Shown piece after piece: positions 1 through 64,000 of a stretch of 64,000 nt of DNA; within the stretch, counting starts at the first letter, position 1; every line of letters begins with the position of its first letter. The translations under genes were made by a program, and so were the position numbers. The stretch is from a virus. The stretch lies in the IMG/VR virus record IMGVR_UViG_3300021378_000014, positions 1 to 64,000 of that record. One strand, given 5' to 3'. The notes beneath the pieces were generated by a model. That model worked only from the letters and a program-made list of their open reading frames with translations, had not been told where the DNA came from and did not search any database.

Positions 1-2
1 CT

Positions 3-3000
3 GTAGGTATTGATTCTGTAATGCAAAAGCTAATAGAAAAAGCTAGAGCCGCTGAACGTATTTATAATAAATATAACAACCGAGTAATTAAACCTGGTGT
101 TAGTGAAGAAGTTGTAGCAAGGCAACGAGCTTTGCAGATGGATGCTGAATTTAATTTAGATACACAACGTGATGAATTAACTAAAGCTGAATTAGAAGTT
201 GAACGTTTAATGCCAAATATGAGCATTACTACTTCTTTCTTTAGAGAAAGTGTTCAATTAAAAGCTAATCGTGAAGCTAAAGCTATTTTAGAAACAGCAC
301 TTACAAATAAAAATACTACAGATAAAGCTAAAGCTTCTATTGTTAAGCAAATTCAATTGCTTAAAGAAAATAATGAAGCATTAGCGGCTAGTTTAGATGC
401 TGTAAATCCTGGATTAGATAAAAGAGCTTTAACTGGCTCTGAACCTGATCAAGAATTATTAGATACAGCTACTGATGTAGTATTACGTAAAGCCATTATT
501 GCTCAAATTAGTGATAACTTACTTGATCTTTCTTTACCTAAGACTACCGAAGAAATTGCTACTTCTCTAGCTGAAGAAAAGGAACGTAAAACTAAAGAAG
601 CTTATACTCAATTTACTACAGAAGTAAATAATCCAACTACAACTTCTGCTAAGTTAGAATCTATGCTTAGCACTTTAGAATCTACTGATCCTAATTTTGA
701 TAAAAAATCTAAAGTTCTTACAAAACGGATTAAAGATACTAAACGTCAAGAAGCTATAGCTGAAACAGCAAAACGCAAGGCAGAAATTGCTGAAGCTGAA
801 AGATTAAAAAGTACAGAAGCTGCACCTGTAGCTGTAACTCCGGTTGCGGCAACAACTGCCCCAGCAATAACAGTAACTTCTGTAACTACTACAGAACCTG
901 AAGTTGAATCTGCAACTCAAAGTGAAGAGATAACTACTGAAAAACTAGTTGAAGAGCTTGGTACATTAAAAGCAAAACAAGTTCTTGAAGCTATTGAGAA
1001 TGTAAAGTATATGCTCGGAGAAAGTGGAGCTTTACTAGTTACTGAACTACGTAAACTAGCTAAAAAAGCTAAGAAATCTCTTGGTGATCTTGCGGCAGCT
1101 TATCTTAATCAAGAAGCAGATAAACTTGATCCGTCTATTGTTAAAACAGAACTTGTACCTGAAACTGTAGAAGATAGTACAGAAATTAATGCAGTAAAAG
1201 ATAATACAAATGAATTTACCGGAACAGAAACTTTACCAGAAACTTCAGAACCTGTTGTATCAACTATTGTTGAAGAGGTTCAAGGAAAAGAAACAGAAAC
1301 AGAAATTACCAAAGAGGAAGAGGTAGCAACTAAACCTACTCGTACAAGAGTATATAGTGTTATAGCTACCCCTTTTATTGGGGAGTTTAGTGCTAAAAAA
1401 ATTGAAGGATTAATTGGCACTAAGCTATTTGAAGGTGATGTTATTAATACAAGTTATGATAATGGACGTAATAACGGAACTCGTACTTTAATTACTTTTA
1501 TCGTTAAAGATGGTAAGTTAACAGCTAAAGGTTTACCTGCATTTAGTGTATCTAAATCTCGTCGTAGATTTGGTGCATTAGTTGTAAATGAAGATTTACG
1601 TCCAGCGCCTGTAGTTGAAGCACCGACAGTGACTGAAATTCCTGCAGTACCTGAACCTGCGCCTATTGTAGTTGAAGAAACTATTGTAATTGATAACACA
1701 AACTACGGTTCTGCTAATATTTTTGTTCAACCTCTGGCAAAAGGTTTAATTCAAAAAGGAGATACGTACAAAGCTAGTGAAGAAGCAGTAACTGTTATTG
1801 ATGTAGTAAAAGCTATGCAAGTTGGTGATGATATTACATTAGAAGTTGATACTAGTAATGAATATCATAAAGATAATGAAGATAACGCAGCTATAGTAAT
1901 TAAAAAAGATGGAATTGTAATCGGTATGTTAAATATTATTGATTCAATTCAAACTGCTATTAAAAATACGGAGGATCCGGCTGCTGCTAAAATCTTTATG
2001 ACTAACTTAGAAGCTACTCGTAAACTTAGATCAGTAGTTTGGAATAATGGTAATCCAGTTGTAGTATCTACTAAAGTAACTAAACTTACTAGTGGTACTT
2101 TAATTAAAGGTGAAACTTTCATTCCAGTACAAGATAGTTTAGTTGGAGAGTTTGAATTGTATTATGCTGATGATGGTGTAGCTGAAAATGTAGTAATTGA
2201 TCAGCTTATCTCTATTACTGGGAAAGATACTTATGTTAGAACAGGAAACAAAGATTTTCATAATTCAGATTTACAATATACACCTGGTGTATTTTATGCT
2301 TTAATTGCTGGATTAAATGATAATACTGGTTTTAATTCTAAAGAAGAAGTTCAAAATAAAGTAGTAGTAAGATTACGTGTAGCTAATTTAGGTACAAAAG
2401 AACAAAATACTTTATACGGTACTATTGGTAAAGTAATTGAACTAATGCGATCTGGTGAAATTGATTTCAATAAAAATGAAAATTTAAATCAGTTACGTAC
2501 AGCTATTGGTGATATTACAGCTTTTAATAAAAATAATGATAATACTGATGGTACAGTTACTAAGCCATATTTCAAAATACATAAACAGTATATTGAATTT
2601 TTAGCTTACGGTGATACTAAACTGGTACGTATTTATTTTAATAAAGGTAAAGCTAGTTCTACTGTTGTAGTTCATCCTTTTGATAGCAATGCTGGTGATT
2701 ATAATACCTGGGCCGGATTCCGAAAAATGGTAGGCGCAAAGGAATTAGAGGCAAATTTTGACCAGCAAACCGGCGAGAAAGCGCGTGAGATTGTTTTAGC
2801 GGCTTTAGCTACTAAACAGCACCAAATATCTTTGGCAAAGATTAAAAGCGGCCAGATCAGCGCAAAACAATTAATGGACGAAAAGAAGTTGCTGGCTGAT
2901 GTTGGAAAAGTAGTTGATTCTAAAGGTAAAGGTGTTACTAATTTTGTACCTAAAGAGAATAGAGAAAAAACTAGTAACTTAGTTATTAGTGTTGCTTCTG

Positions 3001-6000
3001 GAATTAATGATGGTACAAATACGCAGGTTAAAACCGCTTTCCCAGTAATAGAGAAGGCGAAGCCTGCAAAAAAACCAACTACACAACCCGCTGCTGAAGA
3101 TGATGATATTGCTGCATTACGTAAGTTTATGGAAGATAATCCTACTGAAACTGACGAACGTTATGATGCACTTACTATGCAAGTAGTTGGTCCTATTGCT
3201 ACAGAAGTTTCAGTTTCTATTGAAGAACGTACAGCTAATTGGGAACGTATGTTTGGTAAAAACGTACCATTTGATCCTAATGTTGATGGACTTATTCGAT
3301 ATAAAGGTAAACTTGCTTATGGTTTATTTTCACAAGCTGCCGTTCAATTAAGTAAATTTGCACCAGTTGGCGCTGAAGCCCACGAAGCTTTTCACGTAGC
3401 TATGCACATTTATCTTAGTGAAGAAGCTAGGACTAAAATATACGCAGAAGCTAAAGCTAAATATGGAGATTTAACTGAACGCCAACTTGAAGAATTACTT
3501 GCTGAAGATTTTAGATTATTTGCTATAACTAATAAAACCAAACAAACAGGTATTATTCGTACATTTTTTAATAGACTTAAAGCGTTTATTGAAAATATAC
3601 TTGGTAAATATTCTACTGATCGTTTATTTAATGAAATTAACAGTGGTTATTTTAATTATGCACCTACCGCTAAATCATTAGAATACGCACGTAAAATTGG
3701 TATGACTATGGAAGCTACTCCAGAAGATATTTACGGAGCTGCTAACTTAGATCAATATGTTAATTACATGACAGGAATTGTTAACCAGTGGATTGGTGAA
3801 CATCCTAATGTAACAATGAAAGAAAGAAGTAATAATAACGATTTAAATATTCGTTTAGTAACTAAAGATCAATTAAAGTTGCATTTAGGTACTTTATTAA
3901 ATGAATTAGATACTGTTACAGATAAAAATCGTTTAGCTTCTATTATTCAAGCTGGTAAAATTATTAAATCTTTAATTCTAGATTTAGATACTAAAGATAG
4001 TGCTCTATGGGCTAAAGTTGTAGATAATGCTGATCGCTTGCTTAATTTACGTATTGAAGAAGAAGTTGAATTTGAAGGTAACAATAAACTCAATAAAGAT
4101 TGGGATGATAGACTTGCTTATTCTCGCTCTAGTAAAGAATCATTTGACTTTGATTTGAAACGTATCATTATGGCTACAAGAGCTGTAGATGAATATACTC
4201 AAACTGAAGATGGTATGATGTATACTTATAAACAAGAGAATGCAGCTTTACTTCCTACTTTTATTAATTTCGATTATGTCTATGGTCATTTAGCTAGTCA
4301 AATGGCTAATGCTAGAGATGTAGAAGAAATGATGGCTAGACTTGCTAATATGGCTCAAGCTGATCCTAGCTTTATGTTATTGTGGGAGCGTATTACCGGT
4401 AATCCTTTATTTCAAGCTAAGTGGTTTAGTAACTTTAATAAAACATTTATTGAAGCTGACCATCATCGTATTGTAAGTACAGATGTTGGATTGCGAGTGA
4501 CTAAATCTATTAGTAATAAACGTTACACTTTAGCTGATAACTGGCTTTCTACTATTAATGCTTTAGTATTTGAAAGTAATAAACATGATAATAGTTTTTT
4601 TAATAGTACTTTTAAAATTAAAGTTACTAAACTATTAGAAGAAACTACTGCTTTGTTTAGAAATGCTGAAAGTACGCCACTTGAAATTGCAACGAGTTTA
4701 TCTAAATTAGCTAATGAAATTGGTATTGATTTGCCTGCTGATATTATCTTAAAAATTGGAGATAATCAAGCTTTAGCTGATGGTAAAACTTGGCAAGAAA
4801 CTGTTAATACTTTAATAAATAAACCTTTAAGTATTATTATGCGAGGATTTACTCGTACTATTGATACGGGTAATCCTATTAAATTTGAAAACAGAGGTAG
4901 ATTGAATGAATTAGCTGCTGTTACTAACTTCTTTATTTTTGATTCTACAGAGAACAGTTATTTTGGAGTTGATGGTAATATGCGTTTTAGTCTTAGCAAA
5001 CCATCTTTTATTACGGATTGGTTTGATGATATTAATCAACTTTTAAATCCCTTTACTGTACTTAAAAAGAAAGCTAAATTAAGAGTTCTTCGTAAGTTTC
5101 AAGCTTATGCTCAAGATCCTAGCTTTCAAGCAAGTAATTGGTTATGGAGTACTAAAAACAAACCGGGTATATTTAATGTACCTCATACTACAAATGTAAT
5201 GTCTTTAACTGTAGATAATTTGAATATGAATTTTATCTCTAACTTTAGTTTTACTAAAGATGATGGATTAAAAAACATAAACAAACGTAAAGGTGCTGGT
5301 TATGATGCTCAATCTACACAAGATTGGGATATTAGTAACTTATTGAAATACTTTACTGGTCGTAACAGTAGTATGGCTACTTATCCGATTGTAGTTCAAT
5401 CTGATAGTGGAAATATGTGGAATATTACTAGTACTCGTATCTCAATTTATGAAAATGGAGTTCCTGCTGTTGATGAAAAAGGTAATATTAGTAATACAAG
5501 TAAACTTTACCAAGCTTTATTTAATACTATTAATCAAGAATTAATACGTATGAAGCAAGCTAGAGAATTACTGTTTACAGTTGATCCTGTTACTCAAGAA
5601 CTTAAAGTTAAAGAGGGTATTGAATATGGCGCATTACAAGTTAGATATCATTATCAGAAATTAGATGAAAATGGTGTTCCTATTCTTTTAGTTGACGGTA
5701 AACCTACAGGTAGAGTATTTAGATTTGATAACATGACGTTTGCTGATAATACAGGTAAACTTCAAACGTTAAATAATCGAGGTATTACATATAACGGTAT
5801 GTACCGAGCTGAAGCTCATACTCAAGAAACTACTCAGATTATTGATAAGTTTATTAGAGAATTTGTTAAAAGTCAAGTTATTGCGGGTAATGCTAAATAT
5901 AAAGGATACAAAGAAGTATTAGCTAATTCAAAAGATAATTTTGGTAGTACAATATTAGGTCTTTATAATGATGTGGGTAAAGTAACGGCTTATCAATCTG

Positions 6001-9000
6001 CTATTACTGAACTTATGTTAAATACTTATCTTACTTACGTAGAACATGGTAATTTCATTAATGGAAATATCAGTGAATACAAAGATAATAAAGATACTAA
6101 TAAACGAGCAAAACAAAGTAGTAGTCCTCGTCAAATTCTTAGTACCATTTTTAGAGGTAAAACTTATAAAGGTATTACGTTTGCTGATATTGAAATTACT
6201 AGTTCATTTTATGATGGAATGGTAGAAAATGTAGCAAAACAATTAATAGCTAAAGGTGGATATGACGGATTGAGTTACGATGCAGCTAAAATGCGTAAGA
6301 AAACTCTTCCTGATAATTCTAATACTTTAGAAAAAGATATTCATTTTATTACTAGTGGATATTTATCTATTAATCGTGCCGATGCTCAATCGTATAATAC
6401 AATTGATCGTTATAAAGCTACAATGCAAGATGCTGGACGTTGGAATAATGTATCTGAAGCTGCGTTTCTTAAAATAAAAGTTGGTGAAGATTTAACTGCA
6501 TCTGAATTAAAAGGTTTTTTACAAGTTATTAAACCTTTTTATTACGATAATGTTTATGATTCTCGTATTGGTAAAATGAGAAGTCGTCAATTAAAGAATA
6601 GTATTTTACCATTGATACCTCAACTTGTTAAAGGTACAGCAATGGCTAAAGTACTAGCTGCAATGGAAACCGCAGGTATTGAAGAAGCTTATTTTCAATC
6701 TGCTACTAAAGTAGGTATGGGCTTTATCAATAAAATTACAGATGATCTTGGTAATCTTACTGAAGGCTTTGATGCTAATCTAGTTACTGAAACTTATTTT
6801 AATGCTCATTGGGGTTTACAGCTAGATGTACCTAGTCACTTAAAAGATCAAGAAAATAAACTAGGTGTACAAGTTAGTAAGATTCTTATAGCTAATTTAA
6901 GTAACGATGCTATTTATCAATACAAAGGTTCTTCTATTACTGGGAAAGAACTTCGAGAAAAATACTTTGATTTACTTAGTGCTAATATTGAAGATTCTGC
7001 TCGTAGTTTACTTAAACGTATTGGAGCAAAACAAGTTAATGGCACTTGGACAATTGAAGATTTAACTAAAATTCAAGAAGTACTTGTTAGTGAACTTGAA
7101 AGTAGAGGATTAAGTAAAAATTACACTGAAGCTTTAGAATTTGTAACTGATAGTTTAACAGGAGAAAAAGTATTTAATCTTCCGTTATTTGTTAGTAATA
7201 TGAGTACTAAATTTGAAAGTGTACTTACTAGTTTATTTACTAATAATGTAACTAATCAAAAATTTCCTGGAGGTCACGTTGTACTTGCTAGTGACGCTTT
7301 AATTACGCAGTATGATAATGTTATTAAACCTACCACAAAAGAACCTACTGTTGGAGATATTGTAACTATTGATTATTATTTTGCTGGGCAAGATAAACTA
7401 GTTCCAGTTAAAGCTAAAATAAACAAGCTTGAAAAGTATTATCAAGGAAAAAGTAGAACAACATTACCAAATGGAGAAGTTATAGAAAATCCAGGAACTC
7501 TTGAGTATTATGTAGAATTAACAAATGTAAATAACAATAAAGTTTATAAAGTAACAGTAGATACTTCTGGAATTATAGAACAAACTCATGGTAAAGGTAT
7601 ATTTATAGGAGGAGACAATTATATTAAAGAATTTGATATTAAGAATAGCATTTCTGAAAAAAATACAATCAACGCTACTGGAATTAATTTCCGTAATGAA
7701 GTTATGGATAGAGTAGTTGATGGTACTTTTAGACTTAATCCGCCTATTCTTGAAAATGGTAGAATTGTAGAAGCTGAAGCTTTACTTCCTGCTTGGAGTA
7801 AAAAATTCTTTGATGAAGAAGGTAATCGTATTGATATTAATGATTTACCAGAAGAATTACTGGTAATGATTGGTTATCGTATTCCTACTGAAGCTAAATA
7901 CTCTGTACCTGTAATTAAAGTTGTAGGATTTTTACCGGAAGGTCATGACAGTACAATTGTATTACCTTATGAACTTATTACACAAACTGGATGGGATTTT
8001 GACGTTGATAGTTTTTATATTATGCAACGTAGTTTTGAAGGTAGTGTAGCAGAAGGATTTAAATTAGTTACTGATGAATCTACAAGAGCTGGAAGAAATA
8101 ACGCTATATTTGATATTTATATGGCTATTCTTACTAATCCTTATCATTATGTAGAGAATATAAATCCTGGTAAGTTTACTGATCCTGTAGCTTTAAAGAA
8201 ACGACAAGAGTTTCTTACTGGTGTAGCTGTTGATGACATTAATCCTAATACACGTGATGGTCAAGATTTCTTTAGAAATACTAACATTGCAGGTCGAGCA
8301 CTTAAAGGTTTAGCTGCAAACTCAAATGGTATTTTACCAGTACTTCAAAATATAGAAGCTGAGTTTGGACAAGGTTTTACTTTTACTATGGCTTATGATT
8401 TAAGTAAATACAGTGAACAAGAGTTACGCGATAAATACGGAGAAGATGTTATTATTGAAGGTACTACAGCAATAGTTACACACCGTAAAATTGGCCATTC
8501 TCCTGATGGTAGTTTTACTAATATTAATGGAGATGTTACTACAGATCACGCAGCTCAAATGCTAGCTATGATTCTTGATATTGTTAAAGAAGGTTTACCG
8601 TATAATATCAATACTTATACGTTTGATACTTTTATGGCTATGCTGACTACAGGAATTGATATTAATCATGCTGGTATGTTTATGCGTCAACCCATCATTA
8701 ATAGTTTAGCTGAATTTAAATTAAACAGTGATGGTATTCTTGCTAATAGTACTACTAGACCTATGGAATATATGCGTCGTGATTATCAAACACGACTGTA
8801 TAAGTTAATGGTTATGGAAGGTATTATCAGTAAAGAAGATGCAGTTAAACGTGGACTTGCTATTAATAACGAGAATGGTTTCTACTTTAAAAAGAATAAA
8901 ACTATTTGGCTTACTCATAAAAATAATGATGAAACTAAGTTAGCTAGTGCTGTTTTAGGATTCGATTCTCGTGATACTAAAACTTGGACATTACGTGAAC

Positions 9001-10643
9001 TTGAAGCTGGAATTGCAGCAAGTAACGTGAATAATACAGATGCTATTAAAGCAGAAGGTTTTAAAGGTTGGGCTGATATGAGTAATTTAGAAAAAATAGA
9101 TTACTTTAAAAATCAACTAACTGTACTTGAAATGTTTACTCGTTACAAGAAAAGTGGTGATGCTTTTAGTGCTATTATGAAAGTATTAAATACTGATAAA
9201 TTAGGAGCAGGGCCTAGCCTTTCAGTTACTAATCTTTGGTATGAAAACTATGATGTAGCTAATGGTATTAATCCATTCACTGGAGCTCCTGGTGATATTC
9301 CTATTGTAGTTGGTAATAAATCTGCAGTAGACGCTGTATTTCAAGATGGTGCTTACAAGCCTATGAATGCTTATAAAACTTGGGCTAATGACTTGAGTTA
9401 TAGCGTACTTAGTAAGTTATTTATTGAATATAGCAAAGCTATTCAACAAACTCGGAGTTCTATTTATAGTGTACTTGGCAGACCTAATACTGAAAAAGAC
9501 GGAGTAATTTATACTTTTATGAAGCAAATGCTTAATAACAAGTTATCTTACTTTAAGAAGTTTGACCCTAAACAAGTATTAGGAATTGACTTAGAATTAC
9601 AGTTAACTTTAGATATTACAGATAGTACTAATTTAGAGGCATTTACTAAACTTAGTACTGCTAATAAAGTACAACTTGTTAAAACTCAGTTAGTTGAAGC
9701 GTACAGTGAAAATAGAGCACATATGCTTCATTTTCTTAAACCTAAATTAGATGAAAATTCATTAGATAATAATGAAATTCATCGCTTAGATTTTAGTAAG
9801 CCTAATAGTTCTGACGGTATTGATAACTTAGTTATTGATAGCTTTGATGAAATGTTTGATTCTGATAATCCTTTTATTAAACATCTTGCTGAAGATTTAT
9901 TAGCATATAATTATTTTACAACCGGTATTACTTTTAATAAAAGTAGTTATGCTACTTATATTCCGAGTAGAGTAATGGTTAGTGAAGATTATATGAATAT
10001 GCGTAATGAACTTCAAATATGGAAAACTCTATCAGATAACGATGGGGGTCTATTTGTTAGAAGAGGTGAATCTACTAATTCTGATATTGTAGATATCTTT
10101 ATGCGTAATAGCTGGAATAATGATATTATTGTTCCTAAAGTTAAAAGTCGTTACGTAAGAGATGCAGAAGGTAACTTTATTACTAACGAAGAATCAGGTA
10201 GTAATGAAACTGTAGATGGAACTCCAGATTGGAACTTTCATAATTCAAGTGCAGTACTTGCAGTTAGTTCTGCAGATTTAAACAAGGAAGATCCTAATAT
10301 TAGAAATGCTAGTTATATTCTTCTTTCTAAGTTTGTAGACGGAGCGTTAGAAACTACATTAATGAAACGTTATTTTTCAGAAGAAGCTTTAACTGAAGAA
10401 GATGTTGAAAAAGCAACACCAAAAGAAGATACTATTTATTACTATCCAGTTAGTAAACTTAGTACATCTAGTTCTGGTTATGAGTTTAGTCAAACTTCTA
10501 TTTTTAAAGAAAATAACGTACCTTACACGGAAGATTTATACGTTGAACAAATTGACGGACTTAAATCTGGTGAATATAAGAGTTTAATGGATATTATTAA
10601 CGAACGTAAAGCAAAGAATGATGACAATATCAGAGGTTGTTAG
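3..10643 (+). CDS. Giant virion RNA polymerase polyprotein (5' partial)
   Basis: The frame is open to the left edge, so the first Met at position 21 is probably internal; residues below count from it. DFDVD at 2659-2663, preceded by GYRIP at 2618-2622 and a beta-rich stretch, matches the catalytic-loop context of the beta' double-psi barrel (NADFDGD in cellular enzymes) as kept in single-chain phage RNA polymerases of the YonO/crAss type. KFPGGH near 2413 may belong to the partner barrel. HEAFH at 1121-1125 is a zincin-type HExxH motif. The first 350 residues are charged and coiled-coil-like, then Pro/Glu-rich linkers alternate with beta-rich domains. In crAss-like phages this locus encodes a polymerase carried in the virion and injected to transcribe early genes. 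The protease may process the chain or other cargo (inference). Codon use changes abruptly near 2705-2910, and three copies of the 14-base motif lie inside. Confidence 0.9.
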   Translation, partial: VGIDSVMQKLIEKARAAERIYNKYNNRVIKPGVSEEVVARQRALQMDAEFNLDTQRDELTKAELEVERLMPNMSITTSFFRESVQLKANREAKAILETALTNKNTTDKAKASIVKQIQLLKENNEALAASLDAVNPGLDKRALTGSEPDQELLDTATDVVLRKAIIAQISDNLLDLSLPKTTEEIATSLAEEKERKTKEAYTQFTTEVNNPTTTSAKLESMLSTLESTDPNFDKKSKVLTKRIKDTKRQEAIAETAKRKAEIAEAERLKSTEAAPVAVTPVAATTAPAITVTSVTTTEPEVESATQSEEITTEKLVEELGTLKAKQVLEAIENVKYMLGESGALLVTELRKLAKKAKKSLGDLAAAYLNQEADKLDPSIVKTELVPETVEDSTEINAVKDNTNEFTGTETLPETSEPVVSTIVEEVQGKETETEITKEEEVATKPTRTRVYSVIATPFIGEFSAKKIEGLIGTKLFEGDVINTSYDNGRNNGTRTLITFIVKDGKLTAKGLPAFSVSKSRRRFGALVVNEDLRPAPVVEAPTVTEIPAVPEPAPIVVEETIVIDNTNYGSANIFVQPLAKGLIQKGDTYKASEEAVTVIDVVKAMQVGDDITLEVDTSNEYHKDNEDNAAIVIKKDGIVIGMLNIIDSIQTAIKNTEDPAAAKIFMTNLEATRKLRSVVWNNGNPVVVSTKVTKLTSGTLIKGETFIPVQDSLVGEFELYYADDGVAENVVIDQLISITGKDTYVRTGNKDFHNSDLQYTPGVFYALIAGLNDNTGFNSKEEVQNKVVVRLRVANLGTKEQNTLYGTIGKVIELMRSGEIDFNKNENLNQLRTAIGDITAFNKNNDNTDGTVTKPYFKIHKQYIEFLAYGDTKLVRIYFNKGKASSTVVVHPFDSNAGDYNTWAGFRKMVGAKELEANFDQQTGEKAREIVLAALATKQHQISLAKIKSGQISAKQLMDEKKLLADVGKVVDSKGKGVTNFVPKENREKTSNLVISVASGINDGTNTQVKTAFPVIEKAKPAKKPTTQPAAEDDDIAALRKFMEDNPTETDERYDALTMQVVGPIATEVSVSIEERTANWERMFGKNVPFDPNVDGLIRYKGKLAYGLFSQAAVQLSKFAPVGAEAHEAFHVAMHIYLSEEARTKIYAEAKAKYGDLTERQLEELLAEDFRLFAITNKTKQTGIIRTFFNRLKAFIENILGKYSTDRLFNEINSGYFNYAPTAKSLEYARKIGMTMEATPEDIYGAANLDQYVNYMTGIVNQWIGEHPNVTMKERSNNNDLNIRLVTKDQLKLHLGTLLNELDTVTDKNRLASIIQAGKIIKSLILDLDTKDSALWAKVVDNADRLLNLRIEEEVEFEGNNKLNKDWDDRLAYSRSSKESFDFDLKRIIMATRAVDEYTQTEDGMMYTYKQENAALLPTFINFDYVYGHLASQMANARDVEEMMARLANMAQADPSFMLLWERITGNPLFQAKWFSNFNKTFIEADHHRIVSTDVGLRVTKSISNKRYTLADNWLSTINALVFESNKHDNSFFNSTFKIKVTKLLEETTALFRNAESTPLEIATSLSKLANEIGIDLPADIILKIGDNQALADGKTWQETVNTLINKPLSIIMRGFTRTIDTGNPIKFENRGRLNELAAVTNFFIFDSTENSYFGVDGNMRFSLSKPSFITDWFDDINQLLNPFTVLKKKAKLRVLRKFQAYAQDPSFQASNWLWSTKNKPGIFNVPHTTNVMSLTVDNLNMNFISNFSFTKDDGLKNINKRKGAGYDAQSTQDWDISNLLKYFTGRNSSMATYPIVVQSDSGNMWNITSTRISIYENGVPAVDEKGNISNTSKLYQALFNTINQELIRMKQARELLFTVDPVTQELKVKEGIEYGALQVRYHYQKLDENGVPILLVDGKPTGRVFRFDNMTFADNTGKLQTLNNRGITYNGMYRAEAHTQETTQIIDKFIREFVKSQVIAGNAKYKGYKEVLANSKDNFGSTILGLYNDVGKVTAYQSAITELMLNTYLTYVEHGNFINGNISEYKDNKDTNKRAKQSSSPRQILSTIFRGKTYKGITFADIEITSSFYDGMVENVAKQLIAKGGYDGLSYDAAKMRKKTLPDNSNTLEKDIHFITSGYLSINRADAQSYNTIDRYKATMQDAGRWNNVSEAAFLKIKVGEDLTASELKGFLQVIKPFYYDNVYDSRIGKMRSRQLKNSILPLIPQLVKGTAMAKVLAAMETAGIEEAYFQSATKVGMGFINKITDDLGNLTEGFDANLVTETYFNAHWGLQLDVPSHLKDQENKLGVQVSKILIANLSNDAIYQYKGSSITGKELREKYFDLLSANIEDSARSLLKRIGAKQVNGTWTIEDLTKIQEVLVSELESRGLSKNYTEALEFVTDSLTGEKVFNLPLFVSNMSTKFESVLTSLFTNNVTNQKFPGGHVVLASDALITQYDNVIKPTTKEPTVGDIVTIDYYFAGQDKLVPVKAKINKLEKYYQGKSRTTLPNGEVIENPGTLEYYVELTNVNNNKVYKVTVDTSGIIEQTHGKGIFIGGDNYIKEFDIKNSISEKNTINATGINFRNEVMDRVVDGTFRLNPPILENGRIVEAEALLPAWSKKFFDEEGNRIDINDLPEELLVMIGYRIPTEAKYSVPVIKVVGFLPEGHDSTIVLPYELITQTGWDFDVDSFYIMQRSFEGSVAEGFKLVTDESTRAGRNNAIFDIYMAILTNPYHYVENINPGKFTDPVALKKRQEFLTGVAVDDINPNTRDGQDFFRNTNIAGRALKGLAANSNGILPVLQNIEAEFGQGFTFTMAYDLSKYSEQELRDKYGEDVIIEGTTAIVTHRKIGHSPDGSFTNINGDVTTDHAAQMLAMILDIVKEGLPYNINTYTFDTFMAMLTTGIDINHAGMFMRQPIINSLAEFKLNSDGILANSTTRPMEYMRRDYQTRLYKLMVMEGIISKEDAVKRGLAINNENGFYFKKNKTIWLTHKNNDETKLASAVLGFDSRDTKTWTLRELEAGIAASNVNNTDAIKAEGFKGWADMSNLEKIDYFKNQLTVLEMFTRYKKSGDAFSAIMKVLNTDKLGAGPSLSVTNLWYENYDVANGINPFTGAPGDIPIVVGNKSAVDAVFQDGAYKPMNAYKTWANDLSYSVLSKLFIEYSKAIQQTRSSIYSVLGRPNTEKDGVIYTFMKQMLNNKLSYFKKFDPKQVLGIDLELQLTLDITDSTNLEAFTKLSTANKVQLVKTQLVEAYSENRAHMLHFLKPKLDENSLDNNEIHRLDFSKPNSSDGIDNLVIDSFDEMFDSDNPFIKHLAEDLLAYNYFTTGITFNKSSYATYIPSRVMVSEDYMNMRNELQIWKTLSDNDGGLFVRRGESTNSDIVDIFMRNSWNNDIIVPKVKSRYVRDAEGNFITNEESGSNETVDGTPDWNFHNSSAVLAVSSADLNKEDPNIRNASYILLSKFVDGALETTLMKRYFSEEALTEEDVEKATPKEDTIYYYPVSKLSTSSSGYEFSQTSIFKENNVPYTEDLYVEQIDGLKSGEYKSLMDIINERKAKNDDNIRGC
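2211..2224 (-). repeat. Copy of dispersed 14-base motif (exact)
   Basis: In the polymerase gene, read as SITGKD. Arms TATCTTT/AGAGATA, 7 bp. Confidence 0.8.
3039..3052 (+). repeat. Copy of dispersed 14-base motif (exact)
   Basis: In the polymerase gene, read as FPVIE. Enclosed by an outer GCAGG/CCTGC stem (3023-3068). Confidence 0.8.
6933..6946 (-). repeat. Copy of dispersed 14-base motif (exact)
   Basis: In the polymerase gene, read as SITGKE. Arms GTTCTT/AAGAAC. Confidence 0.8.
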
Positions 10644-11049
10644 TTATTTTGCTCATTATTGGGCTATTTTATTACTTCTTATTGGAGCTGGTACTGCTAA
10701 TGCTATTATGGATACTATACAATTCCATTTTGGAATTAGTATTTTTAAAAGTAGAAGTAATTGGTGGAACAATAAAACTAGTTGGGAGAATAAATGGAAA
10801 CTAGACGCTGAAGGTAAACCTATTGTTGGAAAACCTAGATTTTTTGGTAGTAGTACTTTTTTAGTATTTGTTACTGATGCTTGGCATTTTTTCCAATTTG
10901 TTATGTTTACACTATTTACAATTGCTATTCTTGCGTATAAACCTTATGCAACTGAATGGTACTTTTTTGTTGTTGACTTTATTGCATTTAAACTAATGTT
11001 TAGTGCTGCATTTATAGTTAACTGGAAATGGATTTTAGTTAAAAAGTAA
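10618..11049 (+). CDS. Small multi-pass membrane protein
   Basis: 143 residues, overlapping the end of the polymerase gene by 26 bases, which suggests translational coupling. Hydrophobic segments lie at about 8-30, 80-105 and 112-135, with a basic, Trp-rich loop (about 45-75) between the first two. The ending NWKWILVKK is basic and probably cytoplasmic. I do not recognise the family. Its place between two injected-cargo genes suggests a role in genome or protein entry through the host envelope, but that is inference. Two adjacent Met codons start it; the second is equally possible. Confidence 0.75.
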   Translation: MMTISEVVSYFAHYWAILLLLIGAGTANAIMDTIQFHFGISIFKSRSNWWNNKTSWENKWKLDAEGKPIVGKPRFFGSSTFLVFVTDAWHFFQFVMFTLFTIAILAYKPYATEWYFFVVDFIAFKLMFSAAFIVNWKWILVKK

Positions 11050-11061
11050 TTAGTAAACTTG

Positions 11062-11093
11062 GTGCCGGTACTTTAATTAGTATCGGCACTTTT
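11062..11093 (+). terminator. Intrinsic terminator-like hairpin
   Basis: An 11-base arm (11062-11072) pairs with 11079-11089, apart from one G-T, around a 6-base loop, followed by TTTT. It sits between the membrane protein and the next large gene, so it may reduce rather than stop transcription. Confidence 0.6.
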
Positions 11094-11105
11094 AAATTAA
11101 ATAAC

Positions 11106-14100
11106 ATGGCAAGTACTTGTAAATATATAGCTCCTAATGGGGAACCTAGTAAATTGTATGATGGACTAGTTAAGAAATATGGTGCTGAAACTGCGTTAAA
11201 AACTTGGTTAAACGTAACCGTTAACTTTCCCAGTAATAGAGAATACTCTAGAGATACTAATGGAGAAATAACTATTAAAGAAGTAATAAAACAAGGTTTA
11301 GTAATACCATCCTTTTCTATTACTGGGAAAGATGAAAAGCTTAATTATCATACAAATAAAGCTAATGAACTAAAGTCTGTTTTTGCTGCATCTGGTATTA
11401 ATGTAGAAGTTGTAGTTGATTTAAATGCAAAACAAGCCGGAGCGTTTCTGGCTGTTGATGGTAAACCTACTATAACTATAAATCCTAATTTAGCTAAAGA
11501 TGATACTGTTTTTCACGAGTTTGGTCATATTTATGTTGACTTACTAGGAATGGACGATCCTTTAATTCAAAAAGGTATTGAACAATTAAAGTACACGGAG
11601 CTTTGGAATAAAGTTGCTACTTTATATCCTGATTTAAGTGAAGTTGCTTTAGCAAAAGAAGTATTAACCACTGCTATTGGTATTGAAGCGTCTAAACTTA
11701 AAGGTGTAGATCAATCTAGGTGGACATTATGGATTAATAGTTTATTTAGAAAAATAAGTGAATTACTTGGTATTGAAATTTTTGCAGCTAAACTATTAGC
11801 TCGACAACTTATTACTGGTAATCTTGGTGATAATCTTAATGGTAAATATGAACTTCATGTTCAGTATCAAAAAGATTTAGATTTAGTAAATGATAAATTT
11901 CTTGATAAATTTCAAGTAGTAGAAAAAGCTTTAGGTGTTATTAAGAAAAAGATTTCTACGTTTTATCGTAATATTAAACAAGAAGAAAGAGAGAAAGATA
12001 CTAACTATGTAGCTTTAAAAGAGCTTGAAGAAGCTTTAGTTGAACATACTAATACTGATGTAGAACTAGGTATTGTTGCTTTTATTTCTCAAGCGTTACT
12101 ACAAACTGGTAAGCTTGAACAACGGATTGATCGAATTATTAATCCTACTGTTGAAGATAAAGCTAACGGTAAAGATAAAATTACAGCAGCTGATTTACGT
12201 AAGCTGATGAAATATAATAGTACTTTTGCTTTAGCTAATGATTTAATTGATTTAACTACAACAGATCAAGAATTAAAACAAGCATTAATAGATGCAGGAG
12301 TATATACACATTTGTTACTTATTCAGCAACGACACGATAAAGTTAAAAATAGCGCAACTCGTGTAGCTATTACATTAATTAGTCAAAAGTTTGCAGGTAA
12401 AGGTAATGCTAAAGTTACAGCTATTCGTAGGCAAGAATTAGAACAAGAATATGATTCTCTTCATCGTGAAGAACGTAAAGCTGCTAGACAAAAAGATAGA
12501 AAGTTATTTAGCGATAAAGAAAAACAAGAGTACAGTCAAAAACGTAAGCGTTGGATTGATAGTATGATTGGTATGGAAACTAGCGCTATAGCTTTAAAAA
12601 CTGTTGAACGTTTTAAATATATACTTCAACAAACTAATCAAGATATTGCTTGGACAGATCGTATGTTTATTGACGGTGATGCTATAAACGATGAAATTAT
12701 TCAAGTAGTTATGGAATTATTAGACGCTGCTGATTTTAAAACAATGACAGCTACTAATAAAGAATATGACAAATTGAATGAATTATTTGAACGTTATAGT
12801 AAAGCGCATACTAGTGGAACTCAAACTATAAAATATGATCCATTAATTGAAAATGAAGTTGAACTACGTGATGGTAAATTAGTAGAAACTGGACGTAAAA
12901 CTAAGTATATGGTTAGTGAATATTATAGTGCGTTTCTTGTAGCAAAAAATGCTGCATGGGATGCATATAATAGTGAAGCTAAACGTTATGGTGAAGATAG
13001 TGATCAAGCTCAACTAGCTTTACAAGAAGCTAAAGATTGGGCCAGAGCAAATGAAGTAATTATGCCTGATGGTAGTATATTACCAGTAGGTAAATGGCGT
13101 AATCCTCAGTTTAAAACTATAAGTCAAGATACTACTGTAACTAAAGAAATGTATGATTATTTAATTAATCGTATAGAAGAGGATGATCGTAATGTTCCTT
13201 ATTGGGCTAAACTTACTGATGAAGTTAATGGACATAAATGGTTTAAATTACCATCTGTTAAAAAGAAAGGACTTGAGCGTATTTATGAGAATGGTTTATT
13301 TGATACTATTAAAGATAACGTTAAAAATGTAATTTCACGTGATCGTGAAGATAGTACTGAATTTGGTGGAGATAATGTAGCAGAGTCAGTAAGCGGTATT
13401 GTAAATCGTACTATATCTGTATTAACAGATGAAGAAGGTAACGAAAAGCACGATATTCCTATCAACTTTAGATATGATATTGCAGAAGCTGATCAATCTT
13501 ACGATTTACCTAGTTTAATGCTTCTTAATTATAGTATGGTACGTAATTATGAAAATAAACAAGAACTACAAGCTGATATTGAACTTACTCGTGAATTAGT
13601 AAAGGAACGTAAAGTTGTAAAACAATCAGCTGGATTTCTTAAAGGAGCGTTAACTAAAATTGATGTATTACTAGATACAGGTTTAACTAACTCTAAACCA
13701 ATTACTACTGAAGGTATTGATAGTAATAGCTATAAAGCTCTTGAATCTATAATCGAAGATCGTTTATACGGACTTGCTAGTAGAAGTAGTGTAAGAGCAA
13801 ATAAGATAGCAAGTAAACTAGCTACGTATACAGGTAGTGTATTACTTATTGGTAACTATTTAAGTAGTGGGGCTAACTTAACTGCTGGTATTACTTTTAA
13901 TTGGATGGGTAGACTGGGCGGTACGTATTATACTGCTAACGATATTACTCAAGCTAGTATTAAATACGGAGCTGATTTAGTAGGTATAGTAAACGACTTT
14001 GGTAAAATTAGATATTCAAGTAAAACTAATCTATTAATGGAAAAGTTTAATGCTTTATCTGATTGGAGTGCTGTTGCTAAGAAATTTTCAGATGATAATA

Positions 14101-15161
14101 GATTTAAACAACTAGCTAAGACTCATAGTCTTCACGCTATGAATGCTTTGGCCGAACATAGTATACAAAATGTATTGATGTACGCTATATTAAATAATAC
14201 TAAAGTCATGGATAGTCAAGGTAATTACTTAACTAAAGATGGCACTACTACAGTTTTAGCTGAAGCTATGTCATTAGATGAAGCTTACAGTGTAATTGAT
14301 GGTAAATTAGTATTAGACGAACGAGTTAGTAAAAATACTAAATTTGACGTAGGTGTTGGAGAAGATATGGAATTTGCAATGAGTCGTATGATACGTGACC
14401 TTAATGCTTATCTTCAAGGCCAATATAGTGATCAAAAAAGAAGTGAAATACAGAGATATTGGTATGGTAAACTGATAATGTTACTACGTAAATGGTTACC
14501 TAGAGGTTTAAAATATAGATGGGCTGGTATTGGTAAAGTTGGTATTGGAAAAGATCAGTTAGGTCCAGATGATATATTTTATAGCCGAGCATTAGGTACT
14601 ATAACTGAAGGTTATTATACTACTTCTTTAAGATTTTTACACGGTATTTATCTTGATCTTAAAGCGTTAAAAGCACAAGTTATTATGGAAGAATCTCGTA
14701 GGAATATACGAGCTTTAACTAGAGAACGATGGGAAGGATTAACTGATAATGAGCAGGGTAATGTACAGAAGACAATACGAGAAGCTGCTACTATTGTTAT
14801 ACTTACTCTAGCTGCTACAGCATTAAAAGAAGCTGGAGATGAAGATGATAAACGTGAAAAGTTTTATTATCTTGCTTCATTTTATGCTATTAGACTTCAA
14901 AAGGAAATGTTAACTTATATTAATCCTTCTGAATTTACTAATACTTTACGTAGCCCTAGCGCATCTTTAATTATGATTGATCGGATTACTCACGCTATAA
15001 GTCAATTAGTGTCTAATCCTACTGAAGTATACGCTACTGGACGAAGAAAAGGTACTTTAAAGGTTGCTAAGGATTTTGAAGATTTAGTTCCTATCTTAAA
15101 ACATATTGATCGTGATGTTGATGAAGCATTAGGATTCTTATTAGCTAAGAAGGTGAGGTAG
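11106..15161 (+). CDS. Large virion cargo protein with HExxH protease motif
   Basis: 1351 residues. The N-terminus (MASTCKYIAPNGEPSKLYD) has the look of the second large protein of the crAss-like polymerase locus. HEFGH at 137-141 follows a beta strand ending in TINPNL, the layout of a zinc metallopeptidase active site. The centre is long, charged and helical, with many Lys/Glu heptad-like stretches (about 270-500). The C-terminal quarter holds a short hydrophobic stretch near 1235-1250. In related phages such proteins are packaged with the polymerase and ejected with the DNA. The protease activity and any self-processing are inferred from the motif only. Its first 75 codons contain two inverted copies of the 14-base motif, read as FPSNRE and SITGKD. 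Confidence 0.8.
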   Translation: MASTCKYIAPNGEPSKLYDGLVKKYGAETALKTWLNVTVNFPSNREYSRDTNGEITIKEVIKQGLVIPSFSITGKDEKLNYHTNKANELKSVFAASGINVEVVVDLNAKQAGAFLAVDGKPTITINPNLAKDDTVFHEFGHIYVDLLGMDDPLIQKGIEQLKYTELWNKVATLYPDLSEVALAKEVLTTAIGIEASKLKGVDQSRWTLWINSLFRKISELLGIEIFAAKLLARQLITGNLGDNLNGKYELHVQYQKDLDLVNDKFLDKFQVVEKALGVIKKKISTFYRNIKQEEREKDTNYVALKELEEALVEHTNTDVELGIVAFISQALLQTGKLEQRIDRIINPTVEDKANGKDKITAADLRKLMKYNSTFALANDLIDLTTTDQELKQALIDAGVYTHLLLIQQRHDKVKNSATRVAITLISQKFAGKGNAKVTAIRRQELEQEYDSLHREERKAARQKDRKLFSDKEKQEYSQKRKRWIDSMIGMETSAIALKTVERFKYILQQTNQDIAWTDRMFIDGDAINDEIIQVVMELLDAADFKTMTATNKEYDKLNELFERYSKAHTSGTQTIKYDPLIENEVELRDGKLVETGRKTKYMVSEYYSAFLVAKNAAWDAYNSEAKRYGEDSDQAQLALQEAKDWARANEVIMPDGSILPVGKWRNPQFKTISQDTTVTKEMYDYLINRIEEDDRNVPYWAKLTDEVNGHKWFKLPSVKKKGLERIYENGLFDTIKDNVKNVISRDREDSTEFGGDNVAESVSGIVNRTISVLTDEEGNEKHDIPINFRYDIAEADQSYDLPSLMLLNYSMVRNYENKQELQADIELTRELVKERKVVKQSAGFLKGALTKIDVLLDTGLTNSKPITTEGIDSNSYKALESIIEDRLYGLASRSSVRANKIASKLATYTGSVLLIGNYLSSGANLTAGITFNWMGRLGGTYYTANDITQASIKYGADLVGIVNDFGKIRYSSKTNLLMEKFNALSDWSAVAKKFSDDNRFKQLAKTHSLHAMNALAEHSIQNVLMYAILNNTKVMDSQGNYLTKDGTTTVLAEAMSLDEAYSVIDGKLVLDERVSKNTKFDVGVGEDMEFAMSRMIRDLNAYLQGQYSDQKRSEIQRYWYGKLIMLLRKWLPRGLKYRWAGIGKVGIGKDQLGPDDIFYSRALGTITEGYYTTSLRFLHGIYLDLKALKAQVIMEESRRNIRALTRERWEGLTDNEQGNVQKTIREAATIVILTLAATALKEAGDEDDKREKFYYLASFYAIRLQKEMLTYINPSEFTNTLRSPSASLIMIDRITHAISQLVSNPTEVYATGRRKGTLKVAKDFEDLVPILKHIDRDVDEALGFLLAKKVR
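11227..11240 (+). repeat. Copy of dispersed 14-base motif (exact)
   Basis: In the second cargo gene, read as FPSNRE. Pairs over 16 bp with the copy at 11316. Confidence 0.8.
11316..11329 (-). repeat. Copy of dispersed 14-base motif (exact)
   Basis: In the second cargo gene, read as SITGKD; inverted partner of 11227. Confidence 0.8.
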
Positions 15162-15181
15162 TCTTGACCTTAGAAATAAAA

Positions 15182-15194
15182 CCCCTAGTAGGGG
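15182..15194. terminator. Short hairpin after cargo gene
   Basis: CCCC, loop TAGTA, GGGG, preceded by AAAA and 18 bases after the stop codon of the large cargo gene. Too short to be convincing alone; it stands before the strong terminator. Confidence 0.3.
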
Positions 15195-15210
15195 AAATTA
15201 TGGTAAAATA

Positions 15211-15254
15211 GAAAAGGCCGCTTACTGGATTGCTCCGGTAGCGGCCTTTTTTTA
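15211..15254. terminator. Bidirectional intrinsic terminator
   Basis: GGCCGC arms (15216-15221 and 15240-15245) extended inward by TAC/GTA and GG/CC, with an A-run on the left and T7 on the right. It can end both the rightward late transcript and the leftward early transcript at their convergence. Confidence 0.85.
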
Positions 15255-15361
15255 TTATGACTTTCAACCAGGTGCAATATACAGCCGTTTTAAGCGACTT
15301 TATTACCTGGGTGATACTAGTCATTGACTTTCAATAAATATTGACTTAAATCAAACGTGTA
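15255..15361. other. Convergent intergenic spacer
   Basis: No ORF. The words TGACTTTC, TTGACTT and CGACTTTC recur several times over about 100 bases, partly tandem. No further signal was recognised. Confidence 0.4.
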
Positions 15362-16072
15362 CTAATCGACTTTCGACTTCCGATCTAATACTTGACTAAA
15401 ATTAGCAGGAATATAATCAATACATTTAAGTATTTTATCATCTTCAGTTCGCTTAACAATAGCAATTTTTTTACCATCAAGGTCTACCCATTCGAGATAA
15501 ACTTCTACATCATTGTCATCATAATAAGTAAGAGTATTAGCAACTTGTTCTTCGGTAAAACAAGCTTTACTCATATTACTATTATGAACAATAGTAAAAG
15601 CTTGAGGAAAAACACTTTCCATATTAGTACTAATGATTGTACCATCACATACATACCGAAGATCACAAAGAGCGTCTAGCGTATCTTTTTCATTGTATTC
15701 AATAGTGACACGACTATTCTTTTTATACTCTTTAATGAAATCTTGACAATTACTTGCCATTGCATCATAAGATGCACGACCCATTGCAACAGCTAATTCA
15801 GCTAATTCTTCAAAAATCAAATTAATACGGAGAGTTGTAATTTTATCACTAGGGTAATCTTCACCAAGTGAATGTCCAAATGCCGTATGAAATTGCTTAA
15901 CGCTACCTACTGTATCAAGAGTATCAATTACATCCATTGCTTCCGTTAAACGTGCTACAAAATGATCACGTTCTTTTTCAAGTTGTTGTACAGTTTTATT
16001 GAGTGCTTCGACTTGCACATCAACAGCAATACCACTACTTTGATTGCGAATACTACCAGATAATTTACCCAT
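15362..16072 (-). CDS. MazG-like nucleotide pyrophosphohydrolase
   Basis: 236 residues. The core from about 58 to 175 matches the all-alpha NTP pyrophosphatase (MazG/PRA-PH) fold: FEELAEL with E88, E89 and E92, then D133-A-L-C-D137-LRYV, and the late VHNSNMSKACF segment typical of phage members that act on (d)NTPs. The family binds Mg2+ through these acidic residues and hydrolyses NTPs to NMP and PPi. An N-terminal coiled coil (20-55) and a C-terminal beta-rich tail are additions. It is the last gene of the early block, close to the dNMP kinase, which fits nucleotide-pool control. The substrate is not deducible. Confidence 0.85.
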   Translation of the reverse strand: MGKLSGSIRNQSSGIAVDVQVEALNKTVQQLEKERDHFVARLTEAMDVIDTLDTVGSVKQFHTAFGHSLGEDYPSDKITTLRINLIFEELAELAVAMGRASYDAMASNCQDFIKEYKKNSRVTIEYNEKDTLDALCDLRYVCDGTIISTNMESVFPQAFTIVHNSNMSKACFTEEQVANTLTYYDDNDVEVYLEWVDLDGKKIAIVKRTEDDKILKCIDYIPANFSQVLDRKSKVD

Positions 16073-16102
16073 GCTAGTTTTGTATTTGTATCTTACCCAT
16101 TC

Positions 16103-16116
16103 TCTATTATTGGGAA
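16103..16116 (-). repeat. Copy of dispersed 14-base motif (one mismatch)
   Basis: Intergenic, between the MazG-like gene and the membrane protein. Reads TTCCCAATAATAGA on the minus strand. Flanks TCTTT/AGAGA give a 5-bp stem. Confidence 0.7.
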
Positions 16117-16119
16117 AGA

Positions 16120-16404
16120 TCAGTTGTTAAATAATGCTCTATTACTTTCCATAAGAGAAGTTGGTTCAGCTTTTCGATAACCGTAAGTAATATCAATATT
16201 ACTATTTCTACCTAAAGCAAAACCTGTAACATAACCTCGTTTATACGTATTTTGAACATCAGTTTCATCATACAGAAAACGTTCTTTTCTTGTTTGATAC
16301 GCAGTATCTTTAATACGTATTGTATTATGTAAAGACATGATAGTATATAACTCAAACAAAGCTATTACTATTAACAGTATTATTACTAATTTATTCTTCT
16401 TCAT
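16120..16404 (-). CDS. Small single-pass membrane protein
   Basis: 94 residues from MKKNKLVIILL; an in-frame Met seven codons upstream is possible. One N-terminal membrane segment (about 4-24) preceded by lysines is followed by a soluble basic region, so N-in C-out anchoring or an uncleaved signal is likely. The start overlaps the end of the preceding gene by 14 bases. No family recognised. Confidence 0.6.
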   Translation of the reverse strand: MKKNKLVIILLIVIALFELYTIMSLHNTIRIKDTAYQTRKERFLYDETDVQNTYKRGYVTGFALGRNSNIDITYGYRKAEPTSLMESNRALFNN

Positions 16405-16687
16405 CGGTTTTAATTTTATTTTCATTTAAACAATCTTGTTTATTTTTTAGTTGAATAGCTTTTATTTCATCAGATTTAAGTATTCCCCATGAACTACGAA
16501 AAGATTTAATATCTTGAATTGAATCTTCGTCAGTATATAAAGTAAAATCAAGCCCAGGATATTCTTTTTTAGCAATAGTAACAGCTTCAGTTGGATCAGT
16601 TTTTGTTAAAATAACAACATAATAATGATCCATATTAGTATTACGTACTTTAGTTTCAGGTTTAAATAATAGTAATGTTATGTGCAT
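16391..16687 (-). CDS. Hypothetical protein
   Basis: 98 residues starting after an AT-rich leader. The first half is beta-like (YYVVILTK, DFTLYTD). The second half is charged and ends in an acidic tail, TDEEE, whose codons are shared with the start of the next gene. No family recognised. Confidence 0.6.
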   Translation of the reverse strand: MHITLLLFKPETKVRNTNMDHYYVVILTKTDPTEAVTIAKKEYPGLDFTLYTDEDSIQDIKSFRSSWGILKSDEIKAIQLKNKQDCLNENKIKTDEEE

Positions 16688-16718
16688 AATTATTTTAATT
16701 TATTAAAATTAATTAAAG

Positions 16719-17621
16719 TTACAAAACTTTCCCAGTAATAGAAATACGCTCCCTCTCAAGAATCATTCGTAGTTCTGTAATTAAATTATCAATAGTACTA
16801 TTATTTTCAATAACATAATTCCAATCATTATAATTATCTAATTCAAGTTCAGATATATGATTAGGTATAGTATCTTCTTTTACTGTTCTATTTACTCTAA
16901 TAAGTAAACCATTGTGTTTAATAGCTTCTACTTCATTAAGAAATCGAACATCAGTAATAATCCAATTAGGAAAACCTAATGATTTATAACTAGGGCGAGG
17001 ATCATGAAACATACCGATACCCCCAGATATAAACTTTTCTTTGTATTTATTCATTAAAGCATTTACCCATATATTAGGATGTATGATATTTCTACCTGCT
17101 TCTGTACCTATAAGTTGCATTAAAAGTCTAGGTGTAAGTATTCTTGTTTGTATACCAACACCTTCTGCATCTTTTCCCCATAAATAGGTATCGCTTAACT
17201 TAGGAAAATTATAAGTCATAGCTTCCTCTTTACTACTAAAATAAGGACTAATTCTACCATCACTATTATTAGTAATAAGTTTATAATGGGTATAATACCA
17301 CACTATCCATTCTTTTCCAATGGGTGTTTCTTTAAATCTACTATCTTCTAAATCTTCGCGAGTGCAATCAATTAACAAACAAACTATATCTTTAAGTTTA
17401 TCTGCAAATTTTTTAATTACAAAACTAGAATTTCCATACCTAGCTCCAACGCCAAATAATAACCAATCTTCATATCCAGCTTTTGTATACGCTGCTACAC
17501 CAAAATCTACTTCCCAAGTGGGTTGTGTTTTAAGTATATCTTGTTGTACAAGAATATACTGAATAATATTACCAATAGTATCTTTACCACTGCCGGCTTT
17601 ACCGCTTATTCCAATTATCAT
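16719..17621 (-). CDS. Deoxynucleoside monophosphate kinase-like P-loop protein
   Basis: 300 residues. The N-terminus holds a Walker A loop, GKAGSGKDT (7-15), as in T4 gp1-type dNMP kinases and dephospho-CoA kinase. A later segment, IITDVRFLNEVEAI followed by GLLIRVNR, is the other hallmark of this group (substrate/lid region). It would phosphorylate dNMPs for phage DNA synthesis and pairs logically with the MazG-like enzyme downstream. It is somewhat longer than usual because of an insertion at about 30-110. The last residues, SITGKVL, are encoded by a copy of the 14-base motif reaching the stop codon. Confidence 0.8.
   Translation of the reverse strand: MIIGISGKAGSGKDTIGNIIQYILVQQDILKTQPTWEVDFGVAAYTKAGYEDWLLFGVGARYGNSSFVIKKFADKLKDIVCLLIDCTREDLEDSRFKETPIGKEWIVWYYTHYKLITNNSDGRISPYFSSKEEAMTYNFPKLSDTYLWGKDAEGVGIQTRILTPRLLMQLIGTEAGRNIIHPNIWVNALMNKYKEKFISGGIGMFHDPRPSYKSLGFPNWIITDVRFLNEVEAIKHNGLLIRVNRTVKEDTIPNHISELELDNYNDWNYVIENNSTIDNLITELRMILERERISITGKVL
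16729..16742 (+). repeat. Copy of dispersed 14-base motif (exact)
   Basis: Lies in the last codons of the dNMP kinase gene, read on the gene strand as SITGK. Short TTTC/GAAA arms. Confidence 0.8.
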
Positions 17622-17635
17622 AGTTTTATTATTTA

Positions 17636-17824
17636 TTAATCAAATAAATCATTTAACTTTTTATTCTGTTTTTTGATTTTTTTTAATTCTTTTGGAATTT
17701 CTGTAGAATCTCCATCAAGTATTTCTTTAGCTTGTTTAATATCTTTACCTGTAATTTTAGTTTTACGGTTATTCCAGATATTAGCTAATTCTTGTTCTTC
17801 TTTAGGTGTAAGTTTTTTACCCAT
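17636..17824 (-). CDS. Small charged hypothetical protein
   Basis: 62 residues, Lys/Glu/Asn-rich and probably helical throughout (EEQELANIWNNRKTKITGK). It ends 14 bases before the dNMP kinase start and begins after the terminator hairpin at 17846-17876. Function unknown. Confidence 0.55.
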   Translation of the reverse strand: MGKKLTPKEEQELANIWNNRKTKITGKDIKQAKEILDGDSTEIPKELKKIKKQNKKLNDLFD

Positions 17825-17845
17825 TAGTTATTTAATTTTAAGTAT

Positions 17846-17876
17846 AAAAAAACCTACTACCGTTTCCAGTAGTAGG
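17846..17876 (-). terminator. Intrinsic terminator
   Basis: CCTACTAC (17853-17860) pairs perfectly with GTAGTAGG (17869-17876). On the minus strand the stem is followed by T7. It ends the transcript of the membrane/coiled-coil gene at 17903. Confidence 0.8.
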
Positions 17877-17902
17877 TCTAACATAATTCACACAACCCAA
17901 TT

Positions 17903-18382
17903 CTAATCTACAAAGTAATAAAGAGTTACAGATTTTCCATCTTCTTTAACATCTTTAACTTTTTTTGTAGATACATTAGTAATTGTAACTAATTCGGATT
18001 CATACAAATAAGCAGTAACATTCGATTCAATAAGATTATCGTATGTATCTAAACGTGATCTAACTTCTTTAAGAGTATCACGTAATTCAAGATTGGCTTT
18101 TTGCCATTTACTTATTTCATCACTTTCAGCAACACTAGCTATTTTTAGTGTATTTAGTTCTCGCCTTGTTTCAGAATAATCAGATTCAAGTTGACTTAAC
18201 TCTGCAAGTAACTTATCACGATTTTCAATTAAAGCATCTACAGAAACACTATTTGTATCAGCTACATCACTATCATTTTCTTTTACAGTATTACTAAATA
18301 CTGGAAACATAGCGTGAATAATAGCTCCTAATAGAATAAGTAGCATACTAGCTACAATATAAAAAATAGTTGAAGACATCAT
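17903..18382 (-). CDS. Membrane-anchored coiled-coil protein
   Basis: 159 residues: an N-terminal membrane segment (about 5-26), then a long coiled coil (about 50-120, with heptads such as LAELSQLESDYSETRRELNTL) and a short beta-like C-terminus. The layout is that of a type II anchored periplasmic protein, as in inner-membrane spanins, but no family signature was seen. Several lysis candidates lie in the same block (20071, 23405, 36694). Confidence 0.6.
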   Translation of the reverse strand: MMSSTIFYIVASMLLILLGAIIHAMFPVFSNTVKENDSDVADTNSVSVDALIENRDKLLAELSQLESDYSETRRELNTLKIASVAESDEISKWQKANLELRDTLKEVRSRLDTYDNLIESNVTAYLYESELVTITNVSTKKVKDVKEDGKSVTLYYFVD

Positions 18383-18415
18383 AATAGTTAAATTATCATT
18401 AAATTAAGAAATAAA

Positions 18416-19060
18416 TTAAGAAAGTCGAATATAACCTTTTTCAGTATCTAGTTCTGCACCCGGTACTATAACGTTAGCTTTAAGTGCGGTATTAACGCGT
18501 TTATCATCAATTACCGCAGTAGGTTCAAATATATCTCCAAATGCTTTTGTACGATTAAGTACATCACAAATATATTCAGCGGTATGTTCAGGTAAATTAG
18601 TAAAATCTACTTCGATACGGTAAGTTTTATAATCATCTGGTACTTGCTTTTCATCTGTAATAACTGTAGGAAATTGTCGAATATATGTAACGTTAAGTAA
18701 AGGTGTTTCTAACTTTAAATTAGGTTTAATACTATCGTTAGTACCTTTAGTTTCATTTCCATACATTAATACAGCATCAGTAATACGTTGTTTAAGATAA
18801 GCAATATTAGCAGCTTTACGCTTTGCTAATTGTTGTAATCTTTTCATTTCGAGTTTAAGTACTGATTCTTGCGCTTTAAGTTGCTCTATCACTAAATAGT
18901 AATTACGAAGTTTATCGTTAACTTCATCTCTATTTACAGATAAACGTTCAAGAAATTCTTCAGGTACTTCATCAGTATCAGGATTATCGTAAAACCATTG
19001 TTCAAGTAACGCTAGTTCTTGTACGTATTCACTTTGAATTGTAAACAGTGATTTATCCAT
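18416..19060 (-). CDS. Siphovirus Gp157-like protein
   Basis: 214 residues. The first 110 form a long coiled coil with the Gp157 pattern: an acidic start, then KLRNYYLVIEQLKAQ, LKLEMKRLQQLAKRK and NIAYLKQRI. A beta-rich C-terminal half (NLKLETPLLNVTYIRQFP) follows. Gp157 proteins are common beside phage recombination and SSB genes; a role in DNA metabolism or counter-defence has been proposed but the mechanism is not settled. Assignment rests on pattern and gene context. Confidence 0.65.
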   Translation of the reverse strand: MDKSLFTIQSEYVQELALLEQWFYDNPDTDEVPEEFLERLSVNRDEVNDKLRNYYLVIEQLKAQESVLKLEMKRLQQLAKRKAANIAYLKQRITDAVLMYGNETKGTNDSIKPNLKLETPLLNVTYIRQFPTVITDEKQVPDDYKTYRIEVDFTNLPEHTAEYICDVLNRTKAFGDIFEPTAVIDDKRVNTALKANVIVPGAELDTEKGYIRLS

Positions 19061-19064
19061 TATA

Positions 19065-19241
19065 TTATTTTTTAGGTTTAGTAAGTTTTACGCCTCTAGC
19101 GCAAATACAAGTTATTTTAGTACTATAACACACAAGACAATGTGTTTTTTTAAGTGCTGCCATTTCCTTATGATAAGAAAAATTGGCAGCACTTGATTCA
19201 ACTTTAATTTCTTGCGTATTCTTTTCGTAATTTTTTGGCAT
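19065..19241 (-). CDS. Small zinc-finger-like protein
   Basis: 57 residues from MPKNYEKN, overlapping the preceding gene by 38 bases. A later Met at 19163 (32 residues, preceded by AAGGAA) is an equally good start. HCLVC and CIC near the C-terminus are spaced like a single zinc site, followed by a basic tail (KLTKPKK). The inverted repeat at 19152-19194 spans the later start codon. Function unknown. Confidence 0.45.
   Translation of the reverse strand: MPKNYEKNTQEIKVESSAANFSYHKEMAALKKTHCLVCYSTKITCICARGVKLTKPKK
19152..19194 (-). promoter_or_regulatory. Hairpin covering an alternative start codon
   Basis: AAGTGCTGCCA (19152-19162) is fully complementary to TGGCAGCACTT (19184-19194), 11 bp with a 21-base loop. 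On the minus strand the 3' arm begins at the TG of the ATG at 19163-19161, and no T-run follows, so this is not a classical terminator. Confidence 0.5.
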
Positions 19242-19779
19242 CGATAGTTGCAGGTTTACTTGAATAATCTCCAGTACGAATAGTACAATTTTCTTTGCCA
19301 AACCAATCAATTACATAGATAGCAGCTTGTACAGCGTCTTTAACAAACTTTTTATACATTTTTGCATAAAGAACGTCTGTTAATTGATCAATACGTGCTC
19401 CAAAATCTTTGTTACGTTTAACGTACCAACTTTCTTTATCTTCATTCCTTATAGCTTCAATAAGTCGAAGTTTTTTCCAGGTAAAAGAGGGAATAAAAGT
19501 AAAAGCTATAAGTCCGTCATTATTATAGGCAGTATATACATCCATATACGAAGTATGAATTAAACGTACAGCGACTTGTTCACTAACGTTTTGATTATAT
19601 AGTTCCATAGATTCGTAATTACTTCGTACTGTACTAGTATTAGGTAATGCTTTCTTAACGTTAGCTAATAAATGTGGTAATACATATCCATTATAATGAG
19701 CTGGGCTGACGTTGCTGTAAGCTTCAGTATAATACGTAACAGCAGGTAATCCATCTCGATCGGCAAATTGAATATTCAT
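19204..19779 (-). CDS. Hypothetical protein
   Basis: 191 residues, mixed alpha/beta, rich in Tyr and Ala. Segments include AVRLIHTSYMDVYTAYNNDGLIAFTFIP and a C-terminal IYVIDWFGKENCTIRTGDY. Its start codon abuts the stop of the next upstream gene, indicating coupling. No family recognised. Confidence 0.65.
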   Translation of the reverse strand: MNIQFADRDGLPAVTYYTEAYSNVSPAHYNGYVLPHLLANVKKALPNTSTVRSNYESMELYNQNVSEQVAVRLIHTSYMDVYTAYNNDGLIAFTFIPSFTWKKLRLIEAIRNEDKESWYVKRNKDFGARIDQLTDVLYAKMYKKFVKDAVQAAIYVIDWFGKENCTIRTGDYSSKPATIDAKKLRKEYARN

Positions 19780-20063
19780 TACTGTGATTTTAGTTGTGAA
19801 ATTAAATTTAGTATATTTTTATAAGCTTTACGAATTAAAGCTTCAAGTTCAATTACAGTAGTAGCTGGTTTAGCAGCTTCAGATAAATATTTACGAGTAG
19901 CTTGTTCAATATTATTAAAATACCAAACATTTCTACTGGTAATTACTTTTTTATCTTCTCCGGGAGTTTCTTTAACCCAAATTAGTACCCAATTATCAGT
20001 GTCACTACGTAAATAGTATTCATCGTCTAATTGGATACTTCCTTGTGTTAATGTTTCTTTCAT
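19779..20063 (-). CDS. Hypothetical protein
   Basis: 94 residues from MKETLTQGS. The N-terminal half looks like a small beta domain (YYLRSDTDNWVLIWVKE) and the C-terminal half is helical. It ends on the first base of the next gene. The upstream lysozyme gene is 7 bases away. Function unknown. Confidence 0.6.
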   Translation of the reverse strand: MKETLTQGSIQLDDEYYLRSDTDNWVLIWVKETPGEDKKVITSRNVWYFNNIEQATRKYLSEAAKPATTVIELEALIRKAYKNILNLISQLKSQ

Positions 20064-20070
20064 TGTCATA

Positions 20071-20826
20071 TTACTGAATTAAATTAAGCGCTTTGTTAAT
20101 TTTTACAATTACCGCAGCTTTAGTAGCTTCAGTGCGTGCAGCTATATATTTAAAGTCACCTCTAAGTAATGCTGCTTCAAACTTACGTTTTTTAGTCAAA
20201 CCGGTATAAGGTTTAGGTCTGCACTTTTTACAATTCCTGCTGCAAGTATCACTATGTTTACGAGCTTTATTAAAACTCAAAATTTGTATTGCAGCTTTAT
20301 TGTAATCACTTCTTTTAAGAGAAGTGTCTAATTTACTACTTTCTAAATTACCACTACCTACATTGTAAACAAATAAAGTAATAGCCCATCTAGCTTCAAT
20401 AGTAATGTTAGGATAACGTTTCCCTACGTAATTCCAGTCTTTATTAAAGTCTTGCTTAAATAACTCATCGGCTTGAGCTACAGTAAGTGTACCAAAACTT
20501 TCTCCTTCTTTAATCCAGTGTCCCCAACCAATCGTACGACGATTAGCAACACAACGATATTCTTTAAGTCTTAAACCTTCACTAGCTTTAAGAAACCAAA
20601 TACAACTCTCATATAAATTAATAGTAGGTTGAATTTCTTTTTTCTCTTCAATTAGTTCTGGTAAAGTAATAATACTCATCTCTTGAGCTTTTTCAATTAA
20701 AGGGTAATCTATTTTAATTCTCGTACTTTTTATTTGGTACGGAATTGCTAACATTAACAATGCAATTACTGTTAATACTATTAGGTGTTTGTTTATCCCT
20801 TTTCGCGTTTCGTGGATAATTATCAT
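20071..20826 (-). CDS. Membrane-anchored GH24 lysozyme (SAR-type endolysin)
   Basis: 251 residues. A hydrophobic N-terminal segment (about 14-30) without a clear cleavage site is followed by a linker and a T4-lysozyme-like domain from about 70. The catalytic triad E83-8aa-C92-5aa-T98 within ASEGLRLKEYRC...TIGWGHW matches the E-8-D/C-5-T signature of GH24 endolysins, with Cys in place of Asp as in some signal-arrest-release enzymes. YNVGSGN and SLKRSDY fit the rest of the fold. A CSRNCKKC insertion near 195 could bind zinc. It would cleave peptidoglycan glycans after export. It lies in the early strand, not with the virion genes. Confidence 0.85.
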   Translation of the reverse strand: MIIIHETRKGINKHLIVLTVIALLMLAIPYQIKSTRIKIDYPLIEKAQEMSIITLPELIEEKKEIQPTINLYESCIWFLKASEGLRLKEYRCVANRRTIGWGHWIKEGESFGTLTVAQADELFKQDFNKDWNYVGKRYPNITIEARWAITLFVYNVGSGNLESSKLDTSLKRSDYNKAAIQILSFNKARKHSDTCSRNCKKCRPKPYTGLTKKRKFEAALLRGDFKYIAARTEATKAAVIVKINKALNLIQ

Positions 20827-20849
20827 GATTGTAGTTTTTAGTTACATAG

Positions 20850-21074
20850 TTAAATGTTTAAAATTTCATTTAGTTTAGTAGTTACAGAATTAAATACTTG
20901 TGTTGCTTCAGCTTCATTTACAATTTCATATTGAGCAGGAATACCACTCATGAAGTAAAATAATAAAGAAGTTGTACTGCAAACTAAGTATCCATTTAAA
21001 TATTGTTTCATGTACACTTCATCATGAAGTGTACTAGTTTTAGTCTTAATGTATTTAGGTAAATCTTTTGGCAT
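20850..21074 (-). CDS. Hypothetical protein
   Basis: 74 residues. TSTLHDEVYMKQYLNGYLVCSTTSLLFYFMSGIPAQYEIV has a weakly hydrophobic middle; the rest is charged. It sits between a 108-residue gene and the lysozyme, with short spacers. No family recognised. Confidence 0.55.
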   Translation of the reverse strand: MPKDLPKYIKTKTSTLHDEVYMKQYLNGYLVCSTTSLLFYFMSGIPAQYEIVNEAEATQVFNSVTTKLNEILNI

Positions 21075-21085
21075 GGGTTTATACT

Positions 21086-21412
21086 TTAGTCTTTAATGGA
21101 TAAGTCTTTTAATAGTTGTTCGTATTTTTTTAAATTAACTTTTATAGTTACCATTACATTAGCATTTATAAAATCTAATCTAGCTTCATGTAATCTCATT
21201 ATATCTTCAGGAATAATAAGAGTACCAAGTAAATTTGCTAATTCGCGATCAGCTCCTGGTAAAAAAATTACTCTGTTAATAATACAAGGAGATATTTTAT
21301 CTGTACGTGAAATAATAGGCATATTAACAACATTAGATTCTTTTTCTTGTTTAATCCATTCGTCGTATTGCTTCATATCTTTACACACTATTAACGATAC
21401 TCTTTTTTGCAT
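21086..21412 (-). CDS. Hypothetical protein
   Basis: 108 residues, alpha/beta. It begins with RVSLIVCKDMKQYDEWIKQ and ends with a helical Lys/Leu-rich segment. A promoter-like TACCTTTG lies about 60 bases upstream (21471-21478), so it may head its own transcript. Function unknown. Confidence 0.6.
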   Translation of the reverse strand: MQKRVSLIVCKDMKQYDEWIKQEKESNVVNMPIISRTDKISPCIINRVIFLPGADRELANLLGTLIIPEDIMRLHEARLDFINANVMVTIKVNLKKYEQLLKDLSIKD

Positions 21413-21470
21413 AATTTACTTATTTAATTTATTATTAATACCGGCTATAACGGAAAGTGCTTGAATTTCA

Positions 21471-21478
21471 CAAAGGTA
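21471..21478 (-). promoter_or_regulatory. Bacteroidota-type -7 box
   Basis: The minus strand reads TACCTTTG, a full match to TAnnTTTG, in the gap between the genes at 21479 and 21412. No clear TTTG -33 element was found, so this is a candidate only. Confidence 0.4.
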
Positions 21479-22033
21479 CTAAAAATCTTCATAATAAGAT
21501 TCAAGTTTATCTTTAATATTTTCATCAAGATTTAAAGCTCGGCCAAATCTATTATTAAAAGTTGCAAATAATGTACTTAAAAATTCATAATCAAGTAGAT
21601 GTACTTCATTATTTTTAATAAAGTATTCAAGAGTTTCAATTATACGTAATTCTTCAATTCCAGCAGTTACGTAAAGATCAGAACTAGTTACATCATATTC
21701 TGCATGAAGTAGATCATGATGTACCCAAAAAATATGATCAACAACATAATCAACTTGAATATTATCACGCTGATCTAAAGCCCAAGCCAAGAATATAATA
21801 GTAGTATCATTACTAATAACTACATCTTTTTCTTTAAGAATATTAAGATAATATTCAGCTAGTTGTTCATAATCTTGATTATCTATTAAATCAAAATAAG
21901 GAATGTTCCAATCAAAATCAGAAGCAAACTCTTTAAAAGTTTCAGAATCAACTGTAATAGTTGTAGTACCTATTATTTCAACATTTTCACTTTTAATAAT
22001 TACATTAAGTACTAAGTTTTTATAATAAAGCAT
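21479..22033 (-). CDS. Acidic hypothetical protein
   Basis: 184 residues, strongly acidic with many aromatic residues (FDWNIPYFDLIDNQDYEQLAEYYLNIL). An N-terminal beta region (NVEIIGTTTITVDSETF) is followed by helices. The charge is reminiscent of DNA-mimic or inhibitor proteins, but there is no specific match. Located directly upstream of a promoter-like box and downstream of DNA ligase. Confidence 0.6.
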   Translation of the reverse strand: MLYYKNLVLNVIIKSENVEIIGTTTITVDSETFKEFASDFDWNIPYFDLIDNQDYEQLAEYYLNILKEKDVVISNDTTIIFLAWALDQRDNIQVDYVVDHIFWVHHDLLHAEYDVTSSDLYVTAGIEELRIIETLEYFIKNNEVHLLDYEFLSTLFATFNNRFGRALNLDENIKDKLESYYEDF

Positions 22034-22045
22034 AACTATTGTTTT

Positions 22046-23314
22046 TTATTCATAATCTCTTACAGCTATTCCTACAGCATGAAAAGGCAGTTCTTTTGGT
22101 GGAACAGTCCTTTCATAAAATTCTACTGTAAGTAATTTACCAATAAGAATATCACGATCAATAAAATATTGACGTTTTTGTTCAACAGTACCTTCAGGTA
22201 CTACCGTAAACGTTTCATGATTTAAATCGTTACGGCATACAAACATACCAAGTTCTGGCGCATCTCTACTATCAATTACATCTAAGATAATAAATTCTGC
22301 ACTTTCTCTACGTTTTAGTTTAACAATAGTCATAGGACGTTTGCCAAATCCATATTCAGATTTATGATCTCGAAAAATAGCACCTTCGTATCCATTTTTA
22401 ATACAAATATCTGTATAGTATTGAGCTGTATCGTCGCTAGTAATATTAACACTAACTAAACCATGTACATTACTAAATCCCCAATTACCTATATTATTTT
22501 GTATAAATCTTAATCTAGCTTGTTGTTTAATATCGGCAACAGCTAAATCAAAAATGTAAAATTGTAATAACTGAGTTTTAAGATTAGGTTTAACAGCTGC
22601 ACTACGTATTTCACTAAGATATTCACCATGAATATAAATTTCACCATCAAATATTAATTCAGTTCCTTCTGGTAATCCACTAGTTTCAGTAGCATAAAAA
22701 TGATTTTCAGTAAATTGATCAGTAATTAATGGAAGATTATATTCTAATCCCATTTTACTAAATAGTACAGCACCACGTCCATCAACCCAGCGCATAAAAG
22801 CACGAATACCGTTAATTTTAGGTTGACCTATACATGGAAATTTAATACGTGGTTCAATACGTTCAATTCCTTTAACTTTACGTGTAACATAATATTGTTG
22901 ACATTTCATAGGTTTAATATTACCTTTGTCGTCAGTATTATCTTTAGGTAAGTGTTTTTCTAAAAATGTAAGTAAACTCTGGTTTTGTATAAAAGTCATA
23001 TGAACACCAGATTTATTAATATTTAATGATACAGCTAATGTAGCATCTATATCACCAATACTTTTATAACCTTTTTTCTTTTGCCGAGCGATCTTTGAAT
23101 TTGCCTCTAAAATAGCTTGCTGGAGCTGCGTAGTTTCGTTTAAACGGCCTATATTTTTGCCTTCGTGTATTGCTGTGATCTGCGGAGTTTGAATGCCGCC
23201 AAACAGCCCTGAACGAGTGACAATTTTAGGTACTGAACTTTCAGCATCATCAATAGTTATACTCCAAACTTTAATACTTCCATCGCTAGTTCTAGCATAT
23301 AAAACTTCTTTCAT
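22046..23314 (-). CDS. ATP-dependent DNA ligase
   Basis: 422 residues. Nucleotidyltransferase motifs are in order: motif I QPKINGIRA with adenylated K166, motif III FDGEIYIHG (223-225 DGE), motif IV YEGAIFRD and motif V TIVKLKRR, followed by an OB-like C-terminal domain. The first 80 residues form the N-terminal domain of phage ligases (IKVWSI, EGKNIGRLNETT, QAILEANSK). It seals nicks with ATP during replication and recombination. Motif I has Asn-Gly instead of the usual Asp-Gly. Codons for about residues 30-78 (23080-23225) are clearly GC-richer than the rest of the gene. Confidence 0.9.
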   Translation of the reverse strand: MKEVLYARTSDGSIKVWSITIDDAESSVPKIVTRSGLFGGIQTPQITAIHEGKNIGRLNETTQLQQAILEANSKIARQKKKGYKSIGDIDATLAVSLNINKSGVHMTFIQNQSLLTFLEKHLPKDNTDDKGNIKPMKCQQYYVTRKVKGIERIEPRIKFPCIGQPKINGIRAFMRWVDGRGAVLFSKMGLEYNLPLITDQFTENHFYATETSGLPEGTELIFDGEIYIHGEYLSEIRSAAVKPNLKTQLLQFYIFDLAVADIKQQARLRFIQNNIGNWGFSNVHGLVSVNITSDDTAQYYTDICIKNGYEGAIFRDHKSEYGFGKRPMTIVKLKRRESAEFIILDVIDSRDAPELGMFVCRNDLNHETFTVVPEGTVEQKRQYFIDRDILIGKLLTVEFYERTVPPKELPFHAVGIAVRDYE

Positions 23315-23342
23315 AATTTTAGTTTCAGTTTGTAAATTAAAA

Positions 23343-23372
23343 TGCCGCAGTCCTACTAGAAGACTGCGGCGA
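23343..23372 (-). terminator. Intrinsic terminator
   Basis: GCCGCAGTC (23343-23351) pairs with GACTGCGGC (with AGA before it) ending at 23371. On the minus strand the stem is followed by ATTTTAATTT. Downstream of the gene at 23405. Confidence 0.7.
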
Positions 23373-23404
23373 ATTACACAATTAGTATTAGCTCTTACTG
23401 TTAC

Positions 23405-24205
23405 TTAGAAAGTAATACCGAGCTTAATACCCAGTTGGGGTGCAATATCGTTTCGACCGGGGCCAAAACGAGCACCACCCCTTAAACCCCAAGCAAGCGG
23501 TTTCTTTACATTAAGATATTCAAGGCTTGCACCTGGTTTAGTACTATTATCTGTATCCCATACATGAAAAATTTCCACACCAAGATAGTTATTACGAACT
23601 TTATTAGCCATAATAATAGGACGAATAATATCTACGTTAGTAACTTTAGCGTCAAGTGCTACAAGTTTACCTTGCACTTCTGCTACATAGTCAATAATTT
23701 GAGATTCAGGTGTAGTAATTGTGCCTTTATAAATTTGATTACCTGTATCTCGTAGTTTATCAATTTCAGCTTGTACAAGTTTAGTTTGACAAGTTTTATT
23801 TTCATCTTGTGCTACAATTAAACGAGATTCTACATCATCAAGAACATTAGTGTAAAATTCCTCAAGTTGAGCTGCTGTAGTGTTATATGACGTATCTGTT
23901 TTAATAAGTACAGGACGAGGTTTACGCGTATAAGTAGTAGTATTAGCTTCTAGTTTACCCATACGACAATCAAGTAGTTCTTTAAGTATTTGTTCATGCT
24001 GTTCATTAGTTACATAACCTACTTGTACAGGAATTACTTTCTCATCTTTTAATGCTAAGTATTCAAGTGTAAGGTTATCGTACTTCAATTGCAATTGATT
24101 GTACTTTTCCATACTAATCATTTGTTCTACTTTAGGTCTGGAACAGAACATAATTACTAACGCTAACGTAATTGCTACTGCAATTACAGTTTTAATATTT
24201 TTCAT
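23405..24205 (-). CDS. Membrane-anchored coiled-coil protein with outer-membrane-like C-terminus
   Basis: 266 residues. An N-terminal membrane segment (about 4-21, ending in Cys) may be a TM anchor or a lipoprotein-like signal. Long coiled coils (35-80, 110-190) follow. The last 70 residues look like amphipathic beta strands (GASLEYL, AWGLRGGARFG, PQLGIKLGITF) and end in Phe, as in outer-membrane strand signals. One chain could therefore reach from inner to outer membrane, as expected for a spanin-like protein in a Gram-negative host (inference). It is followed by a terminator and then the ligase gene. Confidence 0.6.
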   Translation of the reverse strand: MKNIKTVIAVAITLALVIMFCSRPKVEQMISMEKYNQLQLKYDNLTLEYLALKDEKVIPVQVGYVTNEQHEQILKELLDCRMGKLEANTTTYTRKPRPVLIKTDTSYNTTAAQLEEFYTNVLDDVESRLIVAQDENKTCQTKLVQAEIDKLRDTGNQIYKGTITTPESQIIDYVAEVQGKLVALDAKVTNVDIIRPIIMANKVRNNYLGVEIFHVWDTDNSTKPGASLEYLNVKKPLAWGLRGGARFGPGRNDIAPQLGIKLGITF

Positions 24206-24218
24206 TTGTAGTTTATTT

Positions 24219-25079
24219 TTAATAGTTATGAAATTCTTTATAAAATTGATTACCTAAAACTAAAGCGTTAGTATCTGGTATAATACTAAAAACAAGTTTA
24301 CGTTGTGATTCATCATCTACAGGTATAAATCTAGCACCACAAGGATCTTGGGTGATAAACATAATATTATCATCCGGTAGTTTTGGCTCAAAATACTGTA
24401 CGTATTCATTATTAGCTTTTTTACCAGTTTTACCGGTAGCTAATAAATCAAGAAAAGCTTTAGCGTACGGAAATGCTCTATTACCTACATCCCAAAATTG
24501 GGATATAGAGAGTTCATCTAATACTCTATCAGTAGTTAATTTCGGAGTATCAAAGATAGTTAATTGAACTCGATAAGGAAAAGGTTTCTCTATTACTGGG
24601 AGAGTTTTTATATGTGGAATATAACTTTCTTTTATTGCTTGCATAACTTTACGTCTAGCAAACGGATTAAGATTACCACTATAAAAATCTTGTCCATTAA
24701 TTGTGTAAACTTTTGGAGTTCCAGCTTGAGTATTATTAGCAAGTACTCGTTCATTAGTTTCTTTATTTACTAGAAACACTTTATGTGTTTGCATATACTC
24801 ATGAACTCTTTTTCCTCTCCCAGTAATAGGAAAGGCTCGTACGGTATCAACTTGTTTATTACCTTTATATATACCAAGGTAATAATTATCCGCTATTTGA
24901 TCAGGTTCTACAATTCCAGTATGTCCAATTTTCATTCTAGAGCCTGGATTAGTATACTTAACAAGTAACTTTTTACCTGCACCTTTGATCGTAATACCAT
25001 CATACCGATAATATTTTGGTATCTGTTTCTTTGATAACTCTACTGTTCTGATATAATTAGGTATTATTACTTGATACAT
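24219..25079 (-). CDS. Hypothetical protein with two copies of the 14-base motif
   Basis: 286 residues. The C-terminal half contains PYRVQLTIFDTPKL, DELSISQFWDVGNRAFPYAK and GARFIPVDDESQRKLVF, with acidic residues that could coordinate metal. This is faintly reminiscent of phage resolvase-type nucleases, but I cannot assign a family. Two motif copies in opposite orientation encode PITGRG and LPVIE. It overlaps neither neighbour and lies between primase-proximal genes and the spanin-like gene. Confidence 0.55.
   Translation of the reverse strand: MYQVIIPNYIRTVELSKKQIPKYYRYDGITIKGAGKKLLVKYTNPGSRMKIGHTGIVEPDQIADNYYLGIYKGNKQVDTVRAFPITGRGKRVHEYMQTHKVFLVNKETNERVLANNTQAGTPKVYTINGQDFYSGNLNPFARRKVMQAIKESYIPHIKTLPVIEKPFPYRVQLTIFDTPKLTTDRVLDELSISQFWDVGNRAFPYAKAFLDLLATGKTGKKANNEYVQYFEPKLPDDNIMFITQDPCGARFIPVDDESQRKLVFSIIPDTNALVLGNQFYKEFHNY
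24589..24602 (-). repeat. Copy of dispersed 14-base motif (one mismatch)
   Basis: Within the gene at 24219, read on the gene strand as LPVIE. Flanks CTCT/AGAG. Confidence 0.75.
24817..24830 (+). repeat. Copy of dispersed 14-base motif (two mismatches)
   Basis: Within the gene at 24219, read on the gene strand as PITGRG. Arms TTTCCT/AGGAAA are a different sequence from other copies but still complementary. Confidence 0.7.
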
Positions 25080-25081
25080 AG

Positions 25082-25531
25082 TTAAAGTTTAATTATTAAG
25101 ATATAATCTGGATTACGTAATATTGCTTTTATAGCAATATATTGTTCTTCAGTATTACCTACCATAGTAGTAGGTATATACGCGTTACCATAATGCCCTT
25201 CAACATTACTTTTTAATGCAGCTAAATGATTTTTAGTTAAAGGCGCTTTTGTATATAAAAACTTTCTTACAATAGTAACACCTTCTTCTTTTACAGAATT
25301 ACGATCTGGCATTACTACTCTACTAAACTCAGCTGTATATCTATCTGTCATTAAAACAAGATGTTCTTTTTTAAGTTTTACTCTACGTATAGTACAAAAC
25401 TCTTTTTCTTTAATTTGATGATAAGCGCGTTCAGCTTCGTCTTTAGTAAGAGGAACAGCAAATAGTAAATCTACTGTGTCATTAATAAGAAATCCACGAA
25501 GGATATTTTGAATGATGTCTATTTTATTCAT
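25082..25531 (-). CDS. Hypothetical protein
   Basis: 149 residues, alpha/beta. LTKDEAERAYHQIKEKEFCTIRRVKLKKEHLVLMTDRYTAEFSRVVMP suggests a helix and antiparallel strands. The start overlaps the primase stop by 8 bases, so the two are probably co-translated. No family recognised. Confidence 0.65.
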   Translation of the reverse strand: MNKIDIIQNILRGFLINDTVDLLFAVPLTKDEAERAYHQIKEKEFCTIRRVKLKKEHLVLMTDRYTAEFSRVVMPDRNSVKEEGVTIVRKFLYTKAPLTKNHLAALKSNVEGHYGNAYIPTTMVGNTEEQYIAIKAILRNPDYILIIKL

Positions 25532-26606
25532 AGTTATATTGTTGAAAATCTGAAAAATCTCTATTATTGAATTGATAAAAACCTTCAGATTTAATATAAT
25601 CTATCAGGTTTTGTGTTCGTTTAATTCCATGTTTATCTACGTGTTCACTAAAGTCTTTAGCTTTATAATCATAAGTTTCAAACTTACCATTTGTAAAGAA
25701 AAGAGCAGGTATGTTTTGTTTACGTAATTGTACAGCTAGTTTAATACCAGCATAATCAAAATCCATCAAGCTATATATATTACTCCAAATACTACGTAAA
25801 TATGCAATTTGAATTGGAGTAAGAATTACACTTTCTGCAGGTACTGCTACAGCTGTAATACCAAAACTATACAAAGACATTACATCTTTAAGAGATTTCG
25901 TAATAATTCCAGTATCAGCTTTTACTACTTGTTTAGTGCCTTGTACTTTATTACTATTAGTAATAAACTTATATTGTTTTCTACGTGGAAAGTATAATTT
26001 CCAATGTTCACCTTCAGTAGTCGTACCTAAATAATAAGCATAACAAGGATCATTCTCAAAGTAATGATAAATAGTGTTATTATTTAGATATGCAACTTGA
26101 ACAGGAAATACTTGATAATAATTAAGTATATCAAGATTTATATTAAATCTATCCCAGTAACAACGATCGGCATAATTCCAATCTCTAGTAAGTATATTAA
26201 TAAGAGTAAATTCTCTAGGTTTATTAAAGTTTTTAACAGAAATTAAACCACTAGAACCAACTGTAGTATATTCATGAATTTTAAACTCTTTAGCTACAAT
26301 GTGTAGAATTTTATTAAATCCTACTTTATCGTCAGCGTTAATACAGTTTTGATAGCCAACTACATCAAAACAATCTCCTGTAAAATAACCAGCAAAATCA
26401 TTAAAAGTAATTCTATTATCAGCTTTAACTAAAAATCCACAAGTAGGATTTTTATCAGCTCTAAGGGGTGATCTTATTAATTTATTTTTAGTTATACATT
26501 CATAAATAATATGAATAGAAATACCTAAAAATCTAGCCAATATAGCTTCTTGAGTTATACGATCTAATATATACTCTCTTGTTAACTTTGGTAGTATTCC
26601 TATCAT
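25524..26606 (-). CDS. DnaG-type DNA primase
   Basis: 360 residues from MIGILPKL. The frame is open 12 codons further up, but that overlaps a terminator hairpin. The N-terminal part has the substrate-binding signature IRSPLRADKNPTCGF...FNDFAGYFTGDCFDVV of DnaG-like primases, without an obvious CHC2 zinc finger. The TOPRIM domain follows: AVAVPAE (E258) and LMDFDYAG (D282, D284) are the metal ligands. It would make RNA primers for the family A polymerase, probably together with the DnaB helicase upstream. Shorter than cellular DnaG, as usual for phages. Confidence 0.85.
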   Translation of the reverse strand: MIGILPKLTREYILDRITQEAILARFLGISIHIIYECITKNKLIRSPLRADKNPTCGFLVKADNRITFNDFAGYFTGDCFDVVGYQNCINADDKVGFNKILHIVAKEFKIHEYTTVGSSGLISVKNFNKPREFTLINILTRDWNYADRCYWDRFNINLDILNYYQVFPVQVAYLNNNTIYHYFENDPCYAYYLGTTTEGEHWKLYFPRRKQYKFITNSNKVQGTKQVVKADTGIITKSLKDVMSLYSFGITAVAVPAESVILTPIQIAYLRSIWSNIYSLMDFDYAGIKLAVQLRKQNIPALFFTNGKFETYDYKAKDFSEHVDKHGIKRTQNLIDYIKSEGFYQFNNRDFSDFQQYNYE

Positions 26607-26628
26607 AAACTCATGTTTTAAAGTGAAA

Positions 26629-26660
26629 AAAAAAGCCAGCACTAACTGGTAGTGCTGGCC
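26629..26660 (-). terminator. Intrinsic terminator
   Basis: GCCAGCACTA (26634-26643) pairs with TAGTGCTGGC (26649-26658), 10 bp. On the minus strand T9 follows. Ends the transcript of the gene at 26696. Confidence 0.85.
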
Positions 26661-26695
26661 TCAAAAAACGTTAATAACAAAATGTAATCTATTCT

Positions 26696-27496
26696 TTAGA
26701 CATCAGGCCACAAATCACCAGCTGGCGGTGCACTGGGAATACCCGCAGGTGTACCAGGCAAATTACCAGATGCCGTAGTTTCAGGAACTAATTCGTAAAT
26801 ATCTTTTGGAGACACTGAAAGAATACTAACTCCACCCTCTTTGATAGCTTCAATACAATTACCAAGGGGCATCTGTAATACGTTAGGACGCTTACCTTGC
26901 CCAGCACGTACTAATTTAATACGAACAGGGATAGCTTTTTCTCCTACTTTATAAACAGGAGTACCTTTACGTAATGTGTTGAACGCATTAGCAATAGCTT
27001 CAAAGTAGCCTTTATAATAAAGACTAAGTTCATTTACTTCCGTAAATTTATTATCTTCAGTTTGAAGTGTAGCAGCTCCTAAATATTCAGCAGCTTTACC
27101 GGGAACAAACGCTTCAAAGATATGAGCAATACGTTCGTTAAGCATACGGTTTTTGTTGGTAAATTTAGGATCACCAGTTAACAAACTATATACTTGCTCA
27201 ATATGAATAAAATGACCACCATTATCTTGAAATACAAATTCAAGAGTAGTTTGACGGAATTTATCATCTACTTGGTGAAACTCTAATTCAGCTCCTTCAG
27301 CTACTTCTACACCATCAGAAGCAATAGCTCCTCGTTTAACTGCAGTACGTGCAAGTACATTCACTAATTCACATTCTACAAAAGGATGTGGGCGAGTTCC
27401 TGCTTTATATTCTCGGTAATATGTTTCAACGGGAAACGCCACATTAGAGACAGTTTTAGTTTCCTCATTAATACCCATATTTTTAAAATCCAGCAT
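26696..27496 (-). CDS. Conserved-looking early protein, unknown function
   Basis: 266 residues. A globular alpha/beta N-terminal domain (HPFVECELVNVLAR, LEFVFQDNGGHFIHIEQVYSLL) is followed from about 240 by a Pro/Gly/Ala linker ending in the acidic tip LWPDV. Such tails occur on replication proteins that recruit partners. Own terminator downstream, another upstream, and more C/G-ending codons than its neighbours: signs of a highly expressed single unit. It may work with the adjacent SSB candidate (inference). Confidence 0.65.
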   Translation of the reverse strand: MLDFKNMGINEETKTVSNVAFPVETYYREYKAGTRPHPFVECELVNVLARTAVKRGAIASDGVEVAEGAELEFHQVDDKFRQTTLEFVFQDNGGHFIHIEQVYSLLTGDPKFTNKNRMLNERIAHIFEAFVPGKAAEYLGAATLQTEDNKFTEVNELSLYYKGYFEAIANAFNTLRKGTPVYKVGEKAIPVRIKLVRAGQGKRPNVLQMPLGNCIEAIKEGGVSILSVSPKDIYELVPETTASGNLPGTPAGIPSAPPAGDLWPDV

Positions 27497-27533
27497 AAGT
27501 TTAGTATTTAAAATATTTGTACTAAATTAATAA

Positions 27534-27565
27534 AAAAGGGGAGATCTTGCGATAAGACCTCCCCA
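27534..27565 (-). terminator. Intrinsic terminator
   Basis: GGGGAG-TCTT arm (27538 onward) pairs with AAGA-CTCCCC ending at 27565. On the minus strand TTTTTT follows. Downstream of the SSB candidate gene. Confidence 0.8.
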
Positions 27566-27597
27566 ATGACTCAATCAATGATTAGAATTGTCGACGC

Positions 27598-28473
27598 CTA
27601 CAATTCAGTGTCAAAGTCGAAATCGGTATCTACAACAGGTGCAACTACAGGCTCAGGTGTAGGTGCGACTACAGGCTCAAGCGTGACTACAGGTGCAGGA
27701 GATTCATCACCTGAAACTTCTACGTCATCGCTATCACCACCTTTTACGCTTTTTTCCTTAAAGTGGCTATACTTTAACACAAAGAAAGGATTTTCAAGAG
27801 CTTCTGCAGTTTCTTCAACACCAACCCAAACACCAGGCTCACCACTACGGCTAAGCATAGCTACACTTTTAATTTCTGGATTTGCTTTGTTTTCGTCGGT
27901 TAACAAAACAATTTCACCAGAATTAAGTTCAGCAAGACCGTAAGCTTTAATGGTATCATAAAACTGACTTCCATCAGTAGTACCATTAAGTAATTGCCAA
28001 GGATTACGTGAACTGAACTGGTAACCACTACCAGTTTTACGAACAAGAGCGCCGTTATTGCCATTATCAGCAAGACCGCGAGCTTCAAGTTCCATACCAA
28101 TCCACAGTGCTTTTTCTTCTTCGTAAGCAGCAAGTTCTGCACTACCGGTAGCAAAAGATTGAGGATTAGCCATTTCAAATTCCATAGCAAGAATTTCACT
28201 ATTAGACAGTTCACCGACACCTACAGCGTAAGACATTCCAGTAATTTCTACAGTTACAGGAACACCGGTTACTTGTGGTACTTCTACCACGATCAGGCGT
28301 GAACCACTACCAGCTCCAAGTGCTTTCATCATCCAAGCATTAGCAGAACAGTTACCTTTAGTACTGGTCGTATAAAATTGCGGGAGGATCGTTGCGTCAC
28401 TACCACCACGGGTATTTGTAACAGCATCAGAAGCGGCATTAATTTTGTTAAGAAAATCAAGGTTGAAAGACAT
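27598..28473 (-). CDS. Candidate single-stranded DNA-binding protein
   Basis: 291 residues. The first 220 are predicted beta-rich (SRLIVVEVPQVTGVPVTVEITGMSY, GEIVLLTDENK, KSVAMLSRSG). The C-terminus is a long Pro/Val/Glu linker repeating PVVAP and ending in the acidic tip DTDFDFDTEL, the architecture of phage SSBs. It lies between RecT-like/DnaB genes and primase, where an SSB is expected and none else was found. The repeat-containing tail and GC-richer codons suggest high expression. No direct family match, so the role is inferred. Confidence 0.5.
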   Translation of the reverse strand: MSFNLDFLNKINAASDAVTNTRGGSDATILPQFYTTSTKGNCSANAWMMKALGAGSGSRLIVVEVPQVTGVPVTVEITGMSYAVGVGELSNSEILAMEFEMANPQSFATGSAELAAYEEEKALWIGMELEARGLADNGNNGALVRKTGSGYQFSSRNPWQLLNGTTDGSQFYDTIKAYGLAELNSGEIVLLTDENKANPEIKSVAMLSRSGEPGVWVGVEETAEALENPFFVLKYSHFKEKSVKGGDSDDVEVSGDESPAPVVTLEPVVAPTPEPVVAPVVDTDFDFDTEL

Positions 28474-28511
28474 AGTTTAATAATTAACTAGTTAAAAAAA
28501 TTGGTTGTTTT

Positions 28512-28535
28512 CAATGATGTAAAGATACGTCATTG
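28512..28535 (-). promoter_or_regulatory. Promoter/operator-like inverted repeat
   Basis: CAATGA-TGT...AC-TCATTG inverted repeat 39 bases upstream of the SSB candidate. On the minus strand it encloses TATCTTTA, one base off the Bacteroidota TAnnTTTG box. Could be an operator over a promoter. Confidence 0.4.
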
Positions 28536-28577
28536 ATTTAATAATAAGAAATATTCTTTAAGATTTGACTACTTAAA

Positions 28578-29360
28578 TTAATCTACATTCAAATAGTCTA
28601 CATCTTCTGTTTTATATTCAATGTTAGCTGCATCCATTAGTTCAGTTTTTTCATAAACTCCGAGTAATAAATCATCAGCTATTCTACGTGCGCCTTGTGT
28701 ATAAGCTCTCCAATAAATCATAACTTTTGGACGTTTCTTCCAGTTATCTTTACCAGTAAGATCAGCCATTGCAGCATCACTCCACTTATAAATACCATAC
28801 TCTATACGTTCATACCACTCACCGTTAGGTAATTGCATCCAACGTATAAATTTAATTTTAGTTTCATAATCAATTACTTGACTACGTAGTACAGGTATTC
28901 CAGTTTTAGATTCATCGTTAGCTGCATCGGCAACTTGTTTCATAGTAAAGCAAATATAAAATCTATCAGGATAAGCATCTATATCTTCTTGACTATATAC
29001 TGTATCTTTAAACTGATATTGATAAACAGGTCTATAATCATAAACTAGTTCATCTATAATACTAGCCCTTTGAATCATCGCTTTGATAAGATGAGCATCA
29101 GCTCCTACTTTACCTTGTATATTAGTAAGGTGAGCAATACAATCCATAATTGGAAAATTATGATCTTTTGCCCATAACATACTAGCCATAATACCTTGTT
29201 TAGTAGTATGATTACCAAAGCCAGCTTTAAGTAATTCTTGTGCATATTCACTAAACAGCGCAATATTATCAAAATCTTTAAATTCGTTGTATTTAGCTAC
29301 GCCATATGTAACAGGAACTTTAGCTACAGCTGTTACGCTTTTTTCTACTTCTTCACTCAT
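28578..29360 (-). CDS. RecT-like single-strand annealing protein
   Basis: 260 residues from MSEEVEKSV (14 further in-frame codons upstream). The core follows the RecT pattern: a helical N-terminus with QGIMASMLWAKDHNFPIMDCIAHLTNIQGKVGADAHLIKAMI, then KDNWKKRPKVMIYWRAYTQGARRIADDLLLGVYEKTEL, the conserved W-x-P-x-M...RA...D-L-GVY-x-x-E-L block. RecT family proteins anneal complementary strands in phage recombination. The start overlaps the DnaB stop by four bases, so replication and recombination are coupled in expression. Confidence 0.75.
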   Translation of the reverse strand: MSEEVEKSVTAVAKVPVTYGVAKYNEFKDFDNIALFSEYAQELLKAGFGNHTTKQGIMASMLWAKDHNFPIMDCIAHLTNIQGKVGADAHLIKAMIQRASIIDELVYDYRPVYQYQFKDTVYSQEDIDAYPDRFYICFTMKQVADAANDESKTGIPVLRSQVIDYETKIKFIRWMQLPNGEWYERIEYGIYKWSDAAMADLTGKDNWKKRPKVMIYWRAYTQGARRIADDLLLGVYEKTELMDAANIEYKTEDVDYLNVD

Positions 29361-30502
29361 AGCTTGTATTTTTTGTTGTTTAGAGTATGTCCAATACTCC
29401 AATTATGAAATTTACCTTTGTTATATTCTGGATAAGCTGGTAATAAATGACCATTAGCTAAATCATTATATAACCACAATTGACCATCATTATCATATCT
29501 TGATTTTATAAGGCCAAGATGTATAATATTTTGTGTTGTAACTTCACGCGGTCCATATTGCGGTATACCAAGTTTAGATGGCATAAGCATAGTAAAAACA
29601 AAATCACTAGCTTGAAACAGTTGTCCACCACAATAAATATCACTTTTTAATGGATAATGAAGTCCAGGTTTACTTCTACGTCTATCATCTTCAATTTCAT
29701 TATTGAATTGATTTAGTGGAATTACCATTGCTCCAAACACTTCGCGAAGAGAAATAAACATCTTACTTAAATTATTAATAAGTTCAGTATCTGATTTTTC
29801 TTTATCTTTAGCTACAAGTAATGTATGGTCTAATGTTACAATCAACTCTGTTGGTTCAGGATTATTACGTACATATTTATTATACGCAACTTCTACAGTT
29901 TTAAATATATCCATAACTGTACCAGCGTGATTGAAAAACAATACATTTTTAGTACGCTGTAAATAATTTAAAATAGTAGTGGTAAACCTATGTTCTTCGC
30001 TGGTTAATACATTATATTCATACACACCGTTACTTATCTTTTTAGCAAAAGAACTGTGCAAGTAGCTGTAATTCATACCAGCATAATCACAAACACTACG
30101 CGCTATTTCTTTACCAGGATTCATTTCAAAACCAAAATGAAGCATACATACTTTAAACGTAGCATCTTTATTTATAGCCGGAAATATGAGTTCTTTCCCA
30201 GTAAAAGAAATAGAAGCTTTAGTTTCAATATGTTTAATAAGTTCTTCATCATTAGTCTCAAAAGGAAGAATTATTTCTTCTGTACTTCTAAAATCATCAC
30301 GAAGATTATTCAATAAGAAACTTTTTGCACTGCCACTTGCTCCCGCAATAGTATATATGCTAGCGAACCGCATATATTTCATCATTGCTTTGTTAAGCGG
30401 TGTAAATCTAGTAATTAAACCATTTTGATCACCACTTAACTCCCTAGTTATTTCTCGATTTGCTGTTTTAACAGCACTTGTATATGTAGTGGGAGTTAGC
30501 AT
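29357..30502 (-). CDS. DnaB-like replicative helicase (SF4)
   Basis: 381 residues. RecA-fold ATPase core: Walker A GASGSAKS (54-61), Walker B near ELIVTLDHTLLV (about 225), then SLREVFGAMVIPLNQF, the strand-4/sensor region of DnaB, and a C-terminal IKSRYDNDGQLWLYND that fits the arginine-finger region. The N-terminal DnaB domain is missing, which is usual for phage helicases. It would unwind the fork as a hexamer. A motif copy encodes SFTGKE near 96. Confidence 0.85.
   Translation of the reverse strand: MLTPTTYTSAVKTANREITRELSGDQNGLITRFTPLNKAMMKYMRFASIYTIAGASGSAKSFLLNNLRDDFRSTEEIILPFETNDEELIKHIETKASISFTGKELIFPAINKDATFKVCMLHFGFEMNPGKEIARSVCDYAGMNYSYLHSSFAKKISNGVYEYNVLTSEEHRFTTTILNYLQRTKNVLFFNHAGTVMDIFKTVEVAYNKYVRNNPEPTELIVTLDHTLLVAKDKEKSDTELINNLSKMFISLREVFGAMVIPLNQFNNEIEDDRRRSKPGLHYPLKSDIYCGGQLFQASDFVFTMLMPSKLGIPQYGPREVTTQNIIHLGLIKSRYDNDGQLWLYNDLANGHLLPAYPEYNKGKFHNWSIGHTLNNKKYKL
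30195..30208 (+). repeat. Copy of dispersed 14-base motif (one mismatch)
   Basis: Within the DnaB gene, read on the gene strand as SFTGKE. Arms TTCT/AGAA. Confidence 0.7.
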
Positions 30503-30505
30503 AGA

Positions 30506-31084
30506 TTAAAAATCTTGATCATGAACAATATATGTACCTGTTTGATTGTTTTCTAACCTACGTTGTCTAATATCCCACCAACCTTCAGATCGTACAAAGT
30601 TTTCAATGTTAACTTTAATAAGATCATGTCTTTTACCAAAATCAAGGTCTAGTAATATACGATCATGTTCAGCTTTACTGTAATTAATTCGTTGTGCGTA
30701 AAGATTACGTACAACTTCTCTATCACTATTTTTTAACGGGGCGTTACCTCCGTTAATTATAGTAAATCCAGGATAAGCAGCAATAAACTCTTGTCCTGCA
30801 ATATACGTAGTTATAAAACTACTTGTAAATTTATCAGTCACTTCGTATCCTAGTTGACCCCCTAATCGAAGCCAACCGTGTTCTATAAGCATCACTTTAT
30901 CTACTTCAGTAGTTAGTGATTTTTTATCTCCTATGGTTATACCATGTACTTCAATAAATTGCTTCATTAAAGCAAAGTTTGCTCTATCTTCTTTAGTAAT
31001 GTAAAGAAAATAAAGCAAACTAAATTGTCGTTCATTTATCCTATTATTAATAAGATAAGTAGTGTATTCTTTAAAATCTATCAT
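30506..31084 (-). CDS. Hypothetical replication-block protein
   Basis: 192 residues, mainly helical. ERQFSLLYFLYITKEDRANFALMKQFIE followed by VDKVMLIEHGWLRLGGQLGYEVTDKF resembles a winged-helix (helix-helix-wing) arrangement. The C-terminal half is charged. It sits between the SF2 and DnaB helicases, overlapping the former by 4 bases. A helicase loader or origin-binding accessory is plausible from position only. Confidence 0.6.
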   Translation of the reverse strand: MIDFKEYTTYLINNRINERQFSLLYFLYITKEDRANFALMKQFIEVHGITIGDKKSLTTEVDKVMLIEHGWLRLGGQLGYEVTDKFTSSFITTYIAGQEFIAAYPGFTIINGGNAPLKNSDREVVRNLYAQRINYSKAEHDRILLDLDFGKRHDLIKVNIENFVRSEGWWDIRQRRLENNQTGTYIVHDQDF

Positions 31085-32592
31085 AGTGACAATTTTGTGA
31101 AATCTAAATCAGAACTACGCCCAGATCCAATTTCTTGTACAGTATTAATCCAATAAATAGTTTCTCCGCTAGATTGTACATTTTGTAATGTACGTTCTTC
31201 TTTGCTATTTCTAACGTACATACATATTATTAAAGCTTTTTTATTTTCTTCTAAAGGATTAATACGAATAGCTCTACCAAGTCGTTGAATAAACTGACTA
31301 GGATTAGACGTAAGAGATGTAATTATAGCTAAATTAAGTCCAGGCATATTACTACCTTTGTCGAGTGCTGATGCGCTCATGATTACTCTAGCAACACCAG
31401 TTAATACAGCTTTAAGTATTAAGGTTTTTAGTACTTTAGTACCAAATAATTTAACTTCACCGTATTTTTGACTACTTTTAGTAGTATATGTAATATAAGG
31501 CCCACTACCAAATAACGTAGGACTACCGGCTTCATCTTGACGAAGAGGTCGACTTTCTAAATTACTATGATAAGCTACAGAAACAATACCTTCGTTATTT
31601 AATTTAGCTGTTACGTTATCTGCAAAATCAGTCGATTGACCAAATCCAATAATTCTTGCTTTAGGTATAGCTTTGGCAATATCAATAAATAAATTTATTT
31701 TATTACTAGCTTGCCATAAAATCTTATTTCTAATTTTAATATAACGAAATAATTCTTTGGCATAACCCATTACAAGATTAGGTGTCCATTGACTTAATAC
31801 TTTTAATGCATACTCTTGAGTAGCTTTATTTGCTGGTATAGTACCATCTGCAATTTGAGCTAAATCCGGTCGCCATCCTAAATGACTAGCCCACATAATA
31901 GAACATTCATAAGCACTATGATCATTACCTTTATCGTCTTTATGTCCAGATAAACATCTAGCAGCAAATTCAAAGTTATTATTAAATTTGCTTAGAGCTT
32001 TATCAATTACATCGCTAGCATGACTATACGCCTGTTCTTCTTCTTCAGTTAAATCAACTCCAAGATTATATATCTCGTAGTTACTAATCCAACCTTTTTC
32101 AATAGCCTCTTCTGTTGTTATTACATCAACAGTTGGATAAAGTTTTACAAATTCAGTATCTCGTTTTTGTTTATCAGCTGGTGTGGCACTAAGCCATAAC
32201 AACCAATTAAACTTAATCCAAGTGCCATTCCAAATATTACTTCTTCCAGCAGCAAAATATTCATCTACTTCATCAAGAATAAGAAGATCACAACTATATT
32301 GTAATCCTTTAGCTTGAAATGCTTGTACAGTATCTACATAAATTCTCCCTCGAAATTCGGGGATAAGTTTATCAATTTCATTACGCCATTGTGTACGTAA
32401 ATTATCAAATGGTACAACTACAATAACTCGAGTATTTGGTTTTTTAAGCAACATTTTACGAGCAGCTACAAATAGCGCTGTAAAAGTTTTCCCAAATCCT
32501 GTAGGACATTGAATACCGCCTTTACCTTTATGCCATATCCATTTAGTAATTGTTTCCTCTTGCCGAAATAACTTACTTTCATCTATCTTCAT
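31081..32592 (-). CDS. SF2 DEAD/H-type helicase
   Basis: 503 residues. Motif I PTGFGKT (30-36), motif II DEVD (107-110), motif III SATP (135-138), and motifs V-VI in VIMSASALDKGSNMPGLNLAI and QFIQRLGRAIRI (about 433-444). Two RecA domains with a long insertion (about 180-290) occur, as in UvsW/RadD-like phage helicases used for branch migration or fork remodelling. Start and stop overlap both neighbours by four bases. Substrate not determinable. Confidence 0.85.
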   Translation of the reverse strand: MKIDESKLFRQEETITKWIWHKGKGGIQCPTGFGKTFTALFVAARKMLLKKPNTRVIVVVPFDNLRTQWRNEIDKLIPEFRGRIYVDTVQAFQAKGLQYSCDLLILDEVDEYFAAGRSNIWNGTWIKFNWLLWLSATPADKQKRDTEFVKLYPTVDVITTEEAIEKGWISNYEIYNLGVDLTEEEEQAYSHASDVIDKALSKFNNNFEFAARCLSGHKDDKGNDHSAYECSIMWASHLGWRPDLAQIADGTIPANKATQEYALKVLSQWTPNLVMGYAKELFRYIKIRNKILWQASNKINLFIDIAKAIPKARIIGFGQSTDFADNVTAKLNNEGIVSVAYHSNLESRPLRQDEAGSPTLFGSGPYITYTTKSSQKYGEVKLFGTKVLKTLILKAVLTGVARVIMSASALDKGSNMPGLNLAIITSLTSNPSQFIQRLGRAIRINPLEENKKALIICMYVRNSKEERTLQNVQSSGETIYWINTVQEIGSGRSSDLDFTKLSL

Positions 32593-32915
32593 AAGTCATA
32601 AACTTTAGCGTAATGGGCAAAATCTTTAACTGGTAAAAACATAGCAATAACATCACGTGGATTATTACAAACTTTTAAATCAGTTATAAGATTACTAACA
32701 GTAATTTGTACTTCTTCTTTAGTAAGGTTATTATAATCTTCGATAAAAATACAAGCATTATGTTTATAATATTGTAAACATATGTGAAAAGTATAATAAT
32801 CACCGTAACGTTTATTATTCCATATACTATACGTAATGGATGTAGTAATATTACTATTATCAAAAATACGATTTAACTCTTTTTGTAACAGTTTTTGTTG
32901 CGTTAAACTTAACAT
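32589..32915 (-). CDS. Hypothetical protein
   Basis: 108 residues, aromatic-rich alpha/beta (TYSIWNNKRYGDYYTFHICLQYYKHNACIFIEDY), overlapping the SF2 helicase by 4 bases and 6 bases after the DNA polymerase stop. No family recognised; position suggests a replication accessory. Confidence 0.6.
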   Translation of the reverse strand: MLSLTQQKLLQKELNRIFDNSNITTSITYSIWNNKRYGDYYTFHICLQYYKHNACIFIEDYNNLTKEEVQITVSNLITDLKVCNNPRDVIAMFLPVKDFAHYAKVYDL

Positions 32916-32921
32916 CAGTTT

Positions 32922-35366
32922 TTATTTTGTCCATGTATCTAATACTTCATAATCACATCCCATCTTATAATGTTTAAGATAACGATTAGCAGCATTAGTC
33001 ATAGTATTTTTAACAAATTCAGGATAATTACATTTAATAACATCACCTGTTTCCAGATATTTATCTAAATCTTTGTGTTTAGATATATCTACTGTTTGCA
33101 GTACACTTTTATTTGGTTGTAATTGTTTTTTTACAGTATCATTACACCAATATAAAGTAGGTTTAATTAACGGTTTCTCAAAACGAGAAACTAATTCATC
33201 ATGTACCATTCCAGGTACAGTAGCTTTAATTTGTAAACGTTTAAGTGCATAACTAAGCTCTACTATGCTTTCTTTCATCATATCAGCTTGAGTTCCTTGA
33301 AACGGAGCATTAGCAGCTGCACCACTAACTTCAGAAAGTAATCTCCAACTAGGCTCTTCGTTATTTTTATAACAACGAATAAGCTCTGGAAACCAAATAC
33401 GACTATTAGTTCTAGTATTTAGAACTAAATAACCTTGATTAATTGCTTTTCCTATGTTAGAATCTACAAAAGCAAATGTAGCGGGAATTGCATTTTTAAT
33501 TGATTGGATGCCAACAGCACCCTCATCTTTTGATATATTAAGCGTTTGACCAGCTTTATCCGCTTTCATTTGATAAATAGTACCAAATGTCATTGGTTTA
33601 AAAGCAGTACGTAAATCTTTATTTACGCTTTTATTAATTTCAAACGTTTGAGCATTACGCCAATCTGCTTTAATATCAGTATTTTTTAAACTAAAAGTAT
33701 CAAGAAGAGCTTTAGCGTAAGTACTATGTTGTAATTTAAAAAACATAGTAGGATTAGTCCAAATACCGCATTTATAACCAGCGCGATACCAAAATATATC
33801 TCTCCATGTAGCTTGCGCTATTGGACTATGCGCATCATCATTAATAACAGCCCATTCATACAGTTGTTTATCGTGAGCAAAGTCACATACTATTGTAACT
33901 TCTGCCCCTGATAGATCCGCTGTAAGTACAAATTCATCAGCACTACCGCGAAAACAATTTCTAATACGTTTTTCTCGTGGTATATTTTGTATATTAATTT
34001 TATCTGGAAGCATTGTACCACCACCAGATTGATAACGTCCTGTTTTAGCAGTATCTGTTCGATATTGTGTATGTATTAAACCTGTAACTTCACTTATTTT
34101 AGCCATAAAACCAGCACCGTAAGTTTGAAGTTGTTTAGTTACTTTACGATGTTTAATAAGAATACGCAATAAACTGTTACCTTTAGAGTGTGGTAATTCT
34201 ATTGCCATTGCTTCAAGAGCACCCTCTTTAGTAGTATATTTACGAGCTTTATCGTCAATACACCATTTTGCTCCACCTTTGAGTGATTTTTTGTAAAATG
34301 TAGGTACGTGATATGGTACTCTACGATCATCAGTCGGTAGTTCAAATTTAAGTCTACCAAATAAATACTTTACTTCATCACTACTACCCCAATTAATAAC
34401 ATTGGTAGATTTAACATTCTTATTACTGGGAGAGATGTCATCAAACAGACTATTCTGCGTAAAAGTATAATTACTACGATTATTATCGTATTTTTTTCCT
34501 TTTATATATATAGCTTCATCTTTAGATAAAATAGTATCTCTAAGTCTACGAAACTCTGTATCTAAGTCAATTTCTAATTGAAATTGCTTAGTTTTATTTT
34601 CTTCTATCATTGTAAGCCACTGCTCACAATCAAGATAAAAACCACTAAGTTCCATATCACCAACAGCCCAAGGTTGTTGTCTACCAATTTCATCAATATA
34701 AAACTCTAAATTATACTTTGCAATGTCATATTTCTGTTGATCATAAATAGCTATTAGCCATTCAATATCTTCAGCTAAATAATTAAGATGTTGAAGTTCA
34801 ATTGTATATCTATTTTTAGGTATACCGATAAATTGATCTCTTACATCTTTATCTAGTTCAATTGAATATTTCTTAAATCTACGTTTAAGTAATGCAGCAA
34901 GACTAAAACTAAATCCCATTTGATTACTAACTGATTTACCACAACCTTGCCATATTTTTTGATCAGCGATCATAGTACAATACCAGTTATCAATTATAAC
35001 ATTACAATTATAATTAAGAATAGTATAATCGTATTTAGCATTATGAGCTACATATTTGATAGTTGGTAAAATAAAAGATTCAATATTGTAAATAGATACA
35101 ACATCTAATATATAAACAATATTTTTATTACCAATACCAAGTAATAATACATCGTTCATTAACGGATCAAGTCCATTGCATTCAGTATCTAATCCTGCAA
35201 TAGTATTATTTTGATACCAATCAAGTATTTCTTTACGTCCAGTATCTTCAGTTACTACTTCTATATTATTTACACTATTAAAGTGCTTATAGCTAGAATT
35301 ATTAGTTACTAAAATTATCTGCTGCCCGGCTTGAACGTCCGAGAAAAGCGGGTCTAAATCGTTCAT
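32922..35366 (-). CDS. Family A DNA polymerase with 3'-5' exonuclease
   Basis: 814 residues from MNDLDPLF. An open upstream extension of 25 codons overlaps a terminator, so it was rejected. Exonuclease domain: Exo I D60-T-E62, Exo II around VAHNAKYDYTIL and Exo III YLAEDIEWLI. Polymerase domain: motif A VLTADLSGAEVTIV, motif B with K...F-G-x-I-Y (FKPMTFGTIYQMKADKAGQTLN) and motif C MVHDE (about 721-723). No 5'-nuclease domain, as in T7-type replicases. This is the replicative polymerase. The first about 12 codons are unusually GC-rich, and one motif copy encodes SPSNK near 315. Confidence 0.92.
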   Translation of the reverse strand: MNDLDPLFSDVQAGQQIILVTNNSSYKHFNSVNNIEVVTEDTGRKEILDWYQNNTIAGLDTECNGLDPLMNDVLLLGIGNKNIVYILDVVSIYNIESFILPTIKYVAHNAKYDYTILNYNCNVIIDNWYCTMIADQKIWQGCGKSVSNQMGFSFSLAALLKRRFKKYSIELDKDVRDQFIGIPKNRYTIELQHLNYLAEDIEWLIAIYDQQKYDIAKYNLEFYIDEIGRQQPWAVGDMELSGFYLDCEQWLTMIEENKTKQFQLEIDLDTEFRRLRDTILSKDEAIYIKGKKYDNNRSNYTFTQNSLFDDISPSNKNVKSTNVINWGSSDEVKYLFGRLKFELPTDDRRVPYHVPTFYKKSLKGGAKWCIDDKARKYTTKEGALEAMAIELPHSKGNSLLRILIKHRKVTKQLQTYGAGFMAKISEVTGLIHTQYRTDTAKTGRYQSGGGTMLPDKINIQNIPREKRIRNCFRGSADEFVLTADLSGAEVTIVCDFAHDKQLYEWAVINDDAHSPIAQATWRDIFWYRAGYKCGIWTNPTMFFKLQHSTYAKALLDTFSLKNTDIKADWRNAQTFEINKSVNKDLRTAFKPMTFGTIYQMKADKAGQTLNISKDEGAVGIQSIKNAIPATFAFVDSNIGKAINQGYLVLNTRTNSRIWFPELIRCYKNNEEPSWRLLSEVSGAAANAPFQGTQADMMKESIVELSYALKRLQIKATVPGMVHDELVSRFEKPLIKPTLYWCNDTVKKQLQPNKSVLQTVDISKHKDLDKYLETGDVIKCNYPEFVKNTMTNAANRYLKHYKMGCDYEVLDTWTK
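34419..34432 (-). repeat. Copy of dispersed 14-base motif (three mismatches)
   Basis: Within the DNA polymerase gene, read as SPSNKN. The core CCCAGTAAT is intact; outer arms ACAT/ATGT pair. Confidence 0.6.
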
Positions 35367-35395
35367 AGCTTGTTTTGAGTTGTTGTATTGAAATA

Positions 35396-35430
35396 AAAAG
35401 GGGTTACTAGTAGTATATACCAGCAACCCC
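35396..35430 (-). terminator. Intrinsic terminator-like hairpin
   Basis: GGGGTT-CT (35401 onward) pairs with AG-AACCCC. On the minus strand it is followed by CTTTTTATTT. Downstream of the gene at 35447. Confidence 0.6.
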
Positions 35431-35446
35431 ATAAAAGCCATTAAAA

Positions 35447-35851
35447 CTAAAAATTTACAGTAATTCGCCGCATGAACTCGGCAGCAATATCAGCTTTACT
35501 AACAAAACCATAAAAGAATATAGTATTGTTAGCGTGATCTACTCTTATCTTACCTATAATACCATCTTCTAGTTTAATACTAGCTATAATCATAGCCATT
35601 TCGGTAGATGGAAAATCAAGAGAACTTACTTGAATGTAATTTACTGATTCAATAGCAGTATAAAAACAAATTTGCTTGTTGTTACTTATAATAGAGACAT
35701 CACAATTACGTGATAGATCAATTATAAGATATGTATTACTTGTTGTACTATTCCCCAGAATTATTGTCGGCTCTTTCGCCATTAACTGCGAGAATAAGGT
35801 CTGACTCAAGAACAATAGAATTGCTATCGTCATTAACTTTAAGTTTTGCAT
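35447..35851 (-). CDS. Secreted hypothetical protein
   Basis: 134 residues from MQNLKLMT. A clear signal peptide (LMTIAILLFLSQTLFS, then Gln) predicts export to the periplasm. The mature part is a small beta-rich domain (TYLIIDLSRNCDVSIISNNKQICFY, IIGKIRVDHANNTIFFYGFV). Its first 104 bases overlap the end of the preceding gene in another frame, an unusually deep overlap. A role in envelope modification or superinfection exclusion is possible, but no family is recognised. Confidence 0.6.
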   Translation of the reverse strand: MQNLKLMTIAILLFLSQTLFSQLMAKEPTIILGNSTTSNTYLIIDLSRNCDVSIISNNKQICFYTAIESVNYIQVSSLDFPSTEMAMIIASIKLEDGIIGKIRVDHANNTIFFYGFVSKADIAAEFMRRITVNF

Positions 35852-36341
35852 TGCTTTTATTTTTACGTTGTTTTTCAATAAAATAGTGTGTCCCACTATT
35901 AATGCGACTAGCAGTTAAAGCTTTAAGTTCAGCTTTAAGTTGTGTACTTTTATTAGGATCTTCGTTAGTTTTAAGTACGGTTTCTGCTGCAGCAATTAAC
36001 GCTTGATGTTCTGTGTTTGTAGTATATCTTTTTTGTAAACTAAGTAATGCATCCATACCTTTTGGTACGACATACATACTTGTAACTCCATTACCATAAG
36101 TAGCAATAACTACATGACTAGGAAGATCATTCCAATCAGTAATTCCGAGGTCAGCAGCTAATCTCATAGCTGCTGAAGTTTTCTTATATTGATTAAGAAA
36201 GGATTTCATTGTACCTTTACTTACATAAACAGCTGCTTCCATTTTTACAAGTAAATCACATTCTGTTTTGTATCGACGTACAACTACACCGGCCATAGGG
36301 CCAGTAGTAATACGAATACACTTTTTCTTTTCAATTACCAT
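35748..36341 (-). CDS. Hypothetical protein
   Basis: 197 residues from MVIEKKKC. It starts with a compact beta domain (CIRITTGPMAGVVVRRYKTE) like an SH3/KOW-type barrel, then helices (MKSFLNQYKKTSAAMRLAADLGI) and a Lys/Asn-rich tail. The last 35 codons overlap the secreted protein gene. Function unknown. Confidence 0.6.
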   Translation of the reverse strand: MVIEKKKCIRITTGPMAGVVVRRYKTECDLLVKMEAAVYVSKGTMKSFLNQYKKTSAAMRLAADLGITDWNDLPSHVVIATYGNGVTSMYVVPKGMDALLSLQKRYTTNTEHQALIAAAETVLKTNEDPNKSTQLKAELKALTASRINSGTHYFIEKQRKNKSNAKLKVNDDSNSIVLESDLILAVNGERADNNSGE

Positions 36342-36366
36342 TGTTTGTTTAATTGTGTAAATATGA

Positions 36367-36687
36367 TTAAATAATTTGATCAAGTCCATTAACAATAAAC
36401 TCAAGTTTAGAGTTTAGTGTATTTAATGCGTCAGCAATATCTGATAATTTATGAATAGCACTATTACCAGGTAGCGGTTTTAGGGGTTTATCTGCTAACG
36501 CCATAGTTTCTCTAAATATTTCAGACACATCTCCAAGATGATTTGTAATATCATCTACAATTTCTGACGTTGTATTGATTTTATCAGAAATAATAGTAAT
36601 AAATCCTGTTAAATTAATCGGTTCACAATTTACAAGAATATCATGATCTGTTTGTAGTTGTGGTTGTGATTCTGCTTTATTTTTCAT
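36367..36687 (-). CDS. Helical hypothetical protein
   Basis: 106 residues, mostly heptad-like helices (FITIISDKINTTSEIVDDITNHLGDVSEIF; DIADALNTLNSKLEFIVNGL). Begins 6 bases after the SleB-like gene stop. Likely oligomeric; function unknown. Confidence 0.55.
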   Translation of the reverse strand: MKNKAESQPQLQTDHDILVNCEPINLTGFITIISDKINTTSEIVDDITNHLGDVSEIFRETMALADKPLKPLPGNSAIHKLSDIADALNTLNSKLEFIVNGLDQII

Positions 36688-36693
36688 TGTATC

Positions 36694-37206
36694 TTAATAT
36701 GCATATTCATGTCTACCACTACGATTAGTTTGGTATTTACTACGAATATAAGTTATAAATTTATGATTAGTTGCAATAGCTGGATTATAAAACCAGTATG
36801 TACTGGTTGGGAACGTATGTGACTTCTTTCCCAGTAATAGAGAAGTGGCTAGAGTTAGCACCTCATTACTTATTACTTTATTATAATTAGTAGTTCTATA
36901 ACCATTAAATTGGCTACGTTGAGTTACTACTCCATGTACAGTGTTAGGCCATTTGTTAGAACGCATACGGTTAAGTACCGTCTCCATTACTAACGTCATA
37001 CCTAGCATACCTTCACCGATAGCTTCGCCTTGAGCTATTCTGGCGAGTATTTTGATTTCAGCTTCTGTTTGTACAGAAAGCGCAGTAACGAATATAGTTA
37101 CACTTGTGTAACTATAGATTTCATCAACTGCAGGTTCATTACTAACACTAGAAGCTAAAATAGCTACTAAAATTAGTAATGCAAAGATAATATTTGCATT
37201 TCTCAT
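36694..37206 (-). CDS. SleB-like cell wall hydrolase
   Basis: 170 residues. A hydrophobic N-terminal signal (about 4-20) precedes a Hydrolase_2/SleB domain: ILARIAQGEAIGEGMLGMTLVMETVLNRM with catalytic E61, GVVTQRSQFNGY, and YWFYNPAIATNHKF. SleB-type enzymes are lytic transglycosylases that cut peptidoglycan glycan strands. With the GH24 lysozyme it gives this phage two exported wall hydrolases in the early strand. A motif copy near residue 123 is read in a third frame as LLLGKK. Confidence 0.8.
   Translation of the reverse strand: MRNANIIFALLILVAILASSVSNEPAVDEIYSYTSVTIFVTALSVQTEAEIKILARIAQGEAIGEGMLGMTLVMETVLNRMRSNKWPNTVHGVVTQRSQFNGYRTTNYNKVISNEVLTLATSLLLGKKSHTFPTSTYWFYNPAIATNHKFITYIRSKYQTNRSGRHEYAY
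36828..36841 (+). repeat. Copy of dispersed 14-base motif (exact)
   Basis: Within the SleB-like gene. Longest local stem seen: ACTTCTTT/AGAGAAGT, 8 bp with one G-U, around the 9-base loop. Confidence 0.8.
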
Positions 37207-37211
37207 TTTAA

Positions 37212-37526
37212 TTAATTAAGTTCATATGTTGAGATATACACACGTTGCATATCTTTTTTTCTTTCGTCAGATAGTACAGTAAAATACCAATGATGAAGAG
37301 TGGGAGGGTTCCCAAACATGGCTGTAACCATGCTAGTTTCTTCATCATCGGTATTAGCAAATAGAGGATTATAGTTATTTATATAAGAAACGTAATCTTC
37401 CAAATCCTCCGGTTCTAGTATTACACGAGTTTCTAAATAGTATAAACCATTTGGAAATCTAATGTAAGGTTTAGCTATTACTTGATCGTATTGCCAATTA
37501 GTAATAACTAATTTATTCTTAGACAT
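37212..37526 (-). CDS. Hypothetical protein
   Basis: 104 residues from MSKNKLVITNW, overlapping the SF1 helicase stop by 8 bases. Beta-rich N-terminus (FPNGLYYLETRVILEP), acidic middle (ANTDDEETS) and a charged C-terminus. No family recognised. Confidence 0.6.
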   Translation of the reverse strand: MSKNKLVITNWQYDQVIAKPYIRFPNGLYYLETRVILEPEDLEDYVSYINNYNPLFANTDDEETSMVTAMFGNPPTLHHWYFTVLSDERKKDMQRVYISTYELN

Positions 37527-39051
37527 AGATAATACTTTTCTCTTTAGCACGACTAAGTGCTACGTATAAAAGATTAAAATATTGTATCTTTTTTATACGT
37601 AGTTCTTCATCTCCAACTTTAAGTCGAATTGCAATATTTTTACCATCAACAAAACTATTGCTGTAAGTACTACCTTGTGATTTATGGGTAGTGATTACGT
37701 AGCCATAATCTATATCTTTTTTAGGTAAATTTTTAAGAACAATATTATTAGCTTTAGCGTATTTAGCTACAGGACTAGTTTTATAATCATTAAAACTATC
37801 AAGTAATAAATAATTTTTACGCCATTTAAAATATTCAACCCAAGCTCTACCTTTTTGGGTACGAGCAGTATAATGAATACTTTCATGCAATAAAGCAAAA
37901 TTATCATACGATTCAGGTTTAACAATATTTAACCAAGGAGTTAGTTCTTGATTACCTGTGTTTTGTAATTGTACTTGCCATGATTTAATAGCGTCTTTAT
38001 CGTTATGTTCTAATTTAACTACTTCGTATTCTTGTGAATTAGTTACAATTTCACTTCCTTTTCCTGCAGATACAGTAGTGTAACACATCAATAAATCGTT
38101 AAGTGTTATAATCTCATCAGTACCAATAATGGCACTACGTACTATGTTATTCCATTCTTTTACTGATTCATTAGTAAAAGTACAAAGTCTTGCGTAATTA
38201 GGATCAAATTTAAACTGTTCATTGCCAAATGTATCTAATACTTTATCTGTAAAATACTTTTTATCTCTAGTAAATTCATACCCTTGTCCATATTGATTAT
38301 AAATCATTGAGTGATTAATACAAATGTATCGAAAGAGATGTTCACGGATTAATTGACCTCTATCGTCACGATCATTATTTACACGTAAGAAATTAAAACC
38401 AGGTACAAGATGTTCAGCACTTTCTGTAAATTTAGCGTATTCATCTGTATTAAAACCACTAGTAAGAGTAGTAATATCACAACGTATAGCGTTAGCTAGA
38501 AATACCAATGGATTATCGGGTTTCTGACGTACTGGTTGTCTTAATTCAAATATATAATCAGATAGTATAAATACAGGACTAGCAGCTTCACCAACAGGAG
38601 GTACTTGATAACCATCACCAATAAACAGAATTTTAGTCTTAAATCGGTATGCTAGTTCTTTAATAAATTCAAACAGTTCAGTATTAATCATACTAGCTTC
38701 GTCAATCAGAAGCAGTTTATATAATCCCATTTGTGGCTCATTTCTACGAGCAAACTTTGGGTTATTTATATCGAAATTGTCAAGTAAAGTATTAGGAGCA
38801 AGACCACAAAGAGCTTGTACAGTAACAGCTTCAAGTCCAGTTACTAAACGTATAACATTCTTTGCTTTGTGAGTAGGTGCTGATACAGCAACTCCAAATT
38901 TATATTTAGAGTTCTTTGTAATTAGTTCAGACAAAAAAGTCTTACCAGTACCAGCAGGACCGATAAGACTACAAAGATAAGTATCAGTATCGTTATTAAT
39001 CCATTCAACTATCCTAGTTAGAGCAGTTTCCTGGTCATTGGTTAAAGTCAT
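37519..39051 (-). CDS. SF1 helicase (Dda/RecD2-like)
   Basis: 510 residues. Motif I GPAGTGKT (31-38), motif II DEAS (117-120), motif III GDGYQVPPVGE, motif V TTHKSQGSTYSNSF and motif VI YVALSRAKEKSIIYV at the C-terminus. These are the AAA_30/UvrD_C_2 signatures of 5'-3' SF1B helicases such as T4 Dda, which help at origins, forks and recombination intermediates. The N-terminus begins directly with the Q-motif region, as in Dda. Confidence 0.88.
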   Translation of the reverse strand: MTLTNDQETALTRIVEWINNDTDTYLCSLIGPAGTGKTFLSELITKNSKYKFGVAVSAPTHKAKNVIRLVTGLEAVTVQALCGLAPNTLLDNFDINNPKFARRNEPQMGLYKLLLIDEASMINTELFEFIKELAYRFKTKILFIGDGYQVPPVGEAASPVFILSDYIFELRQPVRQKPDNPLVFLANAIRCDITTLTSGFNTDEYAKFTESAEHLVPGFNFLRVNNDRDDRGQLIREHLFRYICINHSMIYNQYGQGYEFTRDKKYFTDKVLDTFGNEQFKFDPNYARLCTFTNESVKEWNNIVRSAIIGTDEIITLNDLLMCYTTVSAGKGSEIVTNSQEYEVVKLEHNDKDAIKSWQVQLQNTGNQELTPWLNIVKPESYDNFALLHESIHYTARTQKGRAWVEYFKWRKNYLLLDSFNDYKTSPVAKYAKANNIVLKNLPKKDIDYGYVITTHKSQGSTYSNSFVDGKNIAIRLKVGDEELRIKKIQYFNLLYVALSRAKEKSIIYV

Positions 39052-39066
39052 AATTTTGTTTATTAT

Positions 39067-39465
39067 TTAAAATGGCGTTTTATCCATTATATGTTCATTT
39101 AAAAATTTAAAAGCATAAGCAAGTGCTTGTAAATATATTTCACTTGTAGTATTAATTACAGGATATGGTTTTTGATAGGCTATATATAGTATATTAAGAT
39201 CAACATCAATATAGTCTAAATTACTATCTTGTGGTAATGTTCCTAACAATACATTATGTATAACAAATACATCGTAGTTATTTGCATAAATACTACAACA
39301 TATATTATGAGCATAGAGAAAGTCTATAAATATACCTATTTGATAATCAAAATCTAGTGCAAGAAAACTTGCAATAGGCATTTGACCAGCTTTATGCTGA
39401 GTATACCATTTTATAAATACTTCTCTTGTTTTAAGTAAAGTTCCAAGATACTTAGCGATATTCAT
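39067..39465 (-). CDS. Hypothetical protein
   Basis: 132 residues, helical and aromatic-rich (FIKWYTQHKAGQMPIASFLALDFDYQIGIFIDFLY). It overlaps the RepL-like gene by 4 bases and precedes the SF1 helicase by 15. Function unknown; the context suggests DNA replication. Confidence 0.6.
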   Translation of the reverse strand: MNIAKYLGTLLKTREVFIKWYTQHKAGQMPIASFLALDFDYQIGIFIDFLYAHNICCSIYANNYDVFVIHNVLLGTLPQDSNLDYIDVDLNILYIAYQKPYPVINTTSEIYLQALAYAFKFLNEHIMDKTPF

Positions 39466-39926
39466 ATATCTAGTATTAACGGTTTAACATTTAAAAAATT
39501 ACCTTTAAACAAAATATTCGGATTAATCCAATATACTGTTTTTACTTTGATATGTTGAGCTATAATATCATTATCCTTAAGGTCTTTAATACCTCTAAAA
39601 TATTTATTACGTTCAATTGGAATATTATTGTTTAATACTATACAATCCCTTTCGTACTCTAAGTTTTTAAAGATATACCAAAAGACTTCAAGTCCAGCAC
39701 TATTAAGTTTTTCTATTTCATCAATAGAAAATATTTTAGTGAATGGTCTTTTATCAACTTCTTTTAATATAATAGTTTCACTATCAAGTTCAATTCCCGT
39801 TGCTCTTTCAAACACTTGAAAGTGCCCAAGTCTAAGTCTACCTGCTTCTATCTTTCCTACTTTGGTTTCTACAACAAACGGATTTGTTGTTCCAGTATCC
39901 ATTAATATTTTAAGGCTACTACTCAT
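39462..39926 (-). CDS. RepL/winged-helix-like replication or regulatory protein
   Basis: 154 residues. The second half has the pattern of the RepL plasmid replication family: a helix rich in Lys/Asn, YFRGIKDLKDNDIIAQHIKVKTVYWINPNILFKGN, that is GIK-x-L...YWINP...F-x-GN, which forms a winged-helix DNA-binding domain. It could bind the phage origin or act as a regulator. It is the first gene after a strong bidirectional hairpin, so it probably heads the replication transcript unit. Confidence 0.6.
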   Translation of the reverse strand: MSSSLKILMDTGTTNPFVVETKVGKIEAGRLRLGHFQVFERATGIELDSETIILKEVDKRPFTKIFSIDEIEKLNSAGLEVFWYIFKNLEYERDCIVLNNNIPIERNKYFRGIKDLKDNDIIAQHIKVKTVYWINPNILFKGNFLNVKPLILDI

Positions 39927-39977
39927 TGCAGTATTAATTTTAACATTATTAATAATGTAAATTTACGAAATTTAGTT

Positions 39978-40016
39978 GTAAAAAGTGAGATTTCCGGCTA
40001 TCGAAAATCTCACTTT
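39978..40016. terminator. Bidirectional intrinsic terminator
   Basis: AAAAAGTGAGATTT and AAAATCTCACTTTTT form a long near-perfect stem around a 10-base loop, with A-run and T-run on both sides. It separates the 40099 gene from the replication genes. Confidence 0.85.
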
Positions 40017-40098
40017 TTGAACTTGAAAACTACTGATTATCAGCGAGTTATGAAGGTTTCCTTCTTAAAGAAGGGAGGGTGTAAAAATTAACACCAGT

Positions 40099-40539
40099 CT
40101 AATCTTCATCTTCATCATTAGAATCAGTTTCAGCTTCACCAGAATCAATATGATTTTCATGAAAAAACACTTGATTTTCGTGTTCATCATAGATACGTAT
40201 TGCTATTCTATTATCACCTTTAAGAAGAACCTGTAGTTCAATCTTTTCCTCAAAATATATAAATAAAGCTTTTCTTTTAAACTCTAGCCCTTTGAATATA
40301 GCATTATTAATAAGTTCGTAAATAGTTTCATTACGAACAATAATGGTTTGCGTATATTTCCAAAGTTCACGAGCACTAATACTAAAGTAACAATCCACGT
40401 ATTGCTTATTGTCACGTATCTTATTCTTATACTTAGTCGGTATACTAGTGATAGTTTTACTAGTTGTTTTTACAGCAGCTGTATTTTTAATTAACGGCGC
40501 TATGCTATTTGCTTTAGCGATAAGATTTTGTAAATCCAT
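40099..40539 (-). CDS. Hypothetical protein with acidic tail
   Basis: 146 residues. A basic N-terminal linker (1-45), then a beta-rich domain (ALFIYFEEKIELQVLLKGDNRIAIRIYDE) and an extremely acidic C-terminus (GEAETDSNDEDED). The tail is typical of proteins that bind SSB partners or mimic DNA. No family recognised. Confidence 0.6.
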   Translation of the reverse strand: MDLQNLIAKANSIAPLIKNTAAVKTTSKTITSIPTKYKNKIRDNKQYVDCYFSISARELWKYTQTIIVRNETIYELINNAIFKGLEFKRKALFIYFEEKIELQVLLKGDNRIAIRIYDEHENQVFFHENHIDSGEAETDSNDEDED

Positions 40540-40550
40540 CGAGGTATATT

Positions 40551-40564
40551 TCTATTACTGGGAA
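40551..40564 (-). repeat. Copy of dispersed 14-base motif (exact)
   Basis: Intergenic. Forms a 15-bp perfect inverted pair with the copy at 40588 (40553-40567 with 40585-40599, 17-base loop). Confidence 0.85.
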
Positions 40565-40587
40565 AGATTAAGGCAGTCCTAACTTCT

Positions 40588-40601
40588 TTCCCAGTAATAA
40601 G
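40588..40601 (+). repeat. Copy of dispersed 14-base motif (two mismatches)
   Basis: Intergenic, just downstream of the gene at 40616. Local arms TTCTT/AAGAA; the wider flanks GCAG and CTGC (40573-40612) add an outer stem. Confidence 0.75.
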
Positions 40602-40615
40602 AAAGGGCTGCTTAG

Positions 40616-40879
40616 TTATAACTTGATTACTGCGTTAGCAGTAGTTTTAAGCTTATACGTAGCTTTATTACGTTGTACAGTAAGCGGTTTACCAAATCTA
40701 GCTCTTTGCCATTGTTTAGGCGTAAGCTTAAAATGCATTATACCACTAGTTTTAAGTTCTTTATCTTCAAAGTGTTCGTATTGAGCTACCACATCTATGG
40801 CAGATGTAACTGGTTTTAAATAATTATAATTACTTCTTTCCAACTGCACCCCGCCCGTGGCATAATGCGCATTCTTCAT
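40616..40879 (-). CDS. Hypothetical protein
   Basis: 87 residues from MKNAHYATGG, overlapping the zinc-finger gene by 50 bases. The frame is open 28 codons further upstream. The C-terminal part (MHFKLTPKQWQRARFGKPLTVQRNKATYKL) is basic and could bind nucleic acid. No family recognised. Confidence 0.5.
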   Translation of the reverse strand: MKNAHYATGGVQLERSNYNYLKPVTSAIDVVAQYEHFEDKELKTSGIMHFKLTPKQWQRARFGKPLTVQRNKATYKLKTTANAVIKL

Positions 40880-41021
40880 GTCTTCCTCTATTTCCACAAC
40901 AACTACATTTACCTCCAACAATTTTAGCCTTACAGCATTTACTGACTTGACCTCTACCGCCACAAATAAAACAAGTTGTTGCTTTGATTATTTCAATTAA
41001 ATTAGTTATAAGTTTAATCAT
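40830..41021 (-). CDS. DnaJ-type zinc-finger microprotein
   Basis: 63 residues. After a short hydrophobic N-terminus come CFICGGRGQ, CCKA, CSCCGNRG and CALCHGRGAV, i.e. CxxCxGxG-like repeats arranged as in the DnaJ cysteine-rich domain, able to hold two zinc ions. No J domain. Could bind unfolded protein or nucleic acid. Function unknown. Confidence 0.65.
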   Translation of the reverse strand: MIKLITNLIEIIKATTCFICGGRGQVSKCCKAKIVGGKCSCCGNRGRHEECALCHGRGAVGKK

Positions 41022-41039
41022 GGTTTATTGATTAATAAT

Positions 41040-41077
41040 GCCGACTTCAACAATCAAGTCAAAGCCGGCATAAGTTT
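41040..41077 (-). terminator. Hairpin, possible weak terminator
   Basis: TGCCG-ACTT pairs with AAGT...CGGCA around an 8-base loop with an unpaired stretch. No long T-run on either strand; downstream of the gene at 41128. Confidence 0.4.
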
Positions 41078-41127
41078 ATTACTATCGGTCACCAATACTC
41101 ATACCAGTACTGGTAATGATGTCATAT

Positions 41128-41361
41128 TCACCCATGTTGTTTAGGTTTACGGAGTTTTTGCTTAAATTTAAACGTATCTCCTTCCTTGATTAATTTATTA
41201 AGATGTTCTTTTGCAGCTTCAGACGTACGAAAGCCATTTGCAGGTTGATTTGCTATATCAGCATTACTTACGTTTTGTTGAATAGCGAAAGAACTAGTAT
41301 TATTTTTCTTAATTACTTTAATGTAAAAAGGAATTGCAAATACACGCTTTTCGTTTTTCAT
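41128..41361 (-). CDS. Hypothetical basic protein
   Basis: 77 residues. An N-terminal strand region (RVFAIPFYIKVIKK), a middle NGFRTSEAAKEHLNKLIKEGD and a basic C-terminus (KFKQKLRKPKQHG). Its start codon abuts the stop of the upstream gene. Function unknown. Confidence 0.55.
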   Translation of the reverse strand: MKNEKRVFAIPFYIKVIKKNNTSSFAIQQNVSNADIANQPANGFRTSEAAKEHLNKLIKEGDTFKFKQKLRKPKQHG

Positions 41362-41681
41362 TATTTTGTAGTTTTAGCTGCAATTTCATGAGCATAGGCC
41401 ATTCTCCACATATTACCACCCATACAAATCATTTTATCTAATTCATATACATTTTGATGTGGTTCGCGGGCAGTTTCAGCTCCAACACGAGTTTGATATG
41501 TATCAATCAACGTCCCTTGACGATCAGTTACAAAACGAAACACTCCAAATTCTTTACCAGTATATGGATTTTTACCGGTAGCGTAATTTTTTGTTTTTCC
41601 ATTGTTATTACGTCCAAGTTTACGATTAGCTGCTTTTACACCGCTGGACTTAGTACTACTTCTTTTCTTAATTGCCATCAT
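41361..41681 (-). CDS. Hypothetical basic protein
   Basis: 106 residues with a Lys/Arg/Ser/Asn-rich disordered start (IKKRSSTKSSGVKAANRKLGRNNNGK) followed by a small domain (GVFRFVTDRQGTLIDTYQTRVGAETA). Nucleic-acid binding is likely from charge only. First coding gene downstream of the tRNA region. Confidence 0.55.
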   Translation of the reverse strand: MMAIKKRSSTKSSGVKAANRKLGRNNNGKTKNYATGKNPYTGKEFGVFRFVTDRQGTLIDTYQTRVGAETAREPHQNVYELDKMICMGGNMWRMAYAHEIAAKTTK

Positions 41682-41731
41682 GTAATTGTTTGTGTTATAA
41701 CTTATAGGTTATAACGGATTAATAAATTAGT

Positions 41732-41897
41732 GGGAATAGTGGGATTCGAACCCTGATATATATTTATTACAACTAGTATTATGTAATATCAATCATTTTA
41801 CTTAGTTAACCAACAGCGTAACAATTTCAGTTACTAGTACTGCTAAAATTAACACTAGAGTTTGTATCTAGTCTAACTCTCCAACGTTAGCGTATTC
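41732..41897 (-). tRNA. Aberrant tRNA-like element (possible interrupted or decayed tRNA)
   Basis: On the minus strand GGGAATA near 41897 pairs with TATTCCC ending near 41733. A perfect 5-bp D-type stem (CTAAC/GTTAG, loop containing GG), one spacer base, and a 5-bp anticodon-type stem (CTAGA/TCTAG, 7-base loop TACAAAC) follow. The 3' end has a canonical T-loop GGTTCGAATCCC. About 90 extra bases separate the two halves, position 33 is not U, and the T-stem is only 3 bp as written. Either an intron/insertion or a decayed tRNA. Confidence 0.35.
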
Positions 41898-41933
41898 CCC
41901 CCAGTACCGTAGGTACAGAACTTTAATTAATAG

Positions 41934-42017
41934 TACCGGGAAAGGGACTTGAACCCTCAATTCCAGATGGAAACAGGATTTTAAGTCCTGCGTGTCTACC
42001 AATTTCACCACCCCGGT
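41934..42017 (-). tRNA. tRNA-Leu (UAA)
   Basis: 84 bases. The acceptor stem ACCGGGG/TCCCGGT (last pair G-U) is followed by discriminator A. U8, a D-arm with TTGGTAGAC, anticodon stem CAGGA/TCCTG with loop CTTAAAA (anticodon TAA), a long type II variable arm TCCATCTGGA and T-arm GGGTTCAAGTCCC. CCA is not encoded. UUA is the favoured Leu codon in many of these AT-rich genes, so the tRNA may support translation. Confidence 0.9.
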
Positions 42018-42044
42018 ATGTAATGCAGTAATCAATACATTTAT

Positions 42045-42212
42045 TTATCGTATAATCAATTTGTGTAACTGAAATATAATAATAAACAAAAGTATAGCTT
42101 CAATGTTTACATCTAGCACTGTAGATACAATAGCTATTATACCGAATATAATTACTAGTACTAATAGTGTAAACATTAGTTTCTCTATTTGCAGTTTGTT
42201 TATTTTAATCAT
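42045..42212 (-). CDS. Small membrane protein
   Basis: 55 residues: MIKINKLQIEKLM, then a strongly hydrophobic run (FTLLVLVIIFGIIAIVSTVL) and a second hydrophobic segment (AILLFIIIFQLHKLII). Two membrane helices are likely. Its ATG overlaps the end of the preceding small gene by 8 bases. Function unknown. Confidence 0.5.
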   Translation of the reverse strand: MIKINKLQIEKLMFTLLVLVIIFGIIAIVSTVLDVNIEAILLFIIIFQLHKLIIR

Positions 42213-42357
42213 AACGAGTATACAGGTGAATGAATAAAAAGTCTATTTGGAATTGGTATCCATCATAGGTGATAGATAGTAAACTACGTTCATTAAAGCT
42301 GGTAATAAACGTAGCTATTGCAATTCCATAACGAAAACTAAGTAGTTCAAATTTCAT
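42205..42357 (-). CDS. Small hypothetical protein
   Basis: 50 residues starting at MKFELLSFRYG, with beta-like pattern (SLLSITYDGYQFQIDFLFIHLY). Its start overlaps the previous stop as TAATG. Real as part of a coupled stack; function unknown. Confidence 0.45.
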   Translation of the reverse strand: MKFELLSFRYGIAIATFITSFNERSLLSITYDGYQFQIDFLFIHLYTRYD

Positions 42358-42440
42358 TATCTTGCGTTTATAGATATAGGAGCAGTTATCTTATATTGAT
42401 AAGCTCTATACCGGATTGTATATAAAGTTTTCAGTCTCAT
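42357..42440 (-). CDS. Micro-ORF in coupled stack
   Basis: 27 residues, starting MRLKTLYTIRYRAY. ATGA overlap with the end of the 60-residue gene upstream and TAATG overlap with the next. Basic. Might only serve to pass ribosomes along. Confidence 0.35.
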   Translation of the reverse strand: MRLKTLYTIRYRAYQYKITAPISINAR

Positions 42441-42619
42441 AATCGTACGTTTAACAATAATAATAATCCTGTGAATATTCCAATGACAACTATAATTAGC
42501 TGTAAGCCTAATATTATATCATTGTCATAGGTATATTTACATACTGGATATATACATATAATACATAGAATAATAAATGCTGTATATAGTATATTTAATC
42601 GTTGTTTAGTTATTTTCAT
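42437..42619 (-). CDS. Small two-helix membrane protein
   Basis: 60 residues. Hydrophobic segments about 10-27 (ILYTAFIILCIICIYPVC) and 35-57 (IILGLQLIIVVIGIFTGLLLLL). First gene of a stack of four overlapping short ORFs. Function unknown. Confidence 0.55.
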   Translation of the reverse strand: MKITKQRLNILYTAFIILCIICIYPVCKYTYDNDIILGLQLIIVVIGIFTGLLLLLNVRL

Positions 42620-42757
42620 CTAGTAATTGTTTTGTTTTGTTTGTCATTGTATTATGTTTTTCGTCAGTGCTACAATATTATAGCAGACTACCACCCGTAA
42701 AGGTACAAGAACTTTAACTTGTTTATTGGTAGTTTCGATCAGTTTTTTATGTTAAAA

Positions 42758-42982
42758 TTATTCAGGCAAAAGTATCGTGATATTTACACTTTCTTCCGTA
42801 ATTGTAACATCAATGTTGTATTTAGTGAATAATTGTGAGTTCTGTAGTTGTAATCCTAGTATGAATAACAAATCAGTTGCAAAATTATTTGTTACTATCA
42901 TATTGGAATTGAACATATCACGTATTACAATTACTAGTCGGGCTTCAATAGTACCTTTAGGGTATGCATGGGTTATTTTCAT
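42758..42982 (-). CDS. Small hypothetical protein
   Basis: 74 residues from MKITHAYPKG, chosen because the leader TAAAACTAATACC matches other starts here; the frame is open 19 codons further up. Helix followed by strands (IDVTITEESVNITILLPE). Function unknown. Confidence 0.5.
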   Translation of the reverse strand: MKITHAYPKGTIEARLVIVIRDMFNSNMIVTNNFATDLLFILGLQLQNSQLFTKYNIDVTITEESVNITILLPE

Positions 42983-43061
42983 GGTATTAGTTTTAGTAGT
43001 TATTTTATGTCTTGAGGTTTGCGATGTATTGCGGAACATTGAAGTTACGCTTTAATAATAA

Positions 43062-43137
43062 GAGGGTGATGGGTAATAGTATGATTATGGTTAATAAAAA
43101 GGGAATTAATATTAGGGATTTGGGTATGGTTAAGGGG
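43062..43137 (+). other. G-run cluster, possible G-quadruplex
   Basis: Six runs of at least three G on the plus strand within 76 bases; four of them (43101-43137) have loops of 11, 4 and 9 bases. Striking in AT-rich DNA. Lies in the intergenic leader upstream of the gene at 42758. Confidence 0.4.
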
Positions 43138-43188
43138 AAGAGTACGGAGTACAGGAACACTATCACCTATCCTAATCTCCGTACTCTT
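43138..43188. ncRNA. Long-stem hairpin in intergenic leader
   Basis: AAGAGTACGGAG (43138-43149) is perfectly complementary to CTCCGTACTCTT (43177-43188), 12 bp with a 27-base loop. No T-run, so more likely an RNA structure or protein site than a terminator. Confidence 0.5.
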
Positions 43189-43200
43189 ACCAATTCACTT

Positions 43201-43317
43201 CTAATTCACTACTGTAATTCTTCCGCATTCTGGACATTTGCAATTACCTTTAGGTTCTTTTCTAGTTCTAGTTACAGAACCACACCATTTGCATATCCAC
43301 AAGTAAGCCTTATTCAT
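43201..43317 (-). CDS. Zinc-ribbon microprotein (copy 2)
   Basis: 38 residues from MNKAYLWICKWCGS. Two cysteine pairs, CKWCG and CKCPECG, form a rubredoxin-like zinc ribbon. It shares the WICKWC start with the 43-residue gene just upstream, whose stop it overlaps by 8 bases (ATGAATAA). Likely a tandem duplicate. Function unknown. Confidence 0.6.
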   Translation of the reverse strand: MNKAYLWICKWCGSVTRTRKEPKGNCKCPECGRITVVN

Positions 43318-43441
43318 CGCCGATGTAAGTTTCACATCCACATTCGTCACATTCTTTAGTACCTCTTGGTTTAAATAATGTACGATGAATAGCACTACAC
43401 CATTTACATATCCAGAAATGAGATTTAAGTTTGTTAAACAT
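43310..43441 (-). CDS. Zinc-ribbon microprotein (copy 1)
   Basis: 43 residues: MFNKLKSHFWICKWCSA...CDECGCETYIGDE. Two CxxC knuckles as in copy 2. Overlaps the preceding 97-residue gene by 8 bases. Small size and duplication suggest a host-directed or regulatory microprotein, but this is inference. Confidence 0.6.
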   Translation of the reverse strand: MFNKLKSHFWICKWCSAIHRTLFKPRGTKECDECGCETYIGDE

Positions 43442-43727
43442 TGCTTATAGCATTAAAGGTTTCATTAATAGCTTCATACGATCGCTTAATCGTAATCCAC
43501 GTTCCAACTTCGGTAATAGCGTTAAATATATGCTCGCTATTACCATTCATTTCCGTAAGCATATCTACGGCAGTATTCCAGTTCTCTATTAGTTGATTAC
43601 TATGTGTAATCAAGTTATGAACTACATCTCTATTACTATTGGTAGCTACAGTATCTCTGTAAACTACCATTTCTTCTATCAGTAATCTTAGTGTATTAAT
43701 AGAGAACTGATTAGTTTCAGTTCTCAT
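43434..43727 (-). CDS. Helical hypothetical early protein
   Basis: 97 residues, entirely helical pattern (INTLRLLIEEMVVYRDTVATNSNRDVVHNLITHSNQLIENW). Preceded by two copies of TGCAAACATCGTAC. Function unknown. Confidence 0.55.
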   Translation of the reverse strand: MRTETNQFSINTLRLLIEEMVVYRDTVATNSNRDVVHNLITHSNQLIENWNTAVDMLTEMNGNSEHIFNAITEVGTWITIKRSYEAINETFNAISNV

Positions 43728-43750
43728 AGTTATATATTTAATTTATAGTT

Positions 43751-43790
43751 GTACGATGTTTGCAACTTATTTAATAGTACGATGTTTGCA
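43751..43790 (-). promoter_or_regulatory. Direct repeat upstream of 97-residue gene
   Basis: TGCAAACATCGTAC (minus strand) occurs twice, 26 bases apart, ending 24 bases before the start codon. The spacing and position suit a regulator-binding pair or duplicated promoter element. Confidence 0.45.
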
Positions 43791-43924
43791 GCTACGTTGG
43801 GTAGCAGAAACAATTGTACATCTAAGTGTGCATTTAAGAACACTTCACATATTAGTAGGTAGTTCTTTATTGAGGTTGCGATTAACAGCATCACGAGTTC
43901 AGTTAAGAACGCGTGATATTGCTG
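43791..43924. ncRNA. Structured intergenic element A
   Basis: No ORF. Contains AAGTGT/ACACTT and ATCACG/CGTGAT hairpins and blocks (ATTAGTAGGT-GTT, AGGTT-CG, CAGTTAAGA, CGCG) that recur in the same order at 45418-45533. Probably a leader or small RNA; strand not certain. Confidence 0.4.
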
Positions 43925-44107
43925 CTATTGAGAGATAAAAACAGATGTTCCTGTGCCAGTATTACCTAAATACACACCAAGTTTACCGTTAGGTAACGTT
44001 TCGGTGTATTCTTCAGAATACTCTACACATACCATATTTGGATGGTTTTGTTTAGCTTCAGCTACTGTATTATATACGTAGTAAGCTTTAGTTGCTGGAT
44101 AGTACAT
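43925..44107 (-). CDS. Small hypothetical early protein
   Basis: 60 residues: an N-terminal helix (YYVYNTVAEAKQNHPN) then strands (MVCVEYSEEYTETLPNGKLGVYLGN). Overall it resembles the first half of the next upstream gene (both have xVxEAKxxxxxY-like stretches). Function unknown. Confidence 0.5.
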   Translation of the reverse strand: MYYPATKAYYVYNTVAEAKQNHPNMVCVEYSEEYTETLPNGKLGVYLGNTGTGTSVFISQ

Positions 44108-44109
44108 AG

Positions 44110-44349
44110 TTAAAAAATTTGGGTATAATCGTGTACAATATAAGTATAACCAAGGCTATTACCTTCTGGCACATTTTCCCAATCCTGATGAAGTAGCTGC
44201 TGTACTAGCAGCAGTAACTTCAGCGTAATATCGTAATATTTAGCAGCGGCTTCTTTAGCTTCCTCTACAGTTTCAAATTCTCCTACAGGCGCTGACCACG
44301 CAATGTGGTTACTTTGAATTTGATCACTAACTTGAGCTACAGTAAACAT
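44110..44349 (-). CDS. Small early protein carrying a segment shared with a virion gene
   Basis: 79 residues. The N-terminus (VGEFETVEEAKEAAAKYY) and C-terminus (GYTYIVHDYTQIF) look ordinary, but the middle, YDITLKLLLLVQQLLH, is encoded by 42 bases (44193-44234) identical to 59504-59545 in the virion gene at 59085, read in another frame. The segment looks like a recent insertion. A terminator-leader cassette stands directly upstream. Confidence 0.55.
   Translation of the reverse strand: MFTVAQVSDQIQSNHIAWSAPVGEFETVEEAKEAAAKYYDITLKLLLLVQQLLHQDWENVPEGNSLGYTYIVHDYTQIF
44193..44234 (-). repeat. 42-base exact duplicate of 59504-59545
   Basis: Reverse complement of 44193-44234 equals 59504-59545 base for base. 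It contains the GCTGCT/AGCAGC palindromic core. Confidence 0.9.
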
Positions 44350-44359
44350 AGTTAATTCA

Positions 44360-44412
44360 TTTAAAAGATTAATAAAAAGGGTAGCAGCCTTACGACTACT
44401 ACCCCTAATTCA
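44360..44412 (-). repeat. Terminator-leader cassette, copy 1
   Basis: About 53 bases: CCTAATTCA boundary, GGGTAG hairpin, T-run and the leader word ATTAATCTTTTAAA. Nearly the same as 44668-44720, with the stem pairs changed on both sides. Confidence 0.7.
44379..44404 (-). terminator. Intrinsic terminator
   Basis: GGGTAG-AG pairs with CT-CTACCC; TTTTTATT follows on the minus strand. Ends the gene at 44424. Confidence 0.8.
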
Positions 44413-44423
44413 AAATGTTATCG

Positions 44424-44657
44424 TTAAGCTATTCGTCTAACACTTAACGGCATAATCTTTTCTTTTAGAATCTTCCGATTATAAAGATTATCCGTTTCTT
44501 TTTTATTAATACAGCTAACTTCTACGTTAACTGTATCTTTTTCTTTATCGTAATTAAAGATTTTTTCTACTTTCCAATCACCTATCCCAGATTGGATCAT
44601 AGAGTGCATATGATGCACTTTCATAATAAAAGTTCTTGTTTTCTTTGAATTATTCAT
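44424..44657 (-). CDS. Small hypothetical early protein
   Basis: 77 residues from MNNSKKTRTFIMK, the start that follows the A-rich leader AAACAAAACAACA. Beta-like and basic (GDWKVEKIFNYDKEKDTVNVEVSCINKKETDN). Flanked on both sides by terminator-leader cassettes, so transcribed or exchanged as a unit. Function unknown. Confidence 0.55.
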   Translation of the reverse strand: MNNSKKTRTFIMKVHHMHSMIQSGIGDWKVEKIFNYDKEKDTVNVEVSCINKKETDNLYNRKILKEKIMPLSVRRIA

Positions 44658-44667
44658 TGTTGTTTTG

Positions 44668-44720
44668 TTTAAAAGATTAATAAAAAGAGTAGCAGTCATA
44701 AGACCACTACTCCTAATTCA
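44668..44720 (-). repeat. Terminator-leader cassette, copy 2
   Basis: Second copy, upstream of the 77-residue gene. Stem GAGTAG/CTACTC replaces GGGTAG/CTACCC of copy 1, so pairing is kept. Confidence 0.7.
44687..44712 (-). terminator. Intrinsic terminator
   Basis: GAGTAG-GGTC pairs with GAC-GCTACTC around a 4-base loop, followed by TTTTTATT. Downstream of the 215-residue gene. Confidence 0.8.
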
Positions 44721-44732
44721 TTAAATACTAGA

Positions 44733-45380
44733 CTACGGATTTACTTCTTCCAAATCTAGCTCTTCAGCAGGCACTTCTACTTTACTAGCAGATGGTACAT
44801 TAGATGTAGTCATCATGCTAACAAACATCTGTGTTGCTGCATTCTCGGTCATACGGCCAAGTTTACCTGCAACTTCAGCAGACGGAATGTAAGTAAAGCC
44901 AGTAATTGAAAGAAAAGTGCTGGTATAAGTACCAGTAACTTTACGGCCAGCTTTCTTTCCAGTATACGTTTCACCTTCGATATTAAGTTTAACATCAAGA
45001 GTAAATCGACCTTGGTCAATCGCGCCAGTTGTTGCAATACCCATGTGCGAAAAATTAGCGAAACGTGCATTTTTAGCTACAACATCGGCACGTCCAGGTG
45101 CTAACAAAATAGTGTCATGCTTTTCGCCGACGCACAAGCCACGAGCAAAGGTTTCATCCATATCATCAGGATCAATACCAATAGATACACGTGGCGCACC
45201 ATTTACCATATTAGGTATAATGCCTAATGTAGTAATGCCTACTGTTACTTGTGCAATACCAGTTGGATTGTCAATACGAAACTGCTTTATGTAAGCAGCC
45301 AACGCTGCTGCATAAGTTGCAGCATCTTCATCACTTAAAGCCGCTACTTGGGCTTTAGTAAGAAATTGAAATGTGTTCAT
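44733..45380 (-). CDS. Abundant-type early protein, unknown function
   Basis: 215 residues. An Ala-rich helical N-terminus (AALSDEDAATYAAALAAYIKQF), a beta-rich centre (AQVTVGITTLGIIP, PRVSIGIDPDD, RFTLDVKLNIEGETYTG) and an acidic end (VEVPAEELDLEEVNP). Like the genes at 26696 and 27598 it uses more C/G-ending codons, has its own terminator and an acidic tail, which suggests high expression and partner recruitment. A second SSB-like or DNA-binding role is possible; no family recognised. Confidence 0.65.
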   Translation of the reverse strand: MNTFQFLTKAQVAALSDEDAATYAAALAAYIKQFRIDNPTGIAQVTVGITTLGIIPNMVNGAPRVSIGIDPDDMDETFARGLCVGEKHDTILLAPGRADVVAKNARFANFSHMGIATTGAIDQGRFTLDVKLNIEGETYTGKKAGRKVTGTYTSTFLSITGFTYIPSAEVAGKLGRMTENAATQMFVSMMTTSNVPSASKVEVPAEELDLEEVNP

Positions 45381-45410
45381 ACTAAAAGTGTTTAAAGGTT
45401 AAAAAGAATA

Positions 45411-45492
45411 TGTCAAGTATTAGTAGGTGGTTTACGATTAAGGTTACGTCTAAACAGAGGAATATTACTATTGCTAGTAATATTCCTTACTG
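45411..45492. ncRNA. Structured intergenic element B
   Basis: Shares blocks with element A. A perfect 12-bp hairpin, AGGAATATTACT/AGTAATATTCCT, lies at 45458-45487 with a 6-base loop. Between the 70- and 215-residue genes. Confidence 0.45.
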
Positions 45493-45705
45493 TTAGAACT
45501 GTTGTACGTCAGTTAAGAGGCTCGCGCATACTTCAAATATAGCAATGCTATTAGTTATATAAACTAATACAGCAATACCAGATTTAAATTCAGAATGTAC
45601 TCTTTGGTTTAGTATTCTAACCGTTGTACCTCTAGCATAATGAGTACCGAGGGGTTTAGTACTAGTTCTGCAAGGTACAATATCGGCAGCTAGGTATCTG
45701 CGCAT
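45493..45705 (-). CDS. Small early protein, first gene of the minus-strand block
   Basis: 70 residues. The start follows ACAAAAA, a good Bacteroidota-type leader, directly below the folded RNA region at 45713. GTTVRILNQRVHSEFKSGIAVLVYITNSIAIFEV has an alternating strand pattern as in a small beta barrel. Function unknown; as the first early gene it could be a host takeover factor. Confidence 0.5.
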   Translation of the reverse strand: MRRYLAADIVPCRTSTKPLGTHYARGTTVRILNQRVHSEFKSGIAVLVYITNSIAIFEVCASLLTDVQQF

Positions 45706-45712
45706 TTTTTGT

Positions 45713-45869
45713 GAGAATTGCGGCTGTTTTTACCAACCAGATTGAAAATAAGGCACCTAAGAGCTGTTTTGAGCGACTTGAGGCAAGGGCTAAGGTATTA
45801 ATACCTGTTAGCGTTCCGTGTCAGCACAACAGCACAAAGGTGCCCATTTGAAATGAAAATCGCAATCTC
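45713..45869 (-). ncRNA. Multi-helix folded RNA candidate (early-operon leader)
   Basis: Nested helices, by eye: GAGAATTGCG (45713-45722) with CGCAATCTC (45861-45869); AAAT/ATTT; GGCACCT (45752-45758) with AGGTGCC (45838-45844); GCTGTT (45763-45768) with AACAGC (45828-45833). Inside are three hairpins: CTTG/CAAG (45777-45787), GCTAA-GGTAT/ATACC-TTAGC (45789-45812) and GTG/CAC (45818-45827). On the minus strand it ends 8 bases before the first early start codon. Strand is inferred from that position. Confidence 0.6.
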
Positions 45870-45911
45870 GATGCCTATTAGTATAGATGATCGAGATTTA
45901 ACGACTAATAG
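45864..45911. promoter_or_regulatory. Crossing helices: pseudoknot or switch
   Basis: AATCTCGAT (45864-45872) pairs with ATCGAGATT (45890-45898), and CTATTAGT (45875-45882) with ACTAATAG (45904-45911). The two perfect helices interleave. The first competes with the outer helix of the 45713 fold. Confidence 0.5.
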
Positions 45912-45920
45912 TAAACAATC

Positions 45921-45943
45921 AAGCATTGTATTAATACAATACT
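45921..45943. promoter_or_regulatory. Palindrome
   Basis: AAG-ATTGTATTAATACAAT-CTT, a perfect 16-base palindrome with extended arms. Possible operator or cruciform in the control region. Confidence 0.4.
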
Positions 45944-46166
45944 TGTTAGAATTTAAAATAGAGTGAAGTATCTAAGCATTTGTGAATCTAGTGATAGATT
46001 ACAACTACTTAGAATTAATAATAATAAGATGTAGATCACCATTGCCAGGGCAAGGATCAAGACATTTCTACATATTAATTCCCCAAAAAACTTTTGTTAA
46101 AGTTGCTATAGGGGATACTTCAACTCCAAACATTAGTAGGGGGTTGATGTTATGGTGGGTCACGAC

Positions 46167-46460
46167 CCCTCTGTTAAAACATAACCCAAAAATTTTAAAC
46201 ATAATTTTTTAAAATCAAATTATAACTAATCTTTAACTTACTGTTAAAACTTCCCTTAAAAAATATACTATAAAAATTTTTAAAACTAATTTCTAACTTA
46301 ATTTTTTACTTATAGTTAAACCTACTGTTAAAACATAACCTAATAATCTTACAACTAGTCCAACTATTAATATTCCACATATACCTCCAAACATCACCAA
46401 ACATACCCTTATTATATAACGTTATATAACGTTACAACAAGTCTTAACTTATCTTTTACT
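46167..46460. repeat. AT-rich repeat tract, possible origin
   Basis: CTGTTAAAACATAACC occurs at about 46171 and 46323, with a shorter CTGTTAAAAC-TTCCC between. Then TATATAACGT is repeated in tandem near 46415-46440. Strong strand bias (few G). Resembles an origin with unwinding element, but this is inference. Confidence 0.4.
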
Positions 46461-46543
46461 CACGATATTCTTACTATATCTTATAATGTGTATATTTACA
46501 TAGAAAATAATCTACAATTAATTTTACAACTAAAAACTAAACA

Positions 46544-46963
46544 ATGAATTTTGATAGAGTTGATGATAAACTAATTATTAAAATGCAAGAACGGTTAAAT
46601 CAAAACCGGCTAGTACCTTTGAGTGTAGAACAAATTAAAGCAGTAATACGAGGACAAAGTGCTTCTATAAAAGCTGCTATTGAAATAGGAGTACCTATTC
46701 GTTTATTGTATACTGGTAGTTTTACTTTAAAACCTGCAGTACTATTAAGACAAAATCAAGGAAGAACTTTTACGGGAATTACTGATGATTTAAATTTAAT
46801 GGAAGATAAGAAAGTAAGTAAAAAACTAACGGCCTCTAAAGCTGAAGAATTAACTAGACTAGAAGGAGTACTTAAATATAAATATACAGTTGCTCCTGAA
46901 GCTAAATCAAGTTTCTTATCTGAACTTAATAAAAACAAGTCTATTACTCAACGTAGAAACTAA
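46544..46963 (+). CDS. Hypothetical protein, first rightward gene
   Basis: 139 residues. Basic and helical: LSVEQIKAVIRGQSASIKAAIEIGVPIRLLYTGSFTLK may form a helix-turn-helix-like unit followed by a strand. The last 60 residues are charged. It starts after a long A-rich leader. Could be a late regulator or packaging factor; no family recognised. Confidence 0.6.
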   Translation: MNFDRVDDKLIIKMQERLNQNRLVPLSVEQIKAVIRGQSASIKAAIEIGVPIRLLYTGSFTLKPAVLLRQNQGRTFTGITDDLNLMEDKKVSKKLTASKAEELTRLEGVLKYKYTVAPEAKSSFLSELNKNKSITQRRN

Positions 46964-46970
46964 TAATAAC

Positions 46971-47001
46971 TTGCATTATATACTAGAACACCTTATCTTT
47001 G
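46971..47001 (+). promoter_or_regulatory. Bacteroidota-type promoter
   Basis: TTG at 46971-46973, 20 bases, then TATCTTTG at 46994-47001, a full TAnnTTTG match. About 55 bases upstream of the next start codon. Likely drives the packaging genes through the host RNA polymerase. Confidence 0.5.
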
Positions 47002-47056
47002 TACTATACTTAACGAATTAAGTATTTAATCTTTTAAATCAAAATTGATATGTGTT

Positions 47057-47263
47057 ATGAAAACTTTGCAAATTACAGATTGTATTTTTAATCGTTATTC
47101 TGGTTTTTACGTCCAGAATAAGGGTGTATCACCAAATGACGCTTATAAGTTTGTAATGAACGCTAGGCTTCGTAATATAAATGATTTCAATATTGCTCGA
47201 ATGGTTAAAGTGCAAGTTGGTGATAGTATAGAATCTTTATTGAATCTACTTACTAAAGTATAA
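47057..47263 (+). CDS. Small hypothetical protein
   Basis: 68 residues from MKTLQITDCIF; a Met four codons upstream is possible. Pattern of strand-helix-strand (FVMNARLRNINDFNIARMVKVQVGDSIESLLNLL). Follows the promoter at 46971. Function unknown. Confidence 0.5.
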   Translation: MKTLQITDCIFNRYSGFYVQNKGVSPNDAYKFVMNARLRNINDFNIARMVKVQVGDSIESLLNLLTKV

Positions 47264-47272
47264 CTACTACAA

Positions 47273-47965
47273 ATGAAACTATTTAAAGTTGATGTACTAC
47301 AAGGAACAATAGAGTTCCTGGAGAATGAGTTTGGGGCCATACGAGAATTTAAAGCGGTAATGTCAAAACTGCGAAAGGTACAAGGCGACTCACAAGGTCG
47401 GTACAAGTTGCAGAACAAACGAGAACTACTATATATATTCTTTATGGCCGACTGGACTGGAGCTAATCCTTATCATAGTTTAACTGAAGTAGAACGGCAT
47501 CATAAAGCTGTTGAGGCTGCTGGGTTAGAACGTGGTTATGTTCCTGATGAGATAGTTCTTGATGCTTGTAATAAGTATATTGAACTACAGCAAGAAATGT
47601 CACCTACTACTAAGATTCTTGTTTCTCTTAAACGTAATATGCAACAAAGTAGTAATTACTTTGAAGGACTTGCTGAAGAGAATGAAAAACTTATTAATGT
47701 TAAGAAAAGTTTAACTCTTGAATTAGGAGGACAAACTGATGCAACATTATTAGAAAGTATTAGTGAGATTAATAAGATGTTACAAAGTAATATCTCTGCT
47801 GCTCAAAAATTTACAGTTAGTCTTGAACAAGCTATTGAAAAAATAGATAAACTTCAAGATAAAGCTAGATTTGAAATGACTAATAGCCGTCGGATAACTG
47901 GCGGTGGTGATTTGAACAATAGAGAACTTCCCAGTAATAGAGAAGATATTTCGGGTAATAGATAA
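47273..47965 (+). CDS. Coiled-coil protein upstream of terminase (small-terminase candidate)
   Basis: 230 residues. The N-terminal 100 residues are helical with aromatic residues (LYIFFMADWTGANPYHSLTEVERHHKAVEAAGL). A long coiled coil (110-200) and a polar tail follow. Position before nuclease and TerL, size, and coiled coil fit a small terminase subunit, but there is no sequence signature. Codons for about residues 10-65 are markedly GC-richer than the rest. The tail PSNREDISGN is encoded by a motif copy. Confidence 0.55.
   Translation: MKLFKVDVLQGTIEFLENEFGAIREFKAVMSKLRKVQGDSQGRYKLQNKRELLYIFFMADWTGANPYHSLTEVERHHKAVEAAGLERGYVPDEIVLDACNKYIELQQEMSPTTKILVSLKRNMQQSSNYFEGLAEENEKLINVKKSLTLELGGQTDATLLESISEINKMLQSNISAAQKFTVSLEQAIEKIDKLQDKARFEMTNSRRITGGGDLNNRELPSNREDISGNR
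47928..47941 (+). repeat. Copy of dispersed 14-base motif (exact)
   Basis: At the 3' end of the gene at 47273, read as PSNRE. Pairs over 11 bp with the inverted copy at 47986. Confidence 0.8.
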
Positions 47966-47974
47966 TGATACTAA

Positions 47975-47996
47975 CCAGTAATATTCCTATTACTGG
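47975..47996 (+). terminator. Hairpin built from motif halves
   Basis: CCAGTAATA, 4-base loop TTCC, TATTACTGG: a perfect 9-bp stem just after the stop of the 230-residue gene, containing most of the inverted motif copy. Terminator-like position but no T-run. Confidence 0.45.
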
Positions 47997-47999
47997 GAA
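47986..47999 (-). repeat. Copy of dispersed 14-base motif (one mismatch)
   Basis: Intergenic. Can pair either with 47930-47940 (11 bp) or with 47975-47983 (9 bp). Confidence 0.75.
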
Positions 48000-48041
48000 A
48001 GATTTCTTAACTTTAATTATTAATTAATTAAATTAGAACTC

Positions 48042-48215
48042 ATGAAAGGCGATAAAAAGAAACAACTAATACCACAAACAACTAGAACTAAAGCAGTACG
48101 AGAAGTTGAAGAGGCAATTAGAGATAATAAGATAAGTAAACAATTTGTTAAAGATCACCTTTGTTCTGATCCTAATTGTAAAACTTGTAACGCTTTTCGT
48201 GCAGTAATAAAATAA
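48042..48215 (+). CDS. Small zinc-binding hypothetical protein
   Basis: 57 residues: a basic helical N-terminus (MKGDKKKQLIPQTT...VREVEEAIRDN), then DHLCSDPNCKTCNAF with three Cys and a His that could hold one zinc. Six bases before the nuclease gene. Function unknown. Confidence 0.5.
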   Translation: MKGDKKKQLIPQTTRTKAVREVEEAIRDNKISKQFVKDHLCSDPNCKTCNAFRAVIK

Positions 48216-48221
48216 TGAATT

Positions 48222-49274
48222 ATGACAATGCAACAACGTACTATTACGTTTGATCCTGGACCGCATACTTATACTGATGAAACTGGTGCTCCTTATATTA
48301 GTGTTACTACTTTAATTGGTAGTGTAGAGCCTGAGTATCCTGCAAGATTTTGGGCTATGTATAGAGCTGTAGATCAAGTAGGTATATATAAGCCTAGACC
48401 TTTTTTAGAACATGATAGTATCGAAGTTACATTTAGAGGTAAAAGGATTAAATTTGGATTAGATGCTCTTTACAACGGAGTTATACCGTTAAACAAATCA
48501 GCAGCTAGTATTAATGCTGAATGGGAAGAAGAAAAAGATTTAGCTTGTGAATGGGGTACTAATAAACATGATTACCTTGAAGGTTGTATTAATAAATTTG
48601 CTACCACAAATTATGTAAATGTACACGAGATATACGAACGTAGTAACTCTTTAGGTTTTGCTTATAAAGTTACTAATATGGAAGAGCTGGAAGCTAGTCC
48701 ATTACGTTTAATGTATCCTACTATTTATGAGCAAATTGCTCGTTATATTAAAGCTGGATGGATAGCGTATGCAGAGAAACGTATATATTCTAGTATTCAT
48801 AAAGTAGCCGGAACAATTGATTTATTATTAGTTAAAAATGGTAAGTTTCTTATTATTGATTGGAAAACCAATAAAGATAAGTTAACTTGGGAAGCTGGTT
48901 ATTATAAGAAAGAGTGGAACGCTGATCGTAGCCGTAAAGTTAAAACTAGTGAGTTTATTAAACGTAACGATTGTTTTCTTTTTCCATTAAATAAACTACC
49001 ATTATGTAAAGGTAATATTTACACACTTCAACTTTCACTATATACTTATATATGTGAACTATGGGGATTAAAAAGTGTAGGTACTTTACTTTGTCATATA
49101 CGACCACATCTATCTAACGATGGAGAAGTGCTGTATGAAGCTGATGGTATTACTCGTAAAGAACATGAACCTGAATTTTATAAGATTGCTTATAAGAAAG
49201 CTGAGGTTGCCCGGTTATTATCTTGGCGATTAGGCGAAATACACCGTTTTCAGCAACCTGAATTTAGTATCTGA
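48222..49274 (+). CDS. PD-(D/E)XK exonuclease (Cas4/RecB-like)
   Basis: 350 residues. EWGTNKHDYLE (His-containing motif I), AGTIDLLLV with Asp near 200, IIDWKTNK (D-x-K near 213-215) and QLSLYTYICEL downstream match RecB-type nuclease domains. Such phage nucleases act in DNA processing or recombination. Its place just before the terminase suggests a role in genome maturation. The first 100 residues carry phage-specific additions. Start could be the second Met two codons in. Confidence 0.8.
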   Translation: MTMQQRTITFDPGPHTYTDETGAPYISVTTLIGSVEPEYPARFWAMYRAVDQVGIYKPRPFLEHDSIEVTFRGKRIKFGLDALYNGVIPLNKSAASINAEWEEEKDLACEWGTNKHDYLEGCINKFATTNYVNVHEIYERSNSLGFAYKVTNMEELEASPLRLMYPTIYEQIARYIKAGWIAYAEKRIYSSIHKVAGTIDLLLVKNGKFLIIDWKTNKDKLTWEAGYYKKEWNADRSRKVKTSEFIKRNDCFLFPLNKLPLCKGNIYTLQLSLYTYICELWGLKSVGTLLCHIRPHLSNDGEVLYEADGITRKEHEPEFYKIAYKKAEVARLLSWRLGEIHRFQQPEFSI

Positions 49275-49352
49275 CCATTAGTATGGGATTGATAGTCAAA
49301 TTCACTGGTACAGCTCAAAACAACGTATAAAGGAATTGGATGTGAGGATTTG

Positions 49353-49392
49353 GTATATTTCAGCCCGGCGGTCTAACTGTCGGGCTTTTTTT
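49353..49392 (+). terminator. Intrinsic terminator
   Basis: AGCCCG-GGT pairs with ACT-CGGGCT, followed by T7. Ends the nuclease transcript before the terminase gene. Confidence 0.85.
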
Positions 49393-49449
49393 GTACCTAG
49401 TGTAATAAGAAATAAAACTATTATAAAATATTAAATTAGAAACGATGTT

Positions 49450-51765
49450 ATGAATCCTTTTAGTACTACGCTTGAAGAAGAGAAAGCGAATAATAATCCA
49501 GCACATTCTTTTAGGTGGGTAGCTAATAACTTTGAAAAGACTGGGCTTTATCGTACTGAAGATATTACTTTTGCTAATACCGATATAATTAAAGAAGCAA
49601 GTAGGCATTTTCAAAAATACGGTATTTACAATGATATTGATCCTAAAACTGATCCTATTGCTTTTTCGAGGTGGTGGGATAGATGGGAATATCGACGTAA
49701 ACATGGAATGGTAGTTAATTGTAAATTAGATAAATCTGGAGGTAATTCAGATAAAGATTTGCAACCTCTTTGGATTCCTGGTAAAATGGTAGGTCTTATG
49801 AATTTCGGACCCATTCTTCGTACTGCTGATCCTGATGATCTAACTATATTAGATGCTAATACTGCTACGTTAGATCAACGTAAAAGACTAGGGATTGATG
49901 AAGAAATGGAACAACTATTTAGTAAAATCAAAGTAAACGAAACTGCTGATATTACACATGACTTTATGGATTTCTGGGATGGTCACTTTCATTATTGGGT
50001 TGCTCAAGATTTTAGTGAACGTATTGGATTAGATATGGTTGTAGTTAAAGCCCGACGTAAAGGTTTTAGTTATATAGGTGCGTGGGATGCTTGGGATGAA
50101 GTTTACATGAATCCTTTTATTAGTATCTTTTTAGTAGCTTATGATATGAAATATCTTACAGCTTCTGGTGGTCTTTTTTCGTTAGTTCAACAGTATTTTA
50201 ACTTTGAACAAAAATATACAGACTGGCGTAAACGTACACTTAGTAAAACTAAAGATCATATTAAGTTTGGATTTACATTTACTGGCGATCAAGAAGAGTA
50301 TGGTTTCCTAAGTAGTATTACTTGTTTTTCTGCTATGGATAATCCAGATTGTTTACGTGGTAAAATGGCTAAAAAGATTAAATGGGAAGAAACAGGTACG
50401 TTTCCTAATCTACAACAGACAAGAGAAATTGCATATTCGGCTGCTGAAGCTGGGGGATACAAACTTGGACATAGCACTTATTGGGGTACTGCTGGTAGTA
50501 AAGATGGAGATTATGGTCCACTTCGTAGTGCTTTTTATAAACCTATTAGTTTTGAAGCTTTACCGTTTGATAATATTTGGGATATTAATAAAGAAGGTAC
50601 AGAAGCTGCTTTATTCTTTGGTCAACTTCAAAATCTAGTTTATGATAAAGATGGTAATACAGATATAGAAGCCGGTAAACAATTCCATTTACGTAAAACA
50701 GAAAGAGCACGTAATAGTAAAACTGCTAGTCAATTCCAGCAATGGTCTGCTGAAAGAGCTACTACTCCTGCTGAAGCTTTGAACAGACAAGGTGATAATA
50801 TCTTTTCTGCTTTAGCGGGCAGACTACAAATGCAAGTTGATCGTTTAGATATAGACCCTGTACTTAAATCAATTGGTCGTTGTGGAAGATTAGAAGAAAC
50901 AACTAGTGGTATTCGTTTAATTACAAACGAAGAATTAAAACTACAAGGTAAACCTTATCATCTACCAATTAATGATACACCTGAAGCTTTAAGTAGAGAT
51001 ATGGATATGCATGGTTGTGTAGTTGAATGGTTTAGTCCACATACTATATCTTATGTTGATCCTCATGATCCATTCTCTTTTACTGGGAAAGTAAATTCAG
51101 TTGTACCCAAAGGATTATACTATATTTGGCATGATCCGTATGCAACTGATAAAGATAGTACTCAAATTACTATTAAAGATTCTCTTGGTGTTGCTTATGT
51201 ATACGAAAAAGCAAACGGATTTACTCCGAGTAAAGGTGATCGTATAGTAGCTAGTTGGATTGGTAGACCTGATACAACTGATGGTTATAACTCTCAACTT
51301 TTACTTTTATGTAAGTATTATAATACAATAGATGGTTTACTTTTTGAGAATGACCGAGGTGATGTTTATCCTTATTTTAAACATCATAAAGCTTTACGTT
51401 ATTTAATGGAAGAACCTGAAATGTTAACACTTAAAGAACTTAGTGGTAAGACAGGTAGAAATTATGGTTTATCTATTGGTAAAAACTTTAGACGTAAAGC
51501 GGAAGGTGCTCGTATGCTTAAAGATATGCTTAGTTCAGTATTTAGTAAAAATCAAGAAACTAATATTGAAACTACGTTTATAGAGTATATATACTGTAAA
51601 CGTTTATTGAAAGAGTTATTACGATGGAATAAAGATGGTAACTTTGATTGTGTTTCTGCTTGTATTGTAGGTCAATTTATGATTAGAGAAATAGAAGAAA
51701 GAGAAACAGAAACTGAAGATACATTTAAAGAAGTAGATGATTTCTTTACGCGTGCTCATTTTTAA
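49450..51765 (+). CDS. terL: Terminase large subunit
   Basis: 771 residues. ATPase: VVVKARRKGFSYIGAWDAWDE (Walker A-like, about 195-215) and KIKWEETGTF (Walker B and catalytic Glu, about 308-318). Nuclease: IWHDPYATDKDSTQ (first catalytic Asp near 559), GLLFENDRGD later, and a C-terminal acidic region. It packages DNA into the prohead through the portal and cuts concatemers. Long for a TerL but normal for crAss-like phages. A motif copy encodes FTGK near 545. Confidence 0.92.
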   Translation: MNPFSTTLEEEKANNNPAHSFRWVANNFEKTGLYRTEDITFANTDIIKEASRHFQKYGIYNDIDPKTDPIAFSRWWDRWEYRRKHGMVVNCKLDKSGGNSDKDLQPLWIPGKMVGLMNFGPILRTADPDDLTILDANTATLDQRKRLGIDEEMEQLFSKIKVNETADITHDFMDFWDGHFHYWVAQDFSERIGLDMVVVKARRKGFSYIGAWDAWDEVYMNPFISIFLVAYDMKYLTASGGLFSLVQQYFNFEQKYTDWRKRTLSKTKDHIKFGFTFTGDQEEYGFLSSITCFSAMDNPDCLRGKMAKKIKWEETGTFPNLQQTREIAYSAAEAGGYKLGHSTYWGTAGSKDGDYGPLRSAFYKPISFEALPFDNIWDINKEGTEAALFFGQLQNLVYDKDGNTDIEAGKQFHLRKTERARNSKTASQFQQWSAERATTPAEALNRQGDNIFSALAGRLQMQVDRLDIDPVLKSIGRCGRLEETTSGIRLITNEELKLQGKPYHLPINDTPEALSRDMDMHGCVVEWFSPHTISYVDPHDPFSFTGKVNSVVPKGLYYIWHDPYATDKDSTQITIKDSLGVAYVYEKANGFTPSKGDRIVASWIGRPDTTDGYNSQLLLLCKYYNTIDGLLFENDRGDVYPYFKHHKALRYLMEEPEMLTLKELSGKTGRNYGLSIGKNFRRKAEGARMLKDMLSSVFSKNQETNIETTFIEYIYCKRLLKELLRWNKDGNFDCVSACIVGQFMIREIEERETETEDTFKEVDDFFTRAHF
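51076..51089 (-). repeat. Copy of dispersed 14-base motif (one mismatch)
   Basis: Within terL, read as SFTGK. TTTACT/AGTAAA can form an alternative small stem. Confidence 0.7.
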
Positions 51766-51795
51766 AGTTACTAAATAATTAAAACTAATAATGTA

Positions 51796-54237
51796 ATGAA
51801 TGGTTATCCTAGTCAGTATATTTCTCTAAGTGAGAAATTAAAAATAGCCCCACATAAAAAAGTACCAGATTGGATTATAGCTAATTATAATTACTGGTCA
51901 CAACAAGCTTCACCTCATATAGCAGATATTGATATTTTTCAAGAATTAGAATCTGTAGCTGAAGGAAAGATTAGTACTAACAAGTACAAATATATTGAAA
52001 ATCCTTTTAATACAGATAATCCTGATTATAAACGCTATCCAGCAAGAATTAGGAATTATGATATTATCAAACCTATTCTTGAACGTTATATTGGAGAACG
52101 TCTTGAACGACCAGATACACAACAAGTATACGCTAAGAATGAGGAAGTAGTTAATGAATTTAAAGTAGCTCGTAGTCAATTCTTTGAAGGAATTTTACAG
52201 CAACAATTTATTAACGAATTAAATAGTCTAGGTATGGATACTGGTATGGACTCAAAAGAGATACCAGGTATGAAAGACTTAGAGGATGAATTTATTCTTA
52301 ATTATACTAAGAAACGAGCTAAGTATGGTAGTGAAAGTCTTGAGCTTTTAAAATCACAACTATTATTAAAAGAGAAGTATCAAAAAGCATTTTACTATTG
52401 GTTAGTCTTTGGTAGAGTTTATGCGATGAAAGGCATTAATTATGATGATGTTCAGTATAGTATACTTGATCCTAAAGATGTAACTGTAATTGGTTGGAAT
52501 GACGATAGTAGATATGCAGAAGATGCTCAAGCTAGTATTGTTACTAAGCAATGGTCTTTAGCTAGTATTATAGATAATTGGGGACCTCAATTAATAGAGC
52601 GTTACGGTAAAGGTATTATTAAACAATTAGAAACCAGAATGGGTAGTCAAAGACTTCCTACTTCAGGTGCTGTTGTTCGTAATGGTGAATTTGTTTATAC
52701 TCCGTCTGGTGATCGTTATGGTTTAGAAAATACAGCAATGTTAGATGTTCAATATATTAATTGGAAATCTATTGCTAAACGTGGTATTCTTACTTTTATA
52801 AATGAGAAAGGTTTACCTGATACAGCTATTGTTGATGATGAATATCGTCCTGATCCAATGGCTGGAGAAGTAAATATTGAATGGATACCGGAGAATGAAG
52901 TATGGCAAATGATAGTTATAGCTGATGGCTTAACTAGCACTAATACTACATTTGGAACTAACGCTAATTTAAACGAATTAACCGGAGATAGTGAAGGTTT
53001 TGCTGGAGCTATATTCTTAGAGTATGGTCCTGTTCCTGTACAAAGGAATATGATTAATAATAGTTCAATTTGTAAGTTACCACTTAATGGTACTTATTTT
53101 GGTTACGATCCTTCTATTATTGACAGTATTGTTAAAAAAGGAATTAGTTACCAAGAACTATATAATATATTTCATTATAGGTTTGAACTTACACTAGCTA
53201 AGAATAAAGATAAACTGATGCTATTTCCATTAGGTCTTATACCTAAAGATAAAGGTTGGACTGTTGATACTTGGATGTATCAAGTTCATGCTTTTAGTTT
53301 AGCATTCTTTGATGAAACTAGCGAAAAAGCTATGGCTGCTATGCAAGCTATGAAAAGTATTGATATGAGTTTAAGTCAGTACATGGGGCAGATGTGGGAG
53401 TTTATGCAAGGTATTCGACAAGAGTGGTGGGATAGCATTGGTATGAATAATCAACGTTATGGAGACATAAGTTCTAGTGCTGGTAAAGGAACTACACAAC
53501 AAGCAGTTTATCGTAGTAGTGTTAGTACTAAAGAATTAAACTTTCAATTTGATTGTTTCTTAGATCAAGAAGCAAATGGTTTAATTGATTACAGTAAATA
53601 TGCTTGGGCAGAAGGTAAAAAAGGTAGTTACATTACTAGTACTGGAAGTCAAGTATTTTATGATATTAATGCGGAAGATCACGCTACTACTGAATATGGT
53701 GTTTTTTCTACTTCTTCTATTGAAGAATATGATAACGTTCAATTCTTAAAAAATGTATTACTTCAACCTATGGCTCAGAATGGTACTCCTGGTAGTATTG
53801 TTACTAAAGTTATTAAAAGTAATAATTTAGCTAAGATTGAGGAGTTGATGGAAAAAGGAGAACAAATACAACAGAAGTTAGTGGCAGATCAGCAAGAACA
53901 ACAAAATGAAACTCAACGTTATATTGCTGATAGCGCTAACAAAATGACAGCTGATTCTAATCAAGTTAAACTTGATATTGCAAATATTGCAGCAGATAGT
54001 CGAATTGAAGTGGCAAAAATTACAGCTGATAGTTTTAATGCTGCAGCTGGAGATGCTGACGGTGACGGTATACCAGAATCTGATGAAATAATGGCAAGAG
54101 CTTACCAAAGACAATTAGCTAGAGAACAACTACAAGAACAAAAAAGAGCGTCTTTAGCTAAGGAAGACTTAGCGCGGCAAAAGGTCAATACATCGTTAGC
54201 AGTAGCAAAAGAAAATAAAAATAAACATGATAACTAA
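51796..54237 (+). CDS. Portal protein
   Basis: 813 residues, directly after terL. The N-terminal half has the Trp/Tyr-rich clip and stem pattern of portals (DWIIANYNYW, FYYWLVFGRVYAMKGINYDDVQY, ILDPKDVTVIGWNDDSRY). The C-terminal 150 residues are a long coiled barrel-like helix, Gln/Ala/Lys-rich (QQEQQNETQRYIADSANKM). Identity rests on order, size and composition. It forms the dodecameric DNA channel at one capsid vertex and docks terminase, then neck. Confidence 0.85.
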   Translation: MNGYPSQYISLSEKLKIAPHKKVPDWIIANYNYWSQQASPHIADIDIFQELESVAEGKISTNKYKYIENPFNTDNPDYKRYPARIRNYDIIKPILERYIGERLERPDTQQVYAKNEEVVNEFKVARSQFFEGILQQQFINELNSLGMDTGMDSKEIPGMKDLEDEFILNYTKKRAKYGSESLELLKSQLLLKEKYQKAFYYWLVFGRVYAMKGINYDDVQYSILDPKDVTVIGWNDDSRYAEDAQASIVTKQWSLASIIDNWGPQLIERYGKGIIKQLETRMGSQRLPTSGAVVRNGEFVYTPSGDRYGLENTAMLDVQYINWKSIAKRGILTFINEKGLPDTAIVDDEYRPDPMAGEVNIEWIPENEVWQMIVIADGLTSTNTTFGTNANLNELTGDSEGFAGAIFLEYGPVPVQRNMINNSSICKLPLNGTYFGYDPSIIDSIVKKGISYQELYNIFHYRFELTLAKNKDKLMLFPLGLIPKDKGWTVDTWMYQVHAFSLAFFDETSEKAMAAMQAMKSIDMSLSQYMGQMWEFMQGIRQEWWDSIGMNNQRYGDISSSAGKGTTQQAVYRSSVSTKELNFQFDCFLDQEANGLIDYSKYAWAEGKKGSYITSTGSQVFYDINAEDHATTEYGVFSTSSIEEYDNVQFLKNVLLQPMAQNGTPGSIVTKVIKSNNLAKIEELMEKGEQIQQKLVADQQEQQNETQRYIADSANKMTADSNQVKLDIANIAADSRIEVAKITADSFNAAAGDADGDGIPESDEIMARAYQRQLAREQLQEQKRASLAKEDLARQKVNTSLAVAKENKNKHDN

Positions 54238-54276
54238 AAGTTATCCTTATTATTGTAACACTAAATTAATTTAATT

Positions 54277-55485
54277 ATGCCCACAGAAACGGATACTAAC
54301 GTAGGGAATGAAGGTAATGCTGATTTTGGAAACATCACTATTGGTAATGTTTTTAGTGCCGGAGGTACTCCTCCTTCACAACTGGATAATAAAGATACTA
54401 AAGCTAATCCAGACGGTGAACCTACAACGCCAATTACTACAGACACTAAACCTGTAGAAACTGTTGTTACTGATACTAAAGCTGATCCTGCAGAAGAAGA
54501 GATTGTTGAAGAATATTCTCAAAATACTGCTGGTGATCTTTTAGATAAAGATGGTAAAGTTGTAGCTAAAAAAGGAGAGTATGAAGTTGACGCAGAGGGA
54601 ACCATTTCTTTTACTGGGAAAGAAGACAATCTTAGTCCTGTTCTTAATATAGCTAAAGAAAAAGGTTATGACCTAGTCGATGAGGATGGTAATCCTATGG
54701 AGTTTGAAAATACGCCAGACGGTGTATTTGCATTAGCAACTACTATTGGTGAACGTATGATTGATGAGTATGAAATTAAACTTCTTACTACCTTTCCTAT
54801 TGTTGAAGAAATTGTTAATCACCTTAAAGCAGGAAAAAGTCCTGAAGACTTTTTTAAAAGTAAAGTAGAAACTACCGATTATACTAAAATGACTTTTAGT
54901 AAAGATGATGTTGGAACACAACGTAATTTAATTAGAAATTATTATACCAACGTTGGCAATCTTACTGCAGAAGATGCAGAAGAAGCTATTAAGTTATTTG
55001 AAGATTCTGGTAAATTAGAAGAAAAATCTAAATCTGCTTTAGAAAGATTAAAACAACACCAGATTACTACTGAGAATGCTCGTAAAGCTGCTAATCAAGA
55101 AGCTATTCGCGTAAAAGAAGCTAATACAGCTCAGTATTGGGATGGTGTTAAACAAACAATTAATACAGGTAATCTTGGAGATATTACTATTCCTGAAAAG
55201 GATAAGAATGATTTCTTAAAGTTTATTGCTGTACCTAATAAAGATGGTGTAGTTGGAGTTTCTAAAAAATACAATGAACTACCTACTGATAAGAAACTTA
55301 TGATTGATTATCTTTTATATAAAGATTTATCTTTAGAAGATTTAGTTAGTCTTAAAGTCAATCAAAAACAAGTTAATGATTTGCGTAAACGTAAAGCTGT
55401 TCTTACTCCTACAGCAGGTTCACGTAAAGTTATTAAAAGTTCTGGTGCCGAAGGAGGTGACTACACTCTTGGTAATTTAGCATAA
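54277..55485 (+). CDS. Putative scaffolding protein
   Basis: 402 residues, highly acidic N-terminus with Thr/Pro/Asp linkers (1-90). A small beta motif (DLLDKDGKVVAKKGEYEVDAEG) and long helices (190-330) follow, with a basic C-terminus (NDLRKRKAVLTPTAGSRKVIK). Acidic helical body, basic end and location between portal and capsid genes are the usual marks of a scaffold. A motif copy encodes SFTGKE near 112. Function inferred, not recognised by sequence. Confidence 0.6.
   Translation: MPTETDTNVGNEGNADFGNITIGNVFSAGGTPPSQLDNKDTKANPDGEPTTPITTDTKPVETVVTDTKADPAEEEIVEEYSQNTAGDLLDKDGKVVAKKGEYEVDAEGTISFTGKEDNLSPVLNIAKEKGYDLVDEDGNPMEFENTPDGVFALATTIGERMIDEYEIKLLTTFPIVEEIVNHLKAGKSPEDFFKSKVETTDYTKMTFSKDDVGTQRNLIRNYYTNVGNLTAEDAEEAIKLFEDSGKLEEKSKSALERLKQHQITTENARKAANQEAIRVKEANTAQYWDGVKQTINTGNLGDITIPEKDKNDFLKFIAVPNKDGVVGVSKKYNELPTDKKLMIDYLLYKDLSLEDLVSLKVNQKQVNDLRKRKAVLTPTAGSRKVIKSSGAEGGDYTLGNLA
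54607..54620 (-). repeat. Copy of dispersed 14-base motif (one mismatch)
   Basis: Within the putative scaffold gene, read as SFTGKE. Confidence 0.7.
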
Positions 55486-55519
55486 TTGATTTTTTTATTT
55501 TAAAATTAAACTTAAACGT

Positions 55520-57010
55520 ATGTCTGATTTTCAATCTCGCATTGTAGTCCATAATGAGACTTTTGATGCAAGTGGTATTAGTGATCAAAATCGACTTGAT
55601 CGAGCTTTGATGTCTAAACCTGATCAACTAACTCCTGTTATTACTGCTCTTATGGGTGGTTGGAGTTCTAATTTTCCTCTGCTTTCATTAACTGAAGGTC
55701 AGATGGGCGGAACTAAGGAGAATGCAATTAATGATATTCAATACGAGTATCCTGTAATTACTAAACCTAAGCGTAGCGAACGTCTTGTTCGTTATGATGG
55801 CCCTGCTGGAGTTGCAAAAGGAGTTAACTTTACTCCTATTTTTGTAGTATTTCCTAGTGCTTGGTTTCCTTTCCAATCTTCACTCCGTAGTCGTAGTGGT
55901 ACACAAGTTCGTGTATCTGCTGAACCTATTAAAGTTAGTGGAGGTTATCGGTATGAATTGAATCACTTTGAACCTAATGCTGATTTTACTCTACCTGATA
56001 GTGACTTTGAACCTGGCGCTGTTTGGGCTCGCGTAGGTGGTAGTACTGTTACTGAAAGCCGGTCTATTGGTAATAGTAATCCTGTACAGAATCCCGGTAA
56101 ACGTAAAAACCAAATTGGTATTTTGCGTGAATCTTATCATTATGCTGGTAATATTGCTAACAAAACTGTAGAGTTTCAATTGTATAACGGTGGTGGTAAA
56201 TCCAGTAGCCTTTATATTGATTGGGAAAACTTTCAGCATATGTTGAACTGGCGCCAGTATAAGGAAGAGCAATTGTGGGTATCACGTTATTCACGTAATG
56301 CTGACGGTAGTAACCCTTTACGTGATAGCCGTTTAAATCAAATTATTCCTACGGGTGCTGGTTTGCTTCAGCAGATTGTTAATAGTGATACTTATTCTAC
56401 CCTTACGGAGAAGAAAGTTCGTAGCATTATTAGTGATGTATTCCGTGGTGCTCCTGATACCGGAGCTATGGATATTATCCTGTATACTGGTACTGGCGGC
56501 AAGGATGAATTTGACGCAGCTTTCAAAGATAGCAATATCTTTAAACTGGTAGCTGAAGGTGTAGGTGATAAATTTGTACGTAGTGCAGGTGGTAACTTAC
56601 AACTTGGTGGTTACTTTACTTCTTATAAGCATATTGATGGTCACTTTGTTACTATCAAAACTCTTCCCATGTTGAACTTGGGTGGTTATGCTGATGCAAG
56701 TGGTATTCATCCTGTAAGTGGTTTGCCTATTTCTAGTTACGAAATGTATTTCATTGATCAATCTCGTTATGACGGTGTACCTAACGTACAAATGGTCTAT
56801 CAAAAAGGTCGTATGGAAGTTCGTGGTATTCAACAAGGTATGACTATCTTGAATGAATCTACTTATGGTGACTTTAAAGGAATGCAAAAATCTGGTTATT
56901 TAAACTTAGCAACTGAACAAGATGAAACTAGTGTTCACTATCTTTGTACCGCTGGTATTCAAATGATGCGTGATACTCATAGTTTTTCTTTGCTTCCTTC
57001 TATTGGGTAA
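55520..57010 (+). CDS. Major capsid protein
   Basis: 496 residues, in the canonical position after the scaffold. Codon choice is more C/G-ending than in neighbours, as expected for the most abundant protein. ENAINDIQYEYPVITKPKRSERLVRYDG, GAVWARVGG and the helical NIDWENFQHMLNWRQYKEEQLWV-like spine region fit an HK97-type fold of crAss-like size. No cleavage propeptide is obvious. Confidence 0.85.
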   Translation: MSDFQSRIVVHNETFDASGISDQNRLDRALMSKPDQLTPVITALMGGWSSNFPLLSLTEGQMGGTKENAINDIQYEYPVITKPKRSERLVRYDGPAGVAKGVNFTPIFVVFPSAWFPFQSSLRSRSGTQVRVSAEPIKVSGGYRYELNHFEPNADFTLPDSDFEPGAVWARVGGSTVTESRSIGNSNPVQNPGKRKNQIGILRESYHYAGNIANKTVEFQLYNGGGKSSSLYIDWENFQHMLNWRQYKEEQLWVSRYSRNADGSNPLRDSRLNQIIPTGAGLLQQIVNSDTYSTLTEKKVRSIISDVFRGAPDTGAMDIILYTGTGGKDEFDAAFKDSNIFKLVAEGVGDKFVRSAGGNLQLGGYFTSYKHIDGHFVTIKTLPMLNLGGYADASGIHPVSGLPISSYEMYFIDQSRYDGVPNVQMVYQKGRMEVRGIQQGMTILNESTYGDFKGMQKSGYLNLATEQDETSVHYLCTAGIQMMRDTHSFSLLPSIG

Positions 57011-57055
57011 GTAACTAAATAATCTATAAATTAATATAAAATAAAGATTAACAAT

Positions 57056-58012
57056 ATGTCTACAATTAATGATACAGTAAGCAGTGGCGATAAACCATCT
57101 GAAGGTGCCGCCACTGCTTCACCAGTTACAATACCAGAGTTTAATAACTTCCCATATACTGTTCGTAAATCTGTTACAATTAAACCTAAACGAACAACAA
57201 CTGTACTTCCTGAAATAAACACCCTTGGTAATACAGCTGAATTTTATATTCAAAAGATTGGAGGAGCTTTTGCTGGTCATGGTAGTACTTTACCGCTTGG
57301 CCGTCGAGCTTTAACGCGTGAAGAAGAAAAAGCGTGGTTTCCTATTATTTTAGGTATTGCGCCTACTCACCAAGATTGGGATAAATATTTAAATAATTAT
57401 TGGCATGATATTTCTGTTCCTGTTCCTTTAGAAGGATTAGAACTAAATTGTAATTTAGTTATTGAATATGAAGGTCATGTTGGAACTCCAGCTAATGCTG
57501 TGCATTACATACTTTATAAGTATTGTTTAATTTACGGGGATGTTGCTAATACGGTAGAAGATGTTAATAAATCTCCTAAAATTCGTTTTTATCTTTGGAC
57601 TAAAGAAGAAGATGTTAAACTGAAATTAACTAAACAACAACTTACCGATGCTGCCTTTATTGCTCGTCTAAAACTAGATAAAACACCTCAACGTGCTGAA
57701 TCTATTATTATTATGTTTAATAAAGAATTGCCTCTTAATGATGGAGATAAAAAGTTAATGCTTGCTGAACTTCAAGATAGCGAACCTGCTAAGTTTTTAG
57801 AGTTTGCTAATGATGAAAATTTACAAGATAAAGCTTTTATTCAACGATGTATTAATGCGGCTTTACTGCGTCGACCTTTGAATAGTCAAATGATTATGTA
57901 TAAAGATGAAGTTATTGGTAATAGTTTTTCAGAAGCTATCGGATGGCTTAACCAAGCTGGTAATAGTGTAACTAAAGCTGAACTACAAAACTCACTTAAA
58001 ATTAGTAGGTAA
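57056..58012 (+). CDS. Capsid-associated or head completion protein
   Basis: 318 residues. A disordered N-terminus, a beta-rich centre (KSVTIKPKRTTTVLPEI) and helices at the C-terminus (DGDKKLMLAELQDSEPAKFLEFANDENLQDKAF). It ends in TAATG overlapping the next start. By position it is a head auxiliary or first neck component; I do not recognise the fold. Confidence 0.65.
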   Translation: MSTINDTVSSGDKPSEGAATASPVTIPEFNNFPYTVRKSVTIKPKRTTTVLPEINTLGNTAEFYIQKIGGAFAGHGSTLPLGRRALTREEEKAWFPIILGIAPTHQDWDKYLNNYWHDISVPVPLEGLELNCNLVIEYEGHVGTPANAVHYILYKYCLIYGDVANTVEDVNKSPKIRFYLWTKEEDVKLKLTKQQLTDAAFIARLKLDKTPQRAESIIIMFNKELPLNDGDKKLMLAELQDSEPAKFLEFANDENLQDKAFIQRCINAALLRRPLNSQMIMYKDEVIGNSFSEAIGWLNQAGNSVTKAELQNSLKISR

Positions 58013-59073
58013 TGACTATACAAGAAATGCACATCGACTTTCAGTTAAAACTGCAAGAAGTGTATGCTTATACTTTTGGTGATTTTACTAAAGAAGAAAT
58101 TGATTGGGTATTAAATGAACATATGTTTAAGTTTATTGAGTATCGTTCTGATCCTAAAAGTAATAGAAAACAAGAAGGATTTGAAAGTACTCAAAAACGT
58201 TATGACGATATTGAAAGTTTAATAACTACAACCTCTCTCCCAGTAATAGAGAATGTGGGGTATGTAAGTGCATTTCTTCCTAGTAATTATTTTAAACTAG
58301 TTAGTGAAAGACCTGTAGTGTCTTGTTCTCCTAAAGTTATTGTAGAACAATCATTATCAAGTTTAGGAATTAATTTAATTAATTCAACTCAAACATCTGT
58401 AGCTACTTATCAACTTACAATTAGTACTAATGGTGATAGTTTTTTATTGTTTGATAAAGCCGATTATACAACAAAAGTTTTAGGACAAAGTGAAATTCCT
58501 TTTTTAACGGCTTTAGTTATAAATAAACTAAGTAGTTATAAACCAGGTCAGCTTATAGCTGCTTGGGAATCTATTGGGGATTTTCACACCCCTAATAAAA
58601 CTGCTGTTGTTGGTTATTATGATAATATAACTATCACCATTACTAGTACTAATAGTACTGGTAATACGTTTACGACAACCTTTACTTTTTCAGCTACTAC
58701 TATTAATAAAGCACAAGTTGCTAATGATAGTAAAGAGGTTGATGCAAGGTTACTTAATCATGAGTTTCTTCATCGTCTATTAGGTAATTATTTTAGTAGA
58801 ACTAGACCTGATTCGCCAGTGTGTGTAATAGAAGATGGTATAATTAAGGTTTACTATTCAAATTTTAGCGTTAGTAGTGTTAATATAACTTATGTTAAAT
58901 CTCCTAGATTAATGAGTAATTCTTTAAGTATAGATTGCGAATTAGGAAGTAGAACTGGTCAACGTTACAATATTTGTAGACAGATTGTAGATGCTGCTGT
59001 AGCGAGTGTTGCTGGTAGAATTTCTGCTGGTAACACTCCTATTTTAACTGAAAATTTTTTAATAACTGAATAA
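58012..59073 (+). CDS. Neck/adaptor (ring) protein
   Basis: 353 residues. The first 70 are helices (EMHIDFQLKLQEVYAYTFGDFTKEEIDWVLNEHMFKFIE, then SDPKSNRKQEGFESTQKRYDDIESLI) typical of the portal-proximal adaptor of crAss-like phages. The remainder is beta-rich. Translationally coupled to the gene before. A motif copy encodes LPVIE near 78. Confidence 0.65.
   Translation: MTIQEMHIDFQLKLQEVYAYTFGDFTKEEIDWVLNEHMFKFIEYRSDPKSNRKQEGFESTQKRYDDIESLITTTSLPVIENVGYVSAFLPSNYFKLVSERPVVSCSPKVIVEQSLSSLGINLINSTQTSVATYQLTISTNGDSFLLFDKADYTTKVLGQSEIPFLTALVINKLSSYKPGQLIAAWESIGDFHTPNKTAVVGYYDNITITITSTNSTGNTFTTTFTFSATTINKAQVANDSKEVDARLLNHEFLHRLLGNYFSRTRPDSPVCVIEDGIIKVYYSNFSVSSVNITYVKSPRLMSNSLSIDCELGSRTGQRYNICRQIVDAAVASVAGRISAGNTPILTENFLITE
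58237..58250 (+). repeat. Copy of dispersed 14-base motif (one mismatch)
   Basis: Within the neck gene, read as LPVIE. Arms TCTCT/AGAGA, 5 bp. Confidence 0.75.
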
Positions 59074-59084
59074 ACATATAATAT

Positions 59085-60077
59085 ATGTATCCTGTTGAAT
59101 TGTTTGTAGCACGTGATGTACTTTACGGAGCTAAGCAAGGAGGTGGTACTATTGCAAATTTAGGTGAAATTGATGATCTCGTCGTTGGCGGTATTGCTCT
59201 TTTTGCTGATAATGGTAGTATCATTTTAGCAGCTACTACAGCTGCAAGTCTTAAAAATGTTAGTCAATTTCGTATTGCGATTAACGACGGTAACGGTGTT
59301 CGTTTAAGTGCGCCTATTGATCGTGAAGCGTATAACGCTACTAAGCAAGGTTACGTTGCTGCTGTAAAACAAGTAGTAGTTGTAGGAGAAAGTTCTACCA
59401 CCAACGGTGATATGAACTACCCTACCACTTTGGTACCTGGTACAGTTGCTGAACTAGTTATCACTGATACTACAACTGCTGATTATCGTGTTAATTTGAC
59501 TAAACGATATTACGCTGAAGTTACTGCTGCTAGTACAGCAGCTACGTTGAATGCCGCTTTAATTGCAGCTATTAACGCAGATCCAACTTCAATTGTAGTA
59601 GCTAGTGCTCAAGGTACTGTGGGTATTATCTTAACAGCTAAGTTGTTTGCAACTACGTTTGTTGTGGGTGTTACTGAAATTATCGAATCTGCTACTATTT
59701 GGAAAGATGGAACTAACGGTTCTGTTATTTTCAATCCTGGTCGTGGTAATGTTTCTCAGCTACTTGAACTTCAAACTGAAAGTGATATTCTTTTAGGTAA
59801 ATCTAATTTTGCTGGTCAACAACAATATTGGTGGAGTCGTCAAGATGAAGTTGCTGCAAGTGGTATTACTGGATTTGAAATGTTTATTTTCCAAGATGCT
59901 AGCGAGGCTCGTAAAGCAGGTAAAGTAATGAATGTAGCTACGAAAGATACAGTTCTTGCTTATCCTACGGGAACCACTGCAACTACTGGTATTGAAGATG
60001 TTTTAACTGGTATTCTTGCTGTTGTACTGAAAGGAGCCGAATCTAGTTCTGGTTCTTCTACTGATTCTAATAATTAA
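59085..60077 (+). CDS. Virion structural protein
   Basis: 330 residues, small-residue-rich and beta-like (VGGIALFADNGSIILAATTAAS, VGTVGIILTAKLFATTFVVGVTEI), ending in Ser/Thr-rich GAESSSGSSTDSNN. High Ala/Thr/Gly and C/G-ending codons indicate an abundant virion protein, perhaps a head decoration or tail-sheath-like component. YYAEVTAASTAAT (about 143-155) is encoded by the 42 bases found again at 44193-44234. Confidence 0.65.
   Translation: MYPVELFVARDVLYGAKQGGGTIANLGEIDDLVVGGIALFADNGSIILAATTAASLKNVSQFRIAINDGNGVRLSAPIDREAYNATKQGYVAAVKQVVVVGESSTTNGDMNYPTTLVPGTVAELVITDTTTADYRVNLTKRYYAEVTAASTAATLNAALIAAINADPTSIVVASAQGTVGIILTAKLFATTFVVGVTEIIESATIWKDGTNGSVIFNPGRGNVSQLLELQTESDILLGKSNFAGQQQYWWSRQDEVAASGITGFEMFIFQDASEARKAGKVMNVATKDTVLAYPTGTTATTGIEDVLTGILAVVLKGAESSSGSSTDSNN
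59504..59545 (+). repeat. 42-base exact duplicate of 44193-44234
   Basis: In this gene the segment fits the surrounding codon style, so this copy is probably the source. Confidence 0.9.
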
Positions 60078-60098
60078 TAATCTTATAACCTCATTAAT

Positions 60099-61685
60099 AT
60101 GAAATATCGTTTCAAAATATATGAGGTTAGTAAAGACGGGGGGACTGGCCTAGTATGTGGACAGGCCCCCTTTCTTATTACTAATTTCTCAACATTAACT
60201 ATAGCACTAGCTGTTAATGGTACTGAAATACATAATGGTGTATTTGCAGTAGGAGGTGCAAATCCTTCTGTAGTTGTTACAACTACTATAGTTGGGAGTA
60301 TTACAGTTACTTTAACTGTTCAAGATACTGGTCAATTATTAATAGAAATTCCATCTACTCAATACGATTTACCTAATAATCTTTATATTAAAGTTGCTAA
60401 AGTTGGAGGTAGTGCTAATACGTACGAAAACAATTTAATTGTATACGGATATGATTTAGGTAATGATGCAACAGTAACAAATGATTTAGGTTTACCTGTT
60501 ACTAATAATCCAGATATGGATATTGTACTTGTAGACGAAACAGCAACTGATACATTTACTAAATTTGTAGGTTATAATATACCATTAACAAGTAATGTAG
60601 CTTTAGTAGAACTTGCAAGTGGTGATGGGCTTACTACTTATCATAAAGCATTAACAGCAGAAGTTGTCGGTACTGGTTTAGTTACAACTGCAAGTATTCA
60701 AAATTTAGATTATTATTCTAAAAGCTATCGTGCTGATAGTAATGTCAGTTGTGTTTCTAACAATTTACCATTACGTTTGTGGAATTATTGTCCTCATATT
60801 AATATGAGCATTATTAATGGTAGATATGATGAAGTGATGGTTCTTTCTAGAGTAACTGGGCCTGCTTTACGCACTTCTTTAGATTTTATGGATATAGCAC
60901 GACTTAGTATTGATGATGTAGTTACAGTTCCTTTTATCTCTCCACGTATTGTTTACACATTACGTAATAGATTAGGAGAAGTTGTAACTGCTACTACGTT
61001 TGCTTTAAACTTTAGTACAATTTTTACAGCTGGTTCTGATAATACATTTTACGATTGGTTGTTACCTACTCTTGATATTACTCAGAATTATACAATAACA
61101 GCTGAAATTATTAGTGATTGTCAATTCAATTGTGTTTCTACTCTTACAATTCCTTTTTGTTATACTGAAGATATTACTCACGTAGAGTGTAATAGTTACG
61201 TACTTACAAACAATATTCCAGTAACGGTTACAGTTAGTATAAACAAATGGAATGGTACAACGTTTGTTGAAGATGCAAATTATATTTTAGTAGCAGATAG
61301 TAGTAGAGCTATTGAATTAACTGATGGTGTTTATCAAATTAGATTTACACGAGGTGAAGAATTTTACAATAGAATAGTATTAGCTGATTGTGGTATTCGT
61401 ACCTGCATCATGACTCTTATTCAAGATTTTGTATGTAAAGTTGCTACTATTGATTGTGATTGTGAAAGCACTTGCTCTTGTACTAATGTTCAATATGTAA
61501 ATGATAAAGATCTGTTTGATGTTAATATGATTAATATTCAGTATATTCAATATTTGAATTTAGTTAATCATCTTCTTAATCTTAATCCTATCTTTACTAC
61601 ACTTAATAACGAAACTGAAGCTGCTATTATTCAAATTGATAAACTAATACAAGCTTTTAGCGTGTATTGTGAAACTTGTAAATAA
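60099..61685 (+). CDS. Virion protein with Ig-like strands and a Cys-rich segment
   Basis: 528 residues. Repeated beta-strand pairs (GSITVTLTVQDTGQLLIEIP; NIPVTVTVSINKWNGTTFVED) suggest Ig-like domains. Cysteines concentrate at CDCESTCSCTN (about 455-465). The C-terminal 60 residues are helical (YIQYLNLVNHLLNLNPIF). Likely a tail or head-fibre base protein. Ends with TAATG overlap to the next gene. Confidence 0.6.
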   Translation: MKYRFKIYEVSKDGGTGLVCGQAPFLITNFSTLTIALAVNGTEIHNGVFAVGGANPSVVVTTTIVGSITVTLTVQDTGQLLIEIPSTQYDLPNNLYIKVAKVGGSANTYENNLIVYGYDLGNDATVTNDLGLPVTNNPDMDIVLVDETATDTFTKFVGYNIPLTSNVALVELASGDGLTTYHKALTAEVVGTGLVTTASIQNLDYYSKSYRADSNVSCVSNNLPLRLWNYCPHINMSIINGRYDEVMVLSRVTGPALRTSLDFMDIARLSIDDVVTVPFISPRIVYTLRNRLGEVVTATTFALNFSTIFTAGSDNTFYDWLLPTLDITQNYTITAEIISDCQFNCVSTLTIPFCYTEDITHVECNSYVLTNNIPVTVTVSINKWNGTTFVEDANYILVADSSRAIELTDGVYQIRFTRGEEFYNRIVLADCGIRTCIMTLIQDFVCKVATIDCDCESTCSCTNVQYVNDKDLFDVNMINIQYIQYLNLVNHLLNLNPIFTTLNNETEAAIIQIDKLIQAFSVYCETCK

Positions 61686-62047
61686 TGATAATAGGAGAAG
61701 TAGCTACTGCTAATATCGCTTTAAACACGATTTTTGTTAAATACAAGAGTCGTGTTTTTGCTATGTTAGCTAAAGTAGAAAAAGAACTTTGTGAAGTAGG
61801 AAAAACTAAAGCTCATGTAGATATAGCTATTTATAATTCTGCTTTAGTTTATCTTACTTTAATATATACAGATGTTAATACTAATACACTAAGTGTTCGA
61901 GATACTACTTATTTCCAGTGTAAGTACAACTGGACTGCGATGGTAGCTTGGTATAAGTGTTTAGGTATTAACATAGAAGAAATGGCTAATTTAATTAATT
62001 TATTTACAAAACAAAGTGGTATTGAATATACTGAACTTTGCGCATAA
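61685..62047 (+). CDS. Small virion or assembly protein
   Basis: 120 residues, helical (TIFVKYKSRVFAMLAKVEKELCEVGKTKAHVDIAIYNSALVYL). Coupled to the preceding gene by 1-base overlap. Between two fibre-type genes, so a chaperone or minor structural protein is plausible. No family recognised. Confidence 0.55.
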   Translation: MIIGEVATANIALNTIFVKYKSRVFAMLAKVEKELCEVGKTKAHVDIAIYNSALVYLTLIYTDVNTNTLSVRDTTYFQCKYNWTAMVAWYKCLGINIEEMANLINLFTKQSGIEYTELCA

Positions 62048-62056
62048 TCTAAACCT

Positions 62057-63193
62057 ATGTCTAATTTTGGAACAACTAGCTTTACTGTAACTCCTGCAAC
62101 AGGTTCTTGTAGAGAAGCTCTTATTGCGCAAATTACAGATGCTTTAGGAGGAGAAATTACAAATGAAAGCTTACATAACATTCTTATCAGTTTAATTGAA
62201 TGTTTAAATAATACAAGCACCGGAACTGGTGATAGTGATGGAGTAATTACAGGAATTACAATTTCAGGTAATCTTGTAACAGTAACTCGGAGTGCTGGCT
62301 TAGGTACAATTACAGCAGCTGTTGATATCAGTGGTAATAGTACAATTGTAACAATCAATGGTAATGTTACTGCTTTAGATACTCGTATAACTACAAATGA
62401 AGGAGATATAGCAGCTATTACTGCTGCTCTTACACCGTTACTTGATAGCGTCGTCGTAGATCCCTCTCTACTGGGAAATGGTACTGTTGGTAATGAACTT
62501 AGTGTTAAACTAGGAGCAGAAGCTGATAATATTGTTGTACGCGGTGCAAATGGTGGATTATATGTACCGCCTCCTGGTTTATCTGTTAATGTTGTAGAAT
62601 ATCTAGCAGATAATCTAGCTCGTTTAGCTCTTGTATCTCCACTTCAAGAAGTTATTTATACTGTACTTGATAGTGATGGTAATGGATTACGAGAATCTTA
62701 TACTTGGAATGGTACAGATTGGATTTTACTACGTGGGCCTGTTGTAAGTGCTCCTGGTAATATGTTAATTTATACTGATGGTAATATGCTTACTAAAGCA
62801 GACGGACTTGGTATTAATTATGTATTAGCCGGCAATGTGGCTACTGTTATTATTCCTAATGGCGTAATGCCTGATCGTATTCGTATTAATGAAAGCTACG
62901 CTAGTATTGGCAATAGTGAAACGTTTTATGTAAAGATTGTTGATAATGGCGGAGTTGTTAATGAAAGTCTTGCTACATTTTATCCTTTTGATGCTACAGT
63001 AATAGAGCGTGATTTACTGAGTGGAACTTTACCAGATAATAGTGGTTCTACATTTAGATACGAATCTGGTAATGTAGCTCTTAATAGTAGAGCTAGTAAG
63101 GATATTGTTGAAATTAATACTATTAGTAATTATATTTTGTACCGATTTACGAATTTAGGTACAGATACAAAATGGTCTATTTTGCTCACCTAA
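62057..63193 (+). CDS. Fibre-like protein
   Basis: 378 residues. A helical N-terminus (capsid or tail attachment), Gly/Thr-rich repeats (GVITGITISGNLVTVTRSAGLG), a coiled coil (ALDTRITTNEGDIAAITAALTPLLD), a shaft-like GNELSVKLGAEADNIVV, then a globular C-terminal domain of strands with Tyr/Trp. Typical trimeric fibre. A weak motif relative lies at 62465. Confidence 0.7.
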   Translation: MSNFGTTSFTVTPATGSCREALIAQITDALGGEITNESLHNILISLIECLNNTSTGTGDSDGVITGITISGNLVTVTRSAGLGTITAAVDISGNSTIVTINGNVTALDTRITTNEGDIAAITAALTPLLDSVVVDPSLLGNGTVGNELSVKLGAEADNIVVRGANGGLYVPPPGLSVNVVEYLADNLARLALVSPLQEVIYTVLDSDGNGLRESYTWNGTDWILLRGPVVSAPGNMLIYTDGNMLTKADGLGINYVLAGNVATVIIPNGVMPDRIRINESYASIGNSETFYVKIVDNGGVVNESLATFYPFDATVIERDLLSGTLPDNSGSTFRYESGNVALNSRASKDIVEINTISNYILYRFTNLGTDTKWSILLT

Positions 63194-63233
63194 GCCGTTT
63201 ACAGCGGATTTGCTAACACTTAAAAATTATACT

Positions 63234-64000
63234 ATGTTACGATATTGCTTGCTCTTTTTTATGGCTTTATATGGGCTACAAACAAGCGCACAAACAACAA
63301 CGATTGAAACTTTTAATGGTTATGGTATTATTGGATTACTTGATAGTACAACTGTTAATGGTGGAGATTATACTGTTACTATTCCTTTTCGAAATGATAG
63401 TGGTAAATATTCAGCAGATTCTGTTTCTGTTGGAGATTTTATATGGGATACTAAATGTGATCGTTATATGATTGTTCATATTAATGATACATCTCCTTTT
63501 TTAGAAGCAGAAGTTACTATACAAAATAGTAACGGATCGCCACCGGCCGTTGGTGGTGGAAATGCTTTGATTTATCGACCTACTCCTAACTATGGCTATA
63601 TGCCTAGTTTAAGTAAACTTAATAATACGCTACGAGATTGTATTGATAATTATCGTATGAATGAATTAGATACTGATATTTACACAGCAAGTCAAAGTGG
63701 CGGCGGTGGTGTTGATAGTTTTGATTTTAATAGACCGATACTTCGTTTACCTTTAGTTGGTACTACTGTTGGTGTACAAACTATTGAAGAATATTTTGAA
63801 TGGCAGTTTTTTACGGCTCCTACACTAGCTTTAACGTTAGCTCCAACTACTACTGTTTATGAAGTAGGAGATACAGCAACTATTAATTTAATTACTAATG
63901 TTATTAATCCAGCCTCTGCTGTTCTTACGCTTGGGGTGTTACTTAAAACTGTTGGAGGTACAGTAGATACAATTACTAATATTGGAACAACAGCTGGCAA
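63234..64000 (+). CDS. Fibre-like protein with signal peptide (3' partial)
   Basis: Open to the right edge, at least 255 residues. Begins MLRYCLLFFMALYGLQTSAQ, a clear secretory signal. A beta-rich domain follows (GGDYTVTIPFRNDSGKYSADSVSVGDFIWDTKCD), a Gly-rich hinge (SQSGGGG), then LRLPLVGTTVGVQTIEEYFEWQFF as in tail-fibre modules. A virion protein with an export signal is odd. It may be host-surface directed or the signal may be a hydrophobic fibre tip. Confidence 0.65.
   Translation, partial: MLRYCLLFFMALYGLQTSAQTTTIETFNGYGIIGLLDSTTVNGGDYTVTIPFRNDSGKYSADSVSVGDFIWDTKCDRYMIVHINDTSPFLEAEVTIQNSNGSPPAVGGGNALIYRPTPNYGYMPSLSKLNNTLRDCIDNYRMNELDTDIYTASQSGGGGVDSFDFNRPILRLPLVGTTVGVQTIEEYFEWQFFTAPTLALTLAPTTTVYEVGDTATINLITNVINPASAVLTLGVLLKTVGGTVDTITNIGTTAG

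Follow-up and report, generated by a model that had tools for sequence, protein, structure and literature searches.

Two HExxH motifs in the virion RNA polymerase cargo of a crAss-like phage, HEAFH in a giant polymerase chain and HEFGH in a second cargo protein, lie in modules that are probably zincin-like. We give about an even chance to a scheme in which both motifs are zincin-like active sites on injected cargo: the polymerase cargo chains would be packaged and ejected uncut, they would refold in the host, and proteolysis there, of either host proteins or the cargo itself, would be part of early takeover. Because the virions of relatives seem to hold such chains uncut, we favour action after entry, and the protease probably does not help the chain through the tail.

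The virion polymerase locus extends across the contig ends

The window, i.e. the whole stretch of DNA analysed, covers the first 64 kb of a virus record of 81,416 bases, which is classed as linear. The final 392 bases of this record (contig positions 81,025–81,416) repeat window positions 1–392 with four mismatches and in the same frame; the genome is probably circular, of about 81,024 bases, despite the linear class of the record. Since the record ends repeat over these 392 bases, the ORF at 3–10643 is in frame across the contig end. Its missing N-terminal 553 residues are encoded at the other contig end, translation starting from an ATG at contig position 79,368. The earlier note had described a chain of more than 3500 residues; the chain is indeed giant, but its start in the window is the contig edge, and once the contig ends are joined its length is about 4,099 residues, HEAFH falling at 1680 and DFDVD at 3218. 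Joining the ends places HEAFH at the position usual in most relatives. The ORF carries the DFDxD motif and matched phi14:2 gp66 (PDB 6vr4) in a phmmer search (E 8e-24); judged by these two sequence features, the chain is a crAss-like virion RNA polymerase. The features of the locus are as follows.

3..10643, plus strand: giant chain of the virion RNA polymerase, in which a gp47/g067-like part is fused to a gp66-like polymerase
3135..3656, plus strand: domain A, putative zincin-like module (HMM span); residues 1045–1218 (1598–1771 of the full chain), immediately preceding the polymerase part
3381..3395, plus strand: HEAFH, predicted zinc ligands and catalytic Glu of domain A; residue 1127 of the 3–10643 ORF
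3492..3494, plus strand: Glu1164, predicted third zinc ligand of domain A; alignment column E135, 69/69
7995..8009, plus strand: DFDVD, polymerase catalytic motif; residue 2665 of the 3–10643 ORF
10618–11049: small ORF of 143 residues, between the polymerase ORF and the 1351-residue cargo ORF
11106..15161, plus strand: RNA polymerase associated cargo protein, 1351 residues, phi14:2 g065 homologue (tblastn E 1e-95)
11325..11825, plus strand: domain B, putative zincin-like module spanning roughly residues 74–240, close to the N terminus (alignment, model and Foldseek)
11514..11528, plus strand: HEFGH, predicted zinc ligands and catalytic Glu of domain B; residue 137 of the 11106–15161 ORF
11658..11660, plus strand: Glu185, predicted third zinc ligand of domain B, 8/8; predicted helix 179–193

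The 143-residue protein appeared by eye to be membrane-spanning, and locus L105 has a 254-residue ORF at the corresponding place. Two other HExxH motifs occur in coding frames of the window, HESIH at 37887 (minus strand) and HEFLH at 58759; they are in proteins outside the polymerase cargo set and may be due to chance.

Both motifs are conserved beyond chance

Both motifs lie where the earlier note had placed them, and shuffling each protein gave an expectation of 0.028 HExxH for the 3–10643 protein and 0.013 for the 11106–15161 protein. Our first conservation count was biased because the search pattern used to gather the loci had included HEAFH; hence, we masked the ligand columns and recounted on loci retrieved through the polymerase motif. 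We gathered 80 IMG/VR loci via the polymerase DFDxD region, with HExxH playing no part in the selection, and 70 of these were non-redundant. The giant ORFs of these 70 polymerase-anchored crAss-like loci contained 67 HExxH motifs, compared with 3.4 expected, and at least one was present in 53 of the 70 loci, compared with 3.3 loci expected. Permuted controls in the same loci occurred 9 (H..EH), 2 (HH..E) and 12 (EH..H) times. A model of domain A that ignored the ligand positions yielded a motif-independent sample of 31 copies, including a few from near-identical phages, and HE..H was kept in 29 of the 31. In an alignment of 69 domain A sequences, partly gathered by a pattern that included HEAFH, conservation was highest in the columns of the zinc ligands and the catalytic residue (first H, E and the later Glu, 69/69 each; second H, 68/69). 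A single-sequence scan of IMG/VR with the 11106–15161 protein gave no confirmed relative; among eight aligned domain B sequences, the H, E, F and second H of HEFGH were all invariant.

We consider it extremely improbable that the motifs are chance HExxH strings with no protease domain: the observed count is about 20 times that expected and the ligand columns are conserved, and these conservation data largely refute a chance origin. What speaks for chance is that domain A has no match to a solved structure and that no curated family was matched above its cut-off. Neither domain A nor domain B reached any family cut-off in Pfam or NCBIfam, and searches of Pfam, PHROGs and NCBIfam with the window proteins gave only sub-threshold or chance matches. 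The gathering cut-off of MPTase-PolyVal (Pfam PF18818) was not reached, and this family was not listed for A or B; it appeared at E 0.063 for one related sequence of a set comprising phi14:2 g065, cr1, p-crAss gp45 and others (hereafter, the phi14:2/p-crAss set), a set in which the Pfam families SprT-like, ATLF, M78 and MPTase-PolyVal all matched weakly.

Domains A and B have a predicted zincin topology and are related to one another

The AlphaFold model of domain A has a core pLDDT of about 90–95 and the order helix, strands, HExxH helix, Glu helix, with HEAFH (98–102 in the model) on a predicted helix at 95–108 and E135 on a predicted helix at 130–151. The domain B model has the same order, at low confidence (pLDDT 57). 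The metallopeptidases of polyvalent proteins have a core order that matches the predicted topology of both domains (PMC5512222). With domain A, Foldseek found no PDB match with E < 0.001 among solved structures, the weak matches containing no credible zincin; among viral models it found crAss-like proteins and, weakly, large polyvalent proteins. With domain B, the best matches were mostly zincins (4l7a, MATCAP, lethal factor, IrrE/PprI and ArdC), at E values of only 0.04–0.5 and from a query model with a pLDDT of 57. Based on these models, each domain is probably a zincin-like, gluzincin-type module, in which a Glu on a later helix than that of HExxH (Glu185 in domain B) is the probable third zinc ligand. 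The description of HEAFH and HEFGH in the earlier note as plausible zincin sites is supported by the conserved ligands and predicted topology of both, and for HEFGH also by the weak zincin matches. The structure prediction that the note had called for gave the zincin order for both domains, but for domain A no match to a solved zincin.

Profile comparison gave values of 3.3e-5 for A against B, 1.1e-7 for A against the phi14:2/p-crAss set and 2.9e-6 for B against the same set, each being the pairwise value of a single comparison. The A–B alignment extends beyond the active site into the next helical segment, so the simplest reading is that A and B would be diverged copies of one module. Motif, conservation, predicted topology, position and the kinship of the two modules are our own observations.

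The modules occur in fused, unfused, missing and dead versions

Domain A and the polymerase are in one chain in 63 loci, with domain A a median of 1432 residues before DFDxD; in the chain described here, it sits between the gp47-like part and the polymerase part. In the 17 other loci, domain A is near the end of its ORF, a few of these ORFs being short or contig-edge fragments, and in at least 13 of the 17 it lies in the last 150–290 residues of a gp47-like protein whose locus encodes the polymerase separately. Because the unfused loci keep it there, domain A is best regarded as a C-terminal domain belonging to the gp47-like protein, which would come to lie at a junction only where the genes are fused. 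Domain A was not found in phi14:2, L105, L107 or L108, and was not detected in some fused chains (e.g. L115 and L125).

Some copies have lost active-site residues. For domain A, the motif is HEAFE in L100, L103 and L127, and there is no HE at all in L188; nevertheless, residues 1563–1808 of L188 scored E 1.9e-33 with the ligands masked, although HEAFH is gone, indicating that the fold is kept. Structural retention is likely in copies with dead sites. For domain B, the first His is lost in L116, L117 and L136 (EEAAH). In loci where both modules were detected, a dead B accompanied an intact A (L116, L117 and L136) and a dead A accompanied an intact B (L100 and L127), these being too few independent cases for significance. 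We are doubtful that Crassvirales keep a redundant, paralogous pair of injected proteases with at least one necessarily active, such that one may decay as long as the other is intact.

In a bajarodcaudo virus (L011 20281–28296) and in p-crAssphage (L018 11118–17006), the other HExxH type occupies the C-terminal place of domain A, and the two types look as if they replace each other. The phi14:2 tail protein g070 (L007 27364–29142; 593 residues) has HEFTH at 234 and HEFIH at 461, with similar preceding residues.

Comparison with known systems

The association of metallopeptidases with virion polymerases is recurrent in phages and already described. Iyer et al., 2017 reported metallopeptidases always fused to N4-type virion polymerases, and discussed self-processing and effector roles (PMC5512222). 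The zincin-like MPTase of the N4 vRNAP, gp50, resembles our modules in its HExxH and Glu helices, its fusion to a virion polymerase and the roles proposed for it (PMC5512222); however, the N4 polymerase is T7-like, and direct profile similarity to our modules is weak (0.00011 to 0.036). Thermus phage P23-45 gp96 is likewise a giant virion protein with a DFDxD polymerase and a metallopeptidase (PMC10770324), but it is the tape measure protein of a long-tailed phage, and the likeness lies in the combination of domains.

Closer to our phage, p-crAssphage (Carjivirus communis, BK010471) gp45 was deposited as 'putative RNAP associated protein fused to zincin protease'. It has an HExxH zincin about 200 residues from its C terminus, its profile is related to domains A and B, and its cargo gene directly precedes the polymerase; by contrast, that gene is separate from the polymerase, the motif is of the HESLH type, and one such domain was seen, compared with two in our phage. 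The C-terminal domain of crAss001 gp47 is the same HEAFH...EE..AE module in virion cargo (HEAFH at 2159/2343), but it is not fused to the polymerase and was deposited only as 'putative RNA-polymerase subunit'. No HEFGH-type motif or domain B was found in crAss001 gp49. The homologue of the domain B protein in phi14:2, g065, has an N-terminal HEIMH domain at a comparable position, but this domain is only 15–19% identical to other members of its set, and phi14:2 lacks domain A. We found no paper discussing crAss-like zincin domains in a literature search that lacked some key papers; the occurrence of two related modules within a single cargo set may be new, as may the survey of versions that are intact or dead, fused or unfused.

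Possible roles of the modules

We infer zinc binding and peptidase activity for both modules, together with their timing and substrate. That cargo would be about full size in virions comes from published work on relatives. crAss001 gp47, gp49 and gp50 are 262.5, 154.5 and 276.9 kDa (PMC10172136), and all three were detected among the high-molecular-weight proteins of crAss001 virions, with excised bands of 150, 270 and >300 kDa (PMC6235969). The 270 and >300 kDa bands fit uncut chains, the assignment of bands to proteins being ours and not that of PMC6235969. P23-45 gp96 is full-sized in virions (PMC10770324), and N4 vRNAP was reported to be packaged unprocessed (PMC5512222).

A different role, possible but on balance unlikely, is self-cleavage: by cutting close to the junction of the gp47-like and polymerase parts, domain A would release the polymerase from the fused chain, either following ejection or before it. 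The position of domain A at this junction in the 63 fused chains is consistent with such self-processing. Moreover, P1 DdrB undergoes processing for which its own C-terminal metallopeptidase is probably responsible, and Iyer et al. suggested that N4-type vRNAP likewise processes itself, 'readied for release during invasion' (PMC5512222). We rate polymerase release lower as the main role because unfused phages, i.e. the 13 or more loci with a separate gp47-like protein, keep the domain; fused chains with no detected domain A, one with HEAFE, and the near-full length of the cargo in virions of relatives also argue against it. We think it quite unlikely that the module is chiefly a structural element in packaging or assembly, its zincin fold being retained while catalysis is secondary or has been lost. 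The strongly conserved fold of dead copies such as L188 points in that direction, as does the requirement for the metallopeptidase-bearing region of N4 vRNAP in encapsidation (PMC5512222), and in some phages the module may be only structural; by contrast, the conservation of the zinc-ligand and catalytic columns over all others, and the intact motif in nearly all copies of the motif-independent sample, argue for catalysis.

The earlier note had proposed that self-cleavage or unfolding by these domains lets the chain through the narrow tail, as a novel part of ejection. We consider this very improbable. We know of no protein-unfolding activity in zincins and, on this general knowledge, rejected an unfolding role for these domains; cleavage for passage is at odds with the seemingly uncut virion chains of relatives. 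Partial unfolding of the cargo is indeed required by constrictions in the crAss001 tail, but the published model attributes passage to head pressure with partial unfolding (PMC10172136). In addition, the absence of domain A from phi14:2, L105, L107 and L108, and the failure to find domain B in crAss001 gp49, argue against a need for either module in passage. A role in ejection is also hard to reconcile with retention of the domain where the polymerase is a separate gene, and with fused chains in which it is missing or dead. Nor is the idea novel, self-processing having been proposed by Iyer et al., 2017.

The role of metallopeptidases carried in virions is a question common to N4-type, P23-45 and crAss-like phages. 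Our catalogue provides naturally occurring versions of the module, fused or unfused and intact or dead, such that a cultivated phage, e.g. crAss001, could show at which stage the activity is required: before ejection, during it or afterwards.
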